Assembly (NCBI RefSeq): GCF_008329945.1
Contig: NZ_CP035807.1
Span: forward strand, 310,001 to 374,000
Length of the DNA stretch: 64,000 bases
Direction of reading: 5' to 3'
Source: Thiospirochaeta perfilievii
GTDB taxonomy: Bacteria > Spirochaetota > Spirochaetia > DSM-2461
Shown: positions 1-64,000 of the stretch, piece after piece
Position numbering within the stretch: the stretch's first letter is position 1
How the letters are laid out: every line of letters begins with the position of its first letter
The notes under the pieces: model-generated
The model's database searches: none
Seen by the model: only the letters and a program-made list of their open reading frames with translations
Told to the model about the DNA's origin: nothing
Translations under genes and position numbers: made by a program

Positions 1-780
1 AGTATAAAATCCATATTTATTAAACGAATCAGAATATATACCATCATCTTCCGCTTTTGTTAAATCGAGGGCAAGCACTCCAATTGTAGAAGGATTAGGA
101 AATGCATGAACTAAAAGCTGATCATAATTAGGTGTCAATCCATCATAAAAAGCTGTTTTATTGTCTTTATATTTTATTAGGCTAATATTTTTTAAATGCA
201 TATCATCATTTCCAATAAGATAAGCAAATACTATTCTATTAAATAACTCTTTAACAACTGAAAGCTTACCTCCACACATTTTACGAACAAGAATTAAGGC
301 TTCTTCGTAGCTTTTATTATATTTATTTTGACTTTTTATATTAAATGCTTGGGCTAAATCTTCTTGATGTATTTTTTCACCATTATTTCTATCATATCTT
401 TTTGTTATATAGACTTCTTCTTCATCCAAAAATTGTATATTTGCAGAAAGAGCAGTATCTATTCCTAAAAATCTACTTAAAGACATTGCACATTGTTCAT
501 TTTCTGCAGCATATGGAAAAGATTCTGGAGATGGCTTTAAAATATATTCACCTCCAATAGTAACAATTTCAAATTCATTATCGCTATTTAAAATTAATGA
601 TAGTTTTTGCTGTACCCCAGATATAGACATCCCATTAGTAAACTTTATACCTTTAGTAAAAAATTCTTTTCTTGAAAAATTCAATTTATATATAGGTCTA
701 AATTTTCCAAAAAAATCTTTTTCAATTTTTCTAATCTTTGTCTCTTTATCAATATTTTCTAGAGTTAATCTACAGATCAT
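1..780 (-). CDS. hipT: HipT-like Ser/Thr kinase toxin (3' end beyond window)
   Basis: The frame runs from an ATG at 780 off the left edge, so only the first 260 residues are present. It is a HipA-family kinase lacking the small N-terminal subdomain, which here is a separate gene (HipS). Visible motifs are the Gly-rich loop with an S-I-S pair (Ser52 and Ser54, followed by G-V-Q-Q-K), the catalytic loop G-N-D-D-M-H-L-K-N near residue 200, and the following T-P-N-Y-D, which carries the metal-binding Asp. In E. coli O127 HipT, two serines in the equivalent loop are autophosphorylated and the kinase targets tryptophanyl-tRNA synthetase; the same target here is inference. Its ATGA start overlaps the hipS stop, indicating coupled translation. 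The alternative, a whole HipA, is disfavoured by the split. Confidence 0.85.
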   Translation of the reverse strand, partial: MICRLTLENIDKETKIRKIEKDFFGKFRPIYKLNFSRKEFFTKGIKFTNGMSISGVQQKLSLILNSDNEFEIVTIGGEYILKPSPESFPYAAENEQCAMSLSRFLGIDTALSANIQFLDEEEVYITKRYDRNNGEKIHQEDLAQAFNIKSQNKYNKSYEEALILVRKMCGGKLSVVKELFNRIVFAYLIGNDDMHLKNISLIKYKDNKTAFYDGLTPNYDQLLVHAFPNPSTIGVLALDLTKAEDDGIYSDSFNKYGFYT

Positions 781-1094
781 ACTTTATCCTTTATAATTGT
801 AATTGCTCCAATTAAATCTTTTCCATTATTTAATAAAATTCCAAATTTATCTTCTTTATCGATGTGTTGCATATTACTTTGTAAATCCAATAACCATCCT
901 TCACTCACTAGATTTTCAAAAAAAGGAAATAGATCAATGCTGTAATATTTTGATTTTGAAAAAGGAAAATTATATCCTATTGGAGCTCCAAATATAATGT
1001 AATCGCTATCATAAGTAAAACAGAATCCTTCTTTTGTATTTATTAGAGTACCAGCAAGGTAATTATTAAAATATACATACCCTATTCGATCCAT
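777..1094 (-). CDS. hipS: HipS-like protein (detached HipA N-terminal subdomain)
   Basis: This 105-residue protein matches the N-terminal subdomain 1 of HipA kinases: a short beta-rich module with Y-L-A-G-T-L, then F-x-Y-D-x-D-Y and a P-I-G-Y-N-F-P-F-S segment, ending in the L-x-x-L-L-x-N-x-G-x-D-L-I-G-A pattern seen where HipA kinases continue into the kinase core. Here a stop codon intervenes and the kinase restarts in the next gene. In the described HipBST systems this small protein, not HipB, is the antitoxin that neutralises HipT. The gene starts inside the 3' end of hipB (13-base overlap) and ends in an ATGA overlap with hipT, so all three are probably translated as a coupled unit. Confidence 0.82.
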   Translation of the reverse strand: MDRIGYVYFNNYLAGTLINTKEGFCFTYDSDYIIFGAPIGYNFPFSKSKYYSIDLFPFFENLVSEGWLLDLQSNMQHIDKEDKFGILLNNGKDLIGAITIIKDKV

Positions 1095-1363
1095 AATTTT
1101 AATCCTAATGTATCAAGAAGCTGTGTCAAAATTTTATAGTTTAGATTTATATCTCCTGATTCAATTTTCACTAAACTTGCATAAGAAATCCCTGATAAAT
1201 CGCTAAGTCCTTGAAGAGTAAGATTTTGATTTTTTCGTTCTTTTCGAACAACGTCTGCGAGTTCAGTTATAGGCTTTATTCTTTTTAAGGAGTTATATTT
1301 TAATAATTCCTCTTCCATTTCCTGAAATTTTATTTTTATACTATTTAATTCTTGATCTATCAT
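1082..1363 (-). CDS. hipB: HipB-like Xre-family DNA-binding protein
   Basis: A small protein with a helical N-terminal segment and a C-terminal helix-turn-helix of the Cro/C1 (Xre) class; the recognition region is L-T-L-Q-G-L-S-D-L-S-G-I-S-Y-A-S-L-V-K-I-E-S-G. It should bind the operon promoter and augment the toxin-antitoxin complex. I chose the ATG at 1363 because it has an AAGGA ribosome site about eight bases upstream; an earlier in-frame ATG at 1378 would add five residues and has no such site. It is first gene of the hipB-hipS-hipT operon. HipB in HipBST systems often has an extra N-terminal helical stretch, which fits the roughly 35 residues before the HTH. Confidence 0.85.
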   Translation of the reverse strand: MIDQELNSIKIKFQEMEEELLKYNSLKRIKPITELADVVRKERKNQNLTLQGLSDLSGISYASLVKIESGDINLNYKILTQLLDTLGLKLWIE

Positions 1364-1446
1364 ACAAAATTCCTTCATTATAATATAATCTTAAATTATG
1401 CTTTATTCTATACTATTTATTTGAAAATTATTAAATTATCTATTTA

Positions 1447-1476
1447 TTGACATAATTATATGTATTTAACAATATT
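1447..1476 (+). promoter_or_regulatory. Possible sigma-70 promoter facing the IS110 locus
   Basis: A perfect TTGACA at 1447-1452 is followed 17-18 bases later by a weak AT-rich -10 (AATATT). A better -10 hexamer, TATGAT, lies at 1541-1546, directly before the folded RNA, but has no -35 at the usual distance. IS110 elements are known to assemble a full promoter only when their ends join in the circular form, so an isolated -10 at the left end would be expected. The remainder of 1379-1540 shows only AT-rich sequence. Confidence 0.3.
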
Positions 1477-1552
1477 TAATACTTATTTCAATTACTAAAT
1501 CTATTTTTTTATATAAAACCTAGAATAAATATAACGATGCTATGATAGAAAG

Positions 1553-1740
1553 TGTAATCATTTGCGACTGGTGTTATAATGAAGTTAGTACTTCTTAAAA
1601 GAGGGACGGCCGATGGCTGTAAATCGACTGGGACCTTTGGATCCCGTTATAACGAATAGCAGTCATCAGTCGCATTAACATTGTGAGGATGATCAATATT
1701 TATCATACCCCGTATAGACGCATGATTATTATACTCCTCT
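1553..1740 (+). ncRNA. Candidate IS110 bridge RNA
   Basis: This non-coding stretch directly upstream of the transposase folds by eye into a branched structure. A long-range stem pairs 1563-1573 with 1664-1674 (11 pairs, one G-U). Inside it, 1574-1579 pairs with 1647-1652. Three local hairpins follow: 1581-1585/1590-1594 with a four-base loop, 1606-1611/1615-1620, and 1630-1635/1639-1645 with one bulged base. A second domain is closed by 1685-1689/1735-1739. Position, size and two-domain form fit the bridge RNAs of IS110 elements, whose internal loops guide target and donor recognition. The transcript ends are guesses. Confidence 0.6.
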
Positions 1741-1774
1741 TCTTTTAGGAAAGAAAGTTAACAGGAGGGATGAT

Positions 1775-2881
1775 ATGGAATTTATGGGAATTGACCTTCA
1801 TACAAACTGCTTTAACTGTTGCATACTAGACGAAGGGACAAGTAAAAAGGTTGTAAGTTACTCTATTGACGATGAATCTTTGGAGAAATTTTACAAGACA
1901 TTAACACCTGACACATATGTAATTGTAGAATCAACAACAAATGCTTTTAAGTTTACAGAACTAATTAGGGACAAAGTTAAAGATGTAAATATTTCTAATA
2001 CTTATGCCATGAAACTGATTAGTTTTACAAATAAGAAAACTGATAAAGTTGATGCAGAAAAGTTAGCTAGAGTCTTAAAAATGCAAATATTAAGCGGAGA
2101 GGAGCAGATTAAAAGAGTAGAACTACCACCTCCAATTATCCAAGATTTAAGAGCGTTATTTTCTACTTACAAACTACTTGGAAAGCAAAGGACTCAGCTA
2201 AAAAACAGAATACATTCTTTATTAAAACAGAACCTTTACCCTTTTAATAAAGTAATGATCTTTAATAATAAAATGAGAGATAAAATATTAAATATTTCTG
2301 ATTCCAGAGAATTAAAATTTCAACTAATGATTTTGTTTAAAGAACTGGATAATTTAGATGAAACTATTATTTTACTTAAAAAGGAAATCGAAATAGTTGG
2401 AGCTCCATACATGAAAGAAATAGATTTATTAACTTCTATGCAAGGGATCAGTGTATTTACAGCTATAGCTATAATTTCCGATATAATTGATGTTAATAGA
2501 TTTCCTAATTCCAAGAAATTTTCATCATATTTAAGGTCAGCTCCAAAGGTTGAAAGTTCTAATGATAAAACTCTAATAAAGAGTACGAATAAACAAGGAC
2601 GTAAATTAACAATTGCCCTACTATACCAATCATTAAATCATTTTATTGATTCTAATAGAGCTGTAGAAAATTGGTATTACAAATTAAGTAAATACAAAAA
2701 AGTGGGTAAAGTTAGAATGGGAACTTGCAGAAGATTTATTACAGTCATATATCAAATACTTAAAAAAGAAGAATATTATTGGTTCATGGACTCTAAAAAC
2801 CATGATAGAAAAATGCATGATTATGAGGTTTTATTAAGAAAAAATAGGATAAATATTAGCAAATGGAAGGAGGTTTCTTGA
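1775..2881 (+). CDS. IS110-family transposase (bridge-RNA-type recombinase)
   Basis: 368 residues, normal for the family. The N-terminal half is the RuvC-like DEDD domain: G-I-D-L-H near residue 5, an acidic V-E-S-T-T-N-A-F near 52, and K-T-D-K-V-D-A-E near 90. The C-terminal half is the Transposase_20 domain (G-I-S-V-F-T-A-I-A-I then R-F-P-N-S-K-K-F-S-S-Y). The serines in A-P-K-V-E-S-S-N occupy the place of the catalytic serine, followed by the usual K-Q-G-R-K motif. The start has a strong AGGAGG site 8 bases upstream. The gene looks intact. IS110 proteins work with the RNA made from the element's non-coding end. Confidence 0.92.
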   Translation: MEFMGIDLHTNCFNCCILDEGTSKKVVSYSIDDESLEKFYKTLTPDTYVIVESTTNAFKFTELIRDKVKDVNISNTYAMKLISFTNKKTDKVDAEKLARVLKMQILSGEEQIKRVELPPPIIQDLRALFSTYKLLGKQRTQLKNRIHSLLKQNLYPFNKVMIFNNKMRDKILNISDSRELKFQLMILFKELDNLDETIILLKKEIEIVGAPYMKEIDLLTSMQGISVFTAIAIISDIIDVNRFPNSKKFSSYLRSAPKVESSNDKTLIKSTNKQGRKLTIALLYQSLNHFIDSNRAVENWYYKLSKYKKVGKVRMGTCRRFITVIYQILKKEEYYWFMDSKNHDRKMHDYEVLLRKNRINISKWKEVS

Positions 2882-2884
2882 CTT

Positions 2885-3035
2885 TCATCATAGACGTCGA
2901 TTTGAATTGCGAAATCGAGCCCGTAGGGCGTAGGAATTGGGACAAAAAGTTCGTCATTTCCAGTGATTTAATACTAAATAAGGACTCCGAGGTTTTCTAC
3001 TATAATTAATATTAGATAACAAATATAAGGAGGAA
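2885..3035 (+). other. Folded non-coding segment before an IS110 remnant
   Basis: The 2882-3244 interval has no intact gene. Its first part holds several potential hairpins: CGATTT pairing with AAATCG around 2899-2918, GCCC-GTA-GGGC just after, then GGAA...TTCC enclosing GAC...GTC. The order hairpin, TGGGAC, stem-loop resembles the candidate bridge RNA at 1553-1740, where a hairpin is also followed by TGGGAC and a stem-loop. It ends in a strong AGGAGG ribosome site feeding the remnant start codon. It may be the left-end RNA of the second, broken IS110 element, or the right end of the first. Confidence 0.3.
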
Positions 3036-3039
3036 TCAT

Positions 3040-3087
3040 ATGAGATTCTATACCGAACAATATCAGTTATACCACCATTGTAGATGA
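3040..3087 (+). pseudogene. N-terminal remnant of a second IS110-type transposase
   Basis: A 15-codon reading frame with an excellent ribosome site (AAGGAGG, 6 bases before ATG) begins M-R-F-Y-T-E-Q-Y-Q-L-Y. Many IS110-family transposases open with a closely similar M-K-F-Y-T-x-Q-H-x-F-Y-C-G-I-D-L-H. Here the match stops after the second tyrosine pair and the frame ends at a stop codon. I read it as the stump left after deletion of the rest of the gene. The short match makes this tentative; a leader peptide is the main alternative. Confidence 0.4.
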
Positions 3088-3190
3088 TGACTGGAGATAA
3101 AATTAATTAGTGAATTGAGGAAGCCTATAGTCAATATTACACAAATCCTATAAGTTTTCATCAAAAAATAGTAACATATATCACAGACAC

Positions 3191-3219
3191 ACCTCTGCAA
3201 TAAAAAGTATTGTAGAGGT
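3191..3219 (+). terminator. Hairpin terminator or leader hairpin before the methyltransferase
   Basis: ACCTCTGCAAT at 3191-3201 pairs with ATTGTAGAGGT at 3209-3219 (11 pairs, one G-U), followed by a T-rich ATTCTTTTATT. It lies only about 25 bases before the start codon of the next gene, so it could end transcripts from the IS region or act as an attenuator for the methyltransferase. Confidence 0.55.
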
Positions 3220-3244
3220 ATTCTTTTATTACTAAGGGGATTGT

Positions 3245-3955
3245 ATGTTTTATAAATCAATATCAAAAGTTTATGATGATATTTTTCCACAAAATAAGTC
3301 GCAACTAGATTTTATAAATAATCTGAAACCAATTGCAAAAGCTGAAGTTATTCTAGACATTGGATGTGCAACTGGAAATTTAACAGATCTTATTTCAAAA
3401 TGCACAAATAATGTAATAGGAATGGATCTTGATTCAGACCTACTAAAAGTTGCAAAAAGCAAGTATAACAACCTTAGTTTTATTGAAGGAAACATGATGG
3501 ATATTGACAAGATATTCACACACGAATATTTTGACAGAATCATTTCTTTTGGTAATACATTAGTACATCTACCCAACAGGAATAATGTTAAGTCTTTCTT
3601 CCACAGAGTTTATAATACTTTAAAAAAAGATGGATTATTTATAGTTCAGATAATAAATTATAATAGAATTATTAAAAATGGAATAAATGAACTTCCTATA
3701 ATTGATAATGACTCAATAACCTTTATTAGAGATTATATAATTCACAATGGTTGGATAGATTTTAATACAAAACTAAAAATTAAGGGAAATGGAGAAATAT
3801 TAGAGAACTCAATTCCACTACTTCCATTAACGGAAGAAGAAATAAGAAATTTGATAGAAATAACAGGTTTCAGAAATCTTAAGTTTTATGGAAATCTAAA
3901 AGGTGCTTCTTTAACAGATAATTCAATACCTTTGTTATTCAGTTGTATTAAGTAA
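3245..3955 (+). CDS. Class I SAM-dependent methyltransferase
   Basis: 236 residues with a Rossmann-fold methyltransferase core: motif I is I-L-D-I-G-C-A-T-G-N-L (residues about 36-46), motif II ends in the acidic G-M-D-L-D-S-D, and motif III/IV is E-G-N-M-M-D-I-D followed by F-D-R-I-I-S-F-G-N-T-L-V-H-L. The hydrophobic N-G...H-L-P pattern is typical of Methyltransf_11/25 small-molecule enzymes, so DNA methylation is unlikely. The start has an AAGGGGA ribosome site. It stands alone between the IS110 debris and the minus-strand helicase, and its substrate cannot be told from context. Nothing is seen in the 135 bases after it. Confidence 0.75.
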   Translation: MFYKSISKVYDDIFPQNKSQLDFINNLKPIAKAEVILDIGCATGNLTDLISKCTNNVIGMDLDSDLLKVAKSKYNNLSFIEGNMMDIDKIFTHEYFDRIISFGNTLVHLPNRNNVKSFFHRVYNTLKKDGLFIVQIINYNRIIKNGINELPIIDNDSITFIRDYIIHNGWIDFNTKLKIKGNGEILENSIPLLPLTEEEIRNLIEITGFRNLKFYGNLKGASLTDNSIPLLFSCIK

Positions 3956-4090
3956 CTATTAACTACAGAGAAAAAAGGGATATCTTCACATCCACCAATA
4001 GATTGTGGGTGCTGTATAATCCATTTAAATATCGAGTTATATATGAAGATAATATATTACTCACTTATCTTTTAACCAATAACTTCTTAA

Positions 4091-7003
4091 TTATCTATCA
4101 TGAGTCAGATAATCATATAAAGAGTGTTCTACAGGATGGCTTATCTGAAAGTTCACTTTAACTATTGATACGTTGTTACCTTTATCATCTTTAATTGTAG
4201 TCTCTGTAAAAGTGGAATCAATTGGAGTTAAATCTCCCATGTAGTAGAAGTCTTTACCTTCATCGTTACTTTTTTTAATAAATAGAGGGACTCGTAGACC
4301 ATTTTTATAGTTTTGTAGAGTAGTCATACAAGGACTATTTAGGGTTCGTCTATTTTTTGACATCCATGTAAACTCATGTCTATTTACAAACTCATCAACA
4401 TATTTTGTACTACTAGATATATCCTCATCCTTATGATAGTTAACAAAGATTGGAAAATTTGATTTATCACTACTAACTATGTACCCACCAACATTCTGGG
4501 CAACAGGATTTTGGTCCCAGTTCAGGACTCTAAAGACATCTTTTCTTGAGTATTTTTTGTATAGGATAAAACCATCTTTTATTATTGATTTATTAAAATC
4601 TTGGGTAAAGTTATATATAGAGTAATTTATTGAGTCCTTTAGAAACGATTTGAATGTTTCACTTTGTAAAGCCTCTATTAAAGTAGTATCTTTTGAAATT
4701 AGCTCATTATCTATTTTCACTATTTTGAAGCCTGTTTTCTCAAATAGTGAGATTCTACTCTTATTAACAGTAGTCATGCTAAACAACATATTAAGATTAT
4801 GGATAGCAGAGATTATACTATCTTTAGTTGAATTGTAACCAAATTCATATTTAATTACTGATTGTACCTTGTTTATTGTTACCCTATCGTTATCTAATAA
4901 CAGTTTTAAGATTAAAGTCTCTTCGACCCTTACACTGTTATTAATCTCCACTGAAAAGAACTCTAATAGAGTAATATGGTCTGGATTAAGATTTTCTATT
5001 GGTTCCTTAATATCTTTTAAAAAATTGTAGTAAGATTTCGAATAATCTACATAAAGAATAGGATCTCTAGAACCGTGTTCTATAAAATCCATCATTAAAG
5101 GTATAAAACCTACTTTATGCTTTAAAAGTTTGTAGTCCTGTATAAGATCTTTCTTTAACTGCATATTTGCTTTATCTATGGATTTAAAAATTCTATCCTT
5201 AGATATTTTATCAAAGTTAACTGTAGAGGCCCCTGGTATACCCTCATTCCCCTTTGAGATGAGTCTTCTTATTCTGTCTTTGTTATAAGATGTATCACCA
5301 AAAAGTGCTACTGGTACTAGATAATTACTACTATAATTACCAATAAAATCTATAACGGTTAGATAATCTTTACCATCGACCTTTCTTAAACCACGACCTA
5401 ATTGCTGGACAAAAACTATAGCTGACTGGGTGGGTCGTAACATAATAACTGTATTAAGCTTTGGAATATCTATACCTTCATTAAATATATCTACAGTAAA
5501 TATCAGGTCTATCTTTTCTAGGTACTCCTCTGACTCTAATTTCTCAATTGCATTCTCTCTCTCTGATTCCGAGTTTTTACCACTTAGAGCGATGGTTTTA
5601 AAACCTCTATTATTAAACTCTTCAGATAGGCTTATACACTCATCTATTCTTGAACAGAAAACTAGCCCTCTTAACTCTCCACTATCTGTACCATAAAAGT
5701 TGAGTTTATCTATAATTCTAGCAACTCTCTCCTCTGAAACTAAATGTCTAAAATAGTCTGAATCTTTCTCTACTCCATCAATAGTTAAATCTGATACACC
5801 AAAGTAGTGAAATGGAGATAACATATCCTCATCTAAAGCTCTATGTAACCTTATCTCCCCTGCTATGTTGTGATCAAATAGGTCGAAGATATCTAATCCA
5901 TCAGTTCTCTCAGGAGTTGCAGTCATACCTAATAGAAACTTAGGAGTAAAGTAGTTTAAAATATTGCTATAACTATTTGCACCCGCCCTATGTGACTCAT
6001 CAATAATTATATAATCAAAATACTCTTTACCAAAAATTGACATATAGTTAGGCTTTGACACTGTCTGAACAGTAGAGAATACAAAGTCAACATTACTATC
6101 TTTCTCTACTCCCGAAAATATACCCATGGATCTACTACTACCAAAGATCTTTTTAAAGCTTTCCATCGCCTTTTTTGCAATGTTTAATCTATGAACAACA
6201 AAGAGTACCCTCTTAGCATTGAACCTTTTAACATCAAATGCTGAAAGGTAAGTTTTACCAGTTCCTGTAGCCGATATAAGTAGAGCTTTAGTTATACTCT
6301 TTTTCCGTAAATCCTTAATATTATCTAAAACTTCTAACTGCATAGTATTGGGTTTAAGTTTCTTCTCTGGAACTATGCTTAATTTTTGTTGTTCAAACCT
6401 GGTTTTTACAGCACTTTTATAGATATTCTCATAATGTGCTATATAGGCTGGAGAAACTTTATGGGCATTGTCAAACTCTGTTTTAAATTCATTGTAAGTC
6501 TTTTTATATATACTACTATTAGGGGTAGCTGATACTTTTAAGTTCCACTCTTTATTGGTACTTAGAGCTGTCTGTGTAAAGTTACTACTACCAATTATTA
6601 TATTAAAATGGTTATCTCTTTTAAAAAGGTAACCCTTAGAGTGGAAATCCTCATCAATGACAATTCTTAGATCAATATTTTTAAACTTGAGTAAGGTCTT
6701 TAATGCTTCTGGTTGGGTAAAGTTAAGGTACTGAGAGACAAGAACCTTCCCCTGAATCCCCCTCTGTTCTAACTCTTCTAATGTATTCATAACAGTAGCA
6801 ATACCGCTTTTAGTTGCAAATGCTACTGAAAACCAAAACTCCTGACACAGATCTAACTCATGTTTTATTGTTGATAATACTTTTTTACCACTACTTTTAT
6901 CATTAAATAGGAGTTGTGGTTGATATTCTGCTCTAGATTCATAGAGTTCATCTAGATATCCTGTTGTTAAACTATTTTTAAATTCTTTGTTAAATTCTTC
7001 CAT
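4091..7003 (-). CDS. PLD-domain SF2 helicase with DUF3427 C-terminus
   Basis: 970 residues. Residues about 40-160 form a phospholipase-D-like nuclease module with an H121-S-K123 and G-S-S-N-F-T motif. Residues 240-545 are a superfamily 2 helicase: Walker A A-T-G-T-G-K-T at 245-251, D-E-S-H at 335-338, T-A-T at 361-363 and Q-Q-L-G-R-G-L-R-K at 533-541. The remainder matches the DUF3427 region found in this helicase family. Such proteins are predicted to act on DNA, and several PLD-helicase fusions belong to phage-defence islands; a defence role here is inference. Its ATG overlaps the stop of the upstream Nudix gene (TAATG), so the two are translated together. Confidence 0.87.
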   Translation of the reverse strand: MEEFNKEFKNSLTTGYLDELYESRAEYQPQLLFNDKSSGKKVLSTIKHELDLCQEFWFSVAFATKSGIATVMNTLEELEQRGIQGKVLVSQYLNFTQPEALKTLLKFKNIDLRIVIDEDFHSKGYLFKRDNHFNIIIGSSNFTQTALSTNKEWNLKVSATPNSSIYKKTYNEFKTEFDNAHKVSPAYIAHYENIYKSAVKTRFEQQKLSIVPEKKLKPNTMQLEVLDNIKDLRKKSITKALLISATGTGKTYLSAFDVKRFNAKRVLFVVHRLNIAKKAMESFKKIFGSSRSMGIFSGVEKDSNVDFVFSTVQTVSKPNYMSIFGKEYFDYIIIDESHRAGANSYSNILNYFTPKFLLGMTATPERTDGLDIFDLFDHNIAGEIRLHRALDEDMLSPFHYFGVSDLTIDGVEKDSDYFRHLVSEERVARIIDKLNFYGTDSGELRGLVFCSRIDECISLSEEFNNRGFKTIALSGKNSESERENAIEKLESEEYLEKIDLIFTVDIFNEGIDIPKLNTVIMLRPTQSAIVFVQQLGRGLRKVDGKDYLTVIDFIGNYSSNYLVPVALFGDTSYNKDRIRRLISKGNEGIPGASTVNFDKISKDRIFKSIDKANMQLKKDLIQDYKLLKHKVGFIPLMMDFIEHGSRDPILYVDYSKSYYNFLKDIKEPIENLNPDHITLLEFFSVEINNSVRVEETLILKLLLDNDRVTINKVQSVIKYEFGYNSTKDSIISAIHNLNMLFSMTTVNKSRISLFEKTGFKIVKIDNELISKDTTLIEALQSETFKSFLKDSINYSIYNFTQDFNKSIIKDGFILYKKYSRKDVFRVLNWDQNPVAQNVGGYIVSSDKSNFPIFVNYHKDEDISSSTKYVDEFVNRHEFTWMSKNRRTLNSPCMTTLQNYKNGLRVPLFIKKSNDEGKDFYYMGDLTPIDSTFTETTIKDDKGNNVSIVKVNFQISHPVEHSLYDYLTHDR

Positions 7004-7395
7004 TACTTCTCCATTAGTTTTTCAACTATTGGGATATCGGCAGCTGCCCAATCTAGAGTATCTAACTCTTCTTTTTTAAGCCATTTATAATCTATATGTT
7101 CTGTTAATTCAAAGTTGTAATCATTCGCATCACAGATAAAACTATACATAGTCATTTTGAAATCTGGATACTCATGGTTTACTGTTACAGACTCCTCTAT
7201 TACATTGATATCTATTTTTAACTCTTCTAATATCTCTCTTTTTATTGCATCTATTTTAGGCTCTTCGTGCTCTATTTTACCACCAGGGAACTCAAACTTC
7301 TCTGATATATAATTGTATTTATTCCATGGTCTCTGTACACAGAGATACTTATCATCTTTTACGATTATTGCAGCTACTACTTCGATATGTTTCAT
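7003..7395 (-). CDS. Nudix hydrolase, MutT-like
   Basis: 130 residues with a complete Nudix box at 39-61 (G-G-K-I-E, then R-E-I-L-E-E-L spaced as GX5EX7REUXEEXGU). The P-W-N-K-Y and F-E-F-P-G-G-K-I-E context resembles 8-oxo-dGTP diphosphatases of the MutT type, which clean oxidised nucleotides from the pool. The stop codon overlaps the start of the PLD-helicase gene (TAATG), implying coupled translation and a joint role. In its neighbourhood a nucleotide- or nucleotide-linked-signal hydrolase for defence is equally possible. The upstream region 7396-7764 contains only the folded repeat described at 7498 and the ars promoter. Confidence 0.85.
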   Translation of the reverse strand: MKHIEVVAAIIVKDDKYLCVQRPWNKYNYISEKFEFPGGKIEHEEPKIDAIKREILEELKIDINVIEESVTVNHEYPDFKMTMYSFICDANDYNFELTEHIDYKWLKKEELDTLDWAAADIPIVEKLMEK

Positions 7396-7497
7396 ACATT
7401 TATCTTATATAAAATAAGTAATTGGGACCAGGAGTTTTTTATGGTTATTTCTTTGATGCCTTATTATAAAACAAAATAAAGCGAAGCTTTACACAGA

Positions 7498-7592
7498 GCG
7501 TTAGGGATACGTAAGGTGGCTTTAGCCAAACCTAGGTTCGAAGCGAAGCGTAGCCTGAAGAAGCCCGACCTGGGTTCCCCCAGGTAACGCCC
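7498..7592. repeat. Folded GC-richer intergenic palindromic repeat
   Basis: A compact, clearly less AT-rich stretch bounded by GCGTTA (7498-7503) and its inverse TAACGC (7585-7590). Inside are ACCTGGG/CCCAGGT (7568-7574/7579-7585), GGCT/AGCC (7518-7527), CCTAGG, and repeated GAAGCG words. Repeats that start GCGTTAGGGAT and end AACGCCC are, from memory, frequent in spirochaete intergenic regions, but I could not search. It has no coding capacity and differs in composition from its surroundings. The rest of 7396-7764 shows nothing except the promoter at 7729. Confidence 0.5.
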
Positions 7593-7728
7593 AATAATAA
7601 CCCTTCAACCCTCTCTAAAAATATCTTATCTCTATACCTTAATTTCTACCTATGAACTGTATAGAGTTTTAATTATATTTTATTGGGATGAGAATTTTGC
7701 TGATAATATCATACAGTAACGTAAATTC

Positions 7729-7757
7729 TTGACAACGACATAGAAATACGTCACAAT
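7729..7757 (+). promoter_or_regulatory. Promoter/operator of the arsenic operon
   Basis: A perfect TTGACA at 7729-7734 is followed after 17 bases by CACAAT. The predicted transcript start falls at or within a base or two of the ATG at 7765, and no ribosome site is present, which suggests a leaderless message. ACGTA (7720-7724) and TACGT (7747-7751) form an imperfect dyad across the -35/-10 region that could be the ArsR-type operator. Confidence 0.5.
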
Positions 7758-7764
7758 AAATCAT

Positions 7765-8514
7765 ATGTTAGATTTTATGAATGATGAAATTAATTTAGCT
7801 AATGTTGGAAAACTCTTAAGCCACCCTGCTAGAATAAGAATTTTAAAACTTCTATCTACACAAGGTGCATTAACATCAAATAAGATTGTTGATCAGATAC
7901 CATTAGCTAGAACAACTGTTCTGCAGCATATATCAGTTCTAACAAAGGATAATTGGGTCGAAACAGAAAGTGATGGAACTACTATTACTTACCTACTAAA
8001 TAATCAATTAATAAAAAGTCTTTTACCAAACGTAGAAACTCTTCTTAAACAATGTGGAAAAAAACAGGGAAAGTTAAAAAATCCAATTAAAATACTATTT
8101 TTATGTACGGGAAATAGTTGTAGAAGTCAGATGGCAGAAGGTTTTATAAATAAACAGTCAGAAACATACAATGTTAAATCTTTTAGTGCAGGTACTGTTC
8201 CTAGTAAAGAGATACACCCCCTTGCAATATCAGTAATGAAAGAAAAAGGTATAGATATATCAAAACAGTATCCTAAATCAATTAAAGAGTATGTGGGAGA
8301 CGATGCTATAGACATTGTTATATTTGTATGTGATAAAGCAGAAAAAGAGTGCCCTTACCTATTCCCTTTTTCTAAGAGTAAAATATTTATGCCATTTAAA
8401 GATCCTGTCTCTTTTAAAGGGACAAAAGAGGATACAGTTGAAGTTTTTAGAGATGTTAGAGATCAGATAGAGATTAAATTACAAAAACTACTGGAAGAGT
8501 TTCCAGAATTATAG
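7765..8514 (+). CDS. ArsR-type regulator fused to arsenate reductase (ArsR-ArsC)
   Basis: 249 residues in two domains. Residues 12-85 are an ArsR-type winged helix ([13 protein letters not shown], then [13 protein letters not shown] as recognition helix). Residues 107-245 are a thioredoxin-coupled, LMW-phosphatase-type arsenate reductase: the P-loop C-T-G-N-S-C-R at 114-120 and the redox pair Cys189 and Cys196. The first domain contains no Cys-x-Cys thiolate site, so the classic As(III) sensor of ArsR is missing; the reductase cysteines or another signal might serve. It leads an operon with the GAPDH and ArsJ genes. A second ATG at 7777 is a possible start. Confidence 0.9.
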
Positions 8515-8524
8515 GAGATATTAC

Positions 8525-9526
8525 ATGACAAAGAGAGTACTAATTAACGGTTTTGGAAGAATGGGTCGACTCTTTTTTAGAGCAGCATTTGATAGAAGTG
8601 AGTTCGAAATAATTGCAATAAATGAGTTAAAGGGTGGTCCTAAAACTGCAGCTCATCTACTAGAGTTTGATTCTATACATGGGACTTGGAAAAGAGATAT
8701 AAAGTTTAATGATACTGAAATTTTAGTAGATGGGAAAAGCATTAAATTTAGTAATGCAAAATCTCCTATTGATATAGATGTTAAAGATATTGATATTGTA
8801 GTTGAGTGTAGTGGAGTGTTTAAAGATGAAGAGTCTCTTAAACCCTACTACGATAACGGAGTTAATACTGTATTAGTATCTGCACCTGTTAAAGGTAGAG
8901 CATTAAATGTTGTATATGGAATAAATGATAATCTGTATAATCCGACAGAACATAATTTAGTAACCTCTGCATCCTGTACAACAAACTGCTTAGCTCCTGT
9001 TGTTAAAGTTATAAACGAAAAACTTGGAATCAAACATGGTTCAATGACTACAATACATGACATTACTAATACACAAACTATAATTGATGCACCACATAAG
9101 GACCTAAGAAGAGCAAGGGCTTGTAGCCAATCACTAATTCCAACTACTACTGGTTCCGCTACTGCAATAACAATGATATACCCAGAATTAAAAGGTAAAT
9201 TAAATGGGCTTGCTGTACGGGTACCACTACTTAATGCATCGTTAACAGACTGCGTTTTTGAAGTAAATAGAGAGACAAGTAAAGAAGAGGTAAACTCTCT
9301 ATTAAAAGAGGCTTCAGAGTCTTATTTAGAAGGAATACTTGGTTATGAAGAGAGACCTTTAGTATCAGTAGATTATAAAGATGACATTAGATCTTCGATT
9401 ATAGATGGACTATCAACAATAGTAATTAACAAAACCCAGGTTAAAATATTAGCGTGGTATGATAACGAAATTGGTTATGTTAATAGAATGGCTGATTTTT
9501 GCTCTAAGATAGCGAGATCAATATGA
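8525..9526 (+). CDS. Arsenate-operon glyceraldehyde-3-phosphate dehydrogenase
   Basis: 333 residues of a complete GAPDH: NAD-binding G-F-G-R-M-G-R-L near residue 9, catalytic Cys151 in S-A-S-C-T-T-N-C, His178, and W-Y-D-N-E-I-G-Y near the end. Placed between an arsenate reductase fusion and arsJ, it is best read as the detoxification GAPDH described with ArsJ. That enzyme uses arsenate in place of phosphate and makes 1-arseno-3-phosphoglycerate, which ArsJ exports. The unusual second-residue helix (G-R-M-G-R instead of G-R-I-G-R) supports a specialised paralogue. An AGGAG site precedes the ATG, and its ATGA stop overlaps arsJ. Confidence 0.88.
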
Positions 9527-10716
9527 AAAAGTTAGGGTCTTACATAGTAGTAACTGGGGCTTACTGGGCATTTATGCTTACAGATGGTGCCCTTAGAATG
9601 TTAGTACTGTTATACTTTCATAACCTAGGATACTCCCCTGTTACCTTAGCATTTTTATTTCTTTTCTATGAGGTATTTGGAGTAATAACGAACCTTTTTG
9701 GTGGGTGGTTAGCACAATTTAAGGGTTTAAAATTCACTCTAATTTTAGGACTAGCTATTCAACCTATAGCCCTAGTTACACTCTCTTTTATGAATAGTAA
9801 CTGGAATCCTGCTTTTGCGATCCCTTTTGTGATGATAGTACAGGCAATATCTGGAATATCAAAAGATTTAACCAAGATGAGTTCTAAAACATCTATTAAA
9901 TTTCTAGTGCCTAAAGATGAGAGTTCAAAGCTGTTTAAAATGGTTTCGATTCTAACAGGATCAAAAAATGCAATAAAAGGATTTGGTTTTTTTGTTGGAG
10001 GTATACTTTTACAAGCAGTTGGTTTTAAGTACGGACTTTGGATTTTAAGTGCTTTAATTATAATTGTATTAATTCTATCCCTTTTCCTTTTACCACAAAA
10101 TATAGGAGAAACAAAAAGTAAAATATGTTTTAAGAAGCTTTTTGATATAAGTAGACCTCTTAAGTTACTATCTGGTGCTAGAGTATTTTTATTTGCTTCT
10201 AGGGATATATGGTTTGTAGTAGCCCTACCAGTATTTTTCTCGACCTACTTTAAGTGGAGTCATTCTCAGGTAGGTGCATTTATGGCTAGCTGGGTTATAG
10301 GGTATGGATTAGTTCAGGGGTTAGCCCCCACAATTCTAAGGTACTGGACTAAGGATGAAGCTCCTAACAGTAGAGTCGCTAAAACCATCTCTCTATTACT
10401 AGCTATAGTTATGGTTCTTATTATTTTACTTTTTGAACTGAATTTCTATATCAAACTTACAATAACAATAGGTTTAATTATCTTTGGTTTTGTTTTTGCC
10501 TTAAACTCTTCGGTACACTCATTCCTTGTTCTTGATTATTCTCATGGTGATAAGGCTGCTGCTAATGTAGGGTTTTATTATATGGCAAATGCTTTTGGAA
10601 GACTTATAGGAACACTATTATCTGGACTTTTGTTTCAGTTTGGAGGGATTTTATGGGCATTAATAGGTTCAGGAACATTCCTAGTAACCAGTTATATAAC
10701 AACTAGAAGATTATGA
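9523..10716 (+). CDS. arsJ: Organoarsenical efflux MFS permease ArsJ
   Basis: 397 residues with about eleven or twelve hydrophobic segments of a major-facilitator permease. The opening [16 protein letters not shown] and the later [20 protein letters not shown] pattern are what I recognise as ArsJ. ArsJ exports 1-arseno-3-phosphoglycerate produced by the partner GAPDH, and arsenate is released outside. The start lies in an ATGA overlap with the GAPDH gene, confirming the operon. No ArsB or Acr3 As(III) pump is present in the window, so this operon relies on arsenate export, although the fused ArsC domain would also yield arsenite. Confidence 0.87.
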
Positions 10717-10724
10717 TACTAAAC

Positions 10725-10751
10725 CTCGTGGATCTAAACTTGATCCACGAG
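10725..10751. terminator. Bidirectional terminator between arsJ and the nucleotidase gene
   Basis: CTCGTGGATC (10725-10734) and GATCCACGAG (10742-10751) form a perfect ten-pair stem with a seven-base loop between two convergent genes. The T-tracts on both sides are short, but the position fits termination for both. Confidence 0.75.
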
Positions 10752-10756
10752 ATTAT

Positions 10757-12145
10757 TTAGCACTTTTTCAATATGTCTGTAAATGCGATCTCTTCATGGG
10801 GCATTGTTCTATGATATGGTCTAAAATAAATTTTAGGGGAGTATTTAAATAGATCAGAAACTTTAGTCATATAAATACAAGCGTATTTTTCAACTAATTC
10901 TGCATATCGACTTTCATCATAACCTGCTCTTAGAATCTCTCCCCAGTAAGGATTAAAAAAAGTTTTATACTTTTGCAAATTATCAGAGATCTTTATATTT
11001 AAAGCATCCATCTTTTCAAAATGTTTATTGATCTGGGAATAATTAACTTTTTTTCCTTCATATCGCATTGTATCCAGTTTATTAATCTCTACCTCTAGTT
11101 TTTGCTTCTCTCCCATTAGATCTTCAATTTTTTTCTGAACAGGAGCAGCTTCTTTTAAACTATTTATTTCAGATTCAAGATCACCTAAAACCAGAGCGGT
11201 TCGCCAGTTACATCTCTTTTTTATTGAGACAACATCTCCGTAGATATGATCCCCAAGATAGAGTATTTCACTACCAGAATAACCTAAATCCTTCTGGAGT
11301 TTTCCAAACCACCCGCCTTGAAATATACCTTTATCAACTCTACCTTCATGATTACTCATTAAACCAGTTTGGGGATCAATCTTTAAAAAACGTGACTGCT
11401 GTTTGAAAAAACGAGGTTTATCTGCATAGGTTATTACTAACTCAAATACATCCTGCCATTTTTTATGATTCTGAAGATATGGATTTATTGCATAGTCTAA
11501 AAGTTTCTTAGTATACCCATAATCAGAGTTTGTAATAATCATTAGCTTCTTACCATAATCTATATATCTTTCAAGCATTCTAGTGACATCGGGATCTTTA
11601 ATTACATATTTATTAAAATTATTTGTAATAATAGATTTTAAGCTATCATCTTGATGTAGAATATCAATTGCGTTGTTAATATCATCTGCAATCTGTTTAT
11701 AGGATGGAAGTTCTACCCCTTCACTTTTTAACTGGACAAGTTGGGAGAATAGAACTCCATTTGATATTGCAAAACTAGTATCAAGACTTTTAAAATCAGG
11801 TGACCTTAAATCTATTGCCATATCCTGGTAAATATCTTTTTGTTTTTTAAAGTCCAAAAGATTAAGGCCATGATATGCTATTTTAACCTTTCCATGCCGG
11901 CTAACCTGTAATAGATTTCCATTTCTCACATCTGTAACAAGCCCAACAATCGCTCTTTTAAAGTCAAATTTTAGATTAATTAGTTTTTTAGGATAATCAA
12001 AAGATTCAACAAGTTTTCTTGATGCTAAGTTATGGGTTAACTCTTCAAACTTTTCTGTATTATACCGAACTAATGTATAGTCCATATCGAAACCAATTAA
12101 TTTTATATGTTTCATATTAAGTACACGATTTATAAATATAGACAT
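10757..12145 (-). CDS. HAD-IG family 5'-nucleotidase
   Basis: 462 residues. The haloacid-dehalogenase motif I is G-F-D20-M-D22-Y-T, motif II is the T-N-S-D-Y-G-Y segment, and the metal-binding motif is L-Y-L-G-D-H-I-Y-G-D. The H-R-T-M-P-H-E near the C-terminus completes the pattern of the HAD-IG cytosolic purine 5'-nucleotidases (TIGR02244 type), which dephosphorylate IMP/GMP. A coiled stretch at about 340-390 is characteristic of the insert in this family. No clear ribosome site supports the first ATG; an internal ATG at residue 11 is possible. It is convergent with arsJ and runs with the next minus-strand gene 30 bases upstream. Confidence 0.85.
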   Translation of the reverse strand: MSIFINRVLNMKHIKLIGFDMDYTLVRYNTEKFEELTHNLASRKLVESFDYPKKLINLKFDFKRAIVGLVTDVRNGNLLQVSRHGKVKIAYHGLNLLDFKKQKDIYQDMAIDLRSPDFKSLDTSFAISNGVLFSQLVQLKSEGVELPSYKQIADDINNAIDILHQDDSLKSIITNNFNKYVIKDPDVTRMLERYIDYGKKLMIITNSDYGYTKKLLDYAINPYLQNHKKWQDVFELVITYADKPRFFKQQSRFLKIDPQTGLMSNHEGRVDKGIFQGGWFGKLQKDLGYSGSEILYLGDHIYGDVVSIKKRCNWRTALVLGDLESEINSLKEAAPVQKKIEDLMGEKQKLEVEINKLDTMRYEGKKVNYSQINKHFEKMDALNIKISDNLQKYKTFFNPYWGEILRAGYDESRYAELVEKYACIYMTKVSDLFKYSPKIYFRPYHRTMPHEEIAFTDILKKC

Positions 12146-12175
12146 TTTGCTTATTTTACCTTTATTCCTTTGCAG

Positions 12176-12688
12176 TTATATATTTCTGCTATCATACGCC
12201 CAATGAAGAAGTGCCTGTCTCTGCTTTTTTCGACATGATAAATCTCTTGGTTCACAATTTTTTTTAATAGCTCCTATATGACGCCTAAAAGCTTTCCACC
12301 TCTTAATCTGCCTAGAATCCTCTTCAGGAAGCCTTCTACCATAATAGTATCTACAGTACCATTGGAACCATCCTCTTGGATCAGCTGGATGTAACCACCC
12401 CTTTAATTCCCATGTTTTTAAAGGTTGTGATGCATCAACTTGAAAATAGTTTAAGGATATATCCTTTTTACCACTGGAAAGTTTAGCATTTTCATACCAT
12501 GAAGATGGAAACTCATCAGTACAATCATTTAAGTATTTACCCCCAAAAACACCTAATTCCAGCATCTGTTTAGGGGTTAACTCAGGTTTAAACTCTTCAT
12601 CAAAGTTTGAATTTATTGGTTCTGTTAAGTAATAATATCCTTTTTGCATAGAATCGTTAATTTCTATTTTTTTTCTTTCACAACTCAT
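12176..12688 (-). CDS. Conserved protein of unknown function, Trp/Arg-rich
   Basis: I do not recognise a named family. The 170-residue product has no signal peptide or membrane segment. The N-terminal part reads G-Y-Y-Y-L-T-E-P-I-N-S-N-F and F-K-P-E-L-T-P-K-Q-M-L-E-L-G-V-F-G-G-K-Y-L. The C-terminal half is rich in Trp and Arg (G-W-F-Q-W-Y-C-R-Y-Y-Y-G-R-R, then R-Q-I-K-R-W-K-A-F-R-R-H, and C-R-K-K-Q-R-Q-A-L-L-H-W-A-Y). These dense aromatic-basic motifs look conserved and could contact nucleic acid or a sugar. It sits between a nucleotidase and an outer-membrane gene on the same strand. The function is unknown. Confidence 0.6.
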   Translation of the reverse strand: MSCERKKIEINDSMQKGYYYLTEPINSNFDEEFKPELTPKQMLELGVFGGKYLNDCTDEFPSSWYENAKLSSGKKDISLNYFQVDASQPLKTWELKGWLHPADPRGWFQWYCRYYYGRRLPEEDSRQIKRWKAFRRHIGAIKKNCEPRDLSCRKKQRQALLHWAYDSRNI

Positions 12689-12725
12689 CTCTTTTTTCTC
12701 TTAAATCCATATTACAGTTTTTATA

Positions 12726-13463
12726 TTAAAAACTTAGGGTAACACCTGCTGTTATATAGTGGAACATAGAAAATGTATAAACATTTCCACCTCCATCAGA
12801 ACCACCTTCAAGAAGTCTGTAACCGATTCTATATTTAACATTATTATTAGAACTATACATAACGGCTAAATTTATATCTTCAGCTCTACCAAATGGCGTT
12901 ACTAAAGCATCCCCATCTAACAAGATTCCAAAGTTATCATAAAAGAACCACTCTGTTCTAAAATTAATTAATGGAACAACTCCAAGATCCTCTCTGTGTG
13001 CATAACCCGTGTCATCCATTAATGCTATATCTGCACTTCTTAATTTAGCTGTAATACCTATACCAGCTAATAGATCATCTTTTTTAATAAAATCCCAGCG
13101 GTAGGTTATTCTATAGGAATCGAACCTATATCTAGAAGTTAAATTAGATCCACTTAGAAAAGTTTTATCCTGAAAAATTACATTATTATCTATAGTTCCA
13201 TTACCTTCAACTGTTAATGGGGCAGCTAGAATAGATAGTGTATGGTGCTGTTTAAATGTGTACCCTATTCTTAAACGTGTTACAAATACCGGGCCTGACG
13301 GAGTCTCTGCTGCTAAAGAGAAAGCTGTTCCACCCTCAGCTGGGATTTTAACATTGTTATAACCTGTTATTGCTAATCCACTCTCTACATCAACAAATGC
13401 TTGAGCATTTATTAAAAATGGAATAAAAACAAAAACAAGTAGATAGATTATATTTTTTTTCAT
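12726..13463 (-). CDS. Predicted outer-membrane beta-barrel protein
   Basis: A cleavable signal peptide (M-K-K-N-I-I-Y-L-L-V-F-V-F-I-P-F-L-I-N-A-Q-A) is followed by about 220 residues of alternating polar and hydrophobic strands. These include L-R-I-G-Y-T-F-K-Q-H-H-T-L-S-I-L, Y-R-I-T-Y-R-W-D-F and K-Y-R-I-G-Y-R-L-L-E-G-G, and the protein ends in I-T-A-G-V-T-L-S-F. The terminal phenylalanine is the usual beta-signal for BAM-dependent assembly. It should form a small barrel; ligand unknown. I chose the ATG at 13463, which has GGAG seven bases upstream, over the ATG at 13475, which has none. The gene is divergent from arcA. Confidence 0.75.
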   Translation of the reverse strand: MKKNIIYLLVFVFIPFLINAQAFVDVESGLAITGYNNVKIPAEGGTAFSLAAETPSGPVFVTRLRIGYTFKQHHTLSILAAPLTVEGNGTIDNNVIFQDKTFLSGSNLTSRYRFDSYRITYRWDFIKKDDLLAGIGITAKLRSADIALMDDTGYAHREDLGVVPLINFRTEWFFYDNFGILLDGDALVTPFGRAEDINLAVMYSSNNNVKYRIGYRLLEGGSDGGGNVYTFSMFHYITAGVTLSF

Positions 13464-13588
13464 AACTAACTCCATAAACTTTATTTTAGTTTCTTAGAGT
13501 TTCATATACAAGAAGAATAAAGTTAATTTCTTTCATCTAGTTGATATAATCAGTTTGGCTACTATTGTGGGAATGATTTGATATTTCC

Positions 13589-13615
13589 TTGATTACTAAC
13601 CTATGGAAGTATAAT
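13589..13615 (+). promoter_or_regulatory. Possible arcA promoter
   Basis: TTGATT (13589-13594) and TATAAT (13610-13615) are separated by 15 bases, in the gap between the divergent barrel gene and arcA. The -10 is perfect, the spacing short. Confidence 0.4.
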
Positions 13616-13648
13616 ATTACTATATAAATATTCAAAAGGATTAACGTA

Positions 13649-14878
13649 ATGTCTTTCTATAATGTAAAATCTGAAGTTGGAAAACTTGAGGCTGTACTTC
13701 TGCATAGACCAGGAAAAGAGCTAGAAAAACTAACACCCCAGTATCTAGAAGAGCTTCTTTTTGATGATATCCCGTGGTTGGGGAAAATGCAGGAGGAGCA
13801 CGATTCATTCGCTGATGCTCTAAGAAATAGAGGATGTAAAGTTTACTATTATGATCAAATGCTTGAAGAGATCTTAAATGAAAACCATGTCAAAAATGAA
13901 ATAATCTCTGAAATAATTGGTTTCTCTGGAATATCAAAACTAAAAGAGAAGGATGTTATTACCGAATATTTAAAATCAAGGGATTCAAAAGAACTTACAG
14001 AGATTCTTATTTCAGGTCTTCATAAAAATGTAATAAACTATCAAAAATCTAATAGGAGCCTATCCTATTACATTAAAGATGATTATCCATATTATATTAA
14101 CCCAATACCTAACCTCTATTTCACTAGGGATCCAGGAACGGTTATAGGAAATGGGGTTTCAATAAACTCTATGAAGACACATGCCAGAAATAGAGAGACA
14201 ATGACTCTATCATATATAAATAAATATCACAGGGATATAAAAGCCTCTACCCCTCCCTTGTGGTATAATTACCATAATACCGATTCAATAGAGGGTGGAG
14301 ACATTCTAGTTTTAAGTGAGAAAGCAATAGCTGTAGGATGTAGTGCACGAACTTCACCAGAAGCAATAGAAGTACTGGCTGAAAACTTATTTAAGGTCGA
14401 GTCTGGAATACGAGAAGTTCTTGTAATTGAGATACCTGTAAAAAGAGCATATATGCACCTGGACACTGTTTTTACAATGCTTGATATTAATAAGTTCACG
14501 ATTTTCCCGGAAATAAAAGATGAATTAAAAATATTTAAGATAACCCCTGCCCTTAAGGGAATAGGCTTATTAAAAATTACACCAAAAGATAGTTTAAGAA
14601 CAGCATTAAATGAAGCTTTGGACAGAGATGATGTCCAAATACTACATAGTGGTGGGCATGATAAAATAACTGCAGCAAGGGAACAGTGGAACGATAGTAC
14701 AAATACACTTGCTGTAGCACCTGGAACTGTTGTTACATACAGAAGAAATAAAGCTTCCAATGAAACCCTTAGAAACAATGGAATTGAGGTTATTGAAATA
14801 GAGGGATCAGAACTGGTTCGAGGCCGGGGTGGCCCACGATGTATGAGCATGCCTCTAAGGAGAGCTTCTATAATATAA
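13649..14878 (+). CDS. arcA: Arginine deiminase
   Basis: 409 residues, the usual length. It hydrolyses L-arginine to citrulline and ammonia, first step of the ADI pathway, giving ATP and alkali in anaerobes. Recognised segments are the N-terminal V-L-L-H-R-P-G-K-E-L, Y-F-T-R-D-P-G, the G-G-D-I-L-V loop, M-H-L-D-T-V-F-T-M-L with catalytic His and Asp, and the C-terminal R-G-R-G-G-P-R-C-M-S-M-P-L with nucleophile Cys398. The start has an AAGGA site nine bases upstream. Ornithine carbamoyltransferase and carbamate kinase are not adjacent, so the pathway is not clustered here. Confidence 0.95.
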   Translation: MSFYNVKSEVGKLEAVLLHRPGKELEKLTPQYLEELLFDDIPWLGKMQEEHDSFADALRNRGCKVYYYDQMLEEILNENHVKNEIISEIIGFSGISKLKEKDVITEYLKSRDSKELTEILISGLHKNVINYQKSNRSLSYYIKDDYPYYINPIPNLYFTRDPGTVIGNGVSINSMKTHARNRETMTLSYINKYHRDIKASTPPLWYNYHNTDSIEGGDILVLSEKAIAVGCSARTSPEAIEVLAENLFKVESGIREVLVIEIPVKRAYMHLDTVFTMLDINKFTIFPEIKDELKIFKITPALKGIGLLKITPKDSLRTALNEALDRDDVQILHSGGHDKITAAREQWNDSTNTLAVAPGTVVTYRRNKASNETLRNNGIEVIEIEGSELVRGRGGPRCMSMPLRRASII

Positions 14879-14881
14879 TTT

Positions 14882-14903
14882 AACCAGGGTTAAAACCCTG
14901 GTT
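14882..14903. terminator. Bidirectional terminator after arcA
   Basis: AACCAGGGTT (14882-14891) pairs perfectly with AACCCTGGTT (14894-14903) around a two-base loop, then TATATTT. It sits between arcA and the convergent gene ending at 14908. Confidence 0.75.
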
Positions 14904-14907
14904 ATAT

Positions 14908-16494
14908 TTATCTTCTTATATATTCTGATACTTCAAGTATATCGGAATCGGACTCCTCATATTTTATTTCAACATAATCATTTGGTTCTGTTAGTATTAT
15001 ATCCTTTGAAATCTGAGAAGTTAGGGTAAAAGTTCTATTTTTAACTCCCTGAAGAGTAAAATAGTAAAAAGAGTCTCCTTTAAAAATATCAGAGTTTATT
15101 CTCTCAATAACTCCATTAATTGCCTTAATATTTAAACTTTCCCTAATATCTGCCCCGGAAAGTGTTCTTTTTAAAGCAGATTTATAGTTTCTTAGGGCCT
15201 CTTCTGTAGTCTCTCCAATTCCTAAAACTGTATAATCTTCAACGGATATCATAGATATCATTTTAATTAGACCAGCATTATCTTTTAAAGAAAGAACATA
15301 AGTAGGTCTCCCAACTATATTGTACATTATTGGAAATGTTGCATAATAACCCTTCTCTTGAACTTTACCCTCAGCGGAACCCATTGCAGCAGTCTCTGTT
15401 GCACCTGATTGTTTATAATATTTAAACTCCTTGGTTCTTGAATTAACCAGTATAAATCCAATTGTAGAATCATCAGCACCTACTGATGTAACACCAGAGT
15501 ACCAGTAACTAACACCATCCTTTCCATAGACTAAGGAGATTCCAGGTGTTAACCTTTGTACTCCCTCTTCAGCAAGAATAGAGTTCCAAAACCCTTTTTT
15601 AAACTTACCCCAATTATTAACTTGATCAATAACAAACTCTTCTGGTTGAATCCTATCAACCCATTTAGGTGTTTTATCAACTGTATAAGAGGATAAAGTT
15701 CCATTTTGAGCATCTATTAAAATAGTTTTTTCTACATCCTTACCACTATAACCAATAACTTTTTTATACTGAGATATAACCCAATATGGTTTACCATCAT
15801 CATCAATTTCAAATGTGTAGTCGGTAAAGCCTTTATTTATAAAACCATTAAAATAAATATGACGTTTAAGGTCCTGGGAGAAATAAGCATCTGGTTGATA
15901 CTTTATAAAACCCTTATCCTGAACTAGCCTTACATCCTGGGGATTAGTAGCAGAGACCATAATATAACCTTTTGATCCCTCTTTGTTACTTAACCACTTA
16001 AAAAATGATCTATGTAGTAACGGTGCAACCCAATATAATTCTCCCCTATATGTCTGAATATTAAAGTTTCCTACATAAGAACTAGAGCCAAGGGCAGGGT
16101 CTTGCCCTATTGTTTTGTCTCCAAGTTTAGAGGCCATATCTTGATCTACTAGTCTAATTTTATCAACATCAACAGGGGAGATGTCTTCTATAAATAAGCT
16201 CTCTTCGACCTCTCCAATAATATTCATATACCTGTCTGATCTACCAATTGCAGGTGTTGTAAATAGAGGGACTATTGTTAAAAAAACAAGGCCTAAAGCG
16301 GTAATTATTAGCCCGGGGATATTGGGGATTCCATTTTTATTAGATTCTACTATTAGAATTGTAATACCGATTAGTGTTACAAAGAATGGAAGTCCATAGA
16401 ACATAATATTTAATACAGGAAGTGATAGGTAATAAATAGCTGCAAATAATACTATTAAACAACTATAGATTATAAAATTAAATTTTTTTTTCAT
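14908..16494 (-). CDS. Membrane-anchored protein of unknown function
   Basis: About 528 residues. The N-terminus has three closely spaced hydrophobic segments (roughly residues 5-27, 31-48 and 58-78), followed by a long soluble, probably extracytoplasmic part. This part contains repeated-looking alpha/beta stretches such as Y-W-V-A-P-L-L-H, F-T-D-Y-T-F-E-I-D-D-D-G-K-P-Y-W-V and Y-S-G-V-T-S-V-G, suggestive of PepSY-like modules. I know similar proteins only as hypothetical. The ATG at 16494 is preferred because AAGGAG lies six bases before it; an in-frame ATG at 16512 has none. It is transcribed alone. Confidence 0.6.
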   Translation of the reverse strand: MKKKFNFIIYSCLIVLFAAIYYLSLPVLNIMFYGLPFFVTLIGITILIVESNKNGIPNIPGLIITALGLVFLTIVPLFTTPAIGRSDRYMNIIGEVEESLFIEDISPVDVDKIRLVDQDMASKLGDKTIGQDPALGSSSYVGNFNIQTYRGELYWVAPLLHRSFFKWLSNKEGSKGYIMVSATNPQDVRLVQDKGFIKYQPDAYFSQDLKRHIYFNGFINKGFTDYTFEIDDDGKPYWVISQYKKVIGYSGKDVEKTILIDAQNGTLSSYTVDKTPKWVDRIQPEEFVIDQVNNWGKFKKGFWNSILAEEGVQRLTPGISLVYGKDGVSYWYSGVTSVGADDSTIGFILVNSRTKEFKYYKQSGATETAAMGSAEGKVQEKGYYATFPIMYNIVGRPTYVLSLKDNAGLIKMISMISVEDYTVLGIGETTEEALRNYKSALKRTLSGADIRESLNIKAINGVIERINSDIFKGDSFYYFTLQGVKNRTFTLTSQISKDIILTEPNDYVEIKYEESDSDILEVSEYIRR

Positions 16495-16630
16495 AAGATA
16501 CTCCTTAATCATTTTTAACTAATTATTTTCCTTTTTTTACATCATTTTACTCTAAAGTTATAGAGTATATAGAATTTTAAACTAATGCAACAAATTCAAA
16601 TTATTTGATTTAAGGGCACTAGAAGGACTT

Positions 16631-19156
16631 TTAATGTCGCTGTTTTTTGCCTTTCCCCTTAACCCTATTAGTTGGAGTTGCTTGATATGGGTTATCTGGC
16701 CAGTGATGTTTAGGATACCTACCTTTTAAATCCTTTTTAACATCTATGTAGGTATTATCCCAGAAACTCTTTAAGTCTTTAGTTATCTGTATAGGCCTGG
16801 AGGCTGGAGAGAGAAGATGAATAGTTATAGGAACCTGGTTATTGTACACTACAGGAGTAACAGTTAGCCCAAATAGTTCCTGAAGTCGAACCTTTAATAT
16901 AACCTCCCCTGTAGAATAATCTAAAGGAATGTTAGAACCACTTGGAACAACAATATGGGTAGGAGCCAGTTCATCTATTAGTTTAAGTCTATCCCACCCC
17001 AATAATCCTTTAAGAGCCGATAAAAGATCGATCCCTCCACTAGTAATAAATGGTTTAAGCCAGTTTAAGTCCGCTATCAATGCTGTGGAACTAAAGTCTG
17101 GGAATTTATCCTTATCTATACGATTAAGAAAATTAACCCTATCTACAAAGCTGTTACACTTTTTATCCCAGTTAAGAGTAGATAATCCATTTTTAGATAG
17201 GTAAGATATAAGTAAAGACTGGTATAAATCGGTAGGGATTTTATTTAGAGTCTCACTTTTTAATACAATGGCACCTAACTTGTACTCCTTATGCAACCTA
17301 AACATAGAACGGTTTTTATCATAAATAAGTTCCGAAGACCATTCCATAGTGGTTTTAAACCTATCATAGAGATCCGAGGTCGTTATCTCATGGGCTAAAT
17401 AAACCTTGTTAATTCGGTTTGTTCCCCCCGAGTTAAGTACAATAATATATGGACAGTTATATAGGGTATCATGATCTAGTAAGGAGACTTCGACACCATT
17501 AATAGTTATAAATCTACCCTCCCCTATACTCTTAGCAACTCTATCTGGATATGCATACATAAGAAGTTTACCTAAAGATGAAGTATTAAAAGAAACGGTG
17601 TTACCAGAGTGCATAGAGTTAGCATAATCCTTAACTCTTTTTAGGCCATACTTATTAATAGTCCCAGGGTATACTGACCTGTTTAGGCAAGCCTCTAAGC
17701 GATAGAAGATATCACTCTGAGATAGTCTGTTAGGGTAATTAATAAAATCCTTTTCAGATAAAATAGCTGCTACAAAGGTGGCCGTGTGTAACATATCTAC
17801 TTTTTTAGCTTCGTAAACCATAGAACCAAGCCTTGGATGAACAGGTAGAGAACGTACAGTCCGTCCTTTCGCTGTTATTCCACTATCATTTATACAACCA
17901 AGGCTTACAAGAAGATCTAATGCATTATTAAATAGTGAGACATTAGGAGGTGTAAGCCAGTTTAAACTTGATAGATCAACATATCCCCATGCTGCAAGAT
18001 TTAATACCGTTGGTGTAAGATCTTCCCTAAGAATACCTGGTTCTATAACCTTCTGGAGTTTTTTATGACTATCCCACAGTCTGATACAAACTCCTGGTTT
18101 GGTTCTTCCTGCCCTCCCTGCTCTTTGGTCAGCAGAAGCCTGTGATACAAATATAGTCTCTAAACTCTCCATACCATTTTTAGAGTTAAATGTAGGTCGA
18201 CGGATTAACCCTGAATCAATTACAATATTTACACCATCTATTGTTATAGATGACTCAGCAATAGAGGTTGATAAAACAACCTTTCTAGTGGAATCACTAG
18301 GGGCAATTGCCAACTCCTGGTCTTCCCTGCTTAAACCACTATAAAGTGGTAATACTAAAATATCAGATGGTAACTTATTAGAAAGTAACGTTAATACTCT
18401 TTTAATCTCACCAACTCCTGGAAGGAAAACTAAAATGCTACCTTGGTAATTATTTATTACATCAATAACACTGTTAACTACTGCCAAGAGTAGATCTGAG
18501 TAGAATGAGTAGGATAGAAGATCAGAATTAGTTCCTGGCTCATAGAGAATATCAACAGGATAAGATCTACCTTCACTCTCAATTATTGGTGCATTATCTA
18601 AATATAATGAGATTTGTGATGTATCTATAGTTGCAGACATAATAATTAGTTTAAGATCATCCCGTACTACTTCTTGGCACTCTTTTAACAAAGATAAAGA
18701 GAGGTCTAAATCAACAGATCTCTCATGAAATTCATCAAATATAACACATGCTGTATCTAATAGTTCAGGGTCAGATAATAACTTGTTTACAAAAACACCC
18801 TCTGTAACTACTTCAACAATTGTAGATTCAGAGACTTTTGTATCCAAATGGACTCTATAACCAACACTCTGCCCAATACTCTCCCCTAGGGTTTTAGCCA
18901 TCCAATTGGCGACACTTCTAGCTGCTATACGTCTTGGTTCAACTAGAATAATTTTTCGATCTTTAATCCAATCCTCCCCTAGAAGTTCCAAGGGTACAAC
19001 ACTGCTTTTACCGGCTCCTGTAGCTGCTTTAATAACACAGGAGGAAGAAGTGTTTAGGGCTAATTTTATATTTGTTATAACACTGTATATAGGTAGATAT
19101 TCTACACTATTTAAGGGTGATTTTACGTTTGAATAATTAATTTCTACCTCCAGCAA
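16631..19156 (-). CDS. hrpB: ATP-dependent helicase HrpB
   Basis: 841 residues of a DEAH-family (DExH) helicase: L-P-I-Y-S-V-I near the start, Walker A A-A-T-G-A-G-K-S at about 43, D-E-F-H-E-R-S, S-A-T, and Q-R-A-G-R-A-G-R, then the HrpB C-terminal domain ending W-P-D-N-P-Y-Q-A-T-P-T-N-R-V-K. HrpB is a presumed RNA helicase of unclear role. No ATG exists: the frame opens with TTG at 19156, or perhaps an ATT at 19141 that follows GGAGGT by a good distance. Either start overlaps the 3' end of araA, so translation is coupled to the arabinose operon. A decayed copy of its 3' end lies at 48078. Confidence 0.9.
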   Translation of the reverse strand: MLEVEINYSNVKSPLNSVEYLPIYSVITNIKLALNTSSSCVIKAATGAGKSSVVPLELLGEDWIKDRKIILVEPRRIAARSVANWMAKTLGESIGQSVGYRVHLDTKVSESTIVEVVTEGVFVNKLLSDPELLDTACVIFDEFHERSVDLDLSLSLLKECQEVVRDDLKLIIMSATIDTSQISLYLDNAPIIESEGRSYPVDILYEPGTNSDLLSYSFYSDLLLAVVNSVIDVINNYQGSILVFLPGVGEIKRVLTLLSNKLPSDILVLPLYSGLSREDQELAIAPSDSTRKVVLSTSIAESSITIDGVNIVIDSGLIRRPTFNSKNGMESLETIFVSQASADQRAGRAGRTKPGVCIRLWDSHKKLQKVIEPGILREDLTPTVLNLAAWGYVDLSSLNWLTPPNVSLFNNALDLLVSLGCINDSGITAKGRTVRSLPVHPRLGSMVYEAKKVDMLHTATFVAAILSEKDFINYPNRLSQSDIFYRLEACLNRSVYPGTINKYGLKRVKDYANSMHSGNTVSFNTSSLGKLLMYAYPDRVAKSIGEGRFITINGVEVSLLDHDTLYNCPYIIVLNSGGTNRINKVYLAHEITTSDLYDRFKTTMEWSSELIYDKNRSMFRLHKEYKLGAIVLKSETLNKIPTDLYQSLLISYLSKNGLSTLNWDKKCNSFVDRVNFLNRIDKDKFPDFSSTALIADLNWLKPFITSGGIDLLSALKGLLGWDRLKLIDELAPTHIVVPSGSNIPLDYSTGEVILKVRLQELFGLTVTPVVYNNQVPITIHLLSPASRPIQITKDLKSFWDNTYIDVKKDLKGRYPKHHWPDNPYQATPTNRVKGKGKKQRH
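16653..16720 (-). repeat. hrpB 3' segment duplicated at 48078-48144
   Basis: This part of hrpB encodes the terminal W-P-D-N-P-Y-Q-A-T-P-T-N-R-V-K. It aligns in the same orientation with 48078-48144 at roughly four bases in five, with one single-base gap near the distal end. The two copies bracket about 31 kb containing intact hrpB, the arabinose operon and the xylan genes. Confidence 0.7.
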
Positions 19157-20657
19157 ATCCTTTCATACTATAGTATAAATCATTCCACTGTAACTCTTTA
19201 TTAAGACCTATAAAGTTCGTATTAGTATCTATAACTACAGTTTCGATGTCAACCATCCCAGCATAATCCCTTAACATCTCCGTTGTTACATCCTTACTAT
19301 AACTAGTGTGGTGTGCACCACCTGCTAAAATCCATGACTTTGCTGCTGTTTTAAAGTCTGGAAGAGGTTTCCAAACAACCCTTGCTACAGGCAGTTTAGG
19401 AAGATCATTAATTTCATCCATTGTATCTATTTCGTTTATTAACAGTCTGAATCTGTTACCCATATCCATTATAGAAGCGTTTAATGAAGGACCACCTTCA
19501 CCATTAAAAACCATTCTTACTGGCTGATCTTTACCACCAATACCTAAGTGATGAACTTCAAGTTTTACAGGGTTTTTCCCTGCAATAGATGGACAAACCT
19601 CTAACATATGAGCACCTAAAACACTTGAATCTCCATCTGTTAAGTCATAAGTATAATCTTCCATGAATGTAGTACCACCAGGCATACCACGTCCCATGAT
19701 CTTCATAGTTCTTACAAGTGCTGCTGTTTTCCAGTCCCCTTCTCCGGCAAATCCAAATCCCTTCTCCATAAGTCTTTGACATGCTAGACCTGGAAGCTGA
19801 CATAGACCATGTAAATCTTCGAAGGTTGTAGTAAAAGCACAAAAACCTCCATCAACCAGAAACTTTTCCATAGCTATTTCTAGTTTCGCAGCATCTTTTA
19901 GTGATTGAAACATATCTCCACCAACTTTTAATGTCTCATCTACTAGATATTTTTCGTTGTACTCATTAACAACAGCATTAACTTCCGCATCTGTAACTTT
20001 ATCTAATAGAGCAACAAGATCTCCTACTCCATAACCATGAACATTATATCCGAATGTTATTTGTGCTGATATTTTATCACCTTCTGTAACAGCAACATTT
20101 CTCATGTTATCACCAAATCTACATATTTTAGCACCTTTCATTTTATGATGAGCTACTGCAGCTCTTATCCAAACATTAATTTCGGAAAGAACTTCTTTAT
20201 CCTGATAAAAACCTACAACAATCTTTCTGTTTAATTTTAACCTGCTATTAATATAACCATGCTCCCTACCACCATGGGCAGACTGGTTAAGGTTCATAAA
20301 ATCCATATCAATATCATTCCACGGTATATTCTTATTAAACTGAGTATGCAGGTGTAAAATAGGCTTAGTTACTGTTTTTAATCCGCTAATCCACATTTTT
20401 GATGGAGAGAATGTATGCATCCAAAGCATAATACCTCCACACTCTTTACTACTATTAGCTGCAATAAAGAAATTTGTAACTTCCTCTTCTGTAGTAACTA
20501 TTCCTTTATACTCAATATCAGCTGGAATTATCTGTTGTGTTCCAAGGTAGTCTGCAATAATCTTGGTATGCTCCTTAACCTGTTTTATTGTATCGTCACC
20601 ATATAAGTGTTGTGACCCAGAAATCATCCAAATTTTCGTATCTTTATATATTTTCAT
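19137..20657 (-). CDS. araA: L-arabinose isomerase
   Basis: 506 residues, normal length. It converts L-arabinose to L-ribulose in the cytoplasm with a divalent metal. Family landmarks are W-M-I-S-G-S-Q-H-L-Y-G at the start, H-T-F-S-P-S-K-M-W-I, L-N-L-N-Q-S-A-H-G-G-R-E-H-G-Y, A-F-T-T-T-F-E-D-L-H-G-L and V-L-G-A-H-M-L-E-V-C-P. The start is preceded by AAGGAGATAGGA. It lies 45 bases after the AraB-AraD fusion gene and shares its transcript; an extra LacI-like site is in that gap. hrpB begins inside its last codons. Confidence 0.96.
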   Translation of the reverse strand: MKIYKDTKIWMISGSQHLYGDDTIKQVKEHTKIIADYLGTQQIIPADIEYKGIVTTEEEVTNFFIAANSSKECGGIMLWMHTFSPSKMWISGLKTVTKPILHLHTQFNKNIPWNDIDMDFMNLNQSAHGGREHGYINSRLKLNRKIVVGFYQDKEVLSEINVWIRAAVAHHKMKGAKICRFGDNMRNVAVTEGDKISAQITFGYNVHGYGVGDLVALLDKVTDAEVNAVVNEYNEKYLVDETLKVGGDMFQSLKDAAKLEIAMEKFLVDGGFCAFTTTFEDLHGLCQLPGLACQRLMEKGFGFAGEGDWKTAALVRTMKIMGRGMPGGTTFMEDYTYDLTDGDSSVLGAHMLEVCPSIAGKNPVKLEVHHLGIGGKDQPVRMVFNGEGGPSLNASIMDMGNRFRLLINEIDTMDEINDLPKLPVARVVWKPLPDFKTAAKSWILAGGAHHTSYSKDVTTEMLRDYAGMVDIETVVIDTNTNFIGLNKELQWNDLYYSMKGFAGGRN

Positions 20658-20670
20658 TCCTATCTCCTTT

Positions 20671-20690
20671 TGCGTTATCGAACACGTATG
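20671..20690 (-). promoter_or_regulatory. LacI-type operator-like site before araA
   Basis: The word GCGTTATCG resembles half of the perfect palindrome at 23098-23123 (GCGTTAACG) and is followed by a weaker inverse half (AACACG). It is centred on CG like other LacI-family operators and lies between the araBD fusion and araA. It could give separate control of araA or a second looping site. Confidence 0.4.
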
Positions 20691-20702
20691 TGCTAAAAAA
20701 AT

Positions 20703-23081
20703 CTACTGTCCGTAATATGAATTTTTCCCATGCTTACGTTGGTAATGTTTATTTATCAAAGTCTGTTTAATTGGTTTAGCATCTTGATTTGCTGCTTCTG
20801 TAATAGTAGCCATCTTACATAACTCTTCTAGTACTGCAGCGTTATACACAGCCATTTCGGGGGTTTTCCCCCAAGTAAATGGGCCATGACATGCAACAAG
20901 AACCATATTTACCTCTTTAGGGTTTAAGTTCTTCGCTTTGAAAATATCTAGGATCTGGTAACCAGTTTCTTCTTCGTAGTTCCCATTTATTTTATCATCA
21001 TTCATGACTTCAGTAACTGGAATATTCTCAGAAATATGGTCAGCATGTGTTGTTCCATATATTGGAACATCTCTACAAGCTTGAGCCCATGCTACAGAGT
21101 GTGTTGCATGGGTATGAACAATTCCCCCTAATTCAGGGAAGGCCTTATAGAGTACTGCATGGGTCATTGTATCAGATGATGGATTCAAATTTCCTTCAAC
21201 CTTATTACCATCTAAATCAACTATTACCATATCCTCTGGCTTTAAAGCGTTATAAGGTACTCCACTTGGTTTAATTGCAAAGACACCACGATCTCTATCT
21301 AAAGCACTTACATTTCCAAAGGTATAGATTGCAAGATTCCTATTTGGAATCTCCATATTAGCATCGTAACACCGTTGTTTAAGCTCTTTATATTCATCAT
21401 AAACAGCAGCAGTTTTAATCTTAGACTCCACGAAAGAACCAAATGAGAGATATTCTTTATATAATCTCTCGTAAATATCTACATTTTCTTTATTAGGAGA
21501 ATATTTAAGGTCGTATCCTGGATTCATCTTCTCCTGAGCTTCACCAACTGTTTTGTATATACCCGCGGCAACAGCTGCAAACATACAGGAACCTAATGCA
21601 CAAGCTTGATCGGATACACTTACAATAATCTCTTTATTTAAAACATCAGCAAGGGTTTGCATAACTAGTGGTGATTTTCTTGAAATCCCTCCAATTGCAA
21701 TAACTCTTTTTATATCTATACCTTGCTGTGCAAATCTATCCTGAATAGCTCTTGCTCCAAATGCTGTAGCATCGACTAAGGCTTTAAACATATCATAAAC
21801 TGTTGTTCCAATTTTTAAACCGGTAAAACCACCTGTTAATAATTGGTTTGCATCAGGTGTTCTTCTACCATTAATCCAGTCTAATGCTAATACATGATTT
21901 TCTGTTGGAAGTTTAGATGCCATTTTAGATAAAGTAGGAATTAACTTATTATCTAACTCTCTAAGTAGCCTAGTCTTTTTATCCTGTGATAATAGAGAAC
22001 TACCATTTATGATCTCTATTGATGGCTCTAATACAACACTTTTAAACCATGCATAAACATCTCCAAATGCCGATTGCCCAGCTTCAAGACCAATCATATC
22101 AGGAATTACAGAACCATCGACCTGACCACATATTCCTTTAATGACCTTATCTCCGAAATCCTCTTTAGGTGCAAGAACAATATCACATGTACTTGTTCCT
22201 ATAACTTTTACCATATCAAAAGCATTAATTCCTCCACCAACGGCTCCAAAGTGACAATCAAATGCAGATCCACCAATTACAACATCTGTAGAAAGACCTA
22301 GTGTTTCTGCCCACTCTTTTGTTAAAGTCCCTACAGGTTGTTCTGCTGTTACGGTGTCACCTCCCATTCTTCCCCTTAAACCAGTTAATAGTGGATCAAG
22401 GTCTCTAAAAAACTCCTCCGAAGGTAGACCTTCAAACTCTTTGTTCCACATACCTTTATGACCTGCTGCACATCTAAACCTCTTCATTGTTAATGGTTCT
22501 GTATTCCCTGTAAGAAGTGCAGGTATCCAATCCGTATGTTCAACCCATGAGTAAGCAGCGTCCCTAACCTTCTTATCAACTCTTAATGTTCTTAGAATTT
22601 TTGCCCATAACCACTCTGAAGAGTAGATCCCACCAACGTACTTTGTATAATCTGGAACTTTACCACTATGAGCCAATGCATTAATCTCTTCTGCTTCTTT
22701 TATAGCAGTATGATCCTTCCATAAAATAAACATAGCATTAGGGTTCTCCTCGAACTCTGGTAATAGAGCTAGAGGAGTACCGTTTTGGTCTAAAGCACAT
22801 GGAGTAGAACCAGTGGTATCCAGAGCAATTGCTTTTACATTATTTGCAACATCATCTCCAGCCTTTTCTATTACTTCTCTGATTGTTGCTATTAGACCTT
22901 CTATATAATCCTTTGGATGCTGTCTAAACTGACTCTCGGAAGGAACACAGTATAACTGCTTCTGCCATCTTGAATAATTAAAAACAGATTCAGATAGCTG
23001 CTTTCCATCTTTAGTATCCACTAGAATAGCACGAACAGAGTCACTACCGTAGTCTAGACCTATTACATACGAATTATCCAT
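20703..23081 (-). CDS. Fused ribulokinase / L-ribulose-5-phosphate 4-epimerase (AraB-AraD)
   Basis: 792 residues in one open frame. Residues 1 to about 550 are an FGGY ribulokinase: G-L-D-Y-G-S-D-S-V-R-A at the ATP site, A-L-D-T-T-G-S-T-P, V-I-G-T-S-T-C-D, and A-I-G-G-I-S-R-K-S-P. Residues about 560-792 are a class II aldolase-fold AraD: T-F-G-N-V-S-A-L-D, zinc ligands in V-H-T-H-A-T-H, and A-C-H-G-P-F-T-W-G. Together they convert L-ribulose to D-xylulose-5-phosphate. These are normally two polypeptides. The start has AGGAG six bases upstream and is followed downstream by araA. Confidence 0.93.
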   Translation of the reverse strand: MDNSYVIGLDYGSDSVRAILVDTKDGKQLSESVFNYSRWQKQLYCVPSESQFRQHPKDYIEGLIATIREVIEKAGDDVANNVKAIALDTTGSTPCALDQNGTPLALLPEFEENPNAMFILWKDHTAIKEAEEINALAHSGKVPDYTKYVGGIYSSEWLWAKILRTLRVDKKVRDAAYSWVEHTDWIPALLTGNTEPLTMKRFRCAAGHKGMWNKEFEGLPSEEFFRDLDPLLTGLRGRMGGDTVTAEQPVGTLTKEWAETLGLSTDVVIGGSAFDCHFGAVGGGINAFDMVKVIGTSTCDIVLAPKEDFGDKVIKGICGQVDGSVIPDMIGLEAGQSAFGDVYAWFKSVVLEPSIEIINGSSLLSQDKKTRLLRELDNKLIPTLSKMASKLPTENHVLALDWINGRRTPDANQLLTGGFTGLKIGTTVYDMFKALVDATAFGARAIQDRFAQQGIDIKRVIAIGGISRKSPLVMQTLADVLNKEIIVSVSDQACALGSCMFAAVAAGIYKTVGEAQEKMNPGYDLKYSPNKENVDIYERLYKEYLSFGSFVESKIKTAAVYDEYKELKQRCYDANMEIPNRNLAIYTFGNVSALDRDRGVFAIKPSGVPYNALKPEDMVIVDLDGNKVEGNLNPSSDTMTHAVLYKAFPELGGIVHTHATHSVAWAQACRDVPIYGTTHADHISENIPVTEVMNDDKINGNYEEETGYQILDIFKAKNLNPKEVNMVLVACHGPFTWGKTPEMAVYNAAVLEELCKMATITEAANQDAKPIKQTLINKHYQRKHGKNSYYGQ

Positions 23082-23097
23082 ATAAACTCCTATTGTT

Positions 23098-23123
23098 AAT
23101 ATGCGTTAACGATAACGCATATT
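23098..23123 (-). promoter_or_regulatory. Perfect LacI-type operator upstream of the arabinose operon
   Basis: AATATGCGTTA (23098-23108) and TAACGCATATT (23113-23123) are perfect inverse arms around ACGA, centred on CG as for LacI-family operators. It sits 17 bases before the araBD start codon and beyond the 3' end of the LacI-type gene, so it is the likely binding site of that regulator. Confidence 0.75.
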
Positions 23124-23167
23124 AATCCTAAAAATTGCATATGTCAAATATAGATGTGTTAAAATTT

Positions 23168-24171
23168 TTAAAATGTATATAAATTTTCTTTTGTAATGAT
23201 ATTCATAGGAATAATTATATTAGAATTAACCTCTTTTTTTAGTATTAATGTATCATAGAGGGTTCTAACACCTAAACGTCCCTGCTCTTTAGGTTCCTGT
23301 GTAATTATAAAATCTATTGTACCATCTTCTATATAATGAATATTCTGTGGGATTATATCATATCCAATAAGAGGAATACTGGAATCAATTAATGGTGCTA
23401 TGGTGTAAACAAGGGAGTTTACCACAAAAATACCATCAAACTTAGTTATATTTTTTTTAAGGAAGTTTTTTACCTCATCTCTATCTACTAACATTTTAAA
23501 AGTAGTAATATTGATTCTTGGCTTATATATTTTTATTGATTCAATAAATCCTGCTATTCTTTCATCTAGATGACTACTCCCACTATAAGGATGTATAATA
23601 AGGATGTTAGCACTACTATTACTACCCACTAATAACGCCATTAGTTTAGCGGATAACATACCACTTTTCCTGGAGTCCTGTCCAATATATGTTAGCTTGT
23701 TTTTAATTTCTGGTATATCTGAGTCGATAAACAGATATGGTTTTTTACAATCGGTTAGATATTCTTTAATCTGGGACTGTCTTACAGGAGTAATAAGAAG
23801 TCCTATAGAGTCATCATTAATAGCTTTATCAAAAGCTTCTTTACAAGATTCACTAGAAAATCTATCAAAGTGATATATATTCACGGATGTACCAAGACTC
23901 TTTAATTCATCCCTAGACTCTTTAATCCCTTGGATTACAAGAGACCAGTAACCATCATCCTGGTTCTCTTCAGGGATAATTACAGAAAATGAGTGCTTGG
24001 ATGATTTTTTAAGTCCTCTAGCATGCATGTTAGGGAATATCCCATCTCCGATACCAAGATTTGGACCTTCTTAGCAGTTTCTGCTGAGAATCGTCCCCTA
24101 TTATGTAAAATTCTGTCAACAGTACCTACTGAAACTCCTGCAGCATCTGCTATCTCTTTAATAGTAGCCAT
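23168..24171 (-). pseudogene. LacI-family (AraR-like) regulator, frameshifted
   Basis: The first frame (24171 down to 23980) encodes a standard LacI helix-turn-helix: T-I-K-E-I-A-D-A-A-G-V-S-V-G-T-V-D-R-I-L. A second frame (24028 down to 23168) encodes the periplasmic-binding-protein-like effector domain (S-F-S-V-I-I-P-E, Q-G-I-K-E-S-R-D, I-G-Y-D-I-I-P at the end). One extra C in the run at 24033-24035 would join them through G-Y-S-P-N-M-H-A-R-G-L, the expected hinge, giving 334 residues. It is therefore a one-base deletion, real or a sequencing error. Position beside the araBD-araA operon and its palindrome marks it as the arabinose repressor. Confidence 0.85.
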
Positions 24172-24195
24172 AAATTATCCCACTTATATAATTTA

Positions 24196-24206
24196 GTTAT
24201 GATAAC
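24196..24206 (-). promoter_or_regulatory. Possible autoregulatory operator of the LacI-type gene
   Basis: GTTATGATAAC is a perfect eleven-base palindrome 25 bases before the LacI-type start codon. Its GTTA/TAAC arms match the core of the araBD operator, suggesting that the repressor controls itself. Confidence 0.35.
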
Positions 24207-24271
24207 ACAAATATAGGATTCAGTAAGATAAAAAGGATTATTTATAGTCTTAATACTATTTTATTTGTTTA

Positions 24272-24703
24272 TTATTTATATTGTGTAGAAAAGATAAGGA
24301 CCTCTACCCCATTTTTATGGGGTATAACATGACTCTCAAGGGAGGCTGATTCAAGCCACTTTAGGTTTGTACTATCTGTTAAAATCTTAGGTGTAGCATA
24401 AAATATATTATCCCCTTCTTTAACAATACCATTATTCTCTATAAATATTTTACAATTTTGATCCATAAAATCCTTACCAGAAAGAATATACCTTGCGGAC
24501 AAAGAGAGCATTTTATCACTTATCTGTTTTTGGGTATCCACAGCTCCTGGTAAAATAGAGCCATTAAAAAACTCACCACTTGCAGTTCCATCAAAGGATA
24601 TCATTACAACTTGGGAGTTATTACTTTCAACTTTCTCTATATTAGTGATATTGACATCTATCTTAATAACTTCTTGCCAATTTGCATTATCCATATATTC
24701 CAT
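24272..24703 (-). CDS. DUF3237 family protein
   Basis: 143 residues with the DUF3237 pattern S-F-D-G-T-A-S-G-E-F-F-N-G-S-I-L-P-G-A-V-D-T-Q near the middle, and a small beta-barrel-like strand order after it. The family is often encoded beside sugar esterases and glycosidases, but its biochemical role is not established to my knowledge. When the frameshift in the upstream esterase is corrected, that gene's stop overlaps this start as TAATG, so the two form a coupled pair. This supports an accessory role in de-esterifying xylan fragments. Confidence 0.8.
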   Translation of the reverse strand: MEYMDNANWQEVIKIDVNITNIEKVESNNSQVVMISFDGTASGEFFNGSILPGAVDTQKQISDKMLSLSARYILSGKDFMDQNCKIFIENNGIVKEGDNIFYATPKILTDSTNLKWLESASLESHVIPHKNGVEVLIFSTQYK

Positions 24704-25496
24704 TAATATATAGATTTAACAAAGAAATATAAACCATTAGACCAGACATTAAAATCATGTCCCCAGGGATCTCTTTAAATGTATGTTTTACACCATTATT
24801 CTCAAAGGCCATATGATACTTAAAAGGTTCATCTCTTACAACAGGATCAGCATCCCCGTGAATTATTATAATTAATGTATCTTTAAACTCATCCTTTAAA
24901 ACAAAACCTTCCTGGTTTAAAAGACCATTTTCTGTAACATTATTATTAGAATATTCTAGTAAACCGAATGCAGGGCTAAATGCACCTATGTAACCAAATA
25001 TACTCTGTAGGGTAATACCAATATATATAGACTCCCGGCCACCCATACTAAGTCCAGCTATAGCTGTGTTTTCTCTACCTTCTAAAATATTATAGTTAGT
25101 TTTTATATATGGTATTAGATCTTTTTGTAGATCATTTATAAAGTTATCAAATGCATCAAAATGTCCTTTGGTAAAAATATCAGAAGGATTACCTGAATCA
25201 TTTTTTCTTGCTCGAACATTTGGAATTACAGTAATCATTGGTTTAACATCACCACTATTAATTATATTTCCAATAACCTCTACAGGTTTACCACCAAGCC
25301 ATTCATTTTCATCCCCACCGATCCCATGAAGAAGATAAAGTACAGGGTATTTTGTATTAGGATCATAATTAGGAGGTAATATTACGTTTGCTTCTCTAAC
25401 ATTACCAACAACAGTAGAGTTATATTTTATTTTAATTAACTCTCCATAAGTAACATTACTATTTCTAGATTTAAAGTTTGTAGGTATACTATTCAT
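24703..25496 (-). pseudogene. CE1-type esterase (feruloyl/acetylxylan esterase-like), frameshifted near 3' end
   Basis: An alpha/beta hydrolase of the feruloyl/acetyl-xylan esterase type without signal peptide: Y-P-V-L-Y-L-L-H-G-I-G-G-D-E-N-E-W, nucleophile serine in A-G-L-S-M-G-G, and acid in I-H-G-D-A-D-P. The published frame then reads P-G-D-M-I-L and continues to a false end at 24687. An extra G in the run at 24761-24764 restores P-G-G-H-D-F-N-V-W-S-N-G-L-Y, with the catalytic His, and a stop at 24703 that overlaps the DUF3237 start. So a one-base deletion (or sequencing error) removes the His. The start is the ATG at 25496 or a TTG at 25502 with AGAGG before it. Confidence 0.83.
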
Positions 25497-25547
25497 ATCC
25501 AATAATTCCTCTTATTTTAATAGCATAATTATTAAAATACATATTTC

Positions 25548-25576
25548 TTGACAGCTATAATTATGTCTTATACTAT
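25548..25576 (+). promoter_or_regulatory. Probable promoter of the AraC-GH43 operon
   Basis: TTGACA (25548-25553) is followed 17 bases later by TACTAT, overlapping TATACT at 25569. It lies in the 159-base gap between the divergent esterase and AraC genes and points to the AraC gene. Confidence 0.5.
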
Positions 25577-25661
25577 CAAAATATCATAATATAAACCTGT
25601 TTAAAAGATAATATTCCATCACAATATTGTCTTATCTAAACATTATTAAAGGGATTTAAAA

Positions 25662-26546
25662 GTGTTGATTCATCAATTAGAATATTTTGAGAATATTAAA
25701 TTTAATAACTCTGATTTCCCATTTATACTTTTTACATCATTTGGATTAACTACTCATCCCCACTGGCATATAAACTCTGAATTAATGTATGTTGAAAAAG
25801 GAGAACTTACACTTTATATAAATGGTGAACCTAAAAAATGTTCAAAAGGTGATATCTTTTATCTACCACAAAATTATTTACATAGTGTTGTAACAAATTG
25901 TAGCTGTAAATATTATGTTCTTGTACTAGGTAAAGATCTATTATTAAGTGAAAAGGATGATCCAATACTAACACCAATTAAGTCTATAATCTCTGGAGAA
26001 ATAAAGACAAAACCTATTCAAATACAACCCGGAAACAGACAACACACACTGTTGTTACCAATAATAGAGAGTATAATTACTGAGGACACAACAGCAAAAT
26101 CTTTTTACAAAATTATGATAAAAACTTATGTAATACAGCTTTTCTCTCTACTATTACGTTATAATTCAGACATACAGGATAGTAATTTACAACCTATTAG
26201 TTCCAGGCTTCTAGATATAAAAAGAACATTAGATTACGTAACAAATAACTATATGAATAAAATTACTATAGAGAGTATTAGTAAAAACTTTGGACTAAGT
26301 GAACAACACTTCTCCCGTCTATTTAAACAATTTACTGGTAAAACATTTATAGAACACTTAACCCATTACCGTCTTGAGCAAGGAAAAAACCTTCTATTAA
26401 ATACTGATCTACCTGTTTCAAGAATCCCGGAATTAACCGGATTTTGTAACCCCTGTTACTTTTCCAGGGTTTATAAAAACCATTATGGCATTTCCCCAAC
26501 AGAAACCAGAAAAAAGTTAATGAAACAACAATCAATTAATATTTAA
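25662..26546 (+). CDS. AraC-family transcriptional regulator with cupin sensor
   Basis: 294 residues. The N-terminal half is a cupin-type sugar-sensing barrel (P-H-W-H-I-N-S-E-L-M-Y-V-E-K-G-E-L, K-G-D-I-F-Y-L-P-Q-N). The last 100 residues carry the double helix-turn-helix of AraC regulators (I-S-K-N-F-G-L-S-E-Q-H-F-S-R-L-F-K-Q-F-T-G-K and C-N-P-C-Y-F-S-R-V-Y-K-N-H-Y-G-I-S-P). The start is GTG, with GGGA about seven bases upstream; no ATG is near. It heads a plus-strand run with GH43, SGNH esterase and a second GH43, and is likely the activator of these and perhaps of the divergent esterase. Confidence 0.88.
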   Translation: MLIHQLEYFENIKFNNSDFPFILFTSFGLTTHPHWHINSELMYVEKGELTLYINGEPKKCSKGDIFYLPQNYLHSVVTNCSCKYYVLVLGKDLLLSEKDDPILTPIKSIISGEIKTKPIQIQPGNRQHTLLLPIIESIITEDTTAKSFYKIMIKTYVIQLFSLLLRYNSDIQDSNLQPISSRLLDIKRTLDYVTNNYMNKITIESISKNFGLSEQHFSRLFKQFTGKTFIEHLTHYRLEQGKNLLLNTDLPVSRIPELTGFCNPCYFSRVYKNHYGISPTETRKKLMKQQSINI

Positions 26547-26603
26547 CAAAATTTAGCAATATTTACTAAGACATAAAATTTTTCTTATTTTATCATTACC
26601 CCT

Positions 26604-28025
26604 ATGATGAATAATTTAAAACAAGGATTAAACCCCTATCTTCCATCCTGGGAATATATACCAGATGGTGAACCATATCTGTTTGAAGATAGAATTTATG
26701 TGTATGGATCCCATGATCGTTTTAACGGACATGGGTATTGTCTAAATGATTATGTATGCTGGTCAGCACCTGTAAACGAACCACAAAATTGGAGATACGA
26801 AGGTATAATATATAAAAAAACTGATGATCCGGCAAACCCAGATGCATCAATGTGTCTGTATGCTCCAGATGTTACAGTTGGACCAGATGGTAAATATTAT
26901 CTATTTTATGTTTTAGATAAACTACCAATTGTTTCTGTTGCAGTTTGTGATAAACCAGCAGGTAAATACAAGTTTCACGGTTATGTACACTACTTAGATG
27001 GAACAAAACTTGGAGAAAAAGATGGTGATGAACCACAATTTGATCCTGGTGTTTTAACTGAAGGGAATACAACATACCTATATACCGGCTTCTGCTCAAG
27101 GGCAGATAAATCAAGAAGTGGTGCTATGGGAATGGCTCTGGATTCAGATATGTTAACTATAATTGAAGAACCTAAAATAGTTGTTCCTAGCCAACCATAT
27201 AGCGAAGGCTCAGGGTTTGAAGGGCATGAATACTTTGAAGCAGCATCTATCAGAAAAATAGGTGATACTTACTATTTTGTATACTCCTCAATAGTAATGC
27301 ATGAACTCTGTTATGCTACAAGTAAAAACCCCCTTAAAGGTTTTGAATATCAGGGAGTTATTGTAAGTAATAATGACCTACATATTGATACATATAAAAA
27401 AGCAGAAACTCCAGCATATTACGGAGGAAACAACCATGGTAGTATAGTGGAAATGAACAACAGTTGGTATGTCTTTTACCATAGACACACAAATGGTAGT
27501 AACTTCTGTAGACAAGGTTGTATCGAAAAAATCGAAGTAGATAAAAATGGTAAAATAGCACAAGTGGAGATGACTTCTTGTGGTATTAATGGTGGACCTT
27601 TAGTAGGTAAAGGTGAATATCCAACATATATTGCTTGTAATTTATTCTGCGATAAAGAAGCTATATATGCTCCTTTTAACGCTTATATGGATAATAGATA
27701 CCCAATAATTACTCAAGATGGTAAAGATGGGGATGAAGAGATAGGTTATATTGGTAACATGATGAAATCAGCAACAGCTGGTTTTAAATATTTTAACTAT
27801 AAAGATGTTAAAAAAATAACACTTAAGGTTAGAGGTTATTGTCAAGGTAATTTTGAGATTAGAACTGAAATTAATGGACCTGTTCTTGCTACTATTAATG
27901 TGGATTTTACAAATGTTTGGAAAGAGTATACAACAGATATAAATATACCAAATGGAGTACATCCTCTATATATTACTTATGCAGGAGATGGTATTGCAAA
28001 CCTTGCTTCATTCATTCTGGAATAG
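26604..28025 (+). CDS. Glycoside hydrolase family 43 enzyme with C-terminal beta-sandwich
   Basis: 473 residues without signal peptide. Residues 8-330 are a five-bladed propeller of GH43: N-P-Y-L-P-S-W-E-Y-I-P-D-G-E-P-Y, A-P-D-V-T-V-G-P-D-G-K-Y-Y-L-F-Y, and F-E-A-A-S-I-R-K-I-G-D-T-Y-Y-F-V-Y. These carry the expected base, pKa modulator and acid positions. Residues about 345-473 form a carbohydrate-binding-like beta-sandwich (F-K-Y-F-N-Y-K, L-K-V-R-G). GH43 enzymes act on arabinosyl or xylosyl links. In this locus an arabinofuranosidase or beta-xylosidase acting on imported oligosaccharides is likely. No ribosome site is seen before ATG. Confidence 0.85.
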   Translation: MMNNLKQGLNPYLPSWEYIPDGEPYLFEDRIYVYGSHDRFNGHGYCLNDYVCWSAPVNEPQNWRYEGIIYKKTDDPANPDASMCLYAPDVTVGPDGKYYLFYVLDKLPIVSVAVCDKPAGKYKFHGYVHYLDGTKLGEKDGDEPQFDPGVLTEGNTTYLYTGFCSRADKSRSGAMGMALDSDMLTIIEEPKIVVPSQPYSEGSGFEGHEYFEAASIRKIGDTYYFVYSSIVMHELCYATSKNPLKGFEYQGVIVSNNDLHIDTYKKAETPAYYGGNNHGSIVEMNNSWYVFYHRHTNGSNFCRQGCIEKIEVDKNGKIAQVEMTSCGINGGPLVGKGEYPTYIACNLFCDKEAIYAPFNAYMDNRYPIITQDGKDGDEEIGYIGNMMKSATAGFKYFNYKDVKKITLKVRGYCQGNFEIRTEINGPVLATINVDFTNVWKEYTTDINIPNGVHPLYITYAGDGIANLASFILE

Positions 28026-28122
28026 CAATATAAATGTATAAAAAAGCAATAATTGGAAAGTAAAACAGAGGTAAACTCATTATTATTTAACCTGAATTAA
28101 TCAATAAATTGGGGTAATAATA

Positions 28123-29838
28123 ATGAGTGGACCAAAAGCACCTAAAGATCCAGAAAAGTTACGTCCTTATTTTTATATTATGAGGGACAAAGAGATTTTT
28201 GGTTCTAAACAAAAAAATGGAAGCGGAATTCAATTTATATATGAGAACGATGGCAGACTGATAAATAGTGCTAAAATAGTTGGAAATATAGAAAATAACG
28301 ATATATTAGAAAAATTTAAAACAGTAGATGGTTTTAGAGACGTTGTTCACAGTATAGGAATATCTATTGAACAAAATAACAGTGAAGAACATATTGAATT
28401 TATTTTTCAAATGTACGGTAAAAAAGATATTTATGGTGGTGGAACTATTTTAAGTACTATTTGTAGAACTAATGGAGCAGAGTCAAGAATCGTATTATCT
28501 GATATAAAATGGATGGAAGATGATTTTGAGCCTGGGCAGATAAAATTTATATTTAAAAAACATGAAAATATTGCTAAAGCAACAGTAAGACTATTCCTAA
28601 ATGATGGGTACACCGCACCTAAAGTTCAAGAAGAGAACGATATTGATTTTGAATCTAAAAATTACAAAAAAATGATAGAAAGATCACTAGTTTCAATGGG
28701 TAATCCATCAAGATTAATTGATGTTATAAATAGAGCTAAAGCGGGTGAAGATGTTACAGTTTCTTATATCGGAGGTTCTATTACACAGGGAGCTGGAGCT
28801 ATTCCTATTAACAGTTCCTGTTACCCTTATCAGTCCTATTTGGGTTTTAAAACTAGGTTTGGAAAAAATGATAATGTTAAATATATTAAAGCAGGAGTTG
28901 GTGGTACACCTTCTGAGTTAGGAATGATAAGATTCGATAGGGATGTTATACGGGATAAACAATTTCCAGATATTGTTGTAGTTGAGTTTGCAGTGAATGA
29001 TTACGGAGATGAAACAAAAGGTGATTGTTATGAGAGTCTTGTTCGTAAGATTTTAATGTTACCCAATAATCCTGCTGTGATTTTACTATTTTCAGTTTTT
29101 GCAAATGATGAAAATCTACAAACACGTTTAGCTCCAGTTGGTGAGCTTTATAACCTACCAATGGTAAGTATTTTAGACGCAGTAACACCTCAGTTTAAGT
29201 TAACTGAAAAAGACGGTAGAGTTTTAAACAAAAATCAATTCTTTTATGATATTTATCACCCACAGAATATAGGGCATAAAATAATGTCTGATTGTATTAT
29301 AAACCTATTTGATAAAATTAATAATTTAAATGAATCAAATAAAACTAAAACAGCAGATAATACATTAGAATTATTAAAACAGGATCCTGCTATAGGAAAA
29401 ACCTTTGAGAATGTAAAACTTCTTGATCGAAAAAACAGTTATATTAAATCTAATATTACCTATGGTGGATTTTCAGGTACAGATAAAGTTTTACAATCTG
29501 TTGAGATGGATGATAAATTAGAACCTGTTCCTCAATTTCCTTATAACTGGATGTATGAAGGTGATAAAAACAAGTCATCATTTAAAATGACAATCAGTTG
29601 TAAAGCTCTTTTATTAGTATTTAAAGACTCTGGAGAGACAGATGTTGCTAAAGCTAAAGTTTTTGTTAACGATAACTATATACTTACAGCAGATCCCCAT
29701 GAGAACGGATGGGTTCACTGTAACCCAATAATAATAATAAATGAAAAAACAAGTAAAGAATATAATGTCGAAATATGTATTGTAGATGGTGATGAAGATA
29801 AAAAGTTTACAATACTTGGTTTTGGTTATGTTGAATAA
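28123..29838 (+). CDS. SGNH/GDSL carbohydrate esterase, three domains
   Basis: 571 residues, no signal peptide. Residues about 210-400 are an SGNH hydrolase: Y-I-G-G-S219-I-T-Q-G, the glycine block G-V-G-G-T-P, the asparagine block F-A-V-N-D-Y, and H-P-Q-N-I-G-H for the catalytic Asp/His region. About 200 residues precede it, starting Y-F-Y-I-M-R-D-K-E-I-F, with beta-strand character. About 160 follow it, from Y-G-G-F-S-G-T-D to G-F-G-Y-V-E, also beta-rich. The flanking domains are probably sugar-binding. It should remove acetyl (or other acyl) groups from xylo-oligosaccharides inside the cell. GGGG lies nine bases before ATG. It lies in the run between two GH43 genes. Confidence 0.8.
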   Translation: MSGPKAPKDPEKLRPYFYIMRDKEIFGSKQKNGSGIQFIYENDGRLINSAKIVGNIENNDILEKFKTVDGFRDVVHSIGISIEQNNSEEHIEFIFQMYGKKDIYGGGTILSTICRTNGAESRIVLSDIKWMEDDFEPGQIKFIFKKHENIAKATVRLFLNDGYTAPKVQEENDIDFESKNYKKMIERSLVSMGNPSRLIDVINRAKAGEDVTVSYIGGSITQGAGAIPINSSCYPYQSYLGFKTRFGKNDNVKYIKAGVGGTPSELGMIRFDRDVIRDKQFPDIVVVEFAVNDYGDETKGDCYESLVRKILMLPNNPAVILLFSVFANDENLQTRLAPVGELYNLPMVSILDAVTPQFKLTEKDGRVLNKNQFFYDIYHPQNIGHKIMSDCIINLFDKINNLNESNKTKTADNTLELLKQDPAIGKTFENVKLLDRKNSYIKSNITYGGFSGTDKVLQSVEMDDKLEPVPQFPYNWMYEGDKNKSSFKMTISCKALLLVFKDSGETDVAKAKVFVNDNYILTADPHENGWVHCNPIIIINEKTSKEYNVEICIVDGDEDKKFTILGFGYVE

Positions 29839-29863
29839 AATAAATAAAACTAGGAGTTAAGCA

Positions 29864-31429
29864 GTGGTATCAGTAAAAAATCCCATATTAAGAGGATTCT
29901 ATCCCGATCCTTCAATTTGTAGAGTAGGAAAAGATTTTTATTTAGTAAATTCAAGTTTCGTATATTTCCCAGGAGTTCCTATATTCCATAGTAGGGATCT
30001 TGCTCACTGGGAGCAGATAGGAAATATTTTAGATAGGGAAGAACAGTGTCCCTTTGAAGGAAGCGAAATCTCCAAAGGTATTTTTGCACCAACAATAAGA
30101 TACCATAATGGTCTGTTTTACATGATTACTACAAATGTAAGTTTTGGTGGAAACTTTATTGTAACAGCAGAAAAACCAGAAGGTCCATGGTCAGACCCAT
30201 ATTATCTTGGAGCTGAAGCCCAGGGAATTGATCCTAGCCTATTTTTTGATGATGATGGGAAATGTTATTATGTAGGAACAAGACCAAACCCAGAAGGAGT
30301 CCGGTATAATGGTGACTGGGAAATATGGATTCAGGAACTAGATATAGCAAATATGAAACTAGTAGGTAAAAGTATGGCTATATGGAAAGGTGCAGTAAAA
30401 GATGTAATCTGGCCTGAAGGACCACATATCTATAAAATTAATGGGTACTATTATCTTCTTCATGCTGAAGGTGGAACAGGTCCTGAACATGCAATAAGTA
30501 TAGCAAGAAGTAAAGAGCTCTTTAAATGGTTTGAAGGAAGTCCAAGAAACCCAATATTTAGTCACAGAAACCTTGGTGTTGATTATCCTGTTATTTATGT
30601 TGGACATGGTGATTTTGTTGAAGATGGAGAAGGTAACTGGTATATTGTTATGTTAGCATCAAGACCTTGTAAAAAACATAGTAGTATGGGACGAGAAACA
30701 TTTCTTGCAAAAGTTACTTGGGAAAATGAGTGGCCAGTAATTAATCCTGGAATCGGTAAACTGGAAGACAAAGTAACATTACCATTTGAAGAGAGAAGAT
30801 TTGGAAATGAGTTTAGCAATCATGACCATTTTAACTTTTGGGGTGATAAACTCGATGATAGATTACTCGGTATAATAAAAAGATCAGAGGATATCTATTC
30901 TTTATCAGCTAAAGAAGGTTTTTTACGACTTTTTACACGAAAAGAGGTTATTTCGAATAAAGAGAATGCTTCATATTTAGGTATAAGACAAAAAAACTAT
31001 AAGTTTGATGTAAAAACAGGTATGTGTTTTACTCCACAAACAGAAAATGAAACAGCAGGTCTTGTATTATATCAAAACCACAGTAACAACCTAAGAATGG
31101 AAGTTTTAAAATCTGGTGATAAAAACATGTTTCGAATTACTGAACATATTAAAGATATTGATAATTTTATTGCTGAGTCAGAAATTTCAATTAAAGAGAA
31201 TAGTATAATTGAGATATTTCTTAGAGCCTCTGATCAAAATGCTGAAATATGGATTAAAGAAAAGGATGAAATGATACTTATCAAAAACAATATATCATTA
31301 TTACCTTATACAACAGAACAAGCTGGAGGATTTGTGGGATGTACAATTGGAATGTATACATCTAGTAATGGTACAAATAGTACAAATTACGCAGATTTTT
31401 CATGGTTCTCATACGATGGTAATGATTAA
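29864..31429 (+). CDS. Beta-xylosidase, GH43 with C-terminal domain
   Basis: 521 residues. The start N-P-I-L-R-G-F-Y-P-D-P-S-I-C-R and Y-L-V-N-S-S-F-V-Y-F-P-G-V-P-I-F are diagnostic of GH43 beta-xylosidases of the XynB type. Other marks are G-I-D-P-S-L-F-F-D-D-D-G-K and W-P-E-G-P-H-I-Y-K-I-N-G-Y-Y-Y-L with the general acid Glu. Residues about 320-521 form the C-terminal beta-sandwich that shapes the active site in this group. No signal peptide, so it cleaves xylose from oligosaccharides in the cytoplasm. It begins with GTG after TAGGAG. Sixth-frame alternatives are shadows. It closes the plus-strand run. Confidence 0.92.
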   Translation: MVSVKNPILRGFYPDPSICRVGKDFYLVNSSFVYFPGVPIFHSRDLAHWEQIGNILDREEQCPFEGSEISKGIFAPTIRYHNGLFYMITTNVSFGGNFIVTAEKPEGPWSDPYYLGAEAQGIDPSLFFDDDGKCYYVGTRPNPEGVRYNGDWEIWIQELDIANMKLVGKSMAIWKGAVKDVIWPEGPHIYKINGYYYLLHAEGGTGPEHAISIARSKELFKWFEGSPRNPIFSHRNLGVDYPVIYVGHGDFVEDGEGNWYIVMLASRPCKKHSSMGRETFLAKVTWENEWPVINPGIGKLEDKVTLPFEERRFGNEFSNHDHFNFWGDKLDDRLLGIIKRSEDIYSLSAKEGFLRLFTRKEVISNKENASYLGIRQKNYKFDVKTGMCFTPQTENETAGLVLYQNHSNNLRMEVLKSGDKNMFRITEHIKDIDNFIAESEISIKENSIIEIFLRASDQNAEIWIKEKDEMILIKNNISLLPYTTEQAGGFVGCTIGMYTSSNGTNSTNYADFSWFSYDGND

Positions 31430-31437
31430 TTAAGTAA

Positions 31438-32268
31438 TTAAGATATGTGCGCCTTTTTATATTCCCTAGGTGTACATCTTTTTTCTTGTTTAAAAATTCT
31501 TATAAAAGTTGATAAACTATTAAAACCAGAAGATAGAGCTATTTCAGTAATTGTATTTTCTTCATTTTCAAATAAGGATACTGCATAATTAATTCTAGTT
31601 TGATTTAAATATTTATGAAAAGTTATATTGTTAAATTGTTTAAATAGCCTAGAAAAATGAAACTTACTAATTCCAGCAACTTTTGAAATATCATCTAGTG
31701 TTAAATTTTCAGTACAATTTTTATTAATATAGTCACATACTTCAGCAAATTTTTTTGTATAATTATATTTTTCTGGAGTATAGATTTTTAAGGTTTCTTT
31801 ATTTTGATTGTTTTTAACATGAATAAAAATATCTAATAATAGGGAGTATGTACTTATCTGAGCCAAAGTTTTATCAAATTTATATTCTGAATTAATCTGT
31901 AATACCTTTCTATTAAGATCATTATACATTATAGGATTACTATCAGGGCTAATAGTTAAAAATGGTGTTATATTATCTAAAATTCCATTAAATGCTGAAC
32001 TATTTTCTAAACCTGACAAATCAGCTTTTACAATAAAAGTATCATCAGATGTTAAGTTTTTTGTAGAGTGTATAACTCCAGGAGAAATAAGCATAACATC
32101 TCCTTTTCTTAATATAGTTTCTCCTCCATTTATACGTATAACAAAAGGTTCTCCTATTGTTATGATTATTTTTATTAAATTATCACAATGTGGGGTGAAT
32201 TTTTCATTAATTTCATTTTGATACGCTTTTGAATAAGTATATGTTGTTGAATAAGCTAAAGAATTCAT
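31438..32268 (-). CDS. AraC-family transcriptional regulator
   Basis: 276 residues. The N-terminal cupin-like region (H-C-D-N-L-I-K-I-I, G-E-P-F-V-I-R-I-N-G-G-E, L-I-S-P-G-V-I-H-S-T) is followed by an AraC-type pair of helix-turn-helices (L-D-D-I-S-K-V-A-G-I-S-K-F-H-F-S-R-L-F-K and A-L-S-S-G-F-N-S-L-S-T-F-I-R-I-F-K). GAGG lies seven bases before ATG. It is convergent with the GH43 beta-xylosidase and lies downstream of the GH8/transport operon, separated by about 100 bases with a hairpin. It is the second of three AraC proteins in the xylan region. Confidence 0.87.
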   Translation of the reverse strand: MNSLAYSTTYTYSKAYQNEINEKFTPHCDNLIKIIITIGEPFVIRINGGETILRKGDVMLISPGVIHSTKNLTSDDTFIVKADLSGLENSSAFNGILDNITPFLTISPDSNPIMYNDLNRKVLQINSEYKFDKTLAQISTYSLLLDIFIHVKNNQNKETLKIYTPEKYNYTKKFAEVCDYINKNCTENLTLDDISKVAGISKFHFSRLFKQFNNITFHKYLNQTRINYAVSLFENEENTITEIALSSGFNSLSTFIRIFKQEKRCTPREYKKAHIS

Positions 32269-32294
32269 ATGTTTTCCTCATTTAAGTAATTAAT

Positions 32295-32343
32295 TTTCAT
32301 AAAATAAAGACTTTTAATAATTTGAGGTCTCTATTTTATGAAA
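32295..32343 (-). terminator. Long inverted repeat after the GH8 gene
   Basis: TTTCATAAAATA (32295-32306) pairs perfectly with TATTTTATGAAA (32332-32343), with a short inner GAC/GTC match. It follows the GH8 gene and precedes the AraC gene. It has no clear T-run, so it may be a weak terminator or an operator for the AraC promoter. Confidence 0.45.
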
Positions 32344-32369
32344 GGTTAGTTTTAAATATTATTTAACGA

Positions 32370-33500
32370 TTACCAGATTCTATACCTACCACTTAAAGCA
32401 AGCATTGCAAACATGTATAAACAGTTATCATAATAACGTCTCTCCCCTTTTCTTAAGGGTGTGTCCCAAAACTCTTTAACACATTGTAGAGCGTAGTCTC
32501 CATTAGATGCTAAAGAAGCCTGAGCATTTGTTGCAACTATGGCAACAGGATGCAGTGCACTTACATCTAAAATTTGACCATCAACTGTATATACACCACG
32601 GTTACAATCACCAACAGTTTTACAGAAAAAAACTTGTAAATTATTAGCCGTCTTTTGATGCCATTCACCATCGACTAAGTCATTTTTACACCACTGATAG
32701 TCGAGGCCAATGTTACCTATAGTCCTATATGCATCACTATAGTACCAATCATGTCTGCCAAAAATCTCTTGATCTCCATAATATGGTTCGCCTTCAAAAG
32801 TACTATATTCAGGATTAAGTCCAGTTACAGGATGACAAGCTTTTTTAAGATATTCTCTACTAGCTTTAGCAGCTTTTTTCCAAAAGGAACAATCTTCTTT
32901 ATTAGCCCATTTTGAAAATAGTTCATAAAAGTGTGGTAGATGATAAGATGGGTCTGTAAAATCACACTCTGTAATAAAACGAATTAAGTAGTTATTTTCA
33001 TCCCACATTGATCGACCATTTCCTGTTTCGCCTTTATGCACACAGGTATGTAGTAAATCTTTTGCTTCTTTAGAATAGTTGTAAATACCTTCGCCATCAC
33101 CCCACCGATGTGAGGCAAAGAACAGTGCCATTGCAAAAAATTCCTCACCATCTGGTGCTGGACCATAAGCATTTTTACTTCCATCTGTTCCAACAGACCA
33201 TGCAAAGTATCCACTATTTACACCTTCGGACATATACATATATTTTTTTGTCCATGTCCATAATGCATCAAATTCTTTTTTTCGATCCATTTGTACTGTC
33301 ATCATCATTCCATATGACATACCTTCAGATCGAACATCGTTATTACCTGTATCTTCTATATAACCCATAGTTTCATCCACCATGGAAAAAAAAGAATCAG
33401 CTCCATAAAATATCATTTCAAAAGTATCATTAACTCTTTTATCTATCTCTTCTTCTGAATATCCTGCTTCTTTAAATACATTTCTATACTCTTTTACCAT
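32370..33500 (-). CDS. Reducing-end xylose-releasing exo-oligoxylanase (GH8, Rex)
   Basis: 376 residues of a GH8 (alpha/alpha)6 barrel. The general acid Glu is in R-S-E-G-M-S-Y-G-M-M-M, and the Asp region is W-S-V-G-T-D-G-S-K-N-A-Y-G-P-A-P-D-G-E-E-F-F. These, with no signal peptide, fit Rex enzymes (EC 3.2.1.156), which cut single xylose units from the reducing end of xylo-oligosaccharides. I place the start at ATG 33500, one base after the permease stop; a TTG at 33521 would add seven residues. It is the last gene of the transport operon, so its product acts on the imported chains. Confidence 0.92.
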   Translation of the reverse strand: MVKEYRNVFKEAGYSEEEIDKRVNDTFEMIFYGADSFFSMVDETMGYIEDTGNNDVRSEGMSYGMMMTVQMDRKKEFDALWTWTKKYMYMSEGVNSGYFAWSVGTDGSKNAYGPAPDGEEFFAMALFFASHRWGDGEGIYNYSKEAKDLLHTCVHKGETGNGRSMWDENNYLIRFITECDFTDPSYHLPHFYELFSKWANKEDCSFWKKAAKASREYLKKACHPVTGLNPEYSTFEGEPYYGDQEIFGRHDWYYSDAYRTIGNIGLDYQWCKNDLVDGEWHQKTANNLQVFFCKTVGDCNRGVYTVDGQILDVSALHPVAIVATNAQASLASNGDYALQCVKEFWDTPLRKGERRYYDNCLYMFAMLALSGRYRIW

Positions 33501-33501
33501 A

Positions 33502-34392
33502 TTACTCTTTAACTCCACCAAGTGTTAAACCAGTTACAAAGTAACGTTGAAGAAATGGGTAAACACAAATAATAGGAAGCATAGTAATCATAGTTGCTGC
33601 AGCTCTAACTGAAGTAGGTGTAACTGAACCTGAATTATTTTTCATTGATTCTATAGATGTACTTTGGTTAGTAACTGAAGATAAAAGTTTCATAAGTTCA
33701 TATTGTAAAGTTGTAAGGTCATGACTCATTCTATTAAAAAGCATTGCATCAAACCATGAGTTCCACTGTCCTACAGCAACAAAAAGTGCTATTGTAGCAA
33801 ATACAGGGGTACATAGTGGCGCAATTATACGTAAGAATATTGTTGTATATCCAGCACCATCTAATTGTGCAGACTCTTCTAAACTATCAGGTATACCATT
33901 CATATATGTTCTAATAACAAGCATGTTAAAAGCGCTTAACATTCCAGGAATTACATATACGCCAAAACTATTTGTTAAACCTAGACCTTTGTACAAAAGA
34001 AATGTTGGTATTAAACCACCATTTACATACATTGTAACAACCCAAAAAATAGATAGTTGTTTCTTTAATAAAAATCCTTTTCTACTAACAATAAATGCAA
34101 GAATAGCATTTGATACCACCGATAAAAGAGTACCAAGAACTGTTCTAGATACGGTTATATACGCTCCTGTAATTAAGTTCTGTTTCTGTAATACAGTAAT
34201 ATAGTTTTTAAGAGAAAATCTTCTTGGGAACAGATAGATTCCTCCACGTAATGCATCTGTACCATCATTTAATGATATTGCCAACGTATTAATTATAGGG
34301 TATAGAGTGATAACAACAAAACTAATCATAAAGAGCCCATTAAAGGTTCTAAATAACATATCAGCAGTTGATGTTTTTTTTAAATTTATCAT
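33502..34392 (-). CDS. Carbohydrate ABC transporter permease (YtcP/LplC-like)
   Basis: About 296 residues with six membrane segments and the binding-protein-dependent permease loop (E-E-S-A-Q-L-D-G-A-G-Y-T-T-I-F-L-R-I-I-A-P-L). It is the second permease of an LplABC-type importer for oligosaccharides. AAGGAG seven bases before ATG 34392 fixes the start; a longer frame to 34428 overlaps the upstream gene without a ribosome site. C-terminal T-G-L-T-L-G-G-V-K-E is typical for this group. It is cotranscribed with the partner permease and solute-binding protein, and with GH8 one base downstream. Confidence 0.92.
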   Translation of the reverse strand: MINLKKTSTADMLFRTFNGLFMISFVVITLYPIINTLAISLNDGTDALRGGIYLFPRRFSLKNYITVLQKQNLITGAYITVSRTVLGTLLSVVSNAILAFIVSRKGFLLKKQLSIFWVVTMYVNGGLIPTFLLYKGLGLTNSFGVYVIPGMLSAFNMLVIRTYMNGIPDSLEESAQLDGAGYTTIFLRIIAPLCTPVFATIALFVAVGQWNSWFDAMLFNRMSHDLTTLQYELMKLLSSVTNQSTSIESMKNNSGSVTPTSVRAAATMITMLPIICVYPFLQRYFVTGLTLGGVKE

Positions 34393-34405
34393 AATTGATA
34401 TCTCC

Positions 34406-35362
34406 TTAGAACAAACTTTCTTGATCATTATGTTTTGCTATTTTATTAACTATAATGATTAAAATTATACTTACTAGACTTTTAAAGATTCCTGCAGCTG
34501 TACCTAGGGCATAATCACCCTGACTAATACCCCATTTTAGAACATAGATATCAATAGTTTGAGATACACTTTGAATCAACCCATTACCTAATAAATATTG
34601 GATCTCAAATCCAGCATTTAATATGTTTCCTACATTAATTAAAAGTAGAATGATTATTGTTGGTCTTATACCTGGTAGAGTAACATGCTTAATTCTAGTC
34701 CATCTTCCTGCACCATCAATCATAGCTGCTTCATATAAATTAGGGTCAATAGCAGTTATTGCTGCTAAATAAATAATTGCATTCCATCCAGTCTCCTTCC
34801 AAACATTTGCAAATGCAACTATTGGCCAGAAATATACACGATGTGCAAAAAAGTTAATTGGTGAATCTATTATATTAAACTTAACAAGTAACTCGTTTAT
34901 AATTCCACTTCCTGACAATGCATCATGTAGTATTCCTGTTACGATAATCCATGAAAGGAAATGGGGTAAATATGAAATGGTTTGTACAAGTTTCTTATAG
35001 CCCTTAAACATCATCTCATTAAGTAATATTGCAAAGACAATAGCCATAAAAAAGGTTGAAACAAGGTTTAAAATTCCCATTGCAAGAGTATTTCTAATAA
35101 CACGTATAAATGTTTGATCCGAAAATAACATCTTAAACTTTTTTAGACCTATAAAAGATGAATGGAAAATACCGTCTTTAGGTTTATAATCTTCAAACGC
35201 TGTAAGCCAACCTACTAGTGGTAAATAATAAAATATTACTCCATATATAACTATAATTGCGGTCCATATTAAAAGTATTCTCTGCCGCTTTATATCATTC
35301 CAGGGTATATTAAATTTCGGCTGTATAGTATTCCCACTATTTTTAACATTAGTTAAAAACAT
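34406..35362 (-). CDS. Carbohydrate ABC transporter permease (LplB-like)
   Basis: 318 residues with six predicted membrane segments. The EAA-type cytoplasmic loop is Y-E-A-A-M-I-D-G-A-G-R-W-T-R-I-K-H-V-T-L-P-G-I. The opening R-I-L-L-I-W-T-A and the A-F-E-D-Y-K-P segment match LplB/YteP permeases, which import polysaccharide fragments such as aldouronates or unsaturated galacturonides. AAGGAG precedes ATG. No ATP-binding subunit is encoded here; importers of this class commonly share a genome-wide MsmX-like ATPase. The solute-binding gene is 63 bases upstream. Confidence 0.92.
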   Translation of the reverse strand: MFLTNVKNSGNTIQPKFNIPWNDIKRQRILLIWTAIIVIYGVIFYYLPLVGWLTAFEDYKPKDGIFHSSFIGLKKFKMLFSDQTFIRVIRNTLAMGILNLVSTFFMAIVFAILLNEMMFKGYKKLVQTISYLPHFLSWIIVTGILHDALSGSGIINELLVKFNIIDSPINFFAHRVYFWPIVAFANVWKETGWNAIIYLAAITAIDPNLYEAAMIDGAGRWTRIKHVTLPGIRPTIIILLLINVGNILNAGFEIQYLLGNGLIQSVSQTIDIYVLKWGISQGDYALGTAAGIFKSLVSIILIIIVNKIAKHNDQESLF

Positions 35363-35425
35363 TTAATCGCTCCTTAACAAGGCTGAAATTAATCAGCCTC
35401 TTTCTTTAGATTTGAATCTTAAAGA

Positions 35426-37090
35426 TTATTGAAATTTCTTAGCTTCTTCTACTCTTCTAAGTACTTCCACTTGTAGTTCATTAATGAATGCTTCAGGATT
35501 AGCTGCTTCATATACATTCATATACTCGTCCCATGCTGTGTCAAAGTTTTTAGCCATTACAACTCTTGGAAGATACTCATGTTTAATTTCTGTAATCTTA
35601 GTATTAGCAAAACCACCTTCTGTTCCTGTTGTTAACGTTCCCGCAAAAGACCATACAGGATACCAAGGACCTGGAGGTTCAGATACTCCGATCATATCTA
35701 TATAAGTTTCTGCATCATATGCAGCTAAAGTTTCTTTTAAGTTATCGCTTAAACCATCATAGAACTCACTACCTTGACCTTCAGGTTTATTAGCATTGAT
35801 TCCATCATCACTAGTTCCGTTGTATTGAGGAAAGTATGAATACGTACATGTATGAGCTGCTTTATATGAAGTATCTGTTCCTTTATCTCTCATCTCTTGA
35901 GTTCTTCTATATTCACCCTTATCATCTACAAAGTAGTTTTCACCCTCTATTCCCCAGAATCTTAAGTCATGTATCTCTTGAGTTAATAGAGCATCAATAA
36001 AAGACAGTGCTGCTTCAATATCATCACAATCAGTTGTAATTGCAATACCACTAGCAACATTTAACTCTTCACCAGAACAGTGCCACTGATTTTCAATATC
36101 TTCACTGATAGTAATTGGCAGAGGAACATATTCACATCCAATCTCATCTAACCCAGCTTGTTTAATTGCCTCACCAGCTGTGTAGGCAAAATCCCACCAT
36201 TGATCGATCATACCTAAAACTCTTCCTGTAGAAACTTTTGCAATATATTCATCGTATGTTTGAGTGAATGATTCAGGATCTACTATACCTTTTTTATACT
36301 CTTCGTTTAGTTTTTTAAAATAAGCTATAGCAGTATCTGTAGTATTGTAGTCAATAACTTCCAAAGTTACAGGGTCAACAATACAGGCTCCATCGTTTGG
36401 ATAACCATCAAGGAATTGAGGTGCATTTTCTAGGCAAAAATATCTCCAGTCATCACATAATATTGTGTATGGAATATTCTCTGTTCCATCTGGCATTGTA
36501 GGATTAGCAGCATAATAAGCTTCAATTAAGTCAAAGTACTGATCCATTGTTCTAACAGTAGGATAATCAGCCCATTTTAAGACTCTTGTTTGAATCCAGA
36601 AAGCTTCACCATTGTGAGTACAAGTTTTCTCTTCACCTTTAATGTTACTAAACTGAGGAATCCAGTAAATTTTACCGTCATCTTGTTTTAAAGCATCCCA
36701 TTGTTGTTCAGTAAAGAACGCTTTAATATTAGGATATTTATCAATATAGTCATCAAGTGCAACTAAAGCACCTGCTTCATATAGCTGCTTAGAACCATTT
36801 CCACCATCAATTAGGTCAGGATATTCTCCCCCGGCAATAAATGTCCCTACAGCCTCTTCAGCTGTTTGACCTGTTAACCATACTTCTTTTACAGTGACAC
36901 CTGTTTTTTCTGCAATCACTTTCTGAATAACATTATCATCATTTATTTCAGAACCTGGTACTGCAAAAAATGCAGAAAATTCTTTAGGACCACCATCTTT
37001 AGCATTGCTTTTTTCTTTTGAACACCCAGTTGCTAAAACAATAACTAAAGCAATGACAAACAAATAACTTACAATTCTTTTTTTTCTCAT
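35426..37090 (-). CDS. Extracellular solute-binding lipoprotein (LplA-like)
   Basis: 554 residues. A lipoprotein signal ends in L-A-T-G-C23, so the mature protein is tethered outside the membrane. The long family-1 fold (E-K-T-G-V-T-V-K-E-V-W, F-I-A-G-G-E-Y-P-D-L-I-D-G, Q-F-S-N-I-K-G) is typical of LplA/YtcQ proteins of about 550 residues that bind large oligosaccharides. With the two permeases and the xylanase genes, the likely ligand is a xylo- or aldouronic oligosaccharide. GAGGT precedes ATG. It is the first gene of the importer operon and follows the response regulator gene by 94 bases. Confidence 0.92.
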   Translation of the reverse strand: MRKKRIVSYLFVIALVIVLATGCSKEKSNAKDGGPKEFSAFFAVPGSEINDDNVIQKVIAEKTGVTVKEVWLTGQTAEEAVGTFIAGGEYPDLIDGGNGSKQLYEAGALVALDDYIDKYPNIKAFFTEQQWDALKQDDGKIYWIPQFSNIKGEEKTCTHNGEAFWIQTRVLKWADYPTVRTMDQYFDLIEAYYAANPTMPDGTENIPYTILCDDWRYFCLENAPQFLDGYPNDGACIVDPVTLEVIDYNTTDTAIAYFKKLNEEYKKGIVDPESFTQTYDEYIAKVSTGRVLGMIDQWWDFAYTAGEAIKQAGLDEIGCEYVPLPITISEDIENQWHCSGEELNVASGIAITTDCDDIEAALSFIDALLTQEIHDLRFWGIEGENYFVDDKGEYRRTQEMRDKGTDTSYKAAHTCTYSYFPQYNGTSDDGINANKPEGQGSEFYDGLSDNLKETLAAYDAETYIDMIGVSEPPGPWYPVWSFAGTLTTGTEGGFANTKITEIKHEYLPRVVMAKNFDTAWDEYMNVYEAANPEAFINELQVEVLRRVEEAKKFQ

Positions 37091-37184
37091 TTAAGACCTC
37101 TTGTTTAGATTTTGATTTAGTTTAAACCCTATATCCAATACCACAACCATAGTAATTATATGAGAAACCATGGCAAACTATAGT

Positions 37185-38786
37185 TTATACATTAATAGAA
37201 CAGGTATTTTTTCTATATGTTGTAGGTGTACAATTTTTTATAGCAATGAATCTTCTAATAAAATAATCCTGATTATGATAACCAACATCTTCTGCTATTT
37301 TGTAAATTTTATCGTCTGTTCTTAATAATAAAATAGCAGCTTGTTCAATTCTAAAATTATTGAGATAATCTTTAAAAGAACAGCCATGTTTTTTTCTGAA
37401 TTTCTGTCCAAGATAGGCTGTATTTACATAATATTTTTCACTTAACTCTTTTAATGTTATATTTTTATTAAAATTATCCCGAATATCTTTTTCGATACTA
37501 CCAAGAACACCTTTAGAACAGTTTCTTCTTAATTGCGTAAGATAATCACTATATTTACATGAGAAATCTGCTAAATGAGCTTTACTACCACGTGCTATTC
37601 CCTCTTCTATAGAGCTCTCACTAATTAGTCTAAATATCTCTTTCTGATTAACGCTATTATCTTGAATTATTGCTAAATGAATAAGTTGAAATAACAGATA
37701 ATTTATATTTAAACTCATTACCTCCCCAATAGCACCTATAGACTGCATCTTTTGGTAAAGAGTTTTCACACACTGTACAATTTTTGCATGATCATTATGT
37801 TCAATATTTTTTAAAAGTTCATCTATACTTTTCTTACATAATAAATTAACACCAGAACTTACTGGTTGAGATTCTTTTTCGTGATAATATATATCTTTTT
37901 TACTTCTAAAACCTTTAAAGGTTCTTAGAAGACTTATTGTGTCATATGATTTGGATAAACAACTAATATCTTTTACTTTTTTTCCAACTAAAAAATTTAC
38001 TGGTAAATCTATTTTATTTTTTAAGTAGTTAAAAAAGGATTTTAGATACTCTTCTTCGCTGCATTTCTTTTCCTCTGCCATATAATCACAGAAGATAAAA
38101 CCTATATCATAAATATTTTCAAGTCGTGATACATCAAAAATGCAATGAGATTCATCATTTTTATTGTATTCAATACAAGTTTGAAATAGTTTTTTTTGAA
38201 ACTCTCTTTTTTTATCACATGAAATTTTCTCAATTATACTAGATGTATCAAGTTCAATATCAATATAACGAACGCCTACTGATAATTTCATATGTGATTT
38301 TATATATTTCAAATTTTCATTATCATATTTTCCAGAGATTAGGGCTATTATATTTCTTGCAAGGTATGCTCTTCCCATTTTTAAATCTACTTCAGTTTTG
38401 TATTCAATTTCCTCATTTATTTTTGAAATTTTAGAAAGAACTTTTATCAGATTCTCTTTATTTATTGGTTTTAGTATATAATCTATACAATTATATCGTA
38501 TTGCTCTTTGTGCAAAATCAAAATCTGCATGACCACTAAGCAGTACAAAATGTGCATCTGAAATATTCTCTTTTTTAACCTTTTCCATAAGATCTAATCC
38601 TGATAATTTTGGCATTTGAATATCTGAAATAATTAAATCAACTCTATTTTTGTACAAATAATTTAACGCATCTATAACATTGTTGACGGTGGCAGCAATT
38701 TCAAAACCTACCTTGTTCCAATCAATTAAAACTTGTAACCCTTTTAGTATCATGGGTTCATCATCCACAAGTAGTACTTTTAACAT
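37185..38786 (-). CDS. AraC-type response regulator (YesN-like)
   Basis: 533 residues. The N-terminal receiver domain has L-V-D-D-E-P and phosphoacceptor Asp55 in I-S-D-I-Q-M-P. The middle 270 residues are the variable region of this class. The C-terminal 100 residues are an AraC-type DNA-binding domain (L-S-E-K-Y-Y-V-N-T-A-Y-L-G-Q-K-F-R-K-K-H-G and V-G-Y-H-N-Q-D-Y-F-I-R-R-F). AAAGGAGG five bases before ATG 38786 fixes the start after the kinase stop. With the kinase it should sense extracellular xylan products and activate the adjacent importer operon. Confidence 0.93.
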   Translation of the reverse strand: MLKVLLVDDEPMILKGLQVLIDWNKVGFEIAATVNNVIDALNYLYKNRVDLIISDIQMPKLSGLDLMEKVKKENISDAHFVLLSGHADFDFAQRAIRYNCIDYILKPINKENLIKVLSKISKINEEIEYKTEVDLKMGRAYLARNIIALISGKYDNENLKYIKSHMKLSVGVRYIDIELDTSSIIEKISCDKKREFQKKLFQTCIEYNKNDESHCIFDVSRLENIYDIGFIFCDYMAEEKKCSEEEYLKSFFNYLKNKIDLPVNFLVGKKVKDISCLSKSYDTISLLRTFKGFRSKKDIYYHEKESQPVSSGVNLLCKKSIDELLKNIEHNDHAKIVQCVKTLYQKMQSIGAIGEVMSLNINYLLFQLIHLAIIQDNSVNQKEIFRLISESSIEEGIARGSKAHLADFSCKYSDYLTQLRRNCSKGVLGSIEKDIRDNFNKNITLKELSEKYYVNTAYLGQKFRKKHGCSFKDYLNNFRIEQAAILLLRTDDKIYKIAEDVGYHNQDYFIRRFIAIKNCTPTTYRKNTCSINV

Positions 38787-38797
38787 ATGGCCTCCTT

Positions 38798-40537
38798 TCA
38801 TTTTAAATTAACATGGGGAATTTTTATATGAACAATAAAACCACTTCCCTCTTCTCCATCTAACTCATATAGAGCACTGTTACCTGAAATCATATTGATT
38901 CTCAGACATGCATTTACAATACCGACTCTACTATTACTTTTTAACATTTCTATATTTGCATTTCTCATTTTATTTAACATTTCAGACATCATTGATTCAC
39001 TCATACCAGCGCCAGTATCTTCAATATCCAAACATACAACTTCATCTTCTTGATAAATACGCACAAATATCCATCCTGGGGTCATTTTGCTTTCGATTCC
39101 ATGAATACATGCATTCTCTATAAAGGTTACAATTGAAAGTTTTGGAATTTTGTAAAATAAACACTTGTCATCAACCTGTAATTCGTAAGAGATACGATCA
39201 CCGAACCTATGTTTTTGCAACCCTAGATAAGCTTTGACAAATTCCATCTCTTTATAAATTTCAATAAAATCATTACCCCACTCTACATTCTGCCGCTGAA
39301 TTACAGATAATTTTTCAATCATATTAGCAGTTTCAAATTCTTCTTTAACAATACTATGCATCCTAATACTCTCAAGGACATTATATAAAAAGTGAGGATT
39401 AATCTGACTATGTAGTGCTAATAGTTCTGCATTTTGCCTTGCAACTGTTATTTCCTGTTCATGTATTTTATTTTTATATACAATTTGAATAAGTGAATTG
39501 ATTCTATCTGCCATTCTATTATATTTTTTCATCAAACTACCAATCTCATCTTTTCCATGAACATCTTTAATTTTTAGTAACTCTTCTTTATCTACATTTT
39601 TAAAAACTTCACTTAGTTTAGTAATACGTTCCGTAAATGATTTATTAAACATAGTAACAAGAATATATGGTAGTACTGTATTTATAAGTATTAGAATAAT
39701 TATCAGCTGAATATTTTTGACTAAAGATTTAGTAATTTCATGTTTTGGTTTAAGAATAACTATATCAAAATCCATTCCAAATAAATTTATTTTTTGGGTG
39801 TATCCAATTTCATCTGTTAACGCTTCAAAATCTTTCCCTATATCTCCATATTTACCATTAGATAAAAGGATATAACTATCTCTACAGATATATACTGTTG
39901 CCCCATAACTCATCTTAGTTAGGTTTCTTGAAATTGAACTATAATCCAGTTCAACTTTTACGAGTTTTTCTCTTTTTAAATATTTGTAATAGTTTAATTT
40001 CTGTATAAAAATAATTTTTCTTTTTGCATCTATTGCAGGACTAATACTCTTGTCAAAATATAAATAAACTATTTTATCTAAACCTGATTCTTGTAAATAG
40101 TTATACCAGGGTTTACTTTTTGCTACTTCAATTCTTTTAAACTCATTACCATTTACTATTGAATCATTATCTGAATAGAGTGTTATAATAGTATTATCTA
40201 TACCAACAATACTGTCTAACAAAGTATCTCTAAAGAAATTCTGATAGTTGATAAAAAAGTCCAGTGGATTCAGAAATTGTCTATCAAGAAATTCATCAAT
40301 ATATTTATTAATATAAACACTTCTAGCAATTTCTGAAGCTCTGTTGATATTATTTTTAAAATTATACTCTACTGCATTAGCAATATTGCCCATTTTACGT
40401 TCTATAATATCTCTCTCTGTACGAAGAACATCGTAGATAACTATACTATCTGTAATAACTATAGGTAGAAGAACACATAAAATATAAAGAAGAAAAAACT
40501 TTTTTCTTATACTATAATCATCAATGATTCTAATCAT
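38798..40537 (-). CDS. Sensor histidine kinase (YesM-like)
   Basis: 579 residues. Membrane segments at about 12-36 and 273-298 enclose an extracytoplasmic sensor of some 235 residues. A HAMP region follows (about 299-350), then the His_kinase module with H382 in S-Q-I-N-P-H-F-L-Y-N-V-L, and an ATPase domain with E-N-A-C-I-H-G and D-T-G-A-G-M-S. This is the Spo0B-like YesM class that pairs with AraC-type response regulators and sits by LplABC importers. GGGG lies before ATG. It forms one operon with the regulator downstream and is separated from the xylanase by a bidirectional terminator. Confidence 0.93.
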   Translation of the reverse strand: MIRIIDDYSIRKKFFLLYILCVLLPIVITDSIVIYDVLRTERDIIERKMGNIANAVEYNFKNNINRASEIARSVYINKYIDEFLDRQFLNPLDFFINYQNFFRDTLLDSIVGIDNTIITLYSDNDSIVNGNEFKRIEVAKSKPWYNYLQESGLDKIVYLYFDKSISPAIDAKRKIIFIQKLNYYKYLKREKLVKVELDYSSISRNLTKMSYGATVYICRDSYILLSNGKYGDIGKDFEALTDEIGYTQKINLFGMDFDIVILKPKHEITKSLVKNIQLIIILILINTVLPYILVTMFNKSFTERITKLSEVFKNVDKEELLKIKDVHGKDEIGSLMKKYNRMADRINSLIQIVYKNKIHEQEITVARQNAELLALHSQINPHFLYNVLESIRMHSIVKEEFETANMIEKLSVIQRQNVEWGNDFIEIYKEMEFVKAYLGLQKHRFGDRISYELQVDDKCLFYKIPKLSIVTFIENACIHGIESKMTPGWIFVRIYQEDEVVCLDIEDTGAGMSESMMSEMLNKMRNANIEMLKSNSRVGIVNACLRINMISGNSALYELDGEEGSGFIVHIKIPHVNLK

Positions 40538-40648
40538 ATTATCCCCACCTAAATTATGTTTAACTTAAATACCAAAATTTAAAATTAAATAATAAGTTTC
40601 TACCATAAACTTTATCACATGATTTTATATGACAACAGAAAAAAAACT

Positions 40649-40677
40649 CTGTATTCAGATATTTTCTCTGAATACAG
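40649..40677. terminator. Strong bidirectional terminator after the xylanase operon
   Basis: CTGTATTCAGA (40649-40659) and TCTGAATACAG (40667-40677) form a perfect 11-pair stem. Eight T follow on the plus strand, and a matching A-run on the left gives a T-tract on the minus strand. It lies just after the GH10 stop at 40688 and upstream of the kinase gene. Confidence 0.88.
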
Positions 40678-40687
40678 TTTTTTTTAA

Positions 40688-42379
40688 TTACTTTAATTTT
40701 AATAATCCAAATCCAGAAGTATCCTGGTATCCCATATTTGAACTATTTTCCCAGTTAATAACTCCAACTCTTACACCATTTGCATCAGAGTTATTAATTT
40801 GTATATCAAATCCCATTACTAGATCTTTTCTAAGAGATATTGAAGTCATAGGAATTGCCACTTCAGCTATATAACCACTCTCTGTTGTTTTTGCTACAGC
40901 TTTAAACCCTTTAGAATCTCCACTATTAAAAGTAATTAAATTATTATAGCTAACCCTATATTGGGCATCATCCGACTCATAAACATCTGTTTTTCCATTA
41001 TTTTCATCAATAAATATCTCAATAGAATCATGTTCCCAAGGGTTTTCTGAACCATCGTTTAGTACAGAATCAACAACACTTACTAATACATAAAGGTAGT
41101 TATTATCCCATAATGTTTTAAAATTTGAACCCTCATCACACGTTCCTTCTGTTTTTACAGTAATAGGAACAGGTTTAATTAAGTCCCATTGTTCATCTAT
41201 TAAACCGTCAATGTTAACTGTTCCAGAGAGTGCTTCTGTAGCTCTTATATTTTTTCTAAGGGTTACTTCCTTTACATGTAATGGGTTTAACTCCTCAGGA
41301 TTAACAAGTGCTGTATATACAGTTTTCTCTTTAAGGTTACCATCAAAGAATAAAGGAGCATTCTCTCTACCTTTTACTGGAAAATCATTCAACCAACTTT
41401 TATCATCAGTTAATCCCCAAATTGTTACATTGGATAAGTTACCTAAAGCAGCTTCTTCTTTAAACATATCAAATAGAGACTTATATCTATATGCCTGCTC
41501 TAATAGGATCTCTTCAGTAATCTCCTTTTTAGGTTCATTATCGCTTTTATATACAGATATATCTAACTCTGTTATTTGTACATCAAGGCCTAATGCTGCA
41601 AATCGTTTAATAGATTTTCTAATATCCTCAACAGATGGATAATTTAAATTAATATGAGTTTGGAAACCAACTCCATCAATAGGAACACCTCTATCAAGCA
41701 TACTTTTTACAAGGTTATATAACCCATCTTGTTTGGGACCTTTACGGCTTATACCATAGTCGTTAATAAATAATTTAGCTTTTGGATCAGACTCTCTAGC
41801 CCATCTAAAAGCCATTTCTATATATTCATCACTACCAATAATATCATAGTATTGAGACTCGCGAAGGGTTCCATTTTCAGCTAAAACTTCATTTACAACA
41901 TCCCATGTATTAATATCACCTTTAAGTTCACCAGCTATTGTTTTGATGTGTGTTTCAATCCGTTTTAACAGTGTATCTTTATCTACTTTCTTTCCACTTT
42001 TATCAGTAAAAAACCAATAAGGATACTGACTATGCCATAAAAGAGTATGACCTCTAACCACAGAATCATTATCCTTTGCAAATTTAATCATTTTTTTAGC
42101 ATTATTAAAATTAAATTCACCCTCTGAAGGTTGCATTGCATCCATCTTCATTGAATTCTCAAAAACAAAACTATTAAAGTGTTTTAGTAGAGAATTATAC
42201 TCGCTTGAACTTTCAAAATACGAAGAGTTATTAATGGCAACCCCTAATTGAAAGTCAGGATAAATAGTGTGTAATAATGTTTTTCCTTTATACTGTGACT
42301 CATTTTCAATAGTTTTACATGAGAAAAATAAAACAAACAATAAAACAAATAAACCTATAATAATATTCTTTTTTAACAT
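40688..42379 (-). CDS. GH10 endo-1,4-beta-xylanase lipoprotein with CBM9-like domain
   Basis: 563 residues from ATG 42379, which follows GGAGG; an in-frame ATG at 42427 lacks one. A lipoprotein signal ends in L-F-F-S-C21, so the enzyme is exported and lipid-anchored. Residues about 40-355 are the GH10 barrel: H-T-L-L-W-H-S-Q, acid/base Glu in W-D-V-V-N-E-V-L, nucleophile Glu in Q-I-T-E-L-D-I. Residues about 370-563 match CBM9 (V-N-I-D-G-L-I-D-E-Q-W-D, E-H-D-S-I-E-I-F-I-D, Y-I-A-E-V-A-I-P), which grips chain ends. It is the only enzyme in this locus with an export signal, so it makes the fragments for import. Confidence 0.95.
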   Translation of the reverse strand: MLKKNIIIGLFVLLFVLFFSCKTIENESQYKGKTLLHTIYPDFQLGVAINNSSYFESSSEYNSLLKHFNSFVFENSMKMDAMQPSEGEFNFNNAKKMIKFAKDNDSVVRGHTLLWHSQYPYWFFTDKSGKKVDKDTLLKRIETHIKTIAGELKGDINTWDVVNEVLAENGTLRESQYYDIIGSDEYIEMAFRWARESDPKAKLFINDYGISRKGPKQDGLYNLVKSMLDRGVPIDGVGFQTHINLNYPSVEDIRKSIKRFAALGLDVQITELDISVYKSDNEPKKEITEEILLEQAYRYKSLFDMFKEEAALGNLSNVTIWGLTDDKSWLNDFPVKGRENAPLFFDGNLKEKTVYTALVNPEELNPLHVKEVTLRKNIRATEALSGTVNIDGLIDEQWDLIKPVPITVKTEGTCDEGSNFKTLWDNNYLYVLVSVVDSVLNDGSENPWEHDSIEIFIDENNGKTDVYESDDAQYRVSYNNLITFNSGDSKGFKAVAKTTESGYIAEVAIPMTSISLRKDLVMGFDIQINNSDANGVRVGVINWENSSNMGYQDTSGFGLLKLK

Positions 42380-42466
42380 ACTTCCTCCAAAGTTATTTAT
42401 ATAAAATTTCTTTTTGTAATTATTCAATAAGGTTATAATATTAGGAATAATAAGCTTTTCTTATAG

Positions 42467-44467
42467 TTAATAAATATACCTCCCTTTTTTATCAGAAATA
42501 GATGATTTCCTATAGAAGTATGTATTAATTACATCCCTCCACTCCTTCGCATGAGTTAATTGGAACTTAAGTCTATCCAATACTCTTTTGTAACTTTTAT
42601 TATCAATTAAAGCCTTTAAATTCTTCCAATTTTTAAGAAAAGACTCTACATCTTCTACACCATCAAAATGAGAGTCGTATATGTGTTGAATGATAGTTTT
42701 ACCTGAATCTAAAACAAAGTTGTAATCTAACCTATGGAAAAAAAGTTTTAGCTCATCCGGACAAGTTTTAATATTTGAAAATAGCTCTTCATTCTTTTTA
42801 TAAAACTGAAGAGTAAAACCAGTTCCAGTTTTAGTCCTATCGATACCAACACCTAAATGGTCAGCTCTATGGTATGTTCCCCATCTATCATACTCATATC
42901 CATCAACATTTGGACCAAAGTGGTTATTTGGGTTTACCATCCAACCTATACCAAGAGGAGCATTATATTTTTCATAACTCTCCCATGAATTAAGAAGAAT
43001 TCCAGAAACGATATCCACAACTTTTTTATTGTTATTAAATGTCTGTTTTATCCACTCCTCTGCAATCTGGTTAGCAGTTAGAGTTGTATCCCATGCCAAT
43101 CTTGCAAAACCGTATAAATTTGCCCCTGCAAGATCATGCCCAGTCCAATTTTGATCATCACCTGTATTTGTAACTGCTACTATTCCAGTATTTGTTTTAT
43201 TAAAGGTTTTACCAGATATAATATCAGAGACCTTTCCATATTTACTGTTACAATATGTATTAAAATCTAGTATCTCTTTAAACATTGGTATTAAATAACA
43301 TACATGTTTTTGTTGTCCTGTATACTCCTGGGCTATTTGTACTTCAAGGAGTTGATTAGTATTTTCTAAACCACCAAATAGTGGAGAGACAGGTTCCCTT
43401 ACTTGGAAATCCATAGGTCCATTTTTAATTTGTAAAATTACATTATCTTTAAACTTACCATCTAAAGGTTTGAAGTTATCGTATCCAGATCTAGCTCTAT
43501 CGGTTTTTGTGTCTCTCCAATCCTGTTGACAATTATATACAAAACATCTCCATATAATAATTCCATTAAACTCATCTATACATTCTGCAAGCATATTTGC
43601 TCCATCAGCATGGGTTCGTCCATATGTAAATGGCCCTGGTCGACCTTCTGAGTCAGCTTTTATTAAAAACCCACCAAGTTCTGGAACCATTTTGTATATT
43701 AACCGGCATCGATCTTTCCACCAGGTAATAACATCTTTATTCAGGGGATCAGCACTATTAAGACCTCCTATAACCATTGGAGAAGCAAAAGAGACACTAA
43801 TAAATAGTTTTATACCGTAACCTTTAAATATATCTGTTAAAGTATTGAGTTTTTCTAAATACTCTTCTGTAATTAGTTTATGGGCATCGTAGACATTAAC
43901 ATTATTAATATTAATTGTATTTATTCCAACTGAAGCAATTATACGGGCATAATCTTTTATCCGTTCATTTATTATAATTTCACCGTCTTTAAAAAAGAAA
44001 GATTTACCAGAATACCCACGCTCTATTTCACCACTCATATTATCCCAGTGGTTTAATATTCTTAATGGATTTTGTGGAATACTTTTAAAATTATACTCTA
44101 AAATAGTAGAATTGCAGTTAACATCTCTAATTATATGAAATACTCCATATAATACTCCAACAGCATTATTAGCTTTAATAATAACCTGTGTTTTGGTTAA
44201 TGAAAAATCAAACCCTTCATCACCAAGTGTTTTGTCACTTACTAATTTAAGTATTAATGTAGAGTCCTTTATACTTTTACATTCTGTAATATTATAACCA
44301 AATTTTTTGTTGGTAAATAAAGCTAACTCTTTAATTATATTATTAGATATATCACCGGAAAAATTTATATAATAATTAGAAAAGAATCTTTTATAACTAC
44401 TATCTTTGTCTAGTTTATACTCTAACCAAACCTGTTCGTAACTGTTTTCTATATTGTTTATTGCCAT
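42467..44467 (-). CDS. Alpha-glucuronidase GH67
   Basis: 666 residues, close to the normal length. It removes 4-O-methylglucuronic acid from the non-reducing terminal xylose of aldouronic acids. Signature parts are G-G-F-L-I-K-A-D-S-E-G-R-P-G-P with the general acid Glu, N-G-P-M-D-F-Q-V-R-E-P, and L-L-E-V-Q-I-A-Q-E-Y-T-G with the basic pair. No signal peptide is seen, so it works in the cytoplasm on imported products of GH10. The ATG lies within the last codons of the GH115 gene (ten-base overlap), so the two glucuronidases are translated together. The symbol aguA is used for this family elsewhere. Confidence 0.94.
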   Translation of the reverse strand: MAINNIENSYEQVWLEYKLDKDSSYKRFFSNYYINFSGDISNNIIKELALFTNKKFGYNITECKSIKDSTLILKLVSDKTLGDEGFDFSLTKTQVIIKANNAVGVLYGVFHIIRDVNCNSTILEYNFKSIPQNPLRILNHWDNMSGEIERGYSGKSFFFKDGEIIINERIKDYARIIASVGINTININNVNVYDAHKLITEEYLEKLNTLTDIFKGYGIKLFISVSFASPMVIGGLNSADPLNKDVITWWKDRCRLIYKMVPELGGFLIKADSEGRPGPFTYGRTHADGANMLAECIDEFNGIIIWRCFVYNCQQDWRDTKTDRARSGYDNFKPLDGKFKDNVILQIKNGPMDFQVREPVSPLFGGLENTNQLLEVQIAQEYTGQQKHVCYLIPMFKEILDFNTYCNSKYGKVSDIISGKTFNKTNTGIVAVTNTGDDQNWTGHDLAGANLYGFARLAWDTTLTANQIAEEWIKQTFNNNKKVVDIVSGILLNSWESYEKYNAPLGIGWMVNPNNHFGPNVDGYEYDRWGTYHRADHLGVGIDRTKTGTGFTLQFYKKNEELFSNIKTCPDELKLFFHRLDYNFVLDSGKTIIQHIYDSHFDGVEDVESFLKNWKNLKALIDNKSYKRVLDRLKFQLTHAKEWRDVINTYFYRKSSISDKKGRYIY

Positions 44468-47211
44468 AAATAACTCTCTTTTGGTCCAAGGTATGATTCT
44501 GAAATATCATTTTGATAAATCACTATTTTTTCTACAACTATACCTATATTTTTCATATGTAACTTAAATAGATGTAGTCCTTCTTTTTCAACTTGTACTG
44601 TAGTTTTAAGTTTCCAAATATTATCAGCAACAGCTTTATTCCAGTCATAATCAGAATGAACACTAATACTATCTATATCTTTATCATCTATAGAAAAACC
44701 AACTTTTAAATCTTCATTAGCAATAAAGTCATTTACTGGAGCTATATGTATTTCAACATAATATTTACCACTACTCTGTGTTAACACACTATACTCTGTA
44801 TATGCTCTACCTAATTCATCTTTTGAAGAAGGTAAAACTGCAGGAGAAATTGTTAGTGCTGAATCAAAATTTCCAAGATTAGGTATAGTAGACCATTTAT
44901 ACTCTTTACTTGAGAAATTATTAACGAAGTTTTCAGGATTAATAGAGATATAACCATCAGATTCTATATAAGTTTTAGTAGGAATGTATTCTGGTAAGAA
45001 TTGATTTACAGCAGTAATATATATAGTAATTTGACTACCTTCATCTCCAATAATCTTAATTGAACCAGAACCCTTAATATCTTTAACTTTATTCCAGTCA
45101 ATTGTAACTATAATTTTCTCTTGTTCTACTATGAATCCAGATGTATTACTAATTTCTATAAACTCATCTGATATTTCTATATTATATTTAAAAGATTCTT
45201 TACCCATATTAAAAATTTCAAAATAATAGTCCTTTTGTCCATATCTATAAAAAATAGGAAAATTATCTATAGTATCATTATCACTCCATGATCTCTTAGA
45301 CATCTCTACTGCTATACCCATTTCAGGTTTTTGAGGAGTTTCTATTTTAAAGGTCTCGGGAATTACATTAACTTCTGGTTGTTGCCAATATGTGTAACCT
45401 ATATGAGTCTGGTTAGCTATATGATTCCATTTACCACCTAGAAGAGTATTATATCTATTTGTAATTTCTGCATCATAATCAAAACATATTTGAACATCCT
45501 CAGACATTTTGTTTGTTAAACTTCTTTTTTGTTTTTTATATAATCTATTTAAGGAAGTTTTTCTGTATAAATTTAGCAGATTTGTACATGCTATTACTGG
45601 GTATTCTACTAATTCAAAAAAAGCGGCATGATACTCTTTTGTAATTTTATTTTTTATATCATTTACTTTATCAAGTAATGTGTTGTAGGCATTCATTACT
45701 ACTTCAGACTCTCTATAGTTAGTGAGACTATAAGTATTTTGATCAAGAAGTTCTGGTTTTCTTCTAGAATTTAGCTTTGTATATTTAGAAATAATATCTG
45801 CTATATCTTTAGAAAACACAGAATCAAACTGCTCTTTAGCCCAGTTCTCAGTATAATTTTCTACATCAGAGAGAGAAAAATATTCTGGGTTCCATGCTAG
45901 ATCCATAAAAAATGATAATGGGAACTCTAAAGGTTTTATATCCCCTATATTTACAATCCATAGTTTATCTATTCCATTTTTATACGCCATATTTAATTGC
46001 TGCCAAGATCTTAATATTGGACTTGTATTTATCCATTTATAATTCCTTGGTCCACCAACATAATCAAAATGATAATATAAACCAAAACCACCAGATCTAT
46101 TTAAGTCTTCCTTAGAAGGTATTCTTCTTAAATTTCCCCAGTTATCATCACATAAAAGTGTAATAACATCTTCTGGGACTCTAAATCCTTCATCATATAA
46201 CTCTTGAATTTCTTTATATACAGCCCATAACTGTGGAACTTCTTTAGGTGATTTCCCAGTGACATTCTTAATAATTTCTCTTTGGGCATTTATTGTATCT
46301 TGTAAATTCTCAACTTGTTTATAATCTTCCTGAGCTTCATCACCATCTCCTCGCATACCAATTGTTATAATGCTACTTTTTGGTTCTGATCTTTTTATAC
46401 TATTAGTCCAGAATTCTTTTAATATCTGACTATTATTTTTAAAATGCCACTCTCCAACACCATATCTATCCCACTCTTTCCAATTACGCATCATAGGTTC
46501 ATGATGGGAAGTTCCCATAACAACACCTAACATATCTGCTAACTTATGGTTTTTAGGGTCATCATCAAAAAAACAATCATTCCACATTGCAGGCCAAAGA
46601 TAATTACCCTTCAGTCTTAAAAGCAGTTCAAAAATATTTTTATAAAAATCTGAATTAAAACCACCAAATTTTTCTTTTGCAAAACGACCAAGACAAGGAT
46701 ACTCATCGTTAATAAAAAAAGCTCTATATTTAATTTTAGGTTCACCTGAATAGAACAAACCAGGAACCATAAAAACTGATGTCTTTGTTTTAGCTGGAAC
46801 ATCTGCAAGCCAATGTAGTGGAGAGACTCCCAAGTTCTTAGAAAAATCGTATATACCATAGATGGTTCCACGTTTGTTACTACCAGCAATTATTATACTA
46901 TTATTAACTGTTTCTATTAAAAAGGTGTCCCATTTACCAGTTAAAAGTGTACCATCAATCTTTTTACTACTTACTAAAGAGTCTATAATATCAGACTCCC
47001 CTACTGTTCCAATAATAATTGATGGATTTTCTGGATTTTCTAACATTGAGTTAAGTTCAGCTTTAACTCCTGTTACTTTTTCTATATCTTCTAACAGATG
47101 TTTTACACAATAGTTAACTCCACCTTTTTCATCACAGATTAAAGGTAAGAATTCATTATTTTTAAAAACTACAATATATTCTCTCTTCTGTTCTTCTCTA
47201 AAATATTTCAT
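44458..47211 (-). CDS. Alpha-1,2-glucuronidase GH115
   Basis: 917 residues. Family features are I-I-G-T-V-G-E-S, N-K-R-G-T-I-Y-G-I-Y-D-F-S, F-I-N-D-E-Y-P, L-K-G-N-Y-L-W-P-A-M-W, S-H-H-E-P-M-M-R-N, L-L-C-D-D-N-W-G-N-L-R-R and F-G-L-Y-Y-H-F-D-Y-V-G-G-P. GH115 enzymes release MeGlcA from internal as well as terminal xylose of glucuronoxylan, complementing GH67. No signal peptide is seen, although most GH115 enzymes I know of are exported, so here the substrate is probably oligomeric. Only 34 bases separate it from the divergent AraC gene, which must share the promoter space. Confidence 0.93.
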   Translation of the reverse strand: MKYFREEQKREYIVVFKNNEFLPLICDEKGGVNYCVKHLLEDIEKVTGVKAELNSMLENPENPSIIIGTVGESDIIDSLVSSKKIDGTLLTGKWDTFLIETVNNSIIIAGSNKRGTIYGIYDFSKNLGVSPLHWLADVPAKTKTSVFMVPGLFYSGEPKIKYRAFFINDEYPCLGRFAKEKFGGFNSDFYKNIFELLLRLKGNYLWPAMWNDCFFDDDPKNHKLADMLGVVMGTSHHEPMMRNWKEWDRYGVGEWHFKNNSQILKEFWTNSIKRSEPKSSIITIGMRGDGDEAQEDYKQVENLQDTINAQREIIKNVTGKSPKEVPQLWAVYKEIQELYDEGFRVPEDVITLLCDDNWGNLRRIPSKEDLNRSGGFGLYYHFDYVGGPRNYKWINTSPILRSWQQLNMAYKNGIDKLWIVNIGDIKPLEFPLSFFMDLAWNPEYFSLSDVENYTENWAKEQFDSVFSKDIADIISKYTKLNSRRKPELLDQNTYSLTNYRESEVVMNAYNTLLDKVNDIKNKITKEYHAAFFELVEYPVIACTNLLNLYRKTSLNRLYKKQKRSLTNKMSEDVQICFDYDAEITNRYNTLLGGKWNHIANQTHIGYTYWQQPEVNVIPETFKIETPQKPEMGIAVEMSKRSWSDNDTIDNFPIFYRYGQKDYYFEIFNMGKESFKYNIEISDEFIEISNTSGFIVEQEKIIVTIDWNKVKDIKGSGSIKIIGDEGSQITIYITAVNQFLPEYIPTKTYIESDGYISINPENFVNNFSSKEYKWSTIPNLGNFDSALTISPAVLPSSKDELGRAYTEYSVLTQSSGKYYVEIHIAPVNDFIANEDLKVGFSIDDKDIDSISVHSDYDWNKAVADNIWKLKTTVQVEKEGLHLFKLHMKNIGIVVEKIVIYQNDISESYLGPKESYLWQ

Positions 47212-47245
47212 TGAAAAAGTATAATTCCCACTTTTAGAACTTTAC

Positions 47246-48088
47246 ATGTTAAATTTAAACATTAGCATGTATAATATCTATCAGGATTGGAAAATGCATA
47301 GTATAAATAAAGTTGAGTTTGGTTTTGGTTTTTTAATAAAAGATTATCCTGAACATTTTGATGATTTTTTCGAGCTTCATTATATTTATAAAGGATCTGG
47401 AATATTAAAAAAAGATAATATATTATACTCCTTAAAACCTGATACTCTATTAATAAGTCCCCCTGGAGAGAGACACTCAATAAAAGTTGATAAATGTTTA
47501 GGTTTCCATGTTATTAGGCTTAAGTATACCCATGGTATTGAAGAGTTATTATATAGAGTATGTAAACGATGTCAAAACCTTGGAGGTTTTACTCTTCATA
47601 AATCTAGAAGATATGAGTTTGACAGGTTAAAACTATTAGTATCATTAAATACAAAAGAGGCTTATGATTCAGCATGGTACGGGATAATTTCAATTCTTGG
47701 AGAACTTATCATACCTAACTCAAATACTAAGGTAGCTTATTCAAAAGATATATTAACTGAAATAATTAGATATATGGGAAACCATATAGATAAAAAAATG
47801 AAACTTGAAGATTTCTCTTCATTCTTTAATATTACACCATCTAAATTAACAAAATTATTTAAGGTTAGAACTGGATTTTCTGCTATGGAATATTTTTTAA
47901 GACTAAAAATTGATGCTGCTTGTTATATGTTAACTAGTTCTAAAATTTTAAATAAAGATATTGCTTTACAACTCGGTTTTTCTGATGAATTTCATTTTAG
48001 TAAAACCTTTAAAAATAAAACAGAGTTAAGTCCTAGAGAGTACAGAGAACGATATAAAACAAAAAAAATTGCAAATTCTTCCTCTTAA
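47246..48088 (+). CDS. AraC-family transcriptional regulator
   Basis: 280 residues. A cupin-type N-terminus (F-F-E-L-H-Y-I-Y-K-G-S-G-I-L, T-L-L-I-S-P-P-G-E-R-H-S) precedes two AraC helix-turn-helices (F-S-S-F-F-N-I-T-P-S-K-L-T-K-L-F-K and Q-L-G-F-S-D-E-F-H-F-S-K-T-F-K). It is divergent from the GH115-GH67 pair, which it probably regulates. A TATAAT at 47220-47225 gives a very short leader. No ribosome site is visible. An ATG at 47267 could be the true start. The last few codons and stop fall inside the decayed hrpB tail at 48078, so the C-terminus may be an altered one. Confidence 0.87.
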   Translation: MLNLNISMYNIYQDWKMHSINKVEFGFGFLIKDYPEHFDDFFELHYIYKGSGILKKDNILYSLKPDTLLISPPGERHSIKVDKCLGFHVIRLKYTHGIEELLYRVCKRCQNLGGFTLHKSRRYEFDRLKLLVSLNTKEAYDSAWYGIISILGELIIPNSNTKVAYSKDILTEIIRYMGNHIDKKMKLEDFSSFFNITPSKLTKLFKVRTGFSAMEYFLRLKIDAACYMLTSSKILNKDIALQLGFSDEFHFSKTFKNKTELSPREYRERYKTKKIANSSS

Positions 48089-48144
48089 CCCTGTTAGTAG
48101 GAGTTGCTAGATGTGGGTTTTCTGACCAGTAGTATTAGAATACC
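48078..48144 (-). pseudogene. Decayed copy of the hrpB 3' end
   Basis: Read on the minus strand this stretch gives E-V-F, a stop, then Y-Y-W-S-E-N-P-H-L-A-T-P-T-N-R-V-K-R-K, a clear relative of the HrpB C-terminus W-P-D-N-P-Y-Q-A-T-P-T-N-R-V-K. It matches 16653-16720 in the same orientation at about four bases in five. Nothing of the hrpB body is left beside it. The AraC gene's stop codon lies inside it. It is therefore either a relic of a second hrpB or a duplication scar. Confidence 0.7.
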
Positions 48145-48204
48145 TCACTGCAGAAAAATATAAAGGCAATTTAGAAATCATCATATAAAAAATATTTATA
48201 CGCA

Positions 48205-48236
48205 TAAGTCTTATATGAAATAAAGTTATATAGACT
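48205..48236 (+). promoter_or_regulatory. Imperfect inverted repeat before the ABC operon
   Basis: AAGTCTTATAT (48205-48215) and ATATAGACTT (48227-48236) nearly pair about 55 bases before the start codon of the ABC binding protein. It could be an operator for the LysR or another regulator, or a leader hairpin. The rest of 48145-48291 is plain AT-rich sequence. Confidence 0.35.
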
Positions 48237-48291
48237 TGTTTATTAGGTGAATATTTTGTAAATAATAGAACTAATAATTGGAGAAGAAAAA

Positions 48292-49338
48292 ATGAATTCA
48301 AAAAAAATACTTAGTATTATTACTCTATTAGTTGTAATGCTCTTATTAGTAGCCTGTGACTCAGGTAAAAAGAAAAAAGAATCAATGGAAGATAAGGTAG
48401 TTGTTTACTCTACACATGGAGAAGCAATGTTGGAACTAGTCGCAGAAGCCTTTGAAGAAGAGACAGGAATTAAAGTTGAATTTATCAATTTAAAAGGTGA
48501 ATTAGCCGACAGAATCCGTGCAGAAAAAGAGAACCCTCAATCGGATGTTATGTTTGGTGGAGCTTCATCTATATTTATGGAATTAAGGGAAGAAGGGATA
48601 TTCGATGCCTATGAACCTACATGGGGCAATAAACTAGATCCCCTATTTAAAGACAGTGAGAACTACTGGTTTGGAACTATTCAAACACCTGTTATGTTAT
48701 TTTACAATAGTGATGTAATAACAAAGGCTGATGCACCTACAGATTGGGCTGATCTTACAAAGGATATTTTTAAAGATCAACTTGTATTTAGAAACGCATT
48801 ATCATCCTCTGCAAGAGCAACTTATTCAGCTCTTTTACAACAATTTGAAATGGATGGGGATCTAGCATCAGGTTGGGACTTTATGAAGGCCATGGACCAA
48901 AATACTAAAAAATATTACGGAAGTGGTTCTTTAATGTTTCAAGCATTAGGAAGAAAGGAAGCGAGTGTTAGTTTTGCAACACTTAACTCTATAATCGATA
49001 ATAAAGTTAAAAATGGCTTACCCCTAGAAGTAGTAAATGCTACAATTGGTTCACCAATAATCACAGATGGTATAGCACTTATTAAGGATGCTAAACACCC
49101 TAATGCAGGGAAATCTTTTATCGATTTTGCAGGGAGTGCTAAAGTACAATCTATGCTTGCAGTAGAATTTAATCGAATGCCTACAAACCCTGATGCACTT
49201 GCAACATCACCTAAATGGATGGGTGAAATTAAAATAAATCCAATGGATGTAAACTGGGCTGACCTAGCTGGAAAACAATCAGCTTGGATGCAACAATGGG
49301 ATACAAATATTAAAGATAGTAAAAAAGATACAAAGTAA
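48292..49338 (+). CDS. ABC transporter solute-binding lipoprotein, Fe3+/phosphonate/phospho-sugar class
   Basis: 348 residues. A lipoprotein signal ends in L-L-V-A-C22. The mature part resembles the AfuA/FbpA/PhnS-type binding proteins (V-V-V-Y-S-T-H-G-E, F-E-E-E-T-G-I-K-V-E, S-D-V-M-F-G-G-A-S, Q-T-P-V-M-L-F-Y-N). I-G-S-P-I-I-T-D-G-I-A-L-I is the usual late strand. Members bind Fe3+, 2-aminoethylphosphonate, hexose phosphates or polyamines; the Tyr-Tyr iron site is not evident, so iron is not assumed. GGAG lies before ATG. It is the first gene of a five-gene operon with ATPase, permease, PP2C-like protein and a LysR regulator. Confidence 0.83.
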   Translation: MNSKKILSIITLLVVMLLLVACDSGKKKKESMEDKVVVYSTHGEAMLELVAEAFEEETGIKVEFINLKGELADRIRAEKENPQSDVMFGGASSIFMELREEGIFDAYEPTWGNKLDPLFKDSENYWFGTIQTPVMLFYNSDVITKADAPTDWADLTKDIFKDQLVFRNALSSSARATYSALLQQFEMDGDLASGWDFMKAMDQNTKKYYGSGSLMFQALGRKEASVSFATLNSIIDNKVKNGLPLEVVNATIGSPIITDGIALIKDAKHPNAGKSFIDFAGSAKVQSMLAVEFNRMPTNPDALATSPKWMGEIKINPMDVNWADLAGKQSAWMQQWDTNIKDSKKDTK

Positions 49339-50382
49339 TTGGCAATACTTAATCTCGAGAATATAAATAAAAAATTTGAACAACACCAGGTTCTAAAAAA
49401 TATAAAGCTCTCTATTAACCAGGGAGAATTCTTTACATTTTTAGGACCTTCGGGTTGTGGTAAAACTACACTTTTACGTATTATAGCCGGTTTTGTTAAC
49501 CCTGATGTTGGATCTGTAATTTTTGAAAACAGAGAGATTACAAGCCTAAGTGCAGAGAAAAGAGAGATAGGTATGGTTTTTCAAAACTATGCACTGTTTC
49601 CCTTTATGAATGTATTCGAAAACGTAGCCTATGGCTTAAGAATAAGACATGAAAAAAAGTGTAAAATAGAGACTCAAGTAAAAAAATATCTAAGTCTTGT
49701 TAATCTAGAAGGGTTTGAAAAGAGAGATGTTTCTGAACTCTCAGGAGGAGAACAGCAACGGGTTGCATTAGCCCGTTCCCTTGTATTAGAACCAAAACTA
49801 CTCCTACTAGATGAACCTCTATCAAACCTAGATGCCAGGTTACGGGATAAGATGAGAACCGAATTAAAGGAGATTCAGAGAAAGTTAGGTATAACTACAA
49901 TATTTGTTACCCACGATCAGACTGAAGCATTAACAATGTCCGATAGAATTGCCGTTTTTGATAAGGGTCAATGTGTACAGGTTGGATCACCCCATGAAAT
50001 ATATGCAGAACCTGTAAACTCTTTAGTTGCTAATTTTATTGGTGAGATGAACCTTATAGAGGCTACAATAGATAATAGTGAAGCAATAATATCCTCAACA
50101 TTAACCCTTAAGCTACCTAACCAACAAAAGGGGTGCTATATAGCAATTAGGCCTCAGGATATTTTAATAAAAGACCATAATGATGCTCTTTCTAATACAG
50201 TAGAAGGTTTCATAGAAGAAATTAACCTAAACGGGGCTGTAATAGAGTATATAGTAAATGTTGAATCAATAAAATTCAAAGTGGTTACATTAAATAGACT
50301 TAATCTTAACAGTAGCTATACACTAGGAGAAAGGATATTTTTATATATCTCTCCCCAATCTATTAAGACGTTAATCAGATGA
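49339..50382 (+). CDS. ABC transporter ATP-binding protein (PotA/FbpC-like)
   Basis: 347 residues. Walker A is G-P-S-G-C-G-K-T-T, the signature L-S-G-G-E-Q-Q-R-V-A-L-A-R, Walker B L-L-L-D-E-P-L-S-N-L-D, and the H-loop T-H-D-Q-T-E-A-L. A C-terminal TOBE-like region (R-P-Q-D-I-L) follows, as in ATPases of the MOI/POPT importer type. The start is TTG right after the stop of the binding-protein gene; no ATG fits the conserved beginning L-N-L-E-N-I-N-K-K-F. Its stop overlaps the permease start (ATGA). Confidence 0.92.
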   Translation: MAILNLENINKKFEQHQVLKNIKLSINQGEFFTFLGPSGCGKTTLLRIIAGFVNPDVGSVIFENREITSLSAEKREIGMVFQNYALFPFMNVFENVAYGLRIRHEKKCKIETQVKKYLSLVNLEGFEKRDVSELSGGEQQRVALARSLVLEPKLLLLDEPLSNLDARLRDKMRTELKEIQRKLGITTIFVTHDQTEALTMSDRIAVFDKGQCVQVGSPHEIYAEPVNSLVANFIGEMNLIEATIDNSEAIISSTLTLKLPNQQKGCYIAIRPQDILIKDHNDALSNTVEGFIEEINLNGAVIEYIVNVESIKFKVVTLNRLNLNSSYTLGERIFLYISPQSIKTLIR

Positions 50383-52022
50383 AAAAAGTAGTAATTACAT
50401 CGATACTATTATGGGTATTATTTAGTTTTATACTCTTTCCCATGTTAAAAACCTTTCAGATAAGTTTAACAGGAGATAACGGTTTCTCCATTGTTAATTA
50501 TATAGATTTTTTTTCTAATAAAGCTTATGTAATAGCATTAAAAAACTCTATAACAATAGGGTTAATAACGGTTTTAGTATGTGGAGTTATTGGGACTACC
50601 TTAGCTTTTTTAATTAACTTTATAGATATGCCCTTTAAAAATATAATAGACAAACTACTTATGCTACCAATAGTTTTACCAGGACTAATTATAGTTTTTG
50701 CATTTATGCAGCTATATGGAGAGAGTGGTATAATAACCAAATCAGTTCAGACCCTATTTAAACTGGATAAGCCCCCCTTTGCTCTATTAGGACTTAAGGG
50801 CATAATATTTATCCATGCCTACACCCAATATGTCTTTTTTTATATGAACGTCTCTTTAGCTATAAAGCAGATAGATCGTTGTGCTATTGATGCCGCTATA
50901 AATCTTGGCTCTACAAGGTGGCAGGTATTTACAAAAATTATTATTCCATTTACAAAACCCGCTTTAATAGCATCCGCTATTATAACCTTTATGACAGGTA
51001 TTGGATCCTTCTCTGCTCCAAGTATTATTGGAGGTAGTTATAAGGTTATGACAACCCAGATTCTACTATCTAAAGCCAATAACTTTATGGATGTAGCAGC
51101 TACTCAAGTAGTAATTTTAACCCTAGTCTCTTTAACATACCTTGGAGTGTTACGTTATTATGAAAATAAAATAAAATTCAGATCCTCTGTAAAAAGCATA
51201 AAGATAAAACCCTATAAAGTTAAAAATAACTTTTTAAGAGGACTTTTATTACTCCTATTACTATTTTTAATACTCTCTATTCTTCTACCTGTTATTACTA
51301 TAGTTGTTTTATCCTTTGTAAAACCGGGAACATGGATGATAGATATATATCCACGGGAGTTTTCACTGGATAATTATATAAGAATATTCCAAAAGTCCCG
51401 TTCCTTAGCCCCATTTATTAATAGTCTTTTTATGGCTCTAATAACAGCACTTATATCTATAGTTGTAGCTATCCCCGCTTCCTATATTATTGTAAAAACC
51501 AAGTCTAAGTTTAAACTTATTATTGAGTTACTAATTATGCTTCCCTGGGCTATACCATCTAGTGCTATTGCTATAAATATGATAAATGCATTTAATAAAC
51601 CAACAGTTTTTAGTGGCAATAAAATCCTTGTAGGGACATTTATACTCCTACCCCTAGCCTACTTTGTTAGTCTCATTCCACTAATGTTTAGATCTACAAC
51701 CATCTCTCTGCAACATTTAAATGATACCTATATAGAGGCCTCAAAAAGTCTTAAAGCTAACCACTTACAGACCTTTAGAAGAGTAATATTACCTTTAATT
51801 ACACCAGGTGTTATAAGTGGTGTAATGCTTATTGTAATTCGAAGTATTGGAGAATATACAATCTCAGCATTTTTATACACAGTGCAAAATAGGCCTATAT
51901 CCATAGCAATGGTCAATGGAATATTTGAATATGAAATTGGATTAACCATGGCCTATGGTTCACTAATTGTACTGCTAACCCTTTTAGCTAACTTACTAAT
52001 TGGAAAACTATCTAAAAATTAA
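50379..52022 (+). CDS. ABC transporter permease with two fused membrane domains (FbpB-like)
   Basis: 547 residues with about twelve membrane segments. Two binding-protein-dependent permease domains sit in one chain, each with its own EAA-like loop (A-I-N-L-G-S-T-R-W-Q-V-F-T-K-I-I-I-P-F near residue 180 and A-S-K-S-L-K-A-N-H-L-Q-T-F-R-R-V-I-L-P-L near 460). This is the architecture of FbpB/AfuB/PhnUV-fused permeases of the iron/phosphonate/phospho-sugar class. The ATG overlaps the stop of the ATPase gene by four bases. The PP2C-like gene starts ten bases after its stop. Confidence 0.92.
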   Translation: MKKVVITSILLWVLFSFILFPMLKTFQISLTGDNGFSIVNYIDFFSNKAYVIALKNSITIGLITVLVCGVIGTTLAFLINFIDMPFKNIIDKLLMLPIVLPGLIIVFAFMQLYGESGIITKSVQTLFKLDKPPFALLGLKGIIFIHAYTQYVFFYMNVSLAIKQIDRCAIDAAINLGSTRWQVFTKIIIPFTKPALIASAIITFMTGIGSFSAPSIIGGSYKVMTTQILLSKANNFMDVAATQVVILTLVSLTYLGVLRYYENKIKFRSSVKSIKIKPYKVKNNFLRGLLLLLLLFLILSILLPVITIVVLSFVKPGTWMIDIYPREFSLDNYIRIFQKSRSLAPFINSLFMALITALISIVVAIPASYIIVKTKSKFKLIIELLIMLPWAIPSSAIAINMINAFNKPTVFSGNKILVGTFILLPLAYFVSLIPLMFRSTTISLQHLNDTYIEASKSLKANHLQTFRRVILPLITPGVISGVMLIVIRSIGEYTISAFLYTVQNRPISIAMVNGIFEYEIGLTMAYGSLIVLLTLLANLLIGKLSKN

Positions 52023-52031
52023 GGAGTAGGA

Positions 52032-52871
52032 ATGAAAATTGATACAATTACAGATACATATAAAGAGTTTAGTGAAGATGTATATGGAAAAACAGAAAAC
52101 TGTTTTTGGGTTTTAGATGGAGCCCTATCCTTAAGTAAAGCAAATTATACAGGGGCCTATAGTGATATAGTTTGGATGGTTAACTGGTGGAATAAATACT
52201 TATCCCTAAATATTGAACAGTTTAATAAAACCATAGTGACTATTTTAGAAGAGGGTGTGGATCTCTATAACAGGGAATTTAATCAGTATACGGATTATAA
52301 AAAACTCTCAAAACTAGACAGGTCCACTTCCGCTATAGTTGTTGTTAGAATTAATAACGGTATAGTAGAGTGTTTTGGCTTAGGTGATTGTGAAATAAAT
52401 GTAAGAAATAAATATGGTGATATTGAAATACTAATTGATGAAAGTGTAGAAGACATGGATACAGAAGTAATCAATATGATTTTTAATAACAAAGAGCGTA
52501 AAAACAGAATAACTTTTAACGGTTACACCGATGAAGAACTGGTTAAGTTACAAAAAAATAGAATGAGAATAAATGAGAAAAATGGGTACTACATATTAGA
52601 GCATGAAAAAGATGCTATTAAAAATGGGAATTATAAGGAGTTTAAACTTAGTGATGTTAAGGACATAATACTAATGAGTGATGGTTATTCTGCAATATAT
52701 AACAAGTATAAACAGTTAACCGTAGATGAGTTAATGGATAAATGTAATAAAGATGGTGTAAAATCGATTATCAAATTAATTCGGACACTAGAAGAGGATG
52801 ATAGTAGCTTTAAAAAATATAAAAGACTTCGACAACATGACGATGCAACAGCTATATATATTAATATTTGA
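52032..52871 (+). CDS. PP2C-like protein phosphatase
   Basis: 279 residues with the PP2C metal-binding pattern: V-L-D-G-A at 28-31, G-L-G-D-C-E near 118, L-M-S-D-G-Y-S-A near 217, and R-Q-H-D-D-A-T-A-I-Y at the end. It should be a Mn/Mg-dependent phosphatase; it could act on phosphoproteins or on a small phosphorylated compound. AAGGAG precedes ATG ten bases after the permease stop, so it belongs to the ABC operon. A PP2C-type enzyme in an importer operon is unusual. It could remove phosphate from the imported compound or tune transport. Confidence 0.78.
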   Translation: MKIDTITDTYKEFSEDVYGKTENCFWVLDGALSLSKANYTGAYSDIVWMVNWWNKYLSLNIEQFNKTIVTILEEGVDLYNREFNQYTDYKKLSKLDRSTSAIVVVRINNGIVECFGLGDCEINVRNKYGDIEILIDESVEDMDTEVINMIFNNKERKNRITFNGYTDEELVKLQKNRMRINEKNGYYILEHEKDAIKNGNYKEFKLSDVKDIILMSDGYSAIYNKYKQLTVDELMDKCNKDGVKSIIKLIRTLEEDDSSFKKYKRLRQHDDATAIYINI

Positions 52872-52902
52872 ACCTTCTTATATATATGTGTATGATATAT
52901 AG

Positions 52903-53811
52903 ATGAAAACATCCTATTTAAGAACATTTATTGAAGTTGTTAACCTACAGAGTTTTTCAAAGGCAGCTGATAAGTTGTGTTTAACACAGCCTGCTATTAC
53001 TAAACAGATAAAAAGCTTGGAAAAGGATTTTGGTATAGTTTTAATTATAAGAACTAACGACATTATTCTAACTAAAGAGGGTAAAGAATTTTATAAATAC
53101 GCAACAACTATTCTTAACAAGGAGGAGGAACTTTACGCTAAATTTAGTAAGAATAACAGGGATTTATCAGGTAAACTAACAATATATTCAAGTTCACTTC
53201 CAGCTAACTATCTTTTAGATAAAATCCTATCTGATTTTTTAGACAAACATAACAATATTAACTTTCATATTAAAAAGACAGATTCTAAAGATGTATATGA
53301 GAAGGTTATATCCGGAGTTACAAATTTCGGATTTACCGGAATGAAATTAAATAAACCTAATATTGAATCTATTGAGATATCCAAAGACCAACTAGTTTTA
53401 GCTCTCTCAACCCAAAGAGCAACATCTCTACCCCAGGGGGAGATAAGTATAAAGACCCTATTAGAACAGGATTTTATTATAAGAGAGAATGGGTCAGCTA
53501 CATTTAAAACCTTTGAAGAGGCACTTAAAAAAAAGAACTATACCCTAAATAATTTAAAAATAAAGGGAATAGTGGGGGATAATGAGATTATAAAAAAGAT
53601 GATACTTAGGGGTGTAGGGGTCTCTGTAATGTCCAGATTATCCATAGAAAAAGAGATAAATGAGGGTTTAATCACCCCCCTTACAATTAAGGATATGGAC
53701 TTACAACGAAGTGTTTACTACATCTATCATACCAAGAAGTATTTCACTCAGATAGAAAATAAGTTTAGAGAGTTTCTCCAGAAAGATGGTTCTACATACC
53801 TTAAATATTAA
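52903..53811 (+). CDS. LysR-family transcriptional regulator
   Basis: 302 residues. Winged helix-turn-helix at the N-terminus (L-R-T-F-I-E-V-V-N-L-Q-S-F-S-K-A-A-D-K-L, L-T-Q-P-A-I-T-K-Q-I-K-S-L-E). The effector-binding domain follows, with its usual L-S-G-K-L-T-I-Y-S-S start and G-V-G-V-S-V-M-S-R-L-S-I at the end. It lies 31 bases after the PP2C-like gene on the same strand, with no obvious ribosome site, and probably regulates the importer operon in response to its cargo. The short gap contains alternating AT words but no clear promoter. Confidence 0.92.
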   Translation: MKTSYLRTFIEVVNLQSFSKAADKLCLTQPAITKQIKSLEKDFGIVLIIRTNDIILTKEGKEFYKYATTILNKEEELYAKFSKNNRDLSGKLTIYSSSLPANYLLDKILSDFLDKHNNINFHIKKTDSKDVYEKVISGVTNFGFTGMKLNKPNIESIEISKDQLVLALSTQRATSLPQGEISIKTLLEQDFIIRENGSATFKTFEEALKKKNYTLNNLKIKGIVGDNEIIKKMILRGVGVSVMSRLSIEKEINEGLITPLTIKDMDLQRSVYYIYHTKKYFTQIENKFREFLQKDGSTYLKY

Positions 53812-53884
53812 AAAAAGAAGTAGCCGAATTCCCACATAAATGAAATAATCGTAAAGAACTAATAAAAAAAGAAAGGATATTATT

Positions 53885-54925
53885 ATGAGCGCTGAACACT
53901 ATTTCCCTAAAAATTATAAATCACTTCTATCTTTAGAAGAGACAGAGAAGGCAATTGCAGAAATTAAAAACTTTTTTCAAACATATATGTCTGCCCAACT
54001 TAAATTAAGGAGAGTAACAGCTCCCCTATTTCTAGAAAGTAAAACAGGTTTAAACGATGATCTAAATGGAATTGAAAAACCAGTTTCATTTAAACCCTTA
54101 GGAATGGAGGGTGTAACTGCAGAGATAGTACAGTCACTAGCTAAATGGAAAAGAATGATGTTAGGAGATTACAAAATTGATCTTGGTTACGGAATTTTTA
54201 CTGATATGAATGCTATTAGACCAGATGAAGAGCCTGATAATCTTCACTCCTACTATGTTGATCAGTGGGATTGGGAAATGGCTATAAAACAAGAGAATAG
54301 AAATATAGACTTTCTTAAAAAAATTGTTAAAAAGATCTACGCTACAATGTTAGCAACAGAATTTTTAGTATACGAAAGTTACCCAGAAATAAAACCTATC
54401 TTACCAGAGGATATAACATTTATCCATTCAGAAGAGCTTTGTAGAAAATATCCAGATCTATCACCATGTCAGAGAGAATCTGAAGTAGCAAAAGAGTTCG
54501 GAGCAGTATTTATTATAGGTATTGGAGGGAATCTCTCCGATGGGAAACCTCATGATGGTAGAGCCCCTGATTACGACGACTGGAGTACTCCTACTTCTAA
54601 GGACCAAAAAGGGTTAAACGGAGATATTATTTTGTGGAACCCAGTTTTAGAGAGAACATTTGAGATATCCTCTATGGGTATTCGGGTAAATGCAGAGGTT
54701 TTAGAGAAACAACTTAAAATAAAAGGTGCAGAGGATAGAAAAGAGCTTCTTTTTCATAAGCGTCTACTAAATGGTGATTTTCCAGACTCAGTTGGTGGTG
54801 GTATTGGCCAATCTAGACTCTGTATGTTTTTCCTAAGAAAGGCACATATTGGGGAAGTTCAATCTAGTTTATGGCCAGAGGACGTTATAAATAACTGTAA
54901 AAAGAACAATATTTACCTTATGTAA
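53885..54925 (+). CDS. asnA: Aspartate--ammonia ligase (asparagine synthetase A)
   Basis: 346 residues, close to the normal length. It makes asparagine from aspartate, ammonia and ATP. Landmarks: L-R-R-V-T-A-P-L-F-L, G-L-N-D-D-L-N-G, W-K-R-M-M-L, M-N-A-I-R-P-D-E, D-Q-W-D-W-E, and G-G-G-I-G-Q-S-R-L-C-M-F-F-L. AAGGA seven bases before ATG gives a clear start. It is a class II tRNA-synthetase-like enzyme. It follows the LysR gene by 73 bases and is closed by a strong terminator. Confidence 0.96.
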   Translation: MSAEHYFPKNYKSLLSLEETEKAIAEIKNFFQTYMSAQLKLRRVTAPLFLESKTGLNDDLNGIEKPVSFKPLGMEGVTAEIVQSLAKWKRMMLGDYKIDLGYGIFTDMNAIRPDEEPDNLHSYYVDQWDWEMAIKQENRNIDFLKKIVKKIYATMLATEFLVYESYPEIKPILPEDITFIHSEELCRKYPDLSPCQRESEVAKEFGAVFIIGIGGNLSDGKPHDGRAPDYDDWSTPTSKDQKGLNGDIILWNPVLERTFEISSMGIRVNAEVLEKQLKIKGAEDRKELLFHKRLLNGDFPDSVGGGIGQSRLCMFFLRKAHIGEVQSSLWPEDVINNCKKNNIYLM

Positions 54926-54946
54926 TAACAGCTACAAAACATAATA

Positions 54947-54976
54947 GGTGGCAGTTCTATTTGTTATACTGCCACC
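54947..54976 (+). terminator. Terminator after asnA
   Basis: GGTGGCAGT (54947-54955) pairs with ACTGCCACC (54968-54976) and flanking AT pairs extend it; CTATTTCTT follows on the plus strand. It terminates asnA and may also serve the minus-strand gene on the other side. Confidence 0.8.
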
Positions 54977-55034
54977 CTATTTCTTATACATACTCTCTAA
55001 TGTTAACTTTAAACTATGTTACATAATATATTTA

Positions 55035-55891
55035 CTATTTAAATAGTGAAACCATTTTAGTCTTTTCTGCTAGTTTAACCATATCTTCTGTATAGTTATA
55101 ATTTGGATCATAATTTTCAGCTGCCTTTACAATCTTTGGAAATATTTTTACCTCTGCTGCTGAGTTGATAAATGAATTACCTAACTGTAATGCGTAGCCT
55201 ATAAGGGTATCTAGTTCATCTTGCTTATCATATGGCCTATACCATGTGGAGTAATTTTGTTTAGTATCTCCCCAGGGTCCTCTACAGATAGTTTTTATGC
55301 ATTGAAAGGCGAGATTTTTTTAATAGCTATGTCTCTTAACTCATTAAAATCTTTATTATATTGTTCATTTCTCATTAAAGCGTAGTTGTAAGGGAGCAAA
55401 ACCGACTCAAAATCAAACTCTTTTAAACTTCTAATGTGCATTTTGGGAACTACTAGTTCATGCCCTGTTACACCTAAATGCTTTGCTAACCCCTTCTCTT
55501 TAGCCTCTATAAATGCCTCTAGAGCTCCACCTTCACTATAGGTTTGTTGCCAATGATCCTCATCTATTAAAAGGTGCATTTGCCAAAGATCTATATGATC
55601 AGTATTTAGTTTATCTAGGGATCGATACAACTCTTCTAAAGCCTCTTTTTTACTTCTCTTCTCAGTTTTAGTTGCCAGAAAAAATTTATCTCTATACTTT
55701 TTAATCCACGGCCCTAGACGTAACTCAGACTTACCATAACTAGCTGCAGTATCTATATGGTTAATACCACTCTCTATTACATGTTCCATACATTTATCTG
55801 CTGTTAACTGATCTACATCGTAAAAAGCTGCAGCACCAAATAGTATCCTTGTCGATTTGTGTCCTGTATTACCAAAGTTTAATTTTTCCAT
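55035..55891 (-). pseudogene. Aldo/keto reductase, frameshifted
   Basis: The open frame from 55891 encodes an aldo/keto reductase start: I-L-F-G-A-A-A-F-Y-D-V, H-I-D-T-A-A-S-Y-G-K-S-E, the lysine in F-L-A-T-K-T-E, and D-L-W-Q-M-H, but stops at 55295 after 198 residues. Adding one base to the seven-A run (T at 55315-55321) joins it to A-F-Q-C-I-K-T-I-C-R-G-P-W-G, then Q-N-Y-S-T-W-Y-R-P and a stop at 55035. That gives 285 residues, normal length. It is thus a one-base deletion in a homopolymer, real or from sequencing. The enzyme should reduce aldehydes or ketones with NADPH. No close partner gene. Confidence 0.85.
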
Positions 55892-56033
55892 TATATTCCC
55901 TCTACTTTTTACAATTATAGAACAATATATGTTTAAGGTCTAATATCTCTCTAGAGATTAGATAGTCATCACAAGTTTTACTTATTATATATTTCAAAGT
56001 ATATATCATATATCCTATTTATTATTTTAATAT

Positions 56034-56912
56034 TTAGTTTAATTCAATAGTGATATGGCTTATCTCACATTTATTTCTTACTTGATTGTAAAATTGTTTT
56101 TTATTAAATTCAGGTCCAGGTTTTATAGTAAGAATCAAAGCTTTACTAGTTTCGGATATTTGCCAAAGATGAAGATCAAAAATAGAAGATTTACTCTCTT
56201 CTAGTAATTTACTAATAATTTCATACTCCTTTTTACTTGGATAATAGTCTACTAGCAATTTACCACTTGAAACCAGTAAACCATGAGCCCACTTCAATAT
56301 AACAATAGCCCCTAATATGGCAACTACTGCATCTGGCCAAATTTGGTCAAAATATTTTCCTAATAATAATGCAAAAATAGCAAGTATAGATGTTAATGCA
56401 TCTGTTAAAACATGAATGTACGCAGCCCTTAAATTATGATCATGACTATGAGAGTGATTGTGTTCATGCCCCGAAGAACTCTGAGATAGAATAATGGCAC
56501 TAATGACATTAACAACTAATCCTATTATAGCGACAAATATTGCTTGATTAAAAAGTATATTTTGTGGTGATATAATCCTATGTATAGCTTCATATATCAT
56601 AAAAATGGCAGTTATTCCCAAGACTATAGAGTTTGAATATCCACCTAAAATACCAATTTTACCGGTTGAAAATTGGAAATTTGGATTTTTAAAATGATTT
56701 TTAGCTATTAAATATGCTATAAATGTAATAATTAATGCAAACGTATGAGTACCCATATGTATACCATCTGCAAGTAGTGACATTGAACCGGTTATTAAAC
56801 CATATACAATCTCTGCTATCATAGTTATTAGGGTGAGAAGAACCACAATACCTGTACGCTTCATATTTTCTGAATTATTTATCATTTCTAAATCTTGATT
56901 ACAAACTCTCAT
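56034..56912 (-). CDS. Cation diffusion facilitator (CDF) metal efflux protein
   Basis: 292 residues with six membrane segments. The metal-site pattern is S-L-L-A-D-G-I-H-M-G-T-H in TM2 and H-V-L-T-D-A-L-T-S in TM5. A His-rich loop, H-E-H-N-H-S-H-S-H-D-H-N, lies between TM4 and TM5. A cytoplasmic domain follows (D-L-H-L-W-Q-I-S). It exports Zn2+, Co2+ or similar ions. The H...D pair in TM2/TM5 resembles DmeF-like transporters. It is downstream of a MarR gene, nine bases apart with AGGAG overlapping the stop, so the two form an operon. Confidence 0.9.
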   Translation of the reverse strand: MRVCNQDLEMINNSENMKRTGIVVLLTLITMIAEIVYGLITGSMSLLADGIHMGTHTFALIITFIAYLIAKNHFKNPNFQFSTGKIGILGGYSNSIVLGITAIFMIYEAIHRIISPQNILFNQAIFVAIIGLVVNVISAIILSQSSSGHEHNHSHSHDHNLRAAYIHVLTDALTSILAIFALLLGKYFDQIWPDAVVAILGAIVILKWAHGLLVSSGKLLVDYYPSKKEYEIISKLLEESKSSIFDLHLWQISETSKALILTIKPGPEFNKKQFYNQVRNKCEISHITIELN

Positions 56913-56920
56913 TTAATCTC

Positions 56921-57331
56921 CTACATTACTTCTTGTATTTTTTTAAGATTTCTAAAAAAAACCTCACACTCTTGGGGTTCAATTATATGAATAATATCTG
57001 CAATAAGATGGTCGTGCATATTGTGGTGATTATCATATTCTATTTGACCTTTTTCAGTTAATGCAATAAAATATGACCTTTTATCATCCTTATCAATAAT
57101 TTTTCTAATATAATCCTTAGATAGCAAACGGTGTACCATAACTGTAAGAGTTCCTGTAGTAACACCTACAGTCAGAGCTAACTCTTTCATTCTTATTTTT
57201 TTATTATATCCAACAACTTCTAATAGATGCATTTGTGCTAAAGATATGTCCCTATTTGCTACAATACTATTTTCCCAGGATGACATACGTTCATAGAATT
57301 CGACTAATATATTGGAATATTTTTCATTCAT
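56921..57331 (-). CDS. MarR-family transcriptional regulator
   Basis: 136 residues with a winged helix (M-K-E-L-A-L-T-V-G-V-T-T-G-T-L-T-V-M-V-H-R-L and the wing D-K-D-D-K-R-S-Y-F-I-A-L-T). It is the first gene of the operon with the CDF exporter, so it is likely to respond to metal; two palindromes sit in its promoter region at 57341-57378. AAGGT lies about eight bases before ATG. It may work like AdcR or ZitR, but metal ligands are not obvious from sequence. Confidence 0.88.
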   Translation of the reverse strand: MNEKYSNILVEFYERMSSWENSIVANRDISLAQMHLLEVVGYNKKIRMKELALTVGVTTGTLTVMVHRLLSKDYIRKIIDKDDKRSYFIALTEKGQIEYDNHHNMHDHLIADIIHIIEPQECEVFFRNLKKIQEVM

Positions 57332-57340
57332 AAAATTACC

Positions 57341-57378
57341 TTGACTATCAAACTATACGGCTTTACCTTGATTGTCAA
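57341..57378 (-). promoter_or_regulatory. Two MarR operator copies
   Basis: TTGACTATCAA (57341-57351) and TTGATTGTCAA (57368-57378) are related TTGA-N3-TCAA palindromes 27 bases apart, immediately upstream of the MarR gene. The second extends to TACCTTGA/TCAAGGTA and is perfect. The spacing is between two and three helical turns. Confidence 0.7.
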
Positions 57379-57488
57379 GGTATTTTATTATCCTCTATAA
57401 ATAAAAAATAATATAACGACCTAACTAATAACTCCCCTTAACTCAATTACTTAATAGTAAAGCTTGATATAGGATAAATAAAATAGTA

Positions 57489-59219
57489 TTAATCAACTTT
57501 AAATTTTCCAACTTCCTTCATTAATGCTTCTATACTAGACTTATTATCATTAGTTAGTTCATTTACTTTTGTTACTGCTATACTTACTAAATCCTCTCCA
57601 GTTGTTATTTCGGATATTCCAGTGGTAATTTTTTCTGTAATGGAGTTCATATTAAACACTTCTTTAGAGACTTGTTCACTACTTCTTAGCATCTCTTGAG
57701 AATTAACTTGAACTTGTTGAGTAATATCATTAAGGGTACTTATAGCCTCTAGAACTTGTGTACTACCTGAGCTCTGCTCTTCCATAGCTCTTCTTATTCC
57801 TATTTCTTGTTCAGCAACTATGTCTACTTCTGATTGTATAATATCGAACTTATCTTGAACATTTTTTGTTGAGTTAGTTATCTCTTCTATAGAATCTTTG
57901 ATTCTTTTAAGTACAACAGATACTGTTTTAGCCTTCTCATTTGAGTTTTCAGCTAACTTTCTAATCTCATCAGCCACAACTGCAAAGCCTTTTCCTGTAT
58001 CTCCAGCATGTGCAGCTTCTATTGCGGCATTCATTGATAATAGGTTAGTTTGACTAGCAATATTTTGTATAACTAAACTAATTTCTAAAAGACCATCGGA
58101 TTCTTCTGCTACTTTTAATATATCACTAGCAATATTATCTAAACCATTTCTACCAGAATTAGAAGACTCTTTGAGTTTTTTAATATTTATATCATTTTTA
58201 ATCAGTGTCTGGGTAACACTACTAATATTAGCTATCATCTCTTCAATTGAAGCTGATGACTCAGTTACATTAGTTGACTGATCCTCAATAAGATAGTTTA
58301 GTGTCTCAATACTTATAGTAATTTTATCTATAGCTTCGCTTGTTCCTGTTACACTTAGCACCTGATTAGTTGTTAGCATATCTATTCTATTTATACTGTT
58401 ATTTATATCGTTAATTTTAATTGCTGTTTCAGACATATTATTTGAAAGATTTAAAGCTACATTTTGTAATGATATTGATTGATTTTTAACAATTGCTATA
58501 AGCTTTCGAATCTTATCAAATGTTCTATTAAGATATATTACCATATCACCAATTTCATCTTTAGAACTAATAACTATTTCTTGGCTAAGATCTCCAGAAC
58601 TCATAGCTGGTAAAAGATTTACTATTTTCCTTAAAGGCTTAGTAATTTGAACACCTAAAACAATTGAAATAACTATAGATATAGATATTCCAATTACAAG
58701 AATAATAATAATCCATGTTATAATACTTTTAATTGGATTATATATTTCATGTTCCCAGGCTGAAGAACATATAGACCACCCAAATTTGGGCGATGCTTGA
58801 AAGTATACTTGTTTCCACTTTCCTGTTTTTGGAGATATATATCTTATAAACCTTTTTTCTAAGTTAGAGTTTCGTTGTTCTATAATGTAATCAATAAAGT
58901 CTTCCTTCCCTAACCAATTTTGCCCTAAGACCGATTTATTTGGATGAATAATATATGTTCCATGTTTATCTAAAACAAAATAAAAACCTGTTTCACCTAT
59001 GACTCTGTCTAATACAACTTTACTAATTTTTTCAAAATCTTTATCCATGTCCATTGTTTCAACTACATTAGTCAAGGTTGTTACCATGTTTTGAGATTCT
59101 GATTGAATCATTAAACGTATAGAATTACTTACAATAGCTAATATAATACCACCTGCAAGTGAAAATAACAGCGTAATTGTAAGCGTGAAAGAGAGAATTA
59201 AACGTGGTTTTATATACAT
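57489..59219 (-). CDS. Methyl-accepting chemotaxis protein
   Basis: 576 residues. Membrane segments at about 10-35 and 166-190 enclose a single Cache-type sensor ([20 protein letters not shown]). A HAMP region follows ([12 protein letters not shown]). The signalling domain peaks at the hairpin tip [20 protein letters not shown]. It should sense a small extracellular ligand and send signals to CheA/CheW. GGAG lies before ATG. It is a single gene with no chemotaxis neighbours. Confidence 0.93.
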
Positions 59220-59391
59220 AAATACTCCTACAAACTTTTCTTAGAACGATCTAATATAATTAAAGTATAGAGTAAATAAAACTTCAATAAAATAAAACTA
59301 TTTAATATAATCCTATTACATACCTATGTGTTTATCTGTTATAAATAAAATTTAGGGAAACTATTCTCAAAATAAATCCTGATACATAAAA

Positions 59392-59421
59392 AAAGCGGCC
59401 AATGATTTAATTAGCCGCTTT
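59392..59421 (-). terminator. Strong terminator of the carboxylase gene
   Basis: AAAGCGGC (59392-59399) pairs with GCCGCTTT (59414-59421). On the minus strand the stem is followed by a run of seven T. It lies just beyond the carboxylase stop at 59428. Confidence 0.88.
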
Positions 59422-59427
59422 ATCATA

Positions 59428-62400
59428 CTACATACCTTTTTCTATTACATTAATAATATATGGCCTTAACTCATGAGTTTTAATAATATCATCAATTGAA
59501 CCAACGGATTTAGCCCTCTCTACTGAGTGTACTGAATCAAAATTCTGACTCTGTTCACTCTGTTTTTCGTTTTTAACCCTATTAAACAGGGTATTATAAT
59601 CCTTTTTACTTAAGTTCCCAGATTCAAAATCTGCTTTAGCCTCTAAAATACGTGGATCATTACTTGTAGCTGTTAATACCTTTTTAGGGAATATTACAGC
59701 TGCAGCAGGAGCACCACCAATAACAGAAGCGTAGGAACCCTCTAGGGCTGCGGATCTTAGGTTTGGATTTAAAGATTTTGAGAAAACAACATAGGCCCCT
59801 CCGTGGTATCTTGCAACAACTACAAAACTAATTGGACCTTTAAAGTTAACAACAGCTCTACCAATCTCTGCCCCATACTCTAACTGTAATTTTCTTAAAG
59901 ACTCAGGGGAGCCATCAAATCCTGAGAGGTTTGCAACAATTACCAGTGGAAGATGTCCACTAAAAGCGTTAATACCCCTTGCAATCTTTTTAGATGACAT
60001 TGGAAATAGTGTACCACCAGACCAACTATCTGGACCGTCAAATGGTACTTCCCCAATTCTAGAGAGGTTTCTTGACTCGATTCCTATCATTCCTACTGAG
60101 TATCCCCCCATTTGGGTTTCCCACACAATTGAAGTATCAGAGTCTTTAAGGTTTCTCCATCTTTCACAGTAGTCTGCATCCTTATCTACTAGGGATCCCA
60201 TAACCTGTCTTATATCAAATGGTTTTTTCCTCTCTGGATTCTTCTCAAAACTAAAGATATCTCCAATAGTTTCAAAACCCTGATCTAAAAAATCCCTATA
60301 AGGCTCTTTTGCAACATCCCTATCCACAGGGTCGTTTGTTACTTTACGTGAAGGGTATTTATTACCAGATGGAACATAGGTATATCTGTAGTGACTAAAT
60401 AGATAATTATACGCCTCTACAAGATTTGAAACTCTAACTTGGGCTTGACCGTTTGGTCCCATTATCTTCTCAGCACCACCAATATCTAAGTTATTCTCCC
60501 CAGAAACAGATCCTGAAAAATCTAAGGCTTTTTTACCTGTTAACAGTAAAGCTCCATCATCTGTCATTATTAATAGCCCCCTAGTATGCATTAACATTGT
60601 AGCCTCTGCATTCCAGTAGGACTGGGCACCAACATTTATACCTGGAACTATAATATTTATCTCGCCCCCATTTTGGGTAAAATTAACTATCTTTCTTAAA
60701 GTAGTACCTGTCCAATCTAGGTTTTCAGTACCACTGTCCATAGTTATTTTTGCTCCGGATGATATTGCAACCCACTCAATAGGAAGCTTTTTCTCATCTG
60801 CTAGGTCAATTGCAGCATTTATTCTCCTACACTCTGGTTCAGAAAGGGAACCTAAATCCTTTGAAGGGTCGGATATTATAATAACCCTTTTTAGACTCTC
60901 TTCCATAAAGGTTACCCTATTACTAATTATACCAAAAACTACATTAGCTTGGTTTTCCCCAGGTTCCCGACCGTTACAAGAGATGGTCTCCTGCTCTCCA
61001 TTATTGTCTATAGTTATATCAAACTCTTGGAACTGTCCAGATTTTATAGCCGAATCCATGGATTTAGAACTAGTAAGTAGTTTAATAAACTCATAGGGAT
61101 AAACAGAGTTTCGCTGTCTAGCTACTACAGCCCTTGAAACATAGTTGTTGTAACTCTGTAATAACTCTTCTGAAGGTGTTCTCTGTCTAAGATTAAATTT
61201 GTCATCGGATACAATTGTGTAATTAAGCTCAATCTCCCGTATAGCCTCTTCACTCCACCTTTTACGAACAGAGTAGATAACAAGCTTCTCTAAACCTAGA
61301 TCATGGGTTAAAGGTAGAAGTTTTTTACTATAACCCTGTAGATCCTTATAGCCAACTTCTAATAAAGTTCTATTATGAATAATAATCCTATTCCATACTA
61401 ATCTATATTTATACCCCATTTGGGCTGATCTCATAGAGTTTATAAGGTCAATTAATCTACCCTCCAGGAATACCATTCGTTGAAGATTACCCTCATCGTC
61501 TATCTCCATCTCTGTTCCAGCTATATCAACATAACCTAAAAGTCTAACATCCTTAGGGTTATCTTTAGCTGTAGCTTCTAATAAGAAGATATTTTCCTGT
61601 CTATATAACATTTTAACACTAAAGTTTCTTAACCTATATATTCTTAACTCTCTATACTGTAGTGGGCTAAAATCCCTATGTAGAGTATTCTCTTCCCATT
61701 TTGAGTTAAAGTTATAACTTCTAAAATTCCATATGTTATCTTTTAAATTACCAATAGAAACAGTTAAACCACTTAAACCTTTAACTTCCTCTATTTTAGA
61801 AAATAGGGAGTCATCTGCGTCTTTAGTTAAAAAGATAACTTCTGATAAACCCTTTAAACTAGTAATATCTAAAAGGTCATAGGCACCCTTTTCTAATAAA
61901 ATTACTCCACTACTTACAGAGCTGTTATTACTATTTACAACAGCACATCTATTTCCTAAAACATCAATATTATAAGTGGAAGATATATCCCTATCTCTAT
62001 TAAGTTTATGGGCTATAAGAGGTAAGATAACATCTCTTTTACTATCACTTTCATAGGCTCTATTAACTAACTCTCTTAACATCATAGATCCACTATTGGA
62101 AACTTTACTTATATCTTCGTTATTAATATTATCTGCATCAATATCATCTAATAGTTCATGTAGGTTTTCTAATTTAATAGTTTCATACAGGTCTCTTCTA
62201 GACTTATCTAGTAAGTGATAACGGGCATGGAATGCTGCATCAGTTAGAGATATATTAGATGACCTACTAATGTAAATTAATCTATTTAACTCAGATTTAA
62301 CCCTACTAGTCTGTTCCTTAGTAATTCCTAGTTTAGCAAGAGTTGAAAGTAGTACTTTTAATATCTCCTGCTTCTTATTTAATAGGCCATGGGATCTAAA

Positions 62401-64000
62401 AATATTAAATAGAGCCCTCTCTTGTTGTATTTTTATATCCTTATTAATACTTGGGTATAGTTTAAATGCCTTATCTAGATCATCTAAAAACCTCTGGGGA
62501 AGTCCCTTCTCCCTATCATCGAACCTTCTAAAATAGTGCATTAATAGCTCAGGATATGTCATAGGTCTTGCAAGGGAACTATCTACAACCTCGGTGGGAA
62601 TAAATAACCCTTCAATACTGTTATAGAATTCAACTAGATCTAGAATTGTATCAACTAAGTCCTCATTATTACCAGCAACTAGGGTTGATATTTTTTCACT
62701 CTCTAAAACATCCTGATCAAAACCTAAAAAGAGACCATGTAAGCTTCTTTTTATCATTAAATCACTACTCTCTATTGATTCAAAGCCATTAAATGTTACC
62801 GGTTTAATACTATTAAGTCCCTCTCCTATACTATCTTTCTCTGATTCTAGTTGAACTAAGGGCTGTCCAGCTGCAACTTGAGCTCCATCATCTATACATA
62901 TCTCTGTAATAATACCATCTGCAGGAGCTTCTATAATCATCTCCATTTTCATGGCTTCCAGGACTAATAAAATATCACCTTTTTTAATCTTCTGACCAAC
63001 TTCTAAATTAATAGATAAAACAATAGCAGGAGATGGAGAGCTTACATATCCTCCATTATCAGACTCTAAAATAACAGGAGTCCCGTCTACTTCACACTGT
63101 AAAACATCTCCCCTTGGAACCATAAGAATATTAACACGACCACCCTTTAAATATAGTGTTCTTTCACTATCATTACTAATATATTTACAGTGGATAATAT
63201 CCTTGTCTAATTTAAGTTCAAAGTAATTCTGTGCTAACTCTTTAACAAAAAAAGTATAACTATTACCTTGGGCAGAGAGTATAACCTCAGATCCTTCTGC
63301 TTTAGGTAGATTTCTAGGTCTTCCACTTTTTGCTAACTGCTCACTAAAGTTTAAAAAATCCCTCTCTTTCTGGTCTAGATAAAACTCCACAGCTCCAGCA
63401 ATAAGTGCTTTCTTAACTATAGAACTATCCTGGACTAGAATACGACTCTCTAATAACTCTTCCACATAACCTGTATGAACAGAGCCGGATAGGATTTCTG
63501 GTTTATTAAGTAGTTCAAGTAGAAAACTTCTATTTGTAGTTCCATCTTTAATTCGTATTTTCATCTCGTTTAAAGCACGTTTTAATCTACTAACAGCCTC
63601 TTCCCTACTATTCCCTTGGGCAATAACCTTTGCAACCATAGAATCAAAATCTGAAGGAATATCAGATCCCTCTTCAATTCCAGAGTCAACTCTTATTCCT
63701 GGTCCTGCCGGAGCTTTAAAAAGATTAACTAGCCCTGGTGCTGGATTAAAATCCCTCTCAGGATCCTCGGCGTTAAGTCTAACCTCCATAACATGACCCC
63801 TTGGAGTTCTATCTGACCAGTCAACAACTAAACCTCTAGCTACATCGATCTGTCCCTTAACAAGGTCAATACCGTATAGAGTCTCGGTTATAGGGTGCTC
63901 TACCTGGAGCCTAGTATTAACCTCCATAAAGAAGAAACGGTTACTTTTTAAATCAAAAAGGTACTCAACAGTTCCAGCTCCAACATAACCAGCTGCTTTT
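59428..64000 (-). CDS. Giant single-chain acyl-CoA (acetyl-CoA) carboxylase, 5' end beyond window
   Basis: The frame is open to the right edge, giving at least 1,523 residues. The first part is the C-terminal third of a biotin carboxylase (F-M-E-V-N-T-R-L-Q-V-E-H-P). About 350 residues from the window edge comes the biotinyl domain with E-A-M-K-M-E-M. Next is a central region of some 600 residues without an obvious catalytic motif. The carboxyltransferase core follows (N-V-V-F-G-I-I-S-N-R, M-T-D-D-G-A-L-L-L-T-G, G-G-A-Y-V-V-F-S-K and S-V-I-G-G-A-P-A-A-A-V). This BC-BCCP-central-CT order is that of eukaryote-type acetyl-CoA carboxylases, unlike the usual bacterial subunits. It would make malonyl-CoA. 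It ends at a strong terminator. Confidence 0.85.
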   Translation of the reverse strand, partial: KAAGYVGAGTVEYLFDLKSNRFFFMEVNTRLQVEHPITETLYGIDLVKGQIDVARGLVVDWSDRTPRGHVMEVRLNAEDPERDFNPAPGLVNLFKAPAGPGIRVDSGIEEGSDIPSDFDSMVAKVIAQGNSREEAVSRLKRALNEMKIRIKDGTTNRSFLLELLNKPEILSGSVHTGYVEELLESRILVQDSSIVKKALIAGAVEFYLDQKERDFLNFSEQLAKSGRPRNLPKAEGSEVILSAQGNSYTFFVKELAQNYFELKLDKDIIHCKYISNDSERTLYLKGGRVNILMVPRGDVLQCEVDGTPVILESDNGGYVSSPSPAIVLSINLEVGQKIKKGDILLVLEAMKMEMIIEAPADGIITEICIDDGAQVAAGQPLVQLESEKDSIGEGLNSIKPVTFNGFESIESSDLMIKRSLHGLFLGFDQDVLESEKISTLVAGNNEDLVDTILDLVEFYNSIEGLFIPTEVVDSSLARPMTYPELLMHYFRRFDDREKGLPQRFLDDLDKAFKLYPSINKDIKIQQERALFNIFRSHGLLNKKQEILKVLLSTLAKLGITKEQTSRVKSELNRLIYISRSSNISLTDAAFHARYHLLDKSRRDLYETIKLENLHELLDDIDADNINNEDISKVSNSGSMMLRELVNRAYESDSKRDVILPLIAHKLNRDRDISSTYNIDVLGNRCAVVNSNNSSVSSGVILLEKGAYDLLDITSLKGLSEVIFLTKDADDSLFSKIEEVKGLSGLTVSIGNLKDNIWNFRSYNFNSKWEENTLHRDFSPLQYRELRIYRLRNFSVKMLYRQENIFLLEATAKDNPKDVRLLGYVDIAGTEMEIDDEGNLQRMVFLEGRLIDLINSMRSAQMGYKYRLVWNRIIIHNRTLLEVGYKDLQGYSKKLLPLTHDLGLEKLVIYSVRKRWSEEAIREIELNYTIVSDDKFNLRQRTPSEELLQSYNNYVSRAVVARQRNSVYPYEFIKLLTSSKSMDSAIKSGQFQEFDITIDNNGEQETISCNGREPGENQANVVFGIISNRVTFMEESLKRVIIISDPSKDLGSLSEPECRRINAAIDLADEKKLPIEWVAISSGAKITMDSGTENLDWTGTTLRKIVNFTQNGGEINIIVPGINVGAQSYWNAEATMLMHTRGLLIMTDDGALLLTGKKALDFSGSVSGENNLDIGGAEKIMGPNGQAQVRVSNLVEAYNYLFSHYRYTYVPSGNKYPSRKVTNDPVDRDVAKEPYRDFLDQGFETIGDIFSFEKNPERKKPFDIRQVMGSLVDKDADYCERWRNLKDSDTSIVWETQMGGYSVGMIGIESRNLSRIGEVPFDGPDSWSGGTLFPMSSKKIARGINAFSGHLPLVIVANLSGFDGSPESLRKLQLEYGAEIGRAVVNFKGPISFVVVARYHGGAYVVFSKSLNPNLRSAALEGSYASVIGGAPAAAVIFPKKVLTATSNDPRILEAKADFESGNLSKKDYNTLFNRVKNEKQSEQSQNFDSVHSVERAKSVGSIDDIIKTHELRPYIINVIEKGM

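What the first reader, a model, noticed from the sequence alone, without database searches (positions are those of the whole stretch)
1541..1774. Candidate bridge RNA at the left end of an IS110 element
The 200 bases before an intact IS110 transposase form a multi-branched fold: an 11-pair stem joining 1563-1573 to 1664-1674, an inner six-pair stem, three compact hairpins, and a second domain closed by 1685-1689/1735-1739. IS110 elements use a non-coding end RNA to choose target and donor DNA. The region is markedly less AT-rich than its surroundings and has a -10 box right before it without a -35, as expected if the promoter is completed on circularisation.
Basis: partly seen in the sequence, partly recalled or inferred. 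Interest (0 to 1): 0.75.

Follow-up and report, generated by a model that had tools for sequence, protein, structure and literature searches.

The report
Guide-RNA jumping gene targeting integron sites
This is a jumping gene in a spirochaete whose own non-coding RNA carries short guide sequences that match the DNA on both sides of where it has landed, and it has settled in the gene-swapping sites (attC) of the host's integron; the RNA-guided principle is known, but the layout of this one mixes features of two known groups.

Summary
The finding holds. Window 1536-2895 is a complete IS110-superfamily element. Its own genome has two further full copies and a left-end fragment (84-87% identity), and there are about 25 relatives in Spirochaetota. 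The 5' non-coding region encodes a guide RNA. Across 19-21 elements, an unbiased scan puts the best match to the left flank at one RNA site (1648-1653, z=9.4) and the best complement to the right flank at another (1621-1628, z=6.6), on either side of one hairpin inside one stem; 0 of 100,000 permutations do as well. Held-out elements agree. The stems covary. Circularisation joins -35 TTGACT (right end) and -10 TATGAT (left end) with a 17-bp spacer in 17 of 17 elements.

The targets are integron attC sites (two sister copies and at least four relatives; the window's own site is degenerate). And the layout is hybrid: upstream RNA as in IS110, but guide order and subterminal repeats as in IS1111. 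RNA expression and transposition are inferred, not shown.

The parts
1536..2895 (+). Whole insertion element (1360 bp), core dinucleotide AC counted once (at its right end)
   Evidence: Homology of three full copies starts and stops here; reconstituted empty site TATAAC+GTC.. equals empty attC ATAACGTCC
1529..1535 (+). Left flank ATATAAC = attC R'' box (RYYYAAC type); 1530-1535 is the left target; AC 1534-1535 is the core
2896..2903 (+). Right target GTCGATTT
   Evidence: 8/8 complementary to the RNA 5' guide
2896..3072 (+). Remainder of the host attC site, ending at R'-like GTTATAC 3066-3072; arms degenerate in this copy
   Evidence: Arm pairing 9.4 is not above background (7.6 sd 5.0), while the sister copy L002 scores 14.1
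1540..1553 (+). Left subterminal inverted repeat CTATGATAGAAAGT
   Evidence: Matches the right end with one indel; 11 bp CTATGATAAAA in most relatives
2881..2893 (+). Right subterminal inverted repeat ACTTTCATCATAG
1541..1546 (+). -10 box TATGAT of the circle-junction promoter
   Evidence: 17-bp spacer to TTGACT in 17/17 elements
2878..2883 (+). -35 box TTGACT at the right end, overlapping the transposase stop codon
1563..1569 (+). Outer stem 5' arm, pairs with 1668-1674
   Evidence: 90-96% of cells paired, GC/AU exchange at one pair
1668..1674 (+). Outer stem 3' arm
1575..1580 (+). 5' arm of a long-range helix with 1728-1733 that crosses the outer stem (pseudoknot or alternative fold)
   Evidence: 94.8% of cells paired, changes on both sides, 0/500 shuffles
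1728..1733 (+). 3' arm of the long-range helix
1612..1620 (+). Target-binding-loop closing stem, 5' arm (pairs with 1659-1667)
   Evidence: 95.8% paired, 5 of 9 pairs with changes on both sides
1659..1667 (+). Target-binding-loop closing stem, 3' arm
1621..1628 (+). Right target guide AAATCGAC, complementary to the right flank top strand
   Evidence: Top of an unbiased scan z=6.6; 80/112 against 39 permuted, 0/100000
1629..1646 (+). Hairpin between the two target guides (1629-1635/1639-1646)
   Evidence: 94.7% paired, 3 pairs with changes on both sides
1648..1653 (+). Left target guide TATAAC, identical to the left flank top strand
   Evidence: Top of an unbiased scan z=9.4; 118/126 against 61.6 permuted, 0/100000
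1678..1682 (+). Probable right donor guide ACATT, partly complementary to the element's first bases GATGC
   Evidence: Best of 214 windows, z=4.0, 0/3000 permutations; second-best window is close at 3.9
1685..1711 (+). Donor-domain hairpin (inner stem ATGAT/ATCAT; ATGAG/CTCAT in sister copy L003)
   Evidence: Forms in most homologues with different sequences
1714..1719 (+). Probable left donor guide ATAGAC, identical to the element's right terminus 2890-2895
   Evidence: Invariant in the 19 rows aligned, so not testable by covariation; L052 has ATAGAT in both RNA and right end
1775..2881 (+). DEDD transposase, 368 aa; D7, E52, D90, D93 and S262 conserved

Best explanation
The 5' non-coding end of this insertion element encodes a dual-guide RNA of the bridge-RNA/seekRNA kind. 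Within one stem-closed loop, a 5' guide (1621-1628) pairs with the top strand right of the core, a hairpin follows, and a 3' guide (1648-1653) pairs with the bottom strand left of the core, so the RNA reads both target half-sites. A second domain probably reads the element's own joined ends in the same order. The excised circle joins right and left ends, restoring a sigma-70 promoter (TTGACT-17-TATGAT) that would transcribe the RNA and transposase; the transposase-RNA complex would then recombine the circle into DNA matching the guides at an AC core. In this spirochaete the guides fit attC sites between the R'' box (..ATAAC) and GTCC, so the element settles in integron cassette sites and splits them. 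Shown by sequence: element ends, guide-flank covariation, RNA stem covariation, junction promoter layout, attC location of the sister copies and several relatives. Inferred: transcription, complex formation, strand exchange, effect on cassettes.
For: Guide-flank covariation in 21 elements (14 for the right flank), 0/100000 permutations for either guide. Unbiased scan of about 210 positions in 19 elements (13 for the right flank) finds both guides in the same loop. Held-out elements: left guide 32/42 and right guide 35/48 matches, p about 5e-12 each at 25% chance. Stem covariation against shuffles and slid controls. A model built from 15 sequences finds held-out relatives L068, L092, L049, L052, L051, L040 and new genomes. 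Junction promoter spacer 17 bp in 17/17. Integron integrase 382 bits in this genome; 17 empty ATAACGTCC sites, all on one strand in two clusters, against 1 for the reversed-pattern control, 15 of them with an R' box and complementary arms. attC-like right flanks also in two relatives with intact integron integrases, G002 and G030.
Against: No RNA, circle or transposition data. The transposase is only about 25% identical to named relatives and matches IS621 weakly by profile (7.7e-08). The conserved serine is followed by N rather than G in most members. Some elements do not fit their right flank (L044 1/8, L041 3/8, L011 3/8). The attC at the window copy itself is degenerate. Donor-guide evidence is moderate. 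Permutation tests do not remove relatedness among elements.
Confidence: 0.93

Rival explanations
1. The structured leader is only a regulator of transposase expression (attenuator or promoter-occlusion fold), and the transposase protein itself picks attC sites by sequence.
For: It lies in the 5' leader of the transposase and ends near the ribosome-binding site; leader control is common in insertion sequences (general knowledge).
Against: A leader would not need to copy the left flank and complement the right flank in each element, yet it does. Near-identical transposases with different flanks carry matching RNA changes: window against L003, TATAAC/TTTAAC in both flank and RNA.
Confidence: 0.03
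2. The element recognises the folded single-stranded attC hairpin, as the integron integrase does, and the guides are incidental.
For: All intact insertions in this genome are in attC or attC-like sites at the same place and orientation.
Against: Relatives with other guides sit in unrelated, non-attC repeats that match their own guides, e.g. TTAACCAC|GGACCACA (L042, L043) and GGAGAAC|ACGGAGAA (L046).
Confidence: 0.04
3. Guide-flank matches reflect shared ancestry: the element carries an old copy of its flank, kept by slow divergence, with no function in targeting.
For: Elements are related and some flanks are similar, so the permutation results are optimistic.
Against: Flanks differ between elements by whole-word changes matched at two separate RNA sites, one as copy and one as complement; the opposite assignments give nothing (p 0.24 and 0.83); held-out elements behave alike.
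Confidence: 0.02

Closest known systems
IS621 bridge RNA (IS110 group; PMC11208160, PMC11208158)
   Same: RNA from the left end upstream of a DEDD transposase; target and donor domains; two guides per loop separated by a hairpin; core dinucleotide; promoter formed at the circle junction
   Different: Order inside the loops is right guide then left guide (IS621: left then right); core AC instead of CT; 11-bp subterminal inverted repeats instead of 2-3 bp; a crossing long-range helix; transposase matches IS621 only weakly
IS1111-group seekRNAs, e.g. ISEc11, ISKpn4, ISPst6 (PMC11187229)
   Same: Top-strand complement precedes bottom-strand match; subterminal inverted repeats of about 11 bp; [quoted passage not shown]
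   Different: Guide RNA is upstream rather than downstream of the transposase; terminal extensions sum to 6 bp rather than 9-10; transposase branches apart from IS4321 with deep order unresolved
IS1111-attC group, e.g. ISPa21, ISKpn4, ISPst6 (PMC11187229, PMC11616780)
   Same: Insertion at a fixed place and orientation in integron attC sites, expected to immobilise cassettes
   Different: Those are IS1111 elements with a downstream guide region; this one has an upstream guide region and lives in Spirochaetota
ISEc21 (IS110 group, upstream seekRNA; PMC11187229)
   Same: Upstream guide RNA, transposase length within the same 345-385 aa range, junction promoter
   Different: ISEc21 guide order is bottom-strand match then top-strand match

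Membership tests
IS110/IS1111 superfamily (DEDD transposase) | N-terminal DEDD RuvC domain plus C-terminal Transposase_20 domain | tested here: met
   Pfam and NCBIfam above curated cut-offs; D7, E52, D90, D93 invariant in 8 homologues
IS110/IS1111 superfamily (DEDD transposase) | Conserved S(T)G in the C-terminal domain | tested here: inconclusive
   Serine S262 invariant and aligned to the IS621 catalytic-serine region, but followed by N in most members; L034 has SG
IS110 group | Longer non-coding region upstream of the transposase | tested here: met
   About 239 bp upstream against 14 bp downstream
IS110 group | Left (bottom-strand) guide 5' of right (top-strand) guide | tested here: not met
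   Order is right guide 1621-1628 then left guide 1648-1653
IS110 group | Short or absent subterminal inverted repeats | tested here: not met
   CTATGATAAAA 11 bp in relatives; 7+6 with one-base indel in the window copy
IS1111 group | Subterminal inverted repeats of 11-13 bp | tested here: met
IS1111 group | Guide region downstream of the transposase | tested here: not met
   It is upstream; exceptions such as ISMtsp17 are on record (PMC11187229)
IS1111 group | Terminal extensions of 7 (or 6) and 3 bp beyond the repeats | tested here: not met
   4 and 2 bp with the AC core counted once at the right end
IS1111 group | Transposase clusters with IS1111 members | tested here: inconclusive
   Separate Spirochaetota clade; deep order relative to IS4321 and IS621 unresolved, few labelled references
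Bridge RNA / seekRNA | RNA segments complementary to both target strands flanking the core | tested here: met
Bridge RNA / seekRNA | RNA segments complementary to donor ends | tested here: inconclusive
   Right donor guide z=4.0, with a runner-up at 3.9; left donor guide match nearly invariant
Bridge RNA / seekRNA | RNA is made, binds the transposase and is required for transposition | not testable with these tools
   No expression or activity data
attC-targeting insertion sequence | Inserted at one fixed position in attC sites of an integron-bearing host | tested here: met
   Integrase; sister copies L002 and L003, relatives L013, L015, L016, L040; the window copy's own site is degenerate

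The most novel reading that the evidence does not exclude
This Spirochaetota clade is a third architecture of RNA-guided DEDD recombination: upstream guide RNA as in IS110, right-then-left guide order and long subterminal repeats as in IS1111, a crossing long-range helix in the RNA, an AC core, and attC sites as a recurrent target, with natural retargeting to genome repeats in side branches. It would show that guide order and RNA position are separable and that attC targeting arose, or persisted, outside the classic IS1111-attC group.
Probability: 0.6. Interest if true: 0.68.

Novelty: new variant of a known kind. Interest (0 to 1): 0.6.

Why it matters
Bridge and seek RNAs are the newest class of programmable recombination guides, and only a few layouts have been studied. 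A compact clade with clear guides, clear cores and many natural retargeting events gives testable guide-to-target rules for a layout not described in the two founding papers. It also ties RNA-guided transposition to integrons in spirochaetes: such elements lodge in attC sites and could freeze gene cassettes, a question for which experimental evidence is limited (PMC11616780).

Tried and rejected
Energy-based folding alone was too weak to decide. The downstream end (2860-3080) has no unusual fold and is host DNA, not a downstream guide region. Rfam gave nothing at either threshold, which does not decide for or against. A first genome-contig scan with three near-identical proteins found nothing because its patterns were too specific; an alignment of 8 proteins worked. 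IMG/VR held no relative. A simple regex search for RYYYAAC..GTTRRRY attC sites failed because local R' boxes read GTTAT(G/C/A); attC sites were then found by eye next to the integrase and by pattern. The IS110 guide order was tested as an alternative and rejected. A conserved TATAAT-like hexamer at 1575-1580 with a TGn extension was first read as an internal extended -10 promoter, but the same bases form a covarying helix with 1728-1733, so that reading is only possible, not supported. Scoring attC arm pairing on its own was too noisy to judge single sites. The transposase tree could not place the clade between IS110 and IS1111.

Full report
WHAT IS THERE. The window holds an intact 368-aa DEDD transposase gene at 1775-2881 (Pfam and NCBIfam above cut-off). 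The same genome (3.70 Mb) has two more full copies, L002 and L003 (84-85% identical DNA, 87-90% identical protein), and a left-end fragment, L004. Comparison of the three copies fixes the ends..TATAAC|GATGCTATGATAG....TTGACTTTCATCATAGAC|GTC... With the AC core counted once, the element is 1536-2895, 1360 bp. It has about 239 bp of non-coding DNA before the gene and 14 bp after it.

THE OBSERVATION. Its folding energy is only slightly better than shuffled (z=-1.9), so the fold needs comparative support. About 25 relatives from Spirochaetota, mostly 44-56% identical in protein, were collected. Their non-coding regions align, and the fold is supported: 94% of cells paired, 37 cells with changes on both sides against 12.8 in shuffles (0/500), and collapse of pairing when partners are slid.

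CORRECTED STRUCTURE. (c) A hairpin, 1629-1635/1639-1646, lies between the two guides. (d) A hairpin, 1685-1693/1702-1711, lies in the second domain; it forms in most homologues from different sequences, e.g. ATGAT/ATCAT in the window and ATGAG/CTCAT in L003. (e) A long-range helix, 1575-1580/1728-1733, has 94.8% of cells paired, with A-U, G-U, G-C and C-G exchanges. It crosses the outer stem, so either the RNA is pseudoknotted or the two helices are alternatives. Many one-sided changes are G-C to G-U, which would be A-C mismatches on the other strand; this favours a sense-strand RNA (inference).

GUIDES. For 21 elements the 6 bases of RNA ending just before the conserved GAATA/GATTA motif were compared with the 6 bases ending at the left insertion point: 118/126 match, against 61.6 +/- 5.6 for permuted pairs. 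The 8 bases just before the TGGG hairpin were compared with the reverse complement of the right flank in 14 elements: 80/112 match, against 39.1 +/- 5.6. None of 100,000 permutations reached either value, and the opposite assignments gave nothing (p 0.24 and 0.83). These RNA sites were first picked by eye, so an unbiased scan over every alignment position was run: the left flank's best copy is at 1648-1653 (z=9.4, next 3.7) and the right flank's best complement is at 1621-1628 (z=6.6, next 2.9). Elements found later with an RNA model built from 15 sequences or from earlier hits agree: 32/42 and 35/48. L124 is the clearest: 6/6 and 8/8. The permutation tests do not remove common ancestry; the held-out cases and the two-site pattern make that an unlikely full explanation.

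DONOR DOMAIN. The same scan with the first 5 bases of each element puts the best complement at 1678-1682, just 5' of the second-domain hairpin (z=4.0, 0/3000 permutations), with a runner-up at 3.9 elsewhere, so this is moderate evidence. On the 3' side of that hairpin the invariant ATAGAC (1714-1719) equals the element's right terminus. The implied order, right guide then left guide, is the same as in the target loop.

PROMOTER. No complete sigma-70 promoter lies in 1500-1800.

TARGET. The host has a true integron integrase (382 bits, cut-off 265). Copy L002 lies about 24 kb from it. The pattern ATAACGTCCNNTTRA occurs 17 times, all on one strand and in two clusters, against 1 for the reversed control. 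Fifteen of the 17 have an R' box (GTTAT..) within range and complementary inner arms, i.e. they are attC sites; the other two showed no R' box within 330 bases. Removing the element from L002 and L003 gives TATAACGTCCTGTTGAGG and TTTAACGTCCTGTTGAGG, the same form; the insertion is between R'' and L''. Relatives in two other integrase-bearing spirochaetes (G002, G030) and L040, whose genome has a decayed integrase, also sit in attC-like sites. The window copy's site keeps R'' and an R'-like box, but its arms are degenerate, so for this copy attC is likely rather than certain. Other relatives have different guides and sit in matching unrelated repeats (L042, L043, L046), which is natural retargeting.

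COMPARISON WITH THE KNOWN. In IS621 the left guide is 5' and the right guide 3' (PMC11208158); ISEc21 has the same order, while IS1111-group seekRNAs have the top-strand complement first (PMC11187229). This element has the IS1111 order and IS1111-like subterminal repeats, but an upstream RNA as in IS110 and short terminal extensions. A transposase tree separates the Spirochaetota clade but does not resolve its place relative to IS4321 and IS621. It therefore works like a bridge RNA element, belongs to the IS110/IS1111 superfamily, and fits neither subgroup cleanly. attC targeting itself is known in the IS1111 group (ISKpn4, ISPst6, ISPa21; PMC11187229, PMC11616780). No paper found in the held library describes such an element in spirochaete integrons; that library is incomplete.

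VERDICT. The added value is the guide-target evidence by covariation, the attC target, the corrected fold and the hybrid layout. What is missing is any experiment.

Noticed in passing
L026 3960-11121 (genome C1 about 3602960-3610121): Next to the integron integrase lie about ten near-identical 399-bp units and two diverged ones, several carrying an attC site; they look like repeated small or ORF-less cassettes.
   Followed up: partly
L026 6694-7053: A 60-bp tandem repeat (about five copies) sits inside the cassette array.
   Followed up: no
L116 (genome C1 1662000-1680000): A second cluster of six attC sites lies 1.9 Mb from the integrase, near a tyrosine recombinase that scores below the integron cut-off (107 bits).
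   Followed up: partly
L030 about 7665-7702, minus strand: A lone left-end remnant (ATTTAACGATGCTATGATAGAAAGT) is followed by sequence resembling a broken group II intron reverse transcriptase.
   Followed up: partly
window 1572-1580: TGTTATAAT, an extended -10 look-alike conserved as TATAAT/TATACT/TATGCT in 17 of 17 relatives that have the region; the same bases form the long-range helix, so promoter and structure cannot be told apart.
   Followed up: partly
transposase residues 262-263 (window about 2558-2563): The catalytic serine motif reads SN rather than the SG reported as conserved in this superfamily.
   Followed up: no
G367:C96:5189-5773 (genome of L040): A decayed integron integrase with three stops, in a genome whose element still sits in an attC-like site.
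   Followed up: no
L042, L043, L108: A side branch carries guides for the repeat TTAACCAC|G(G/A)ACC(A/T)CAC, which looks like a dispersed repeat unrelated to attC.
   Followed up: partly
L026 11355-12800, L003 625-1279: Toxin-antitoxin-like gene pairs occur beside the integrase and beside an element copy, typical cassette cargo.
   Followed up: no
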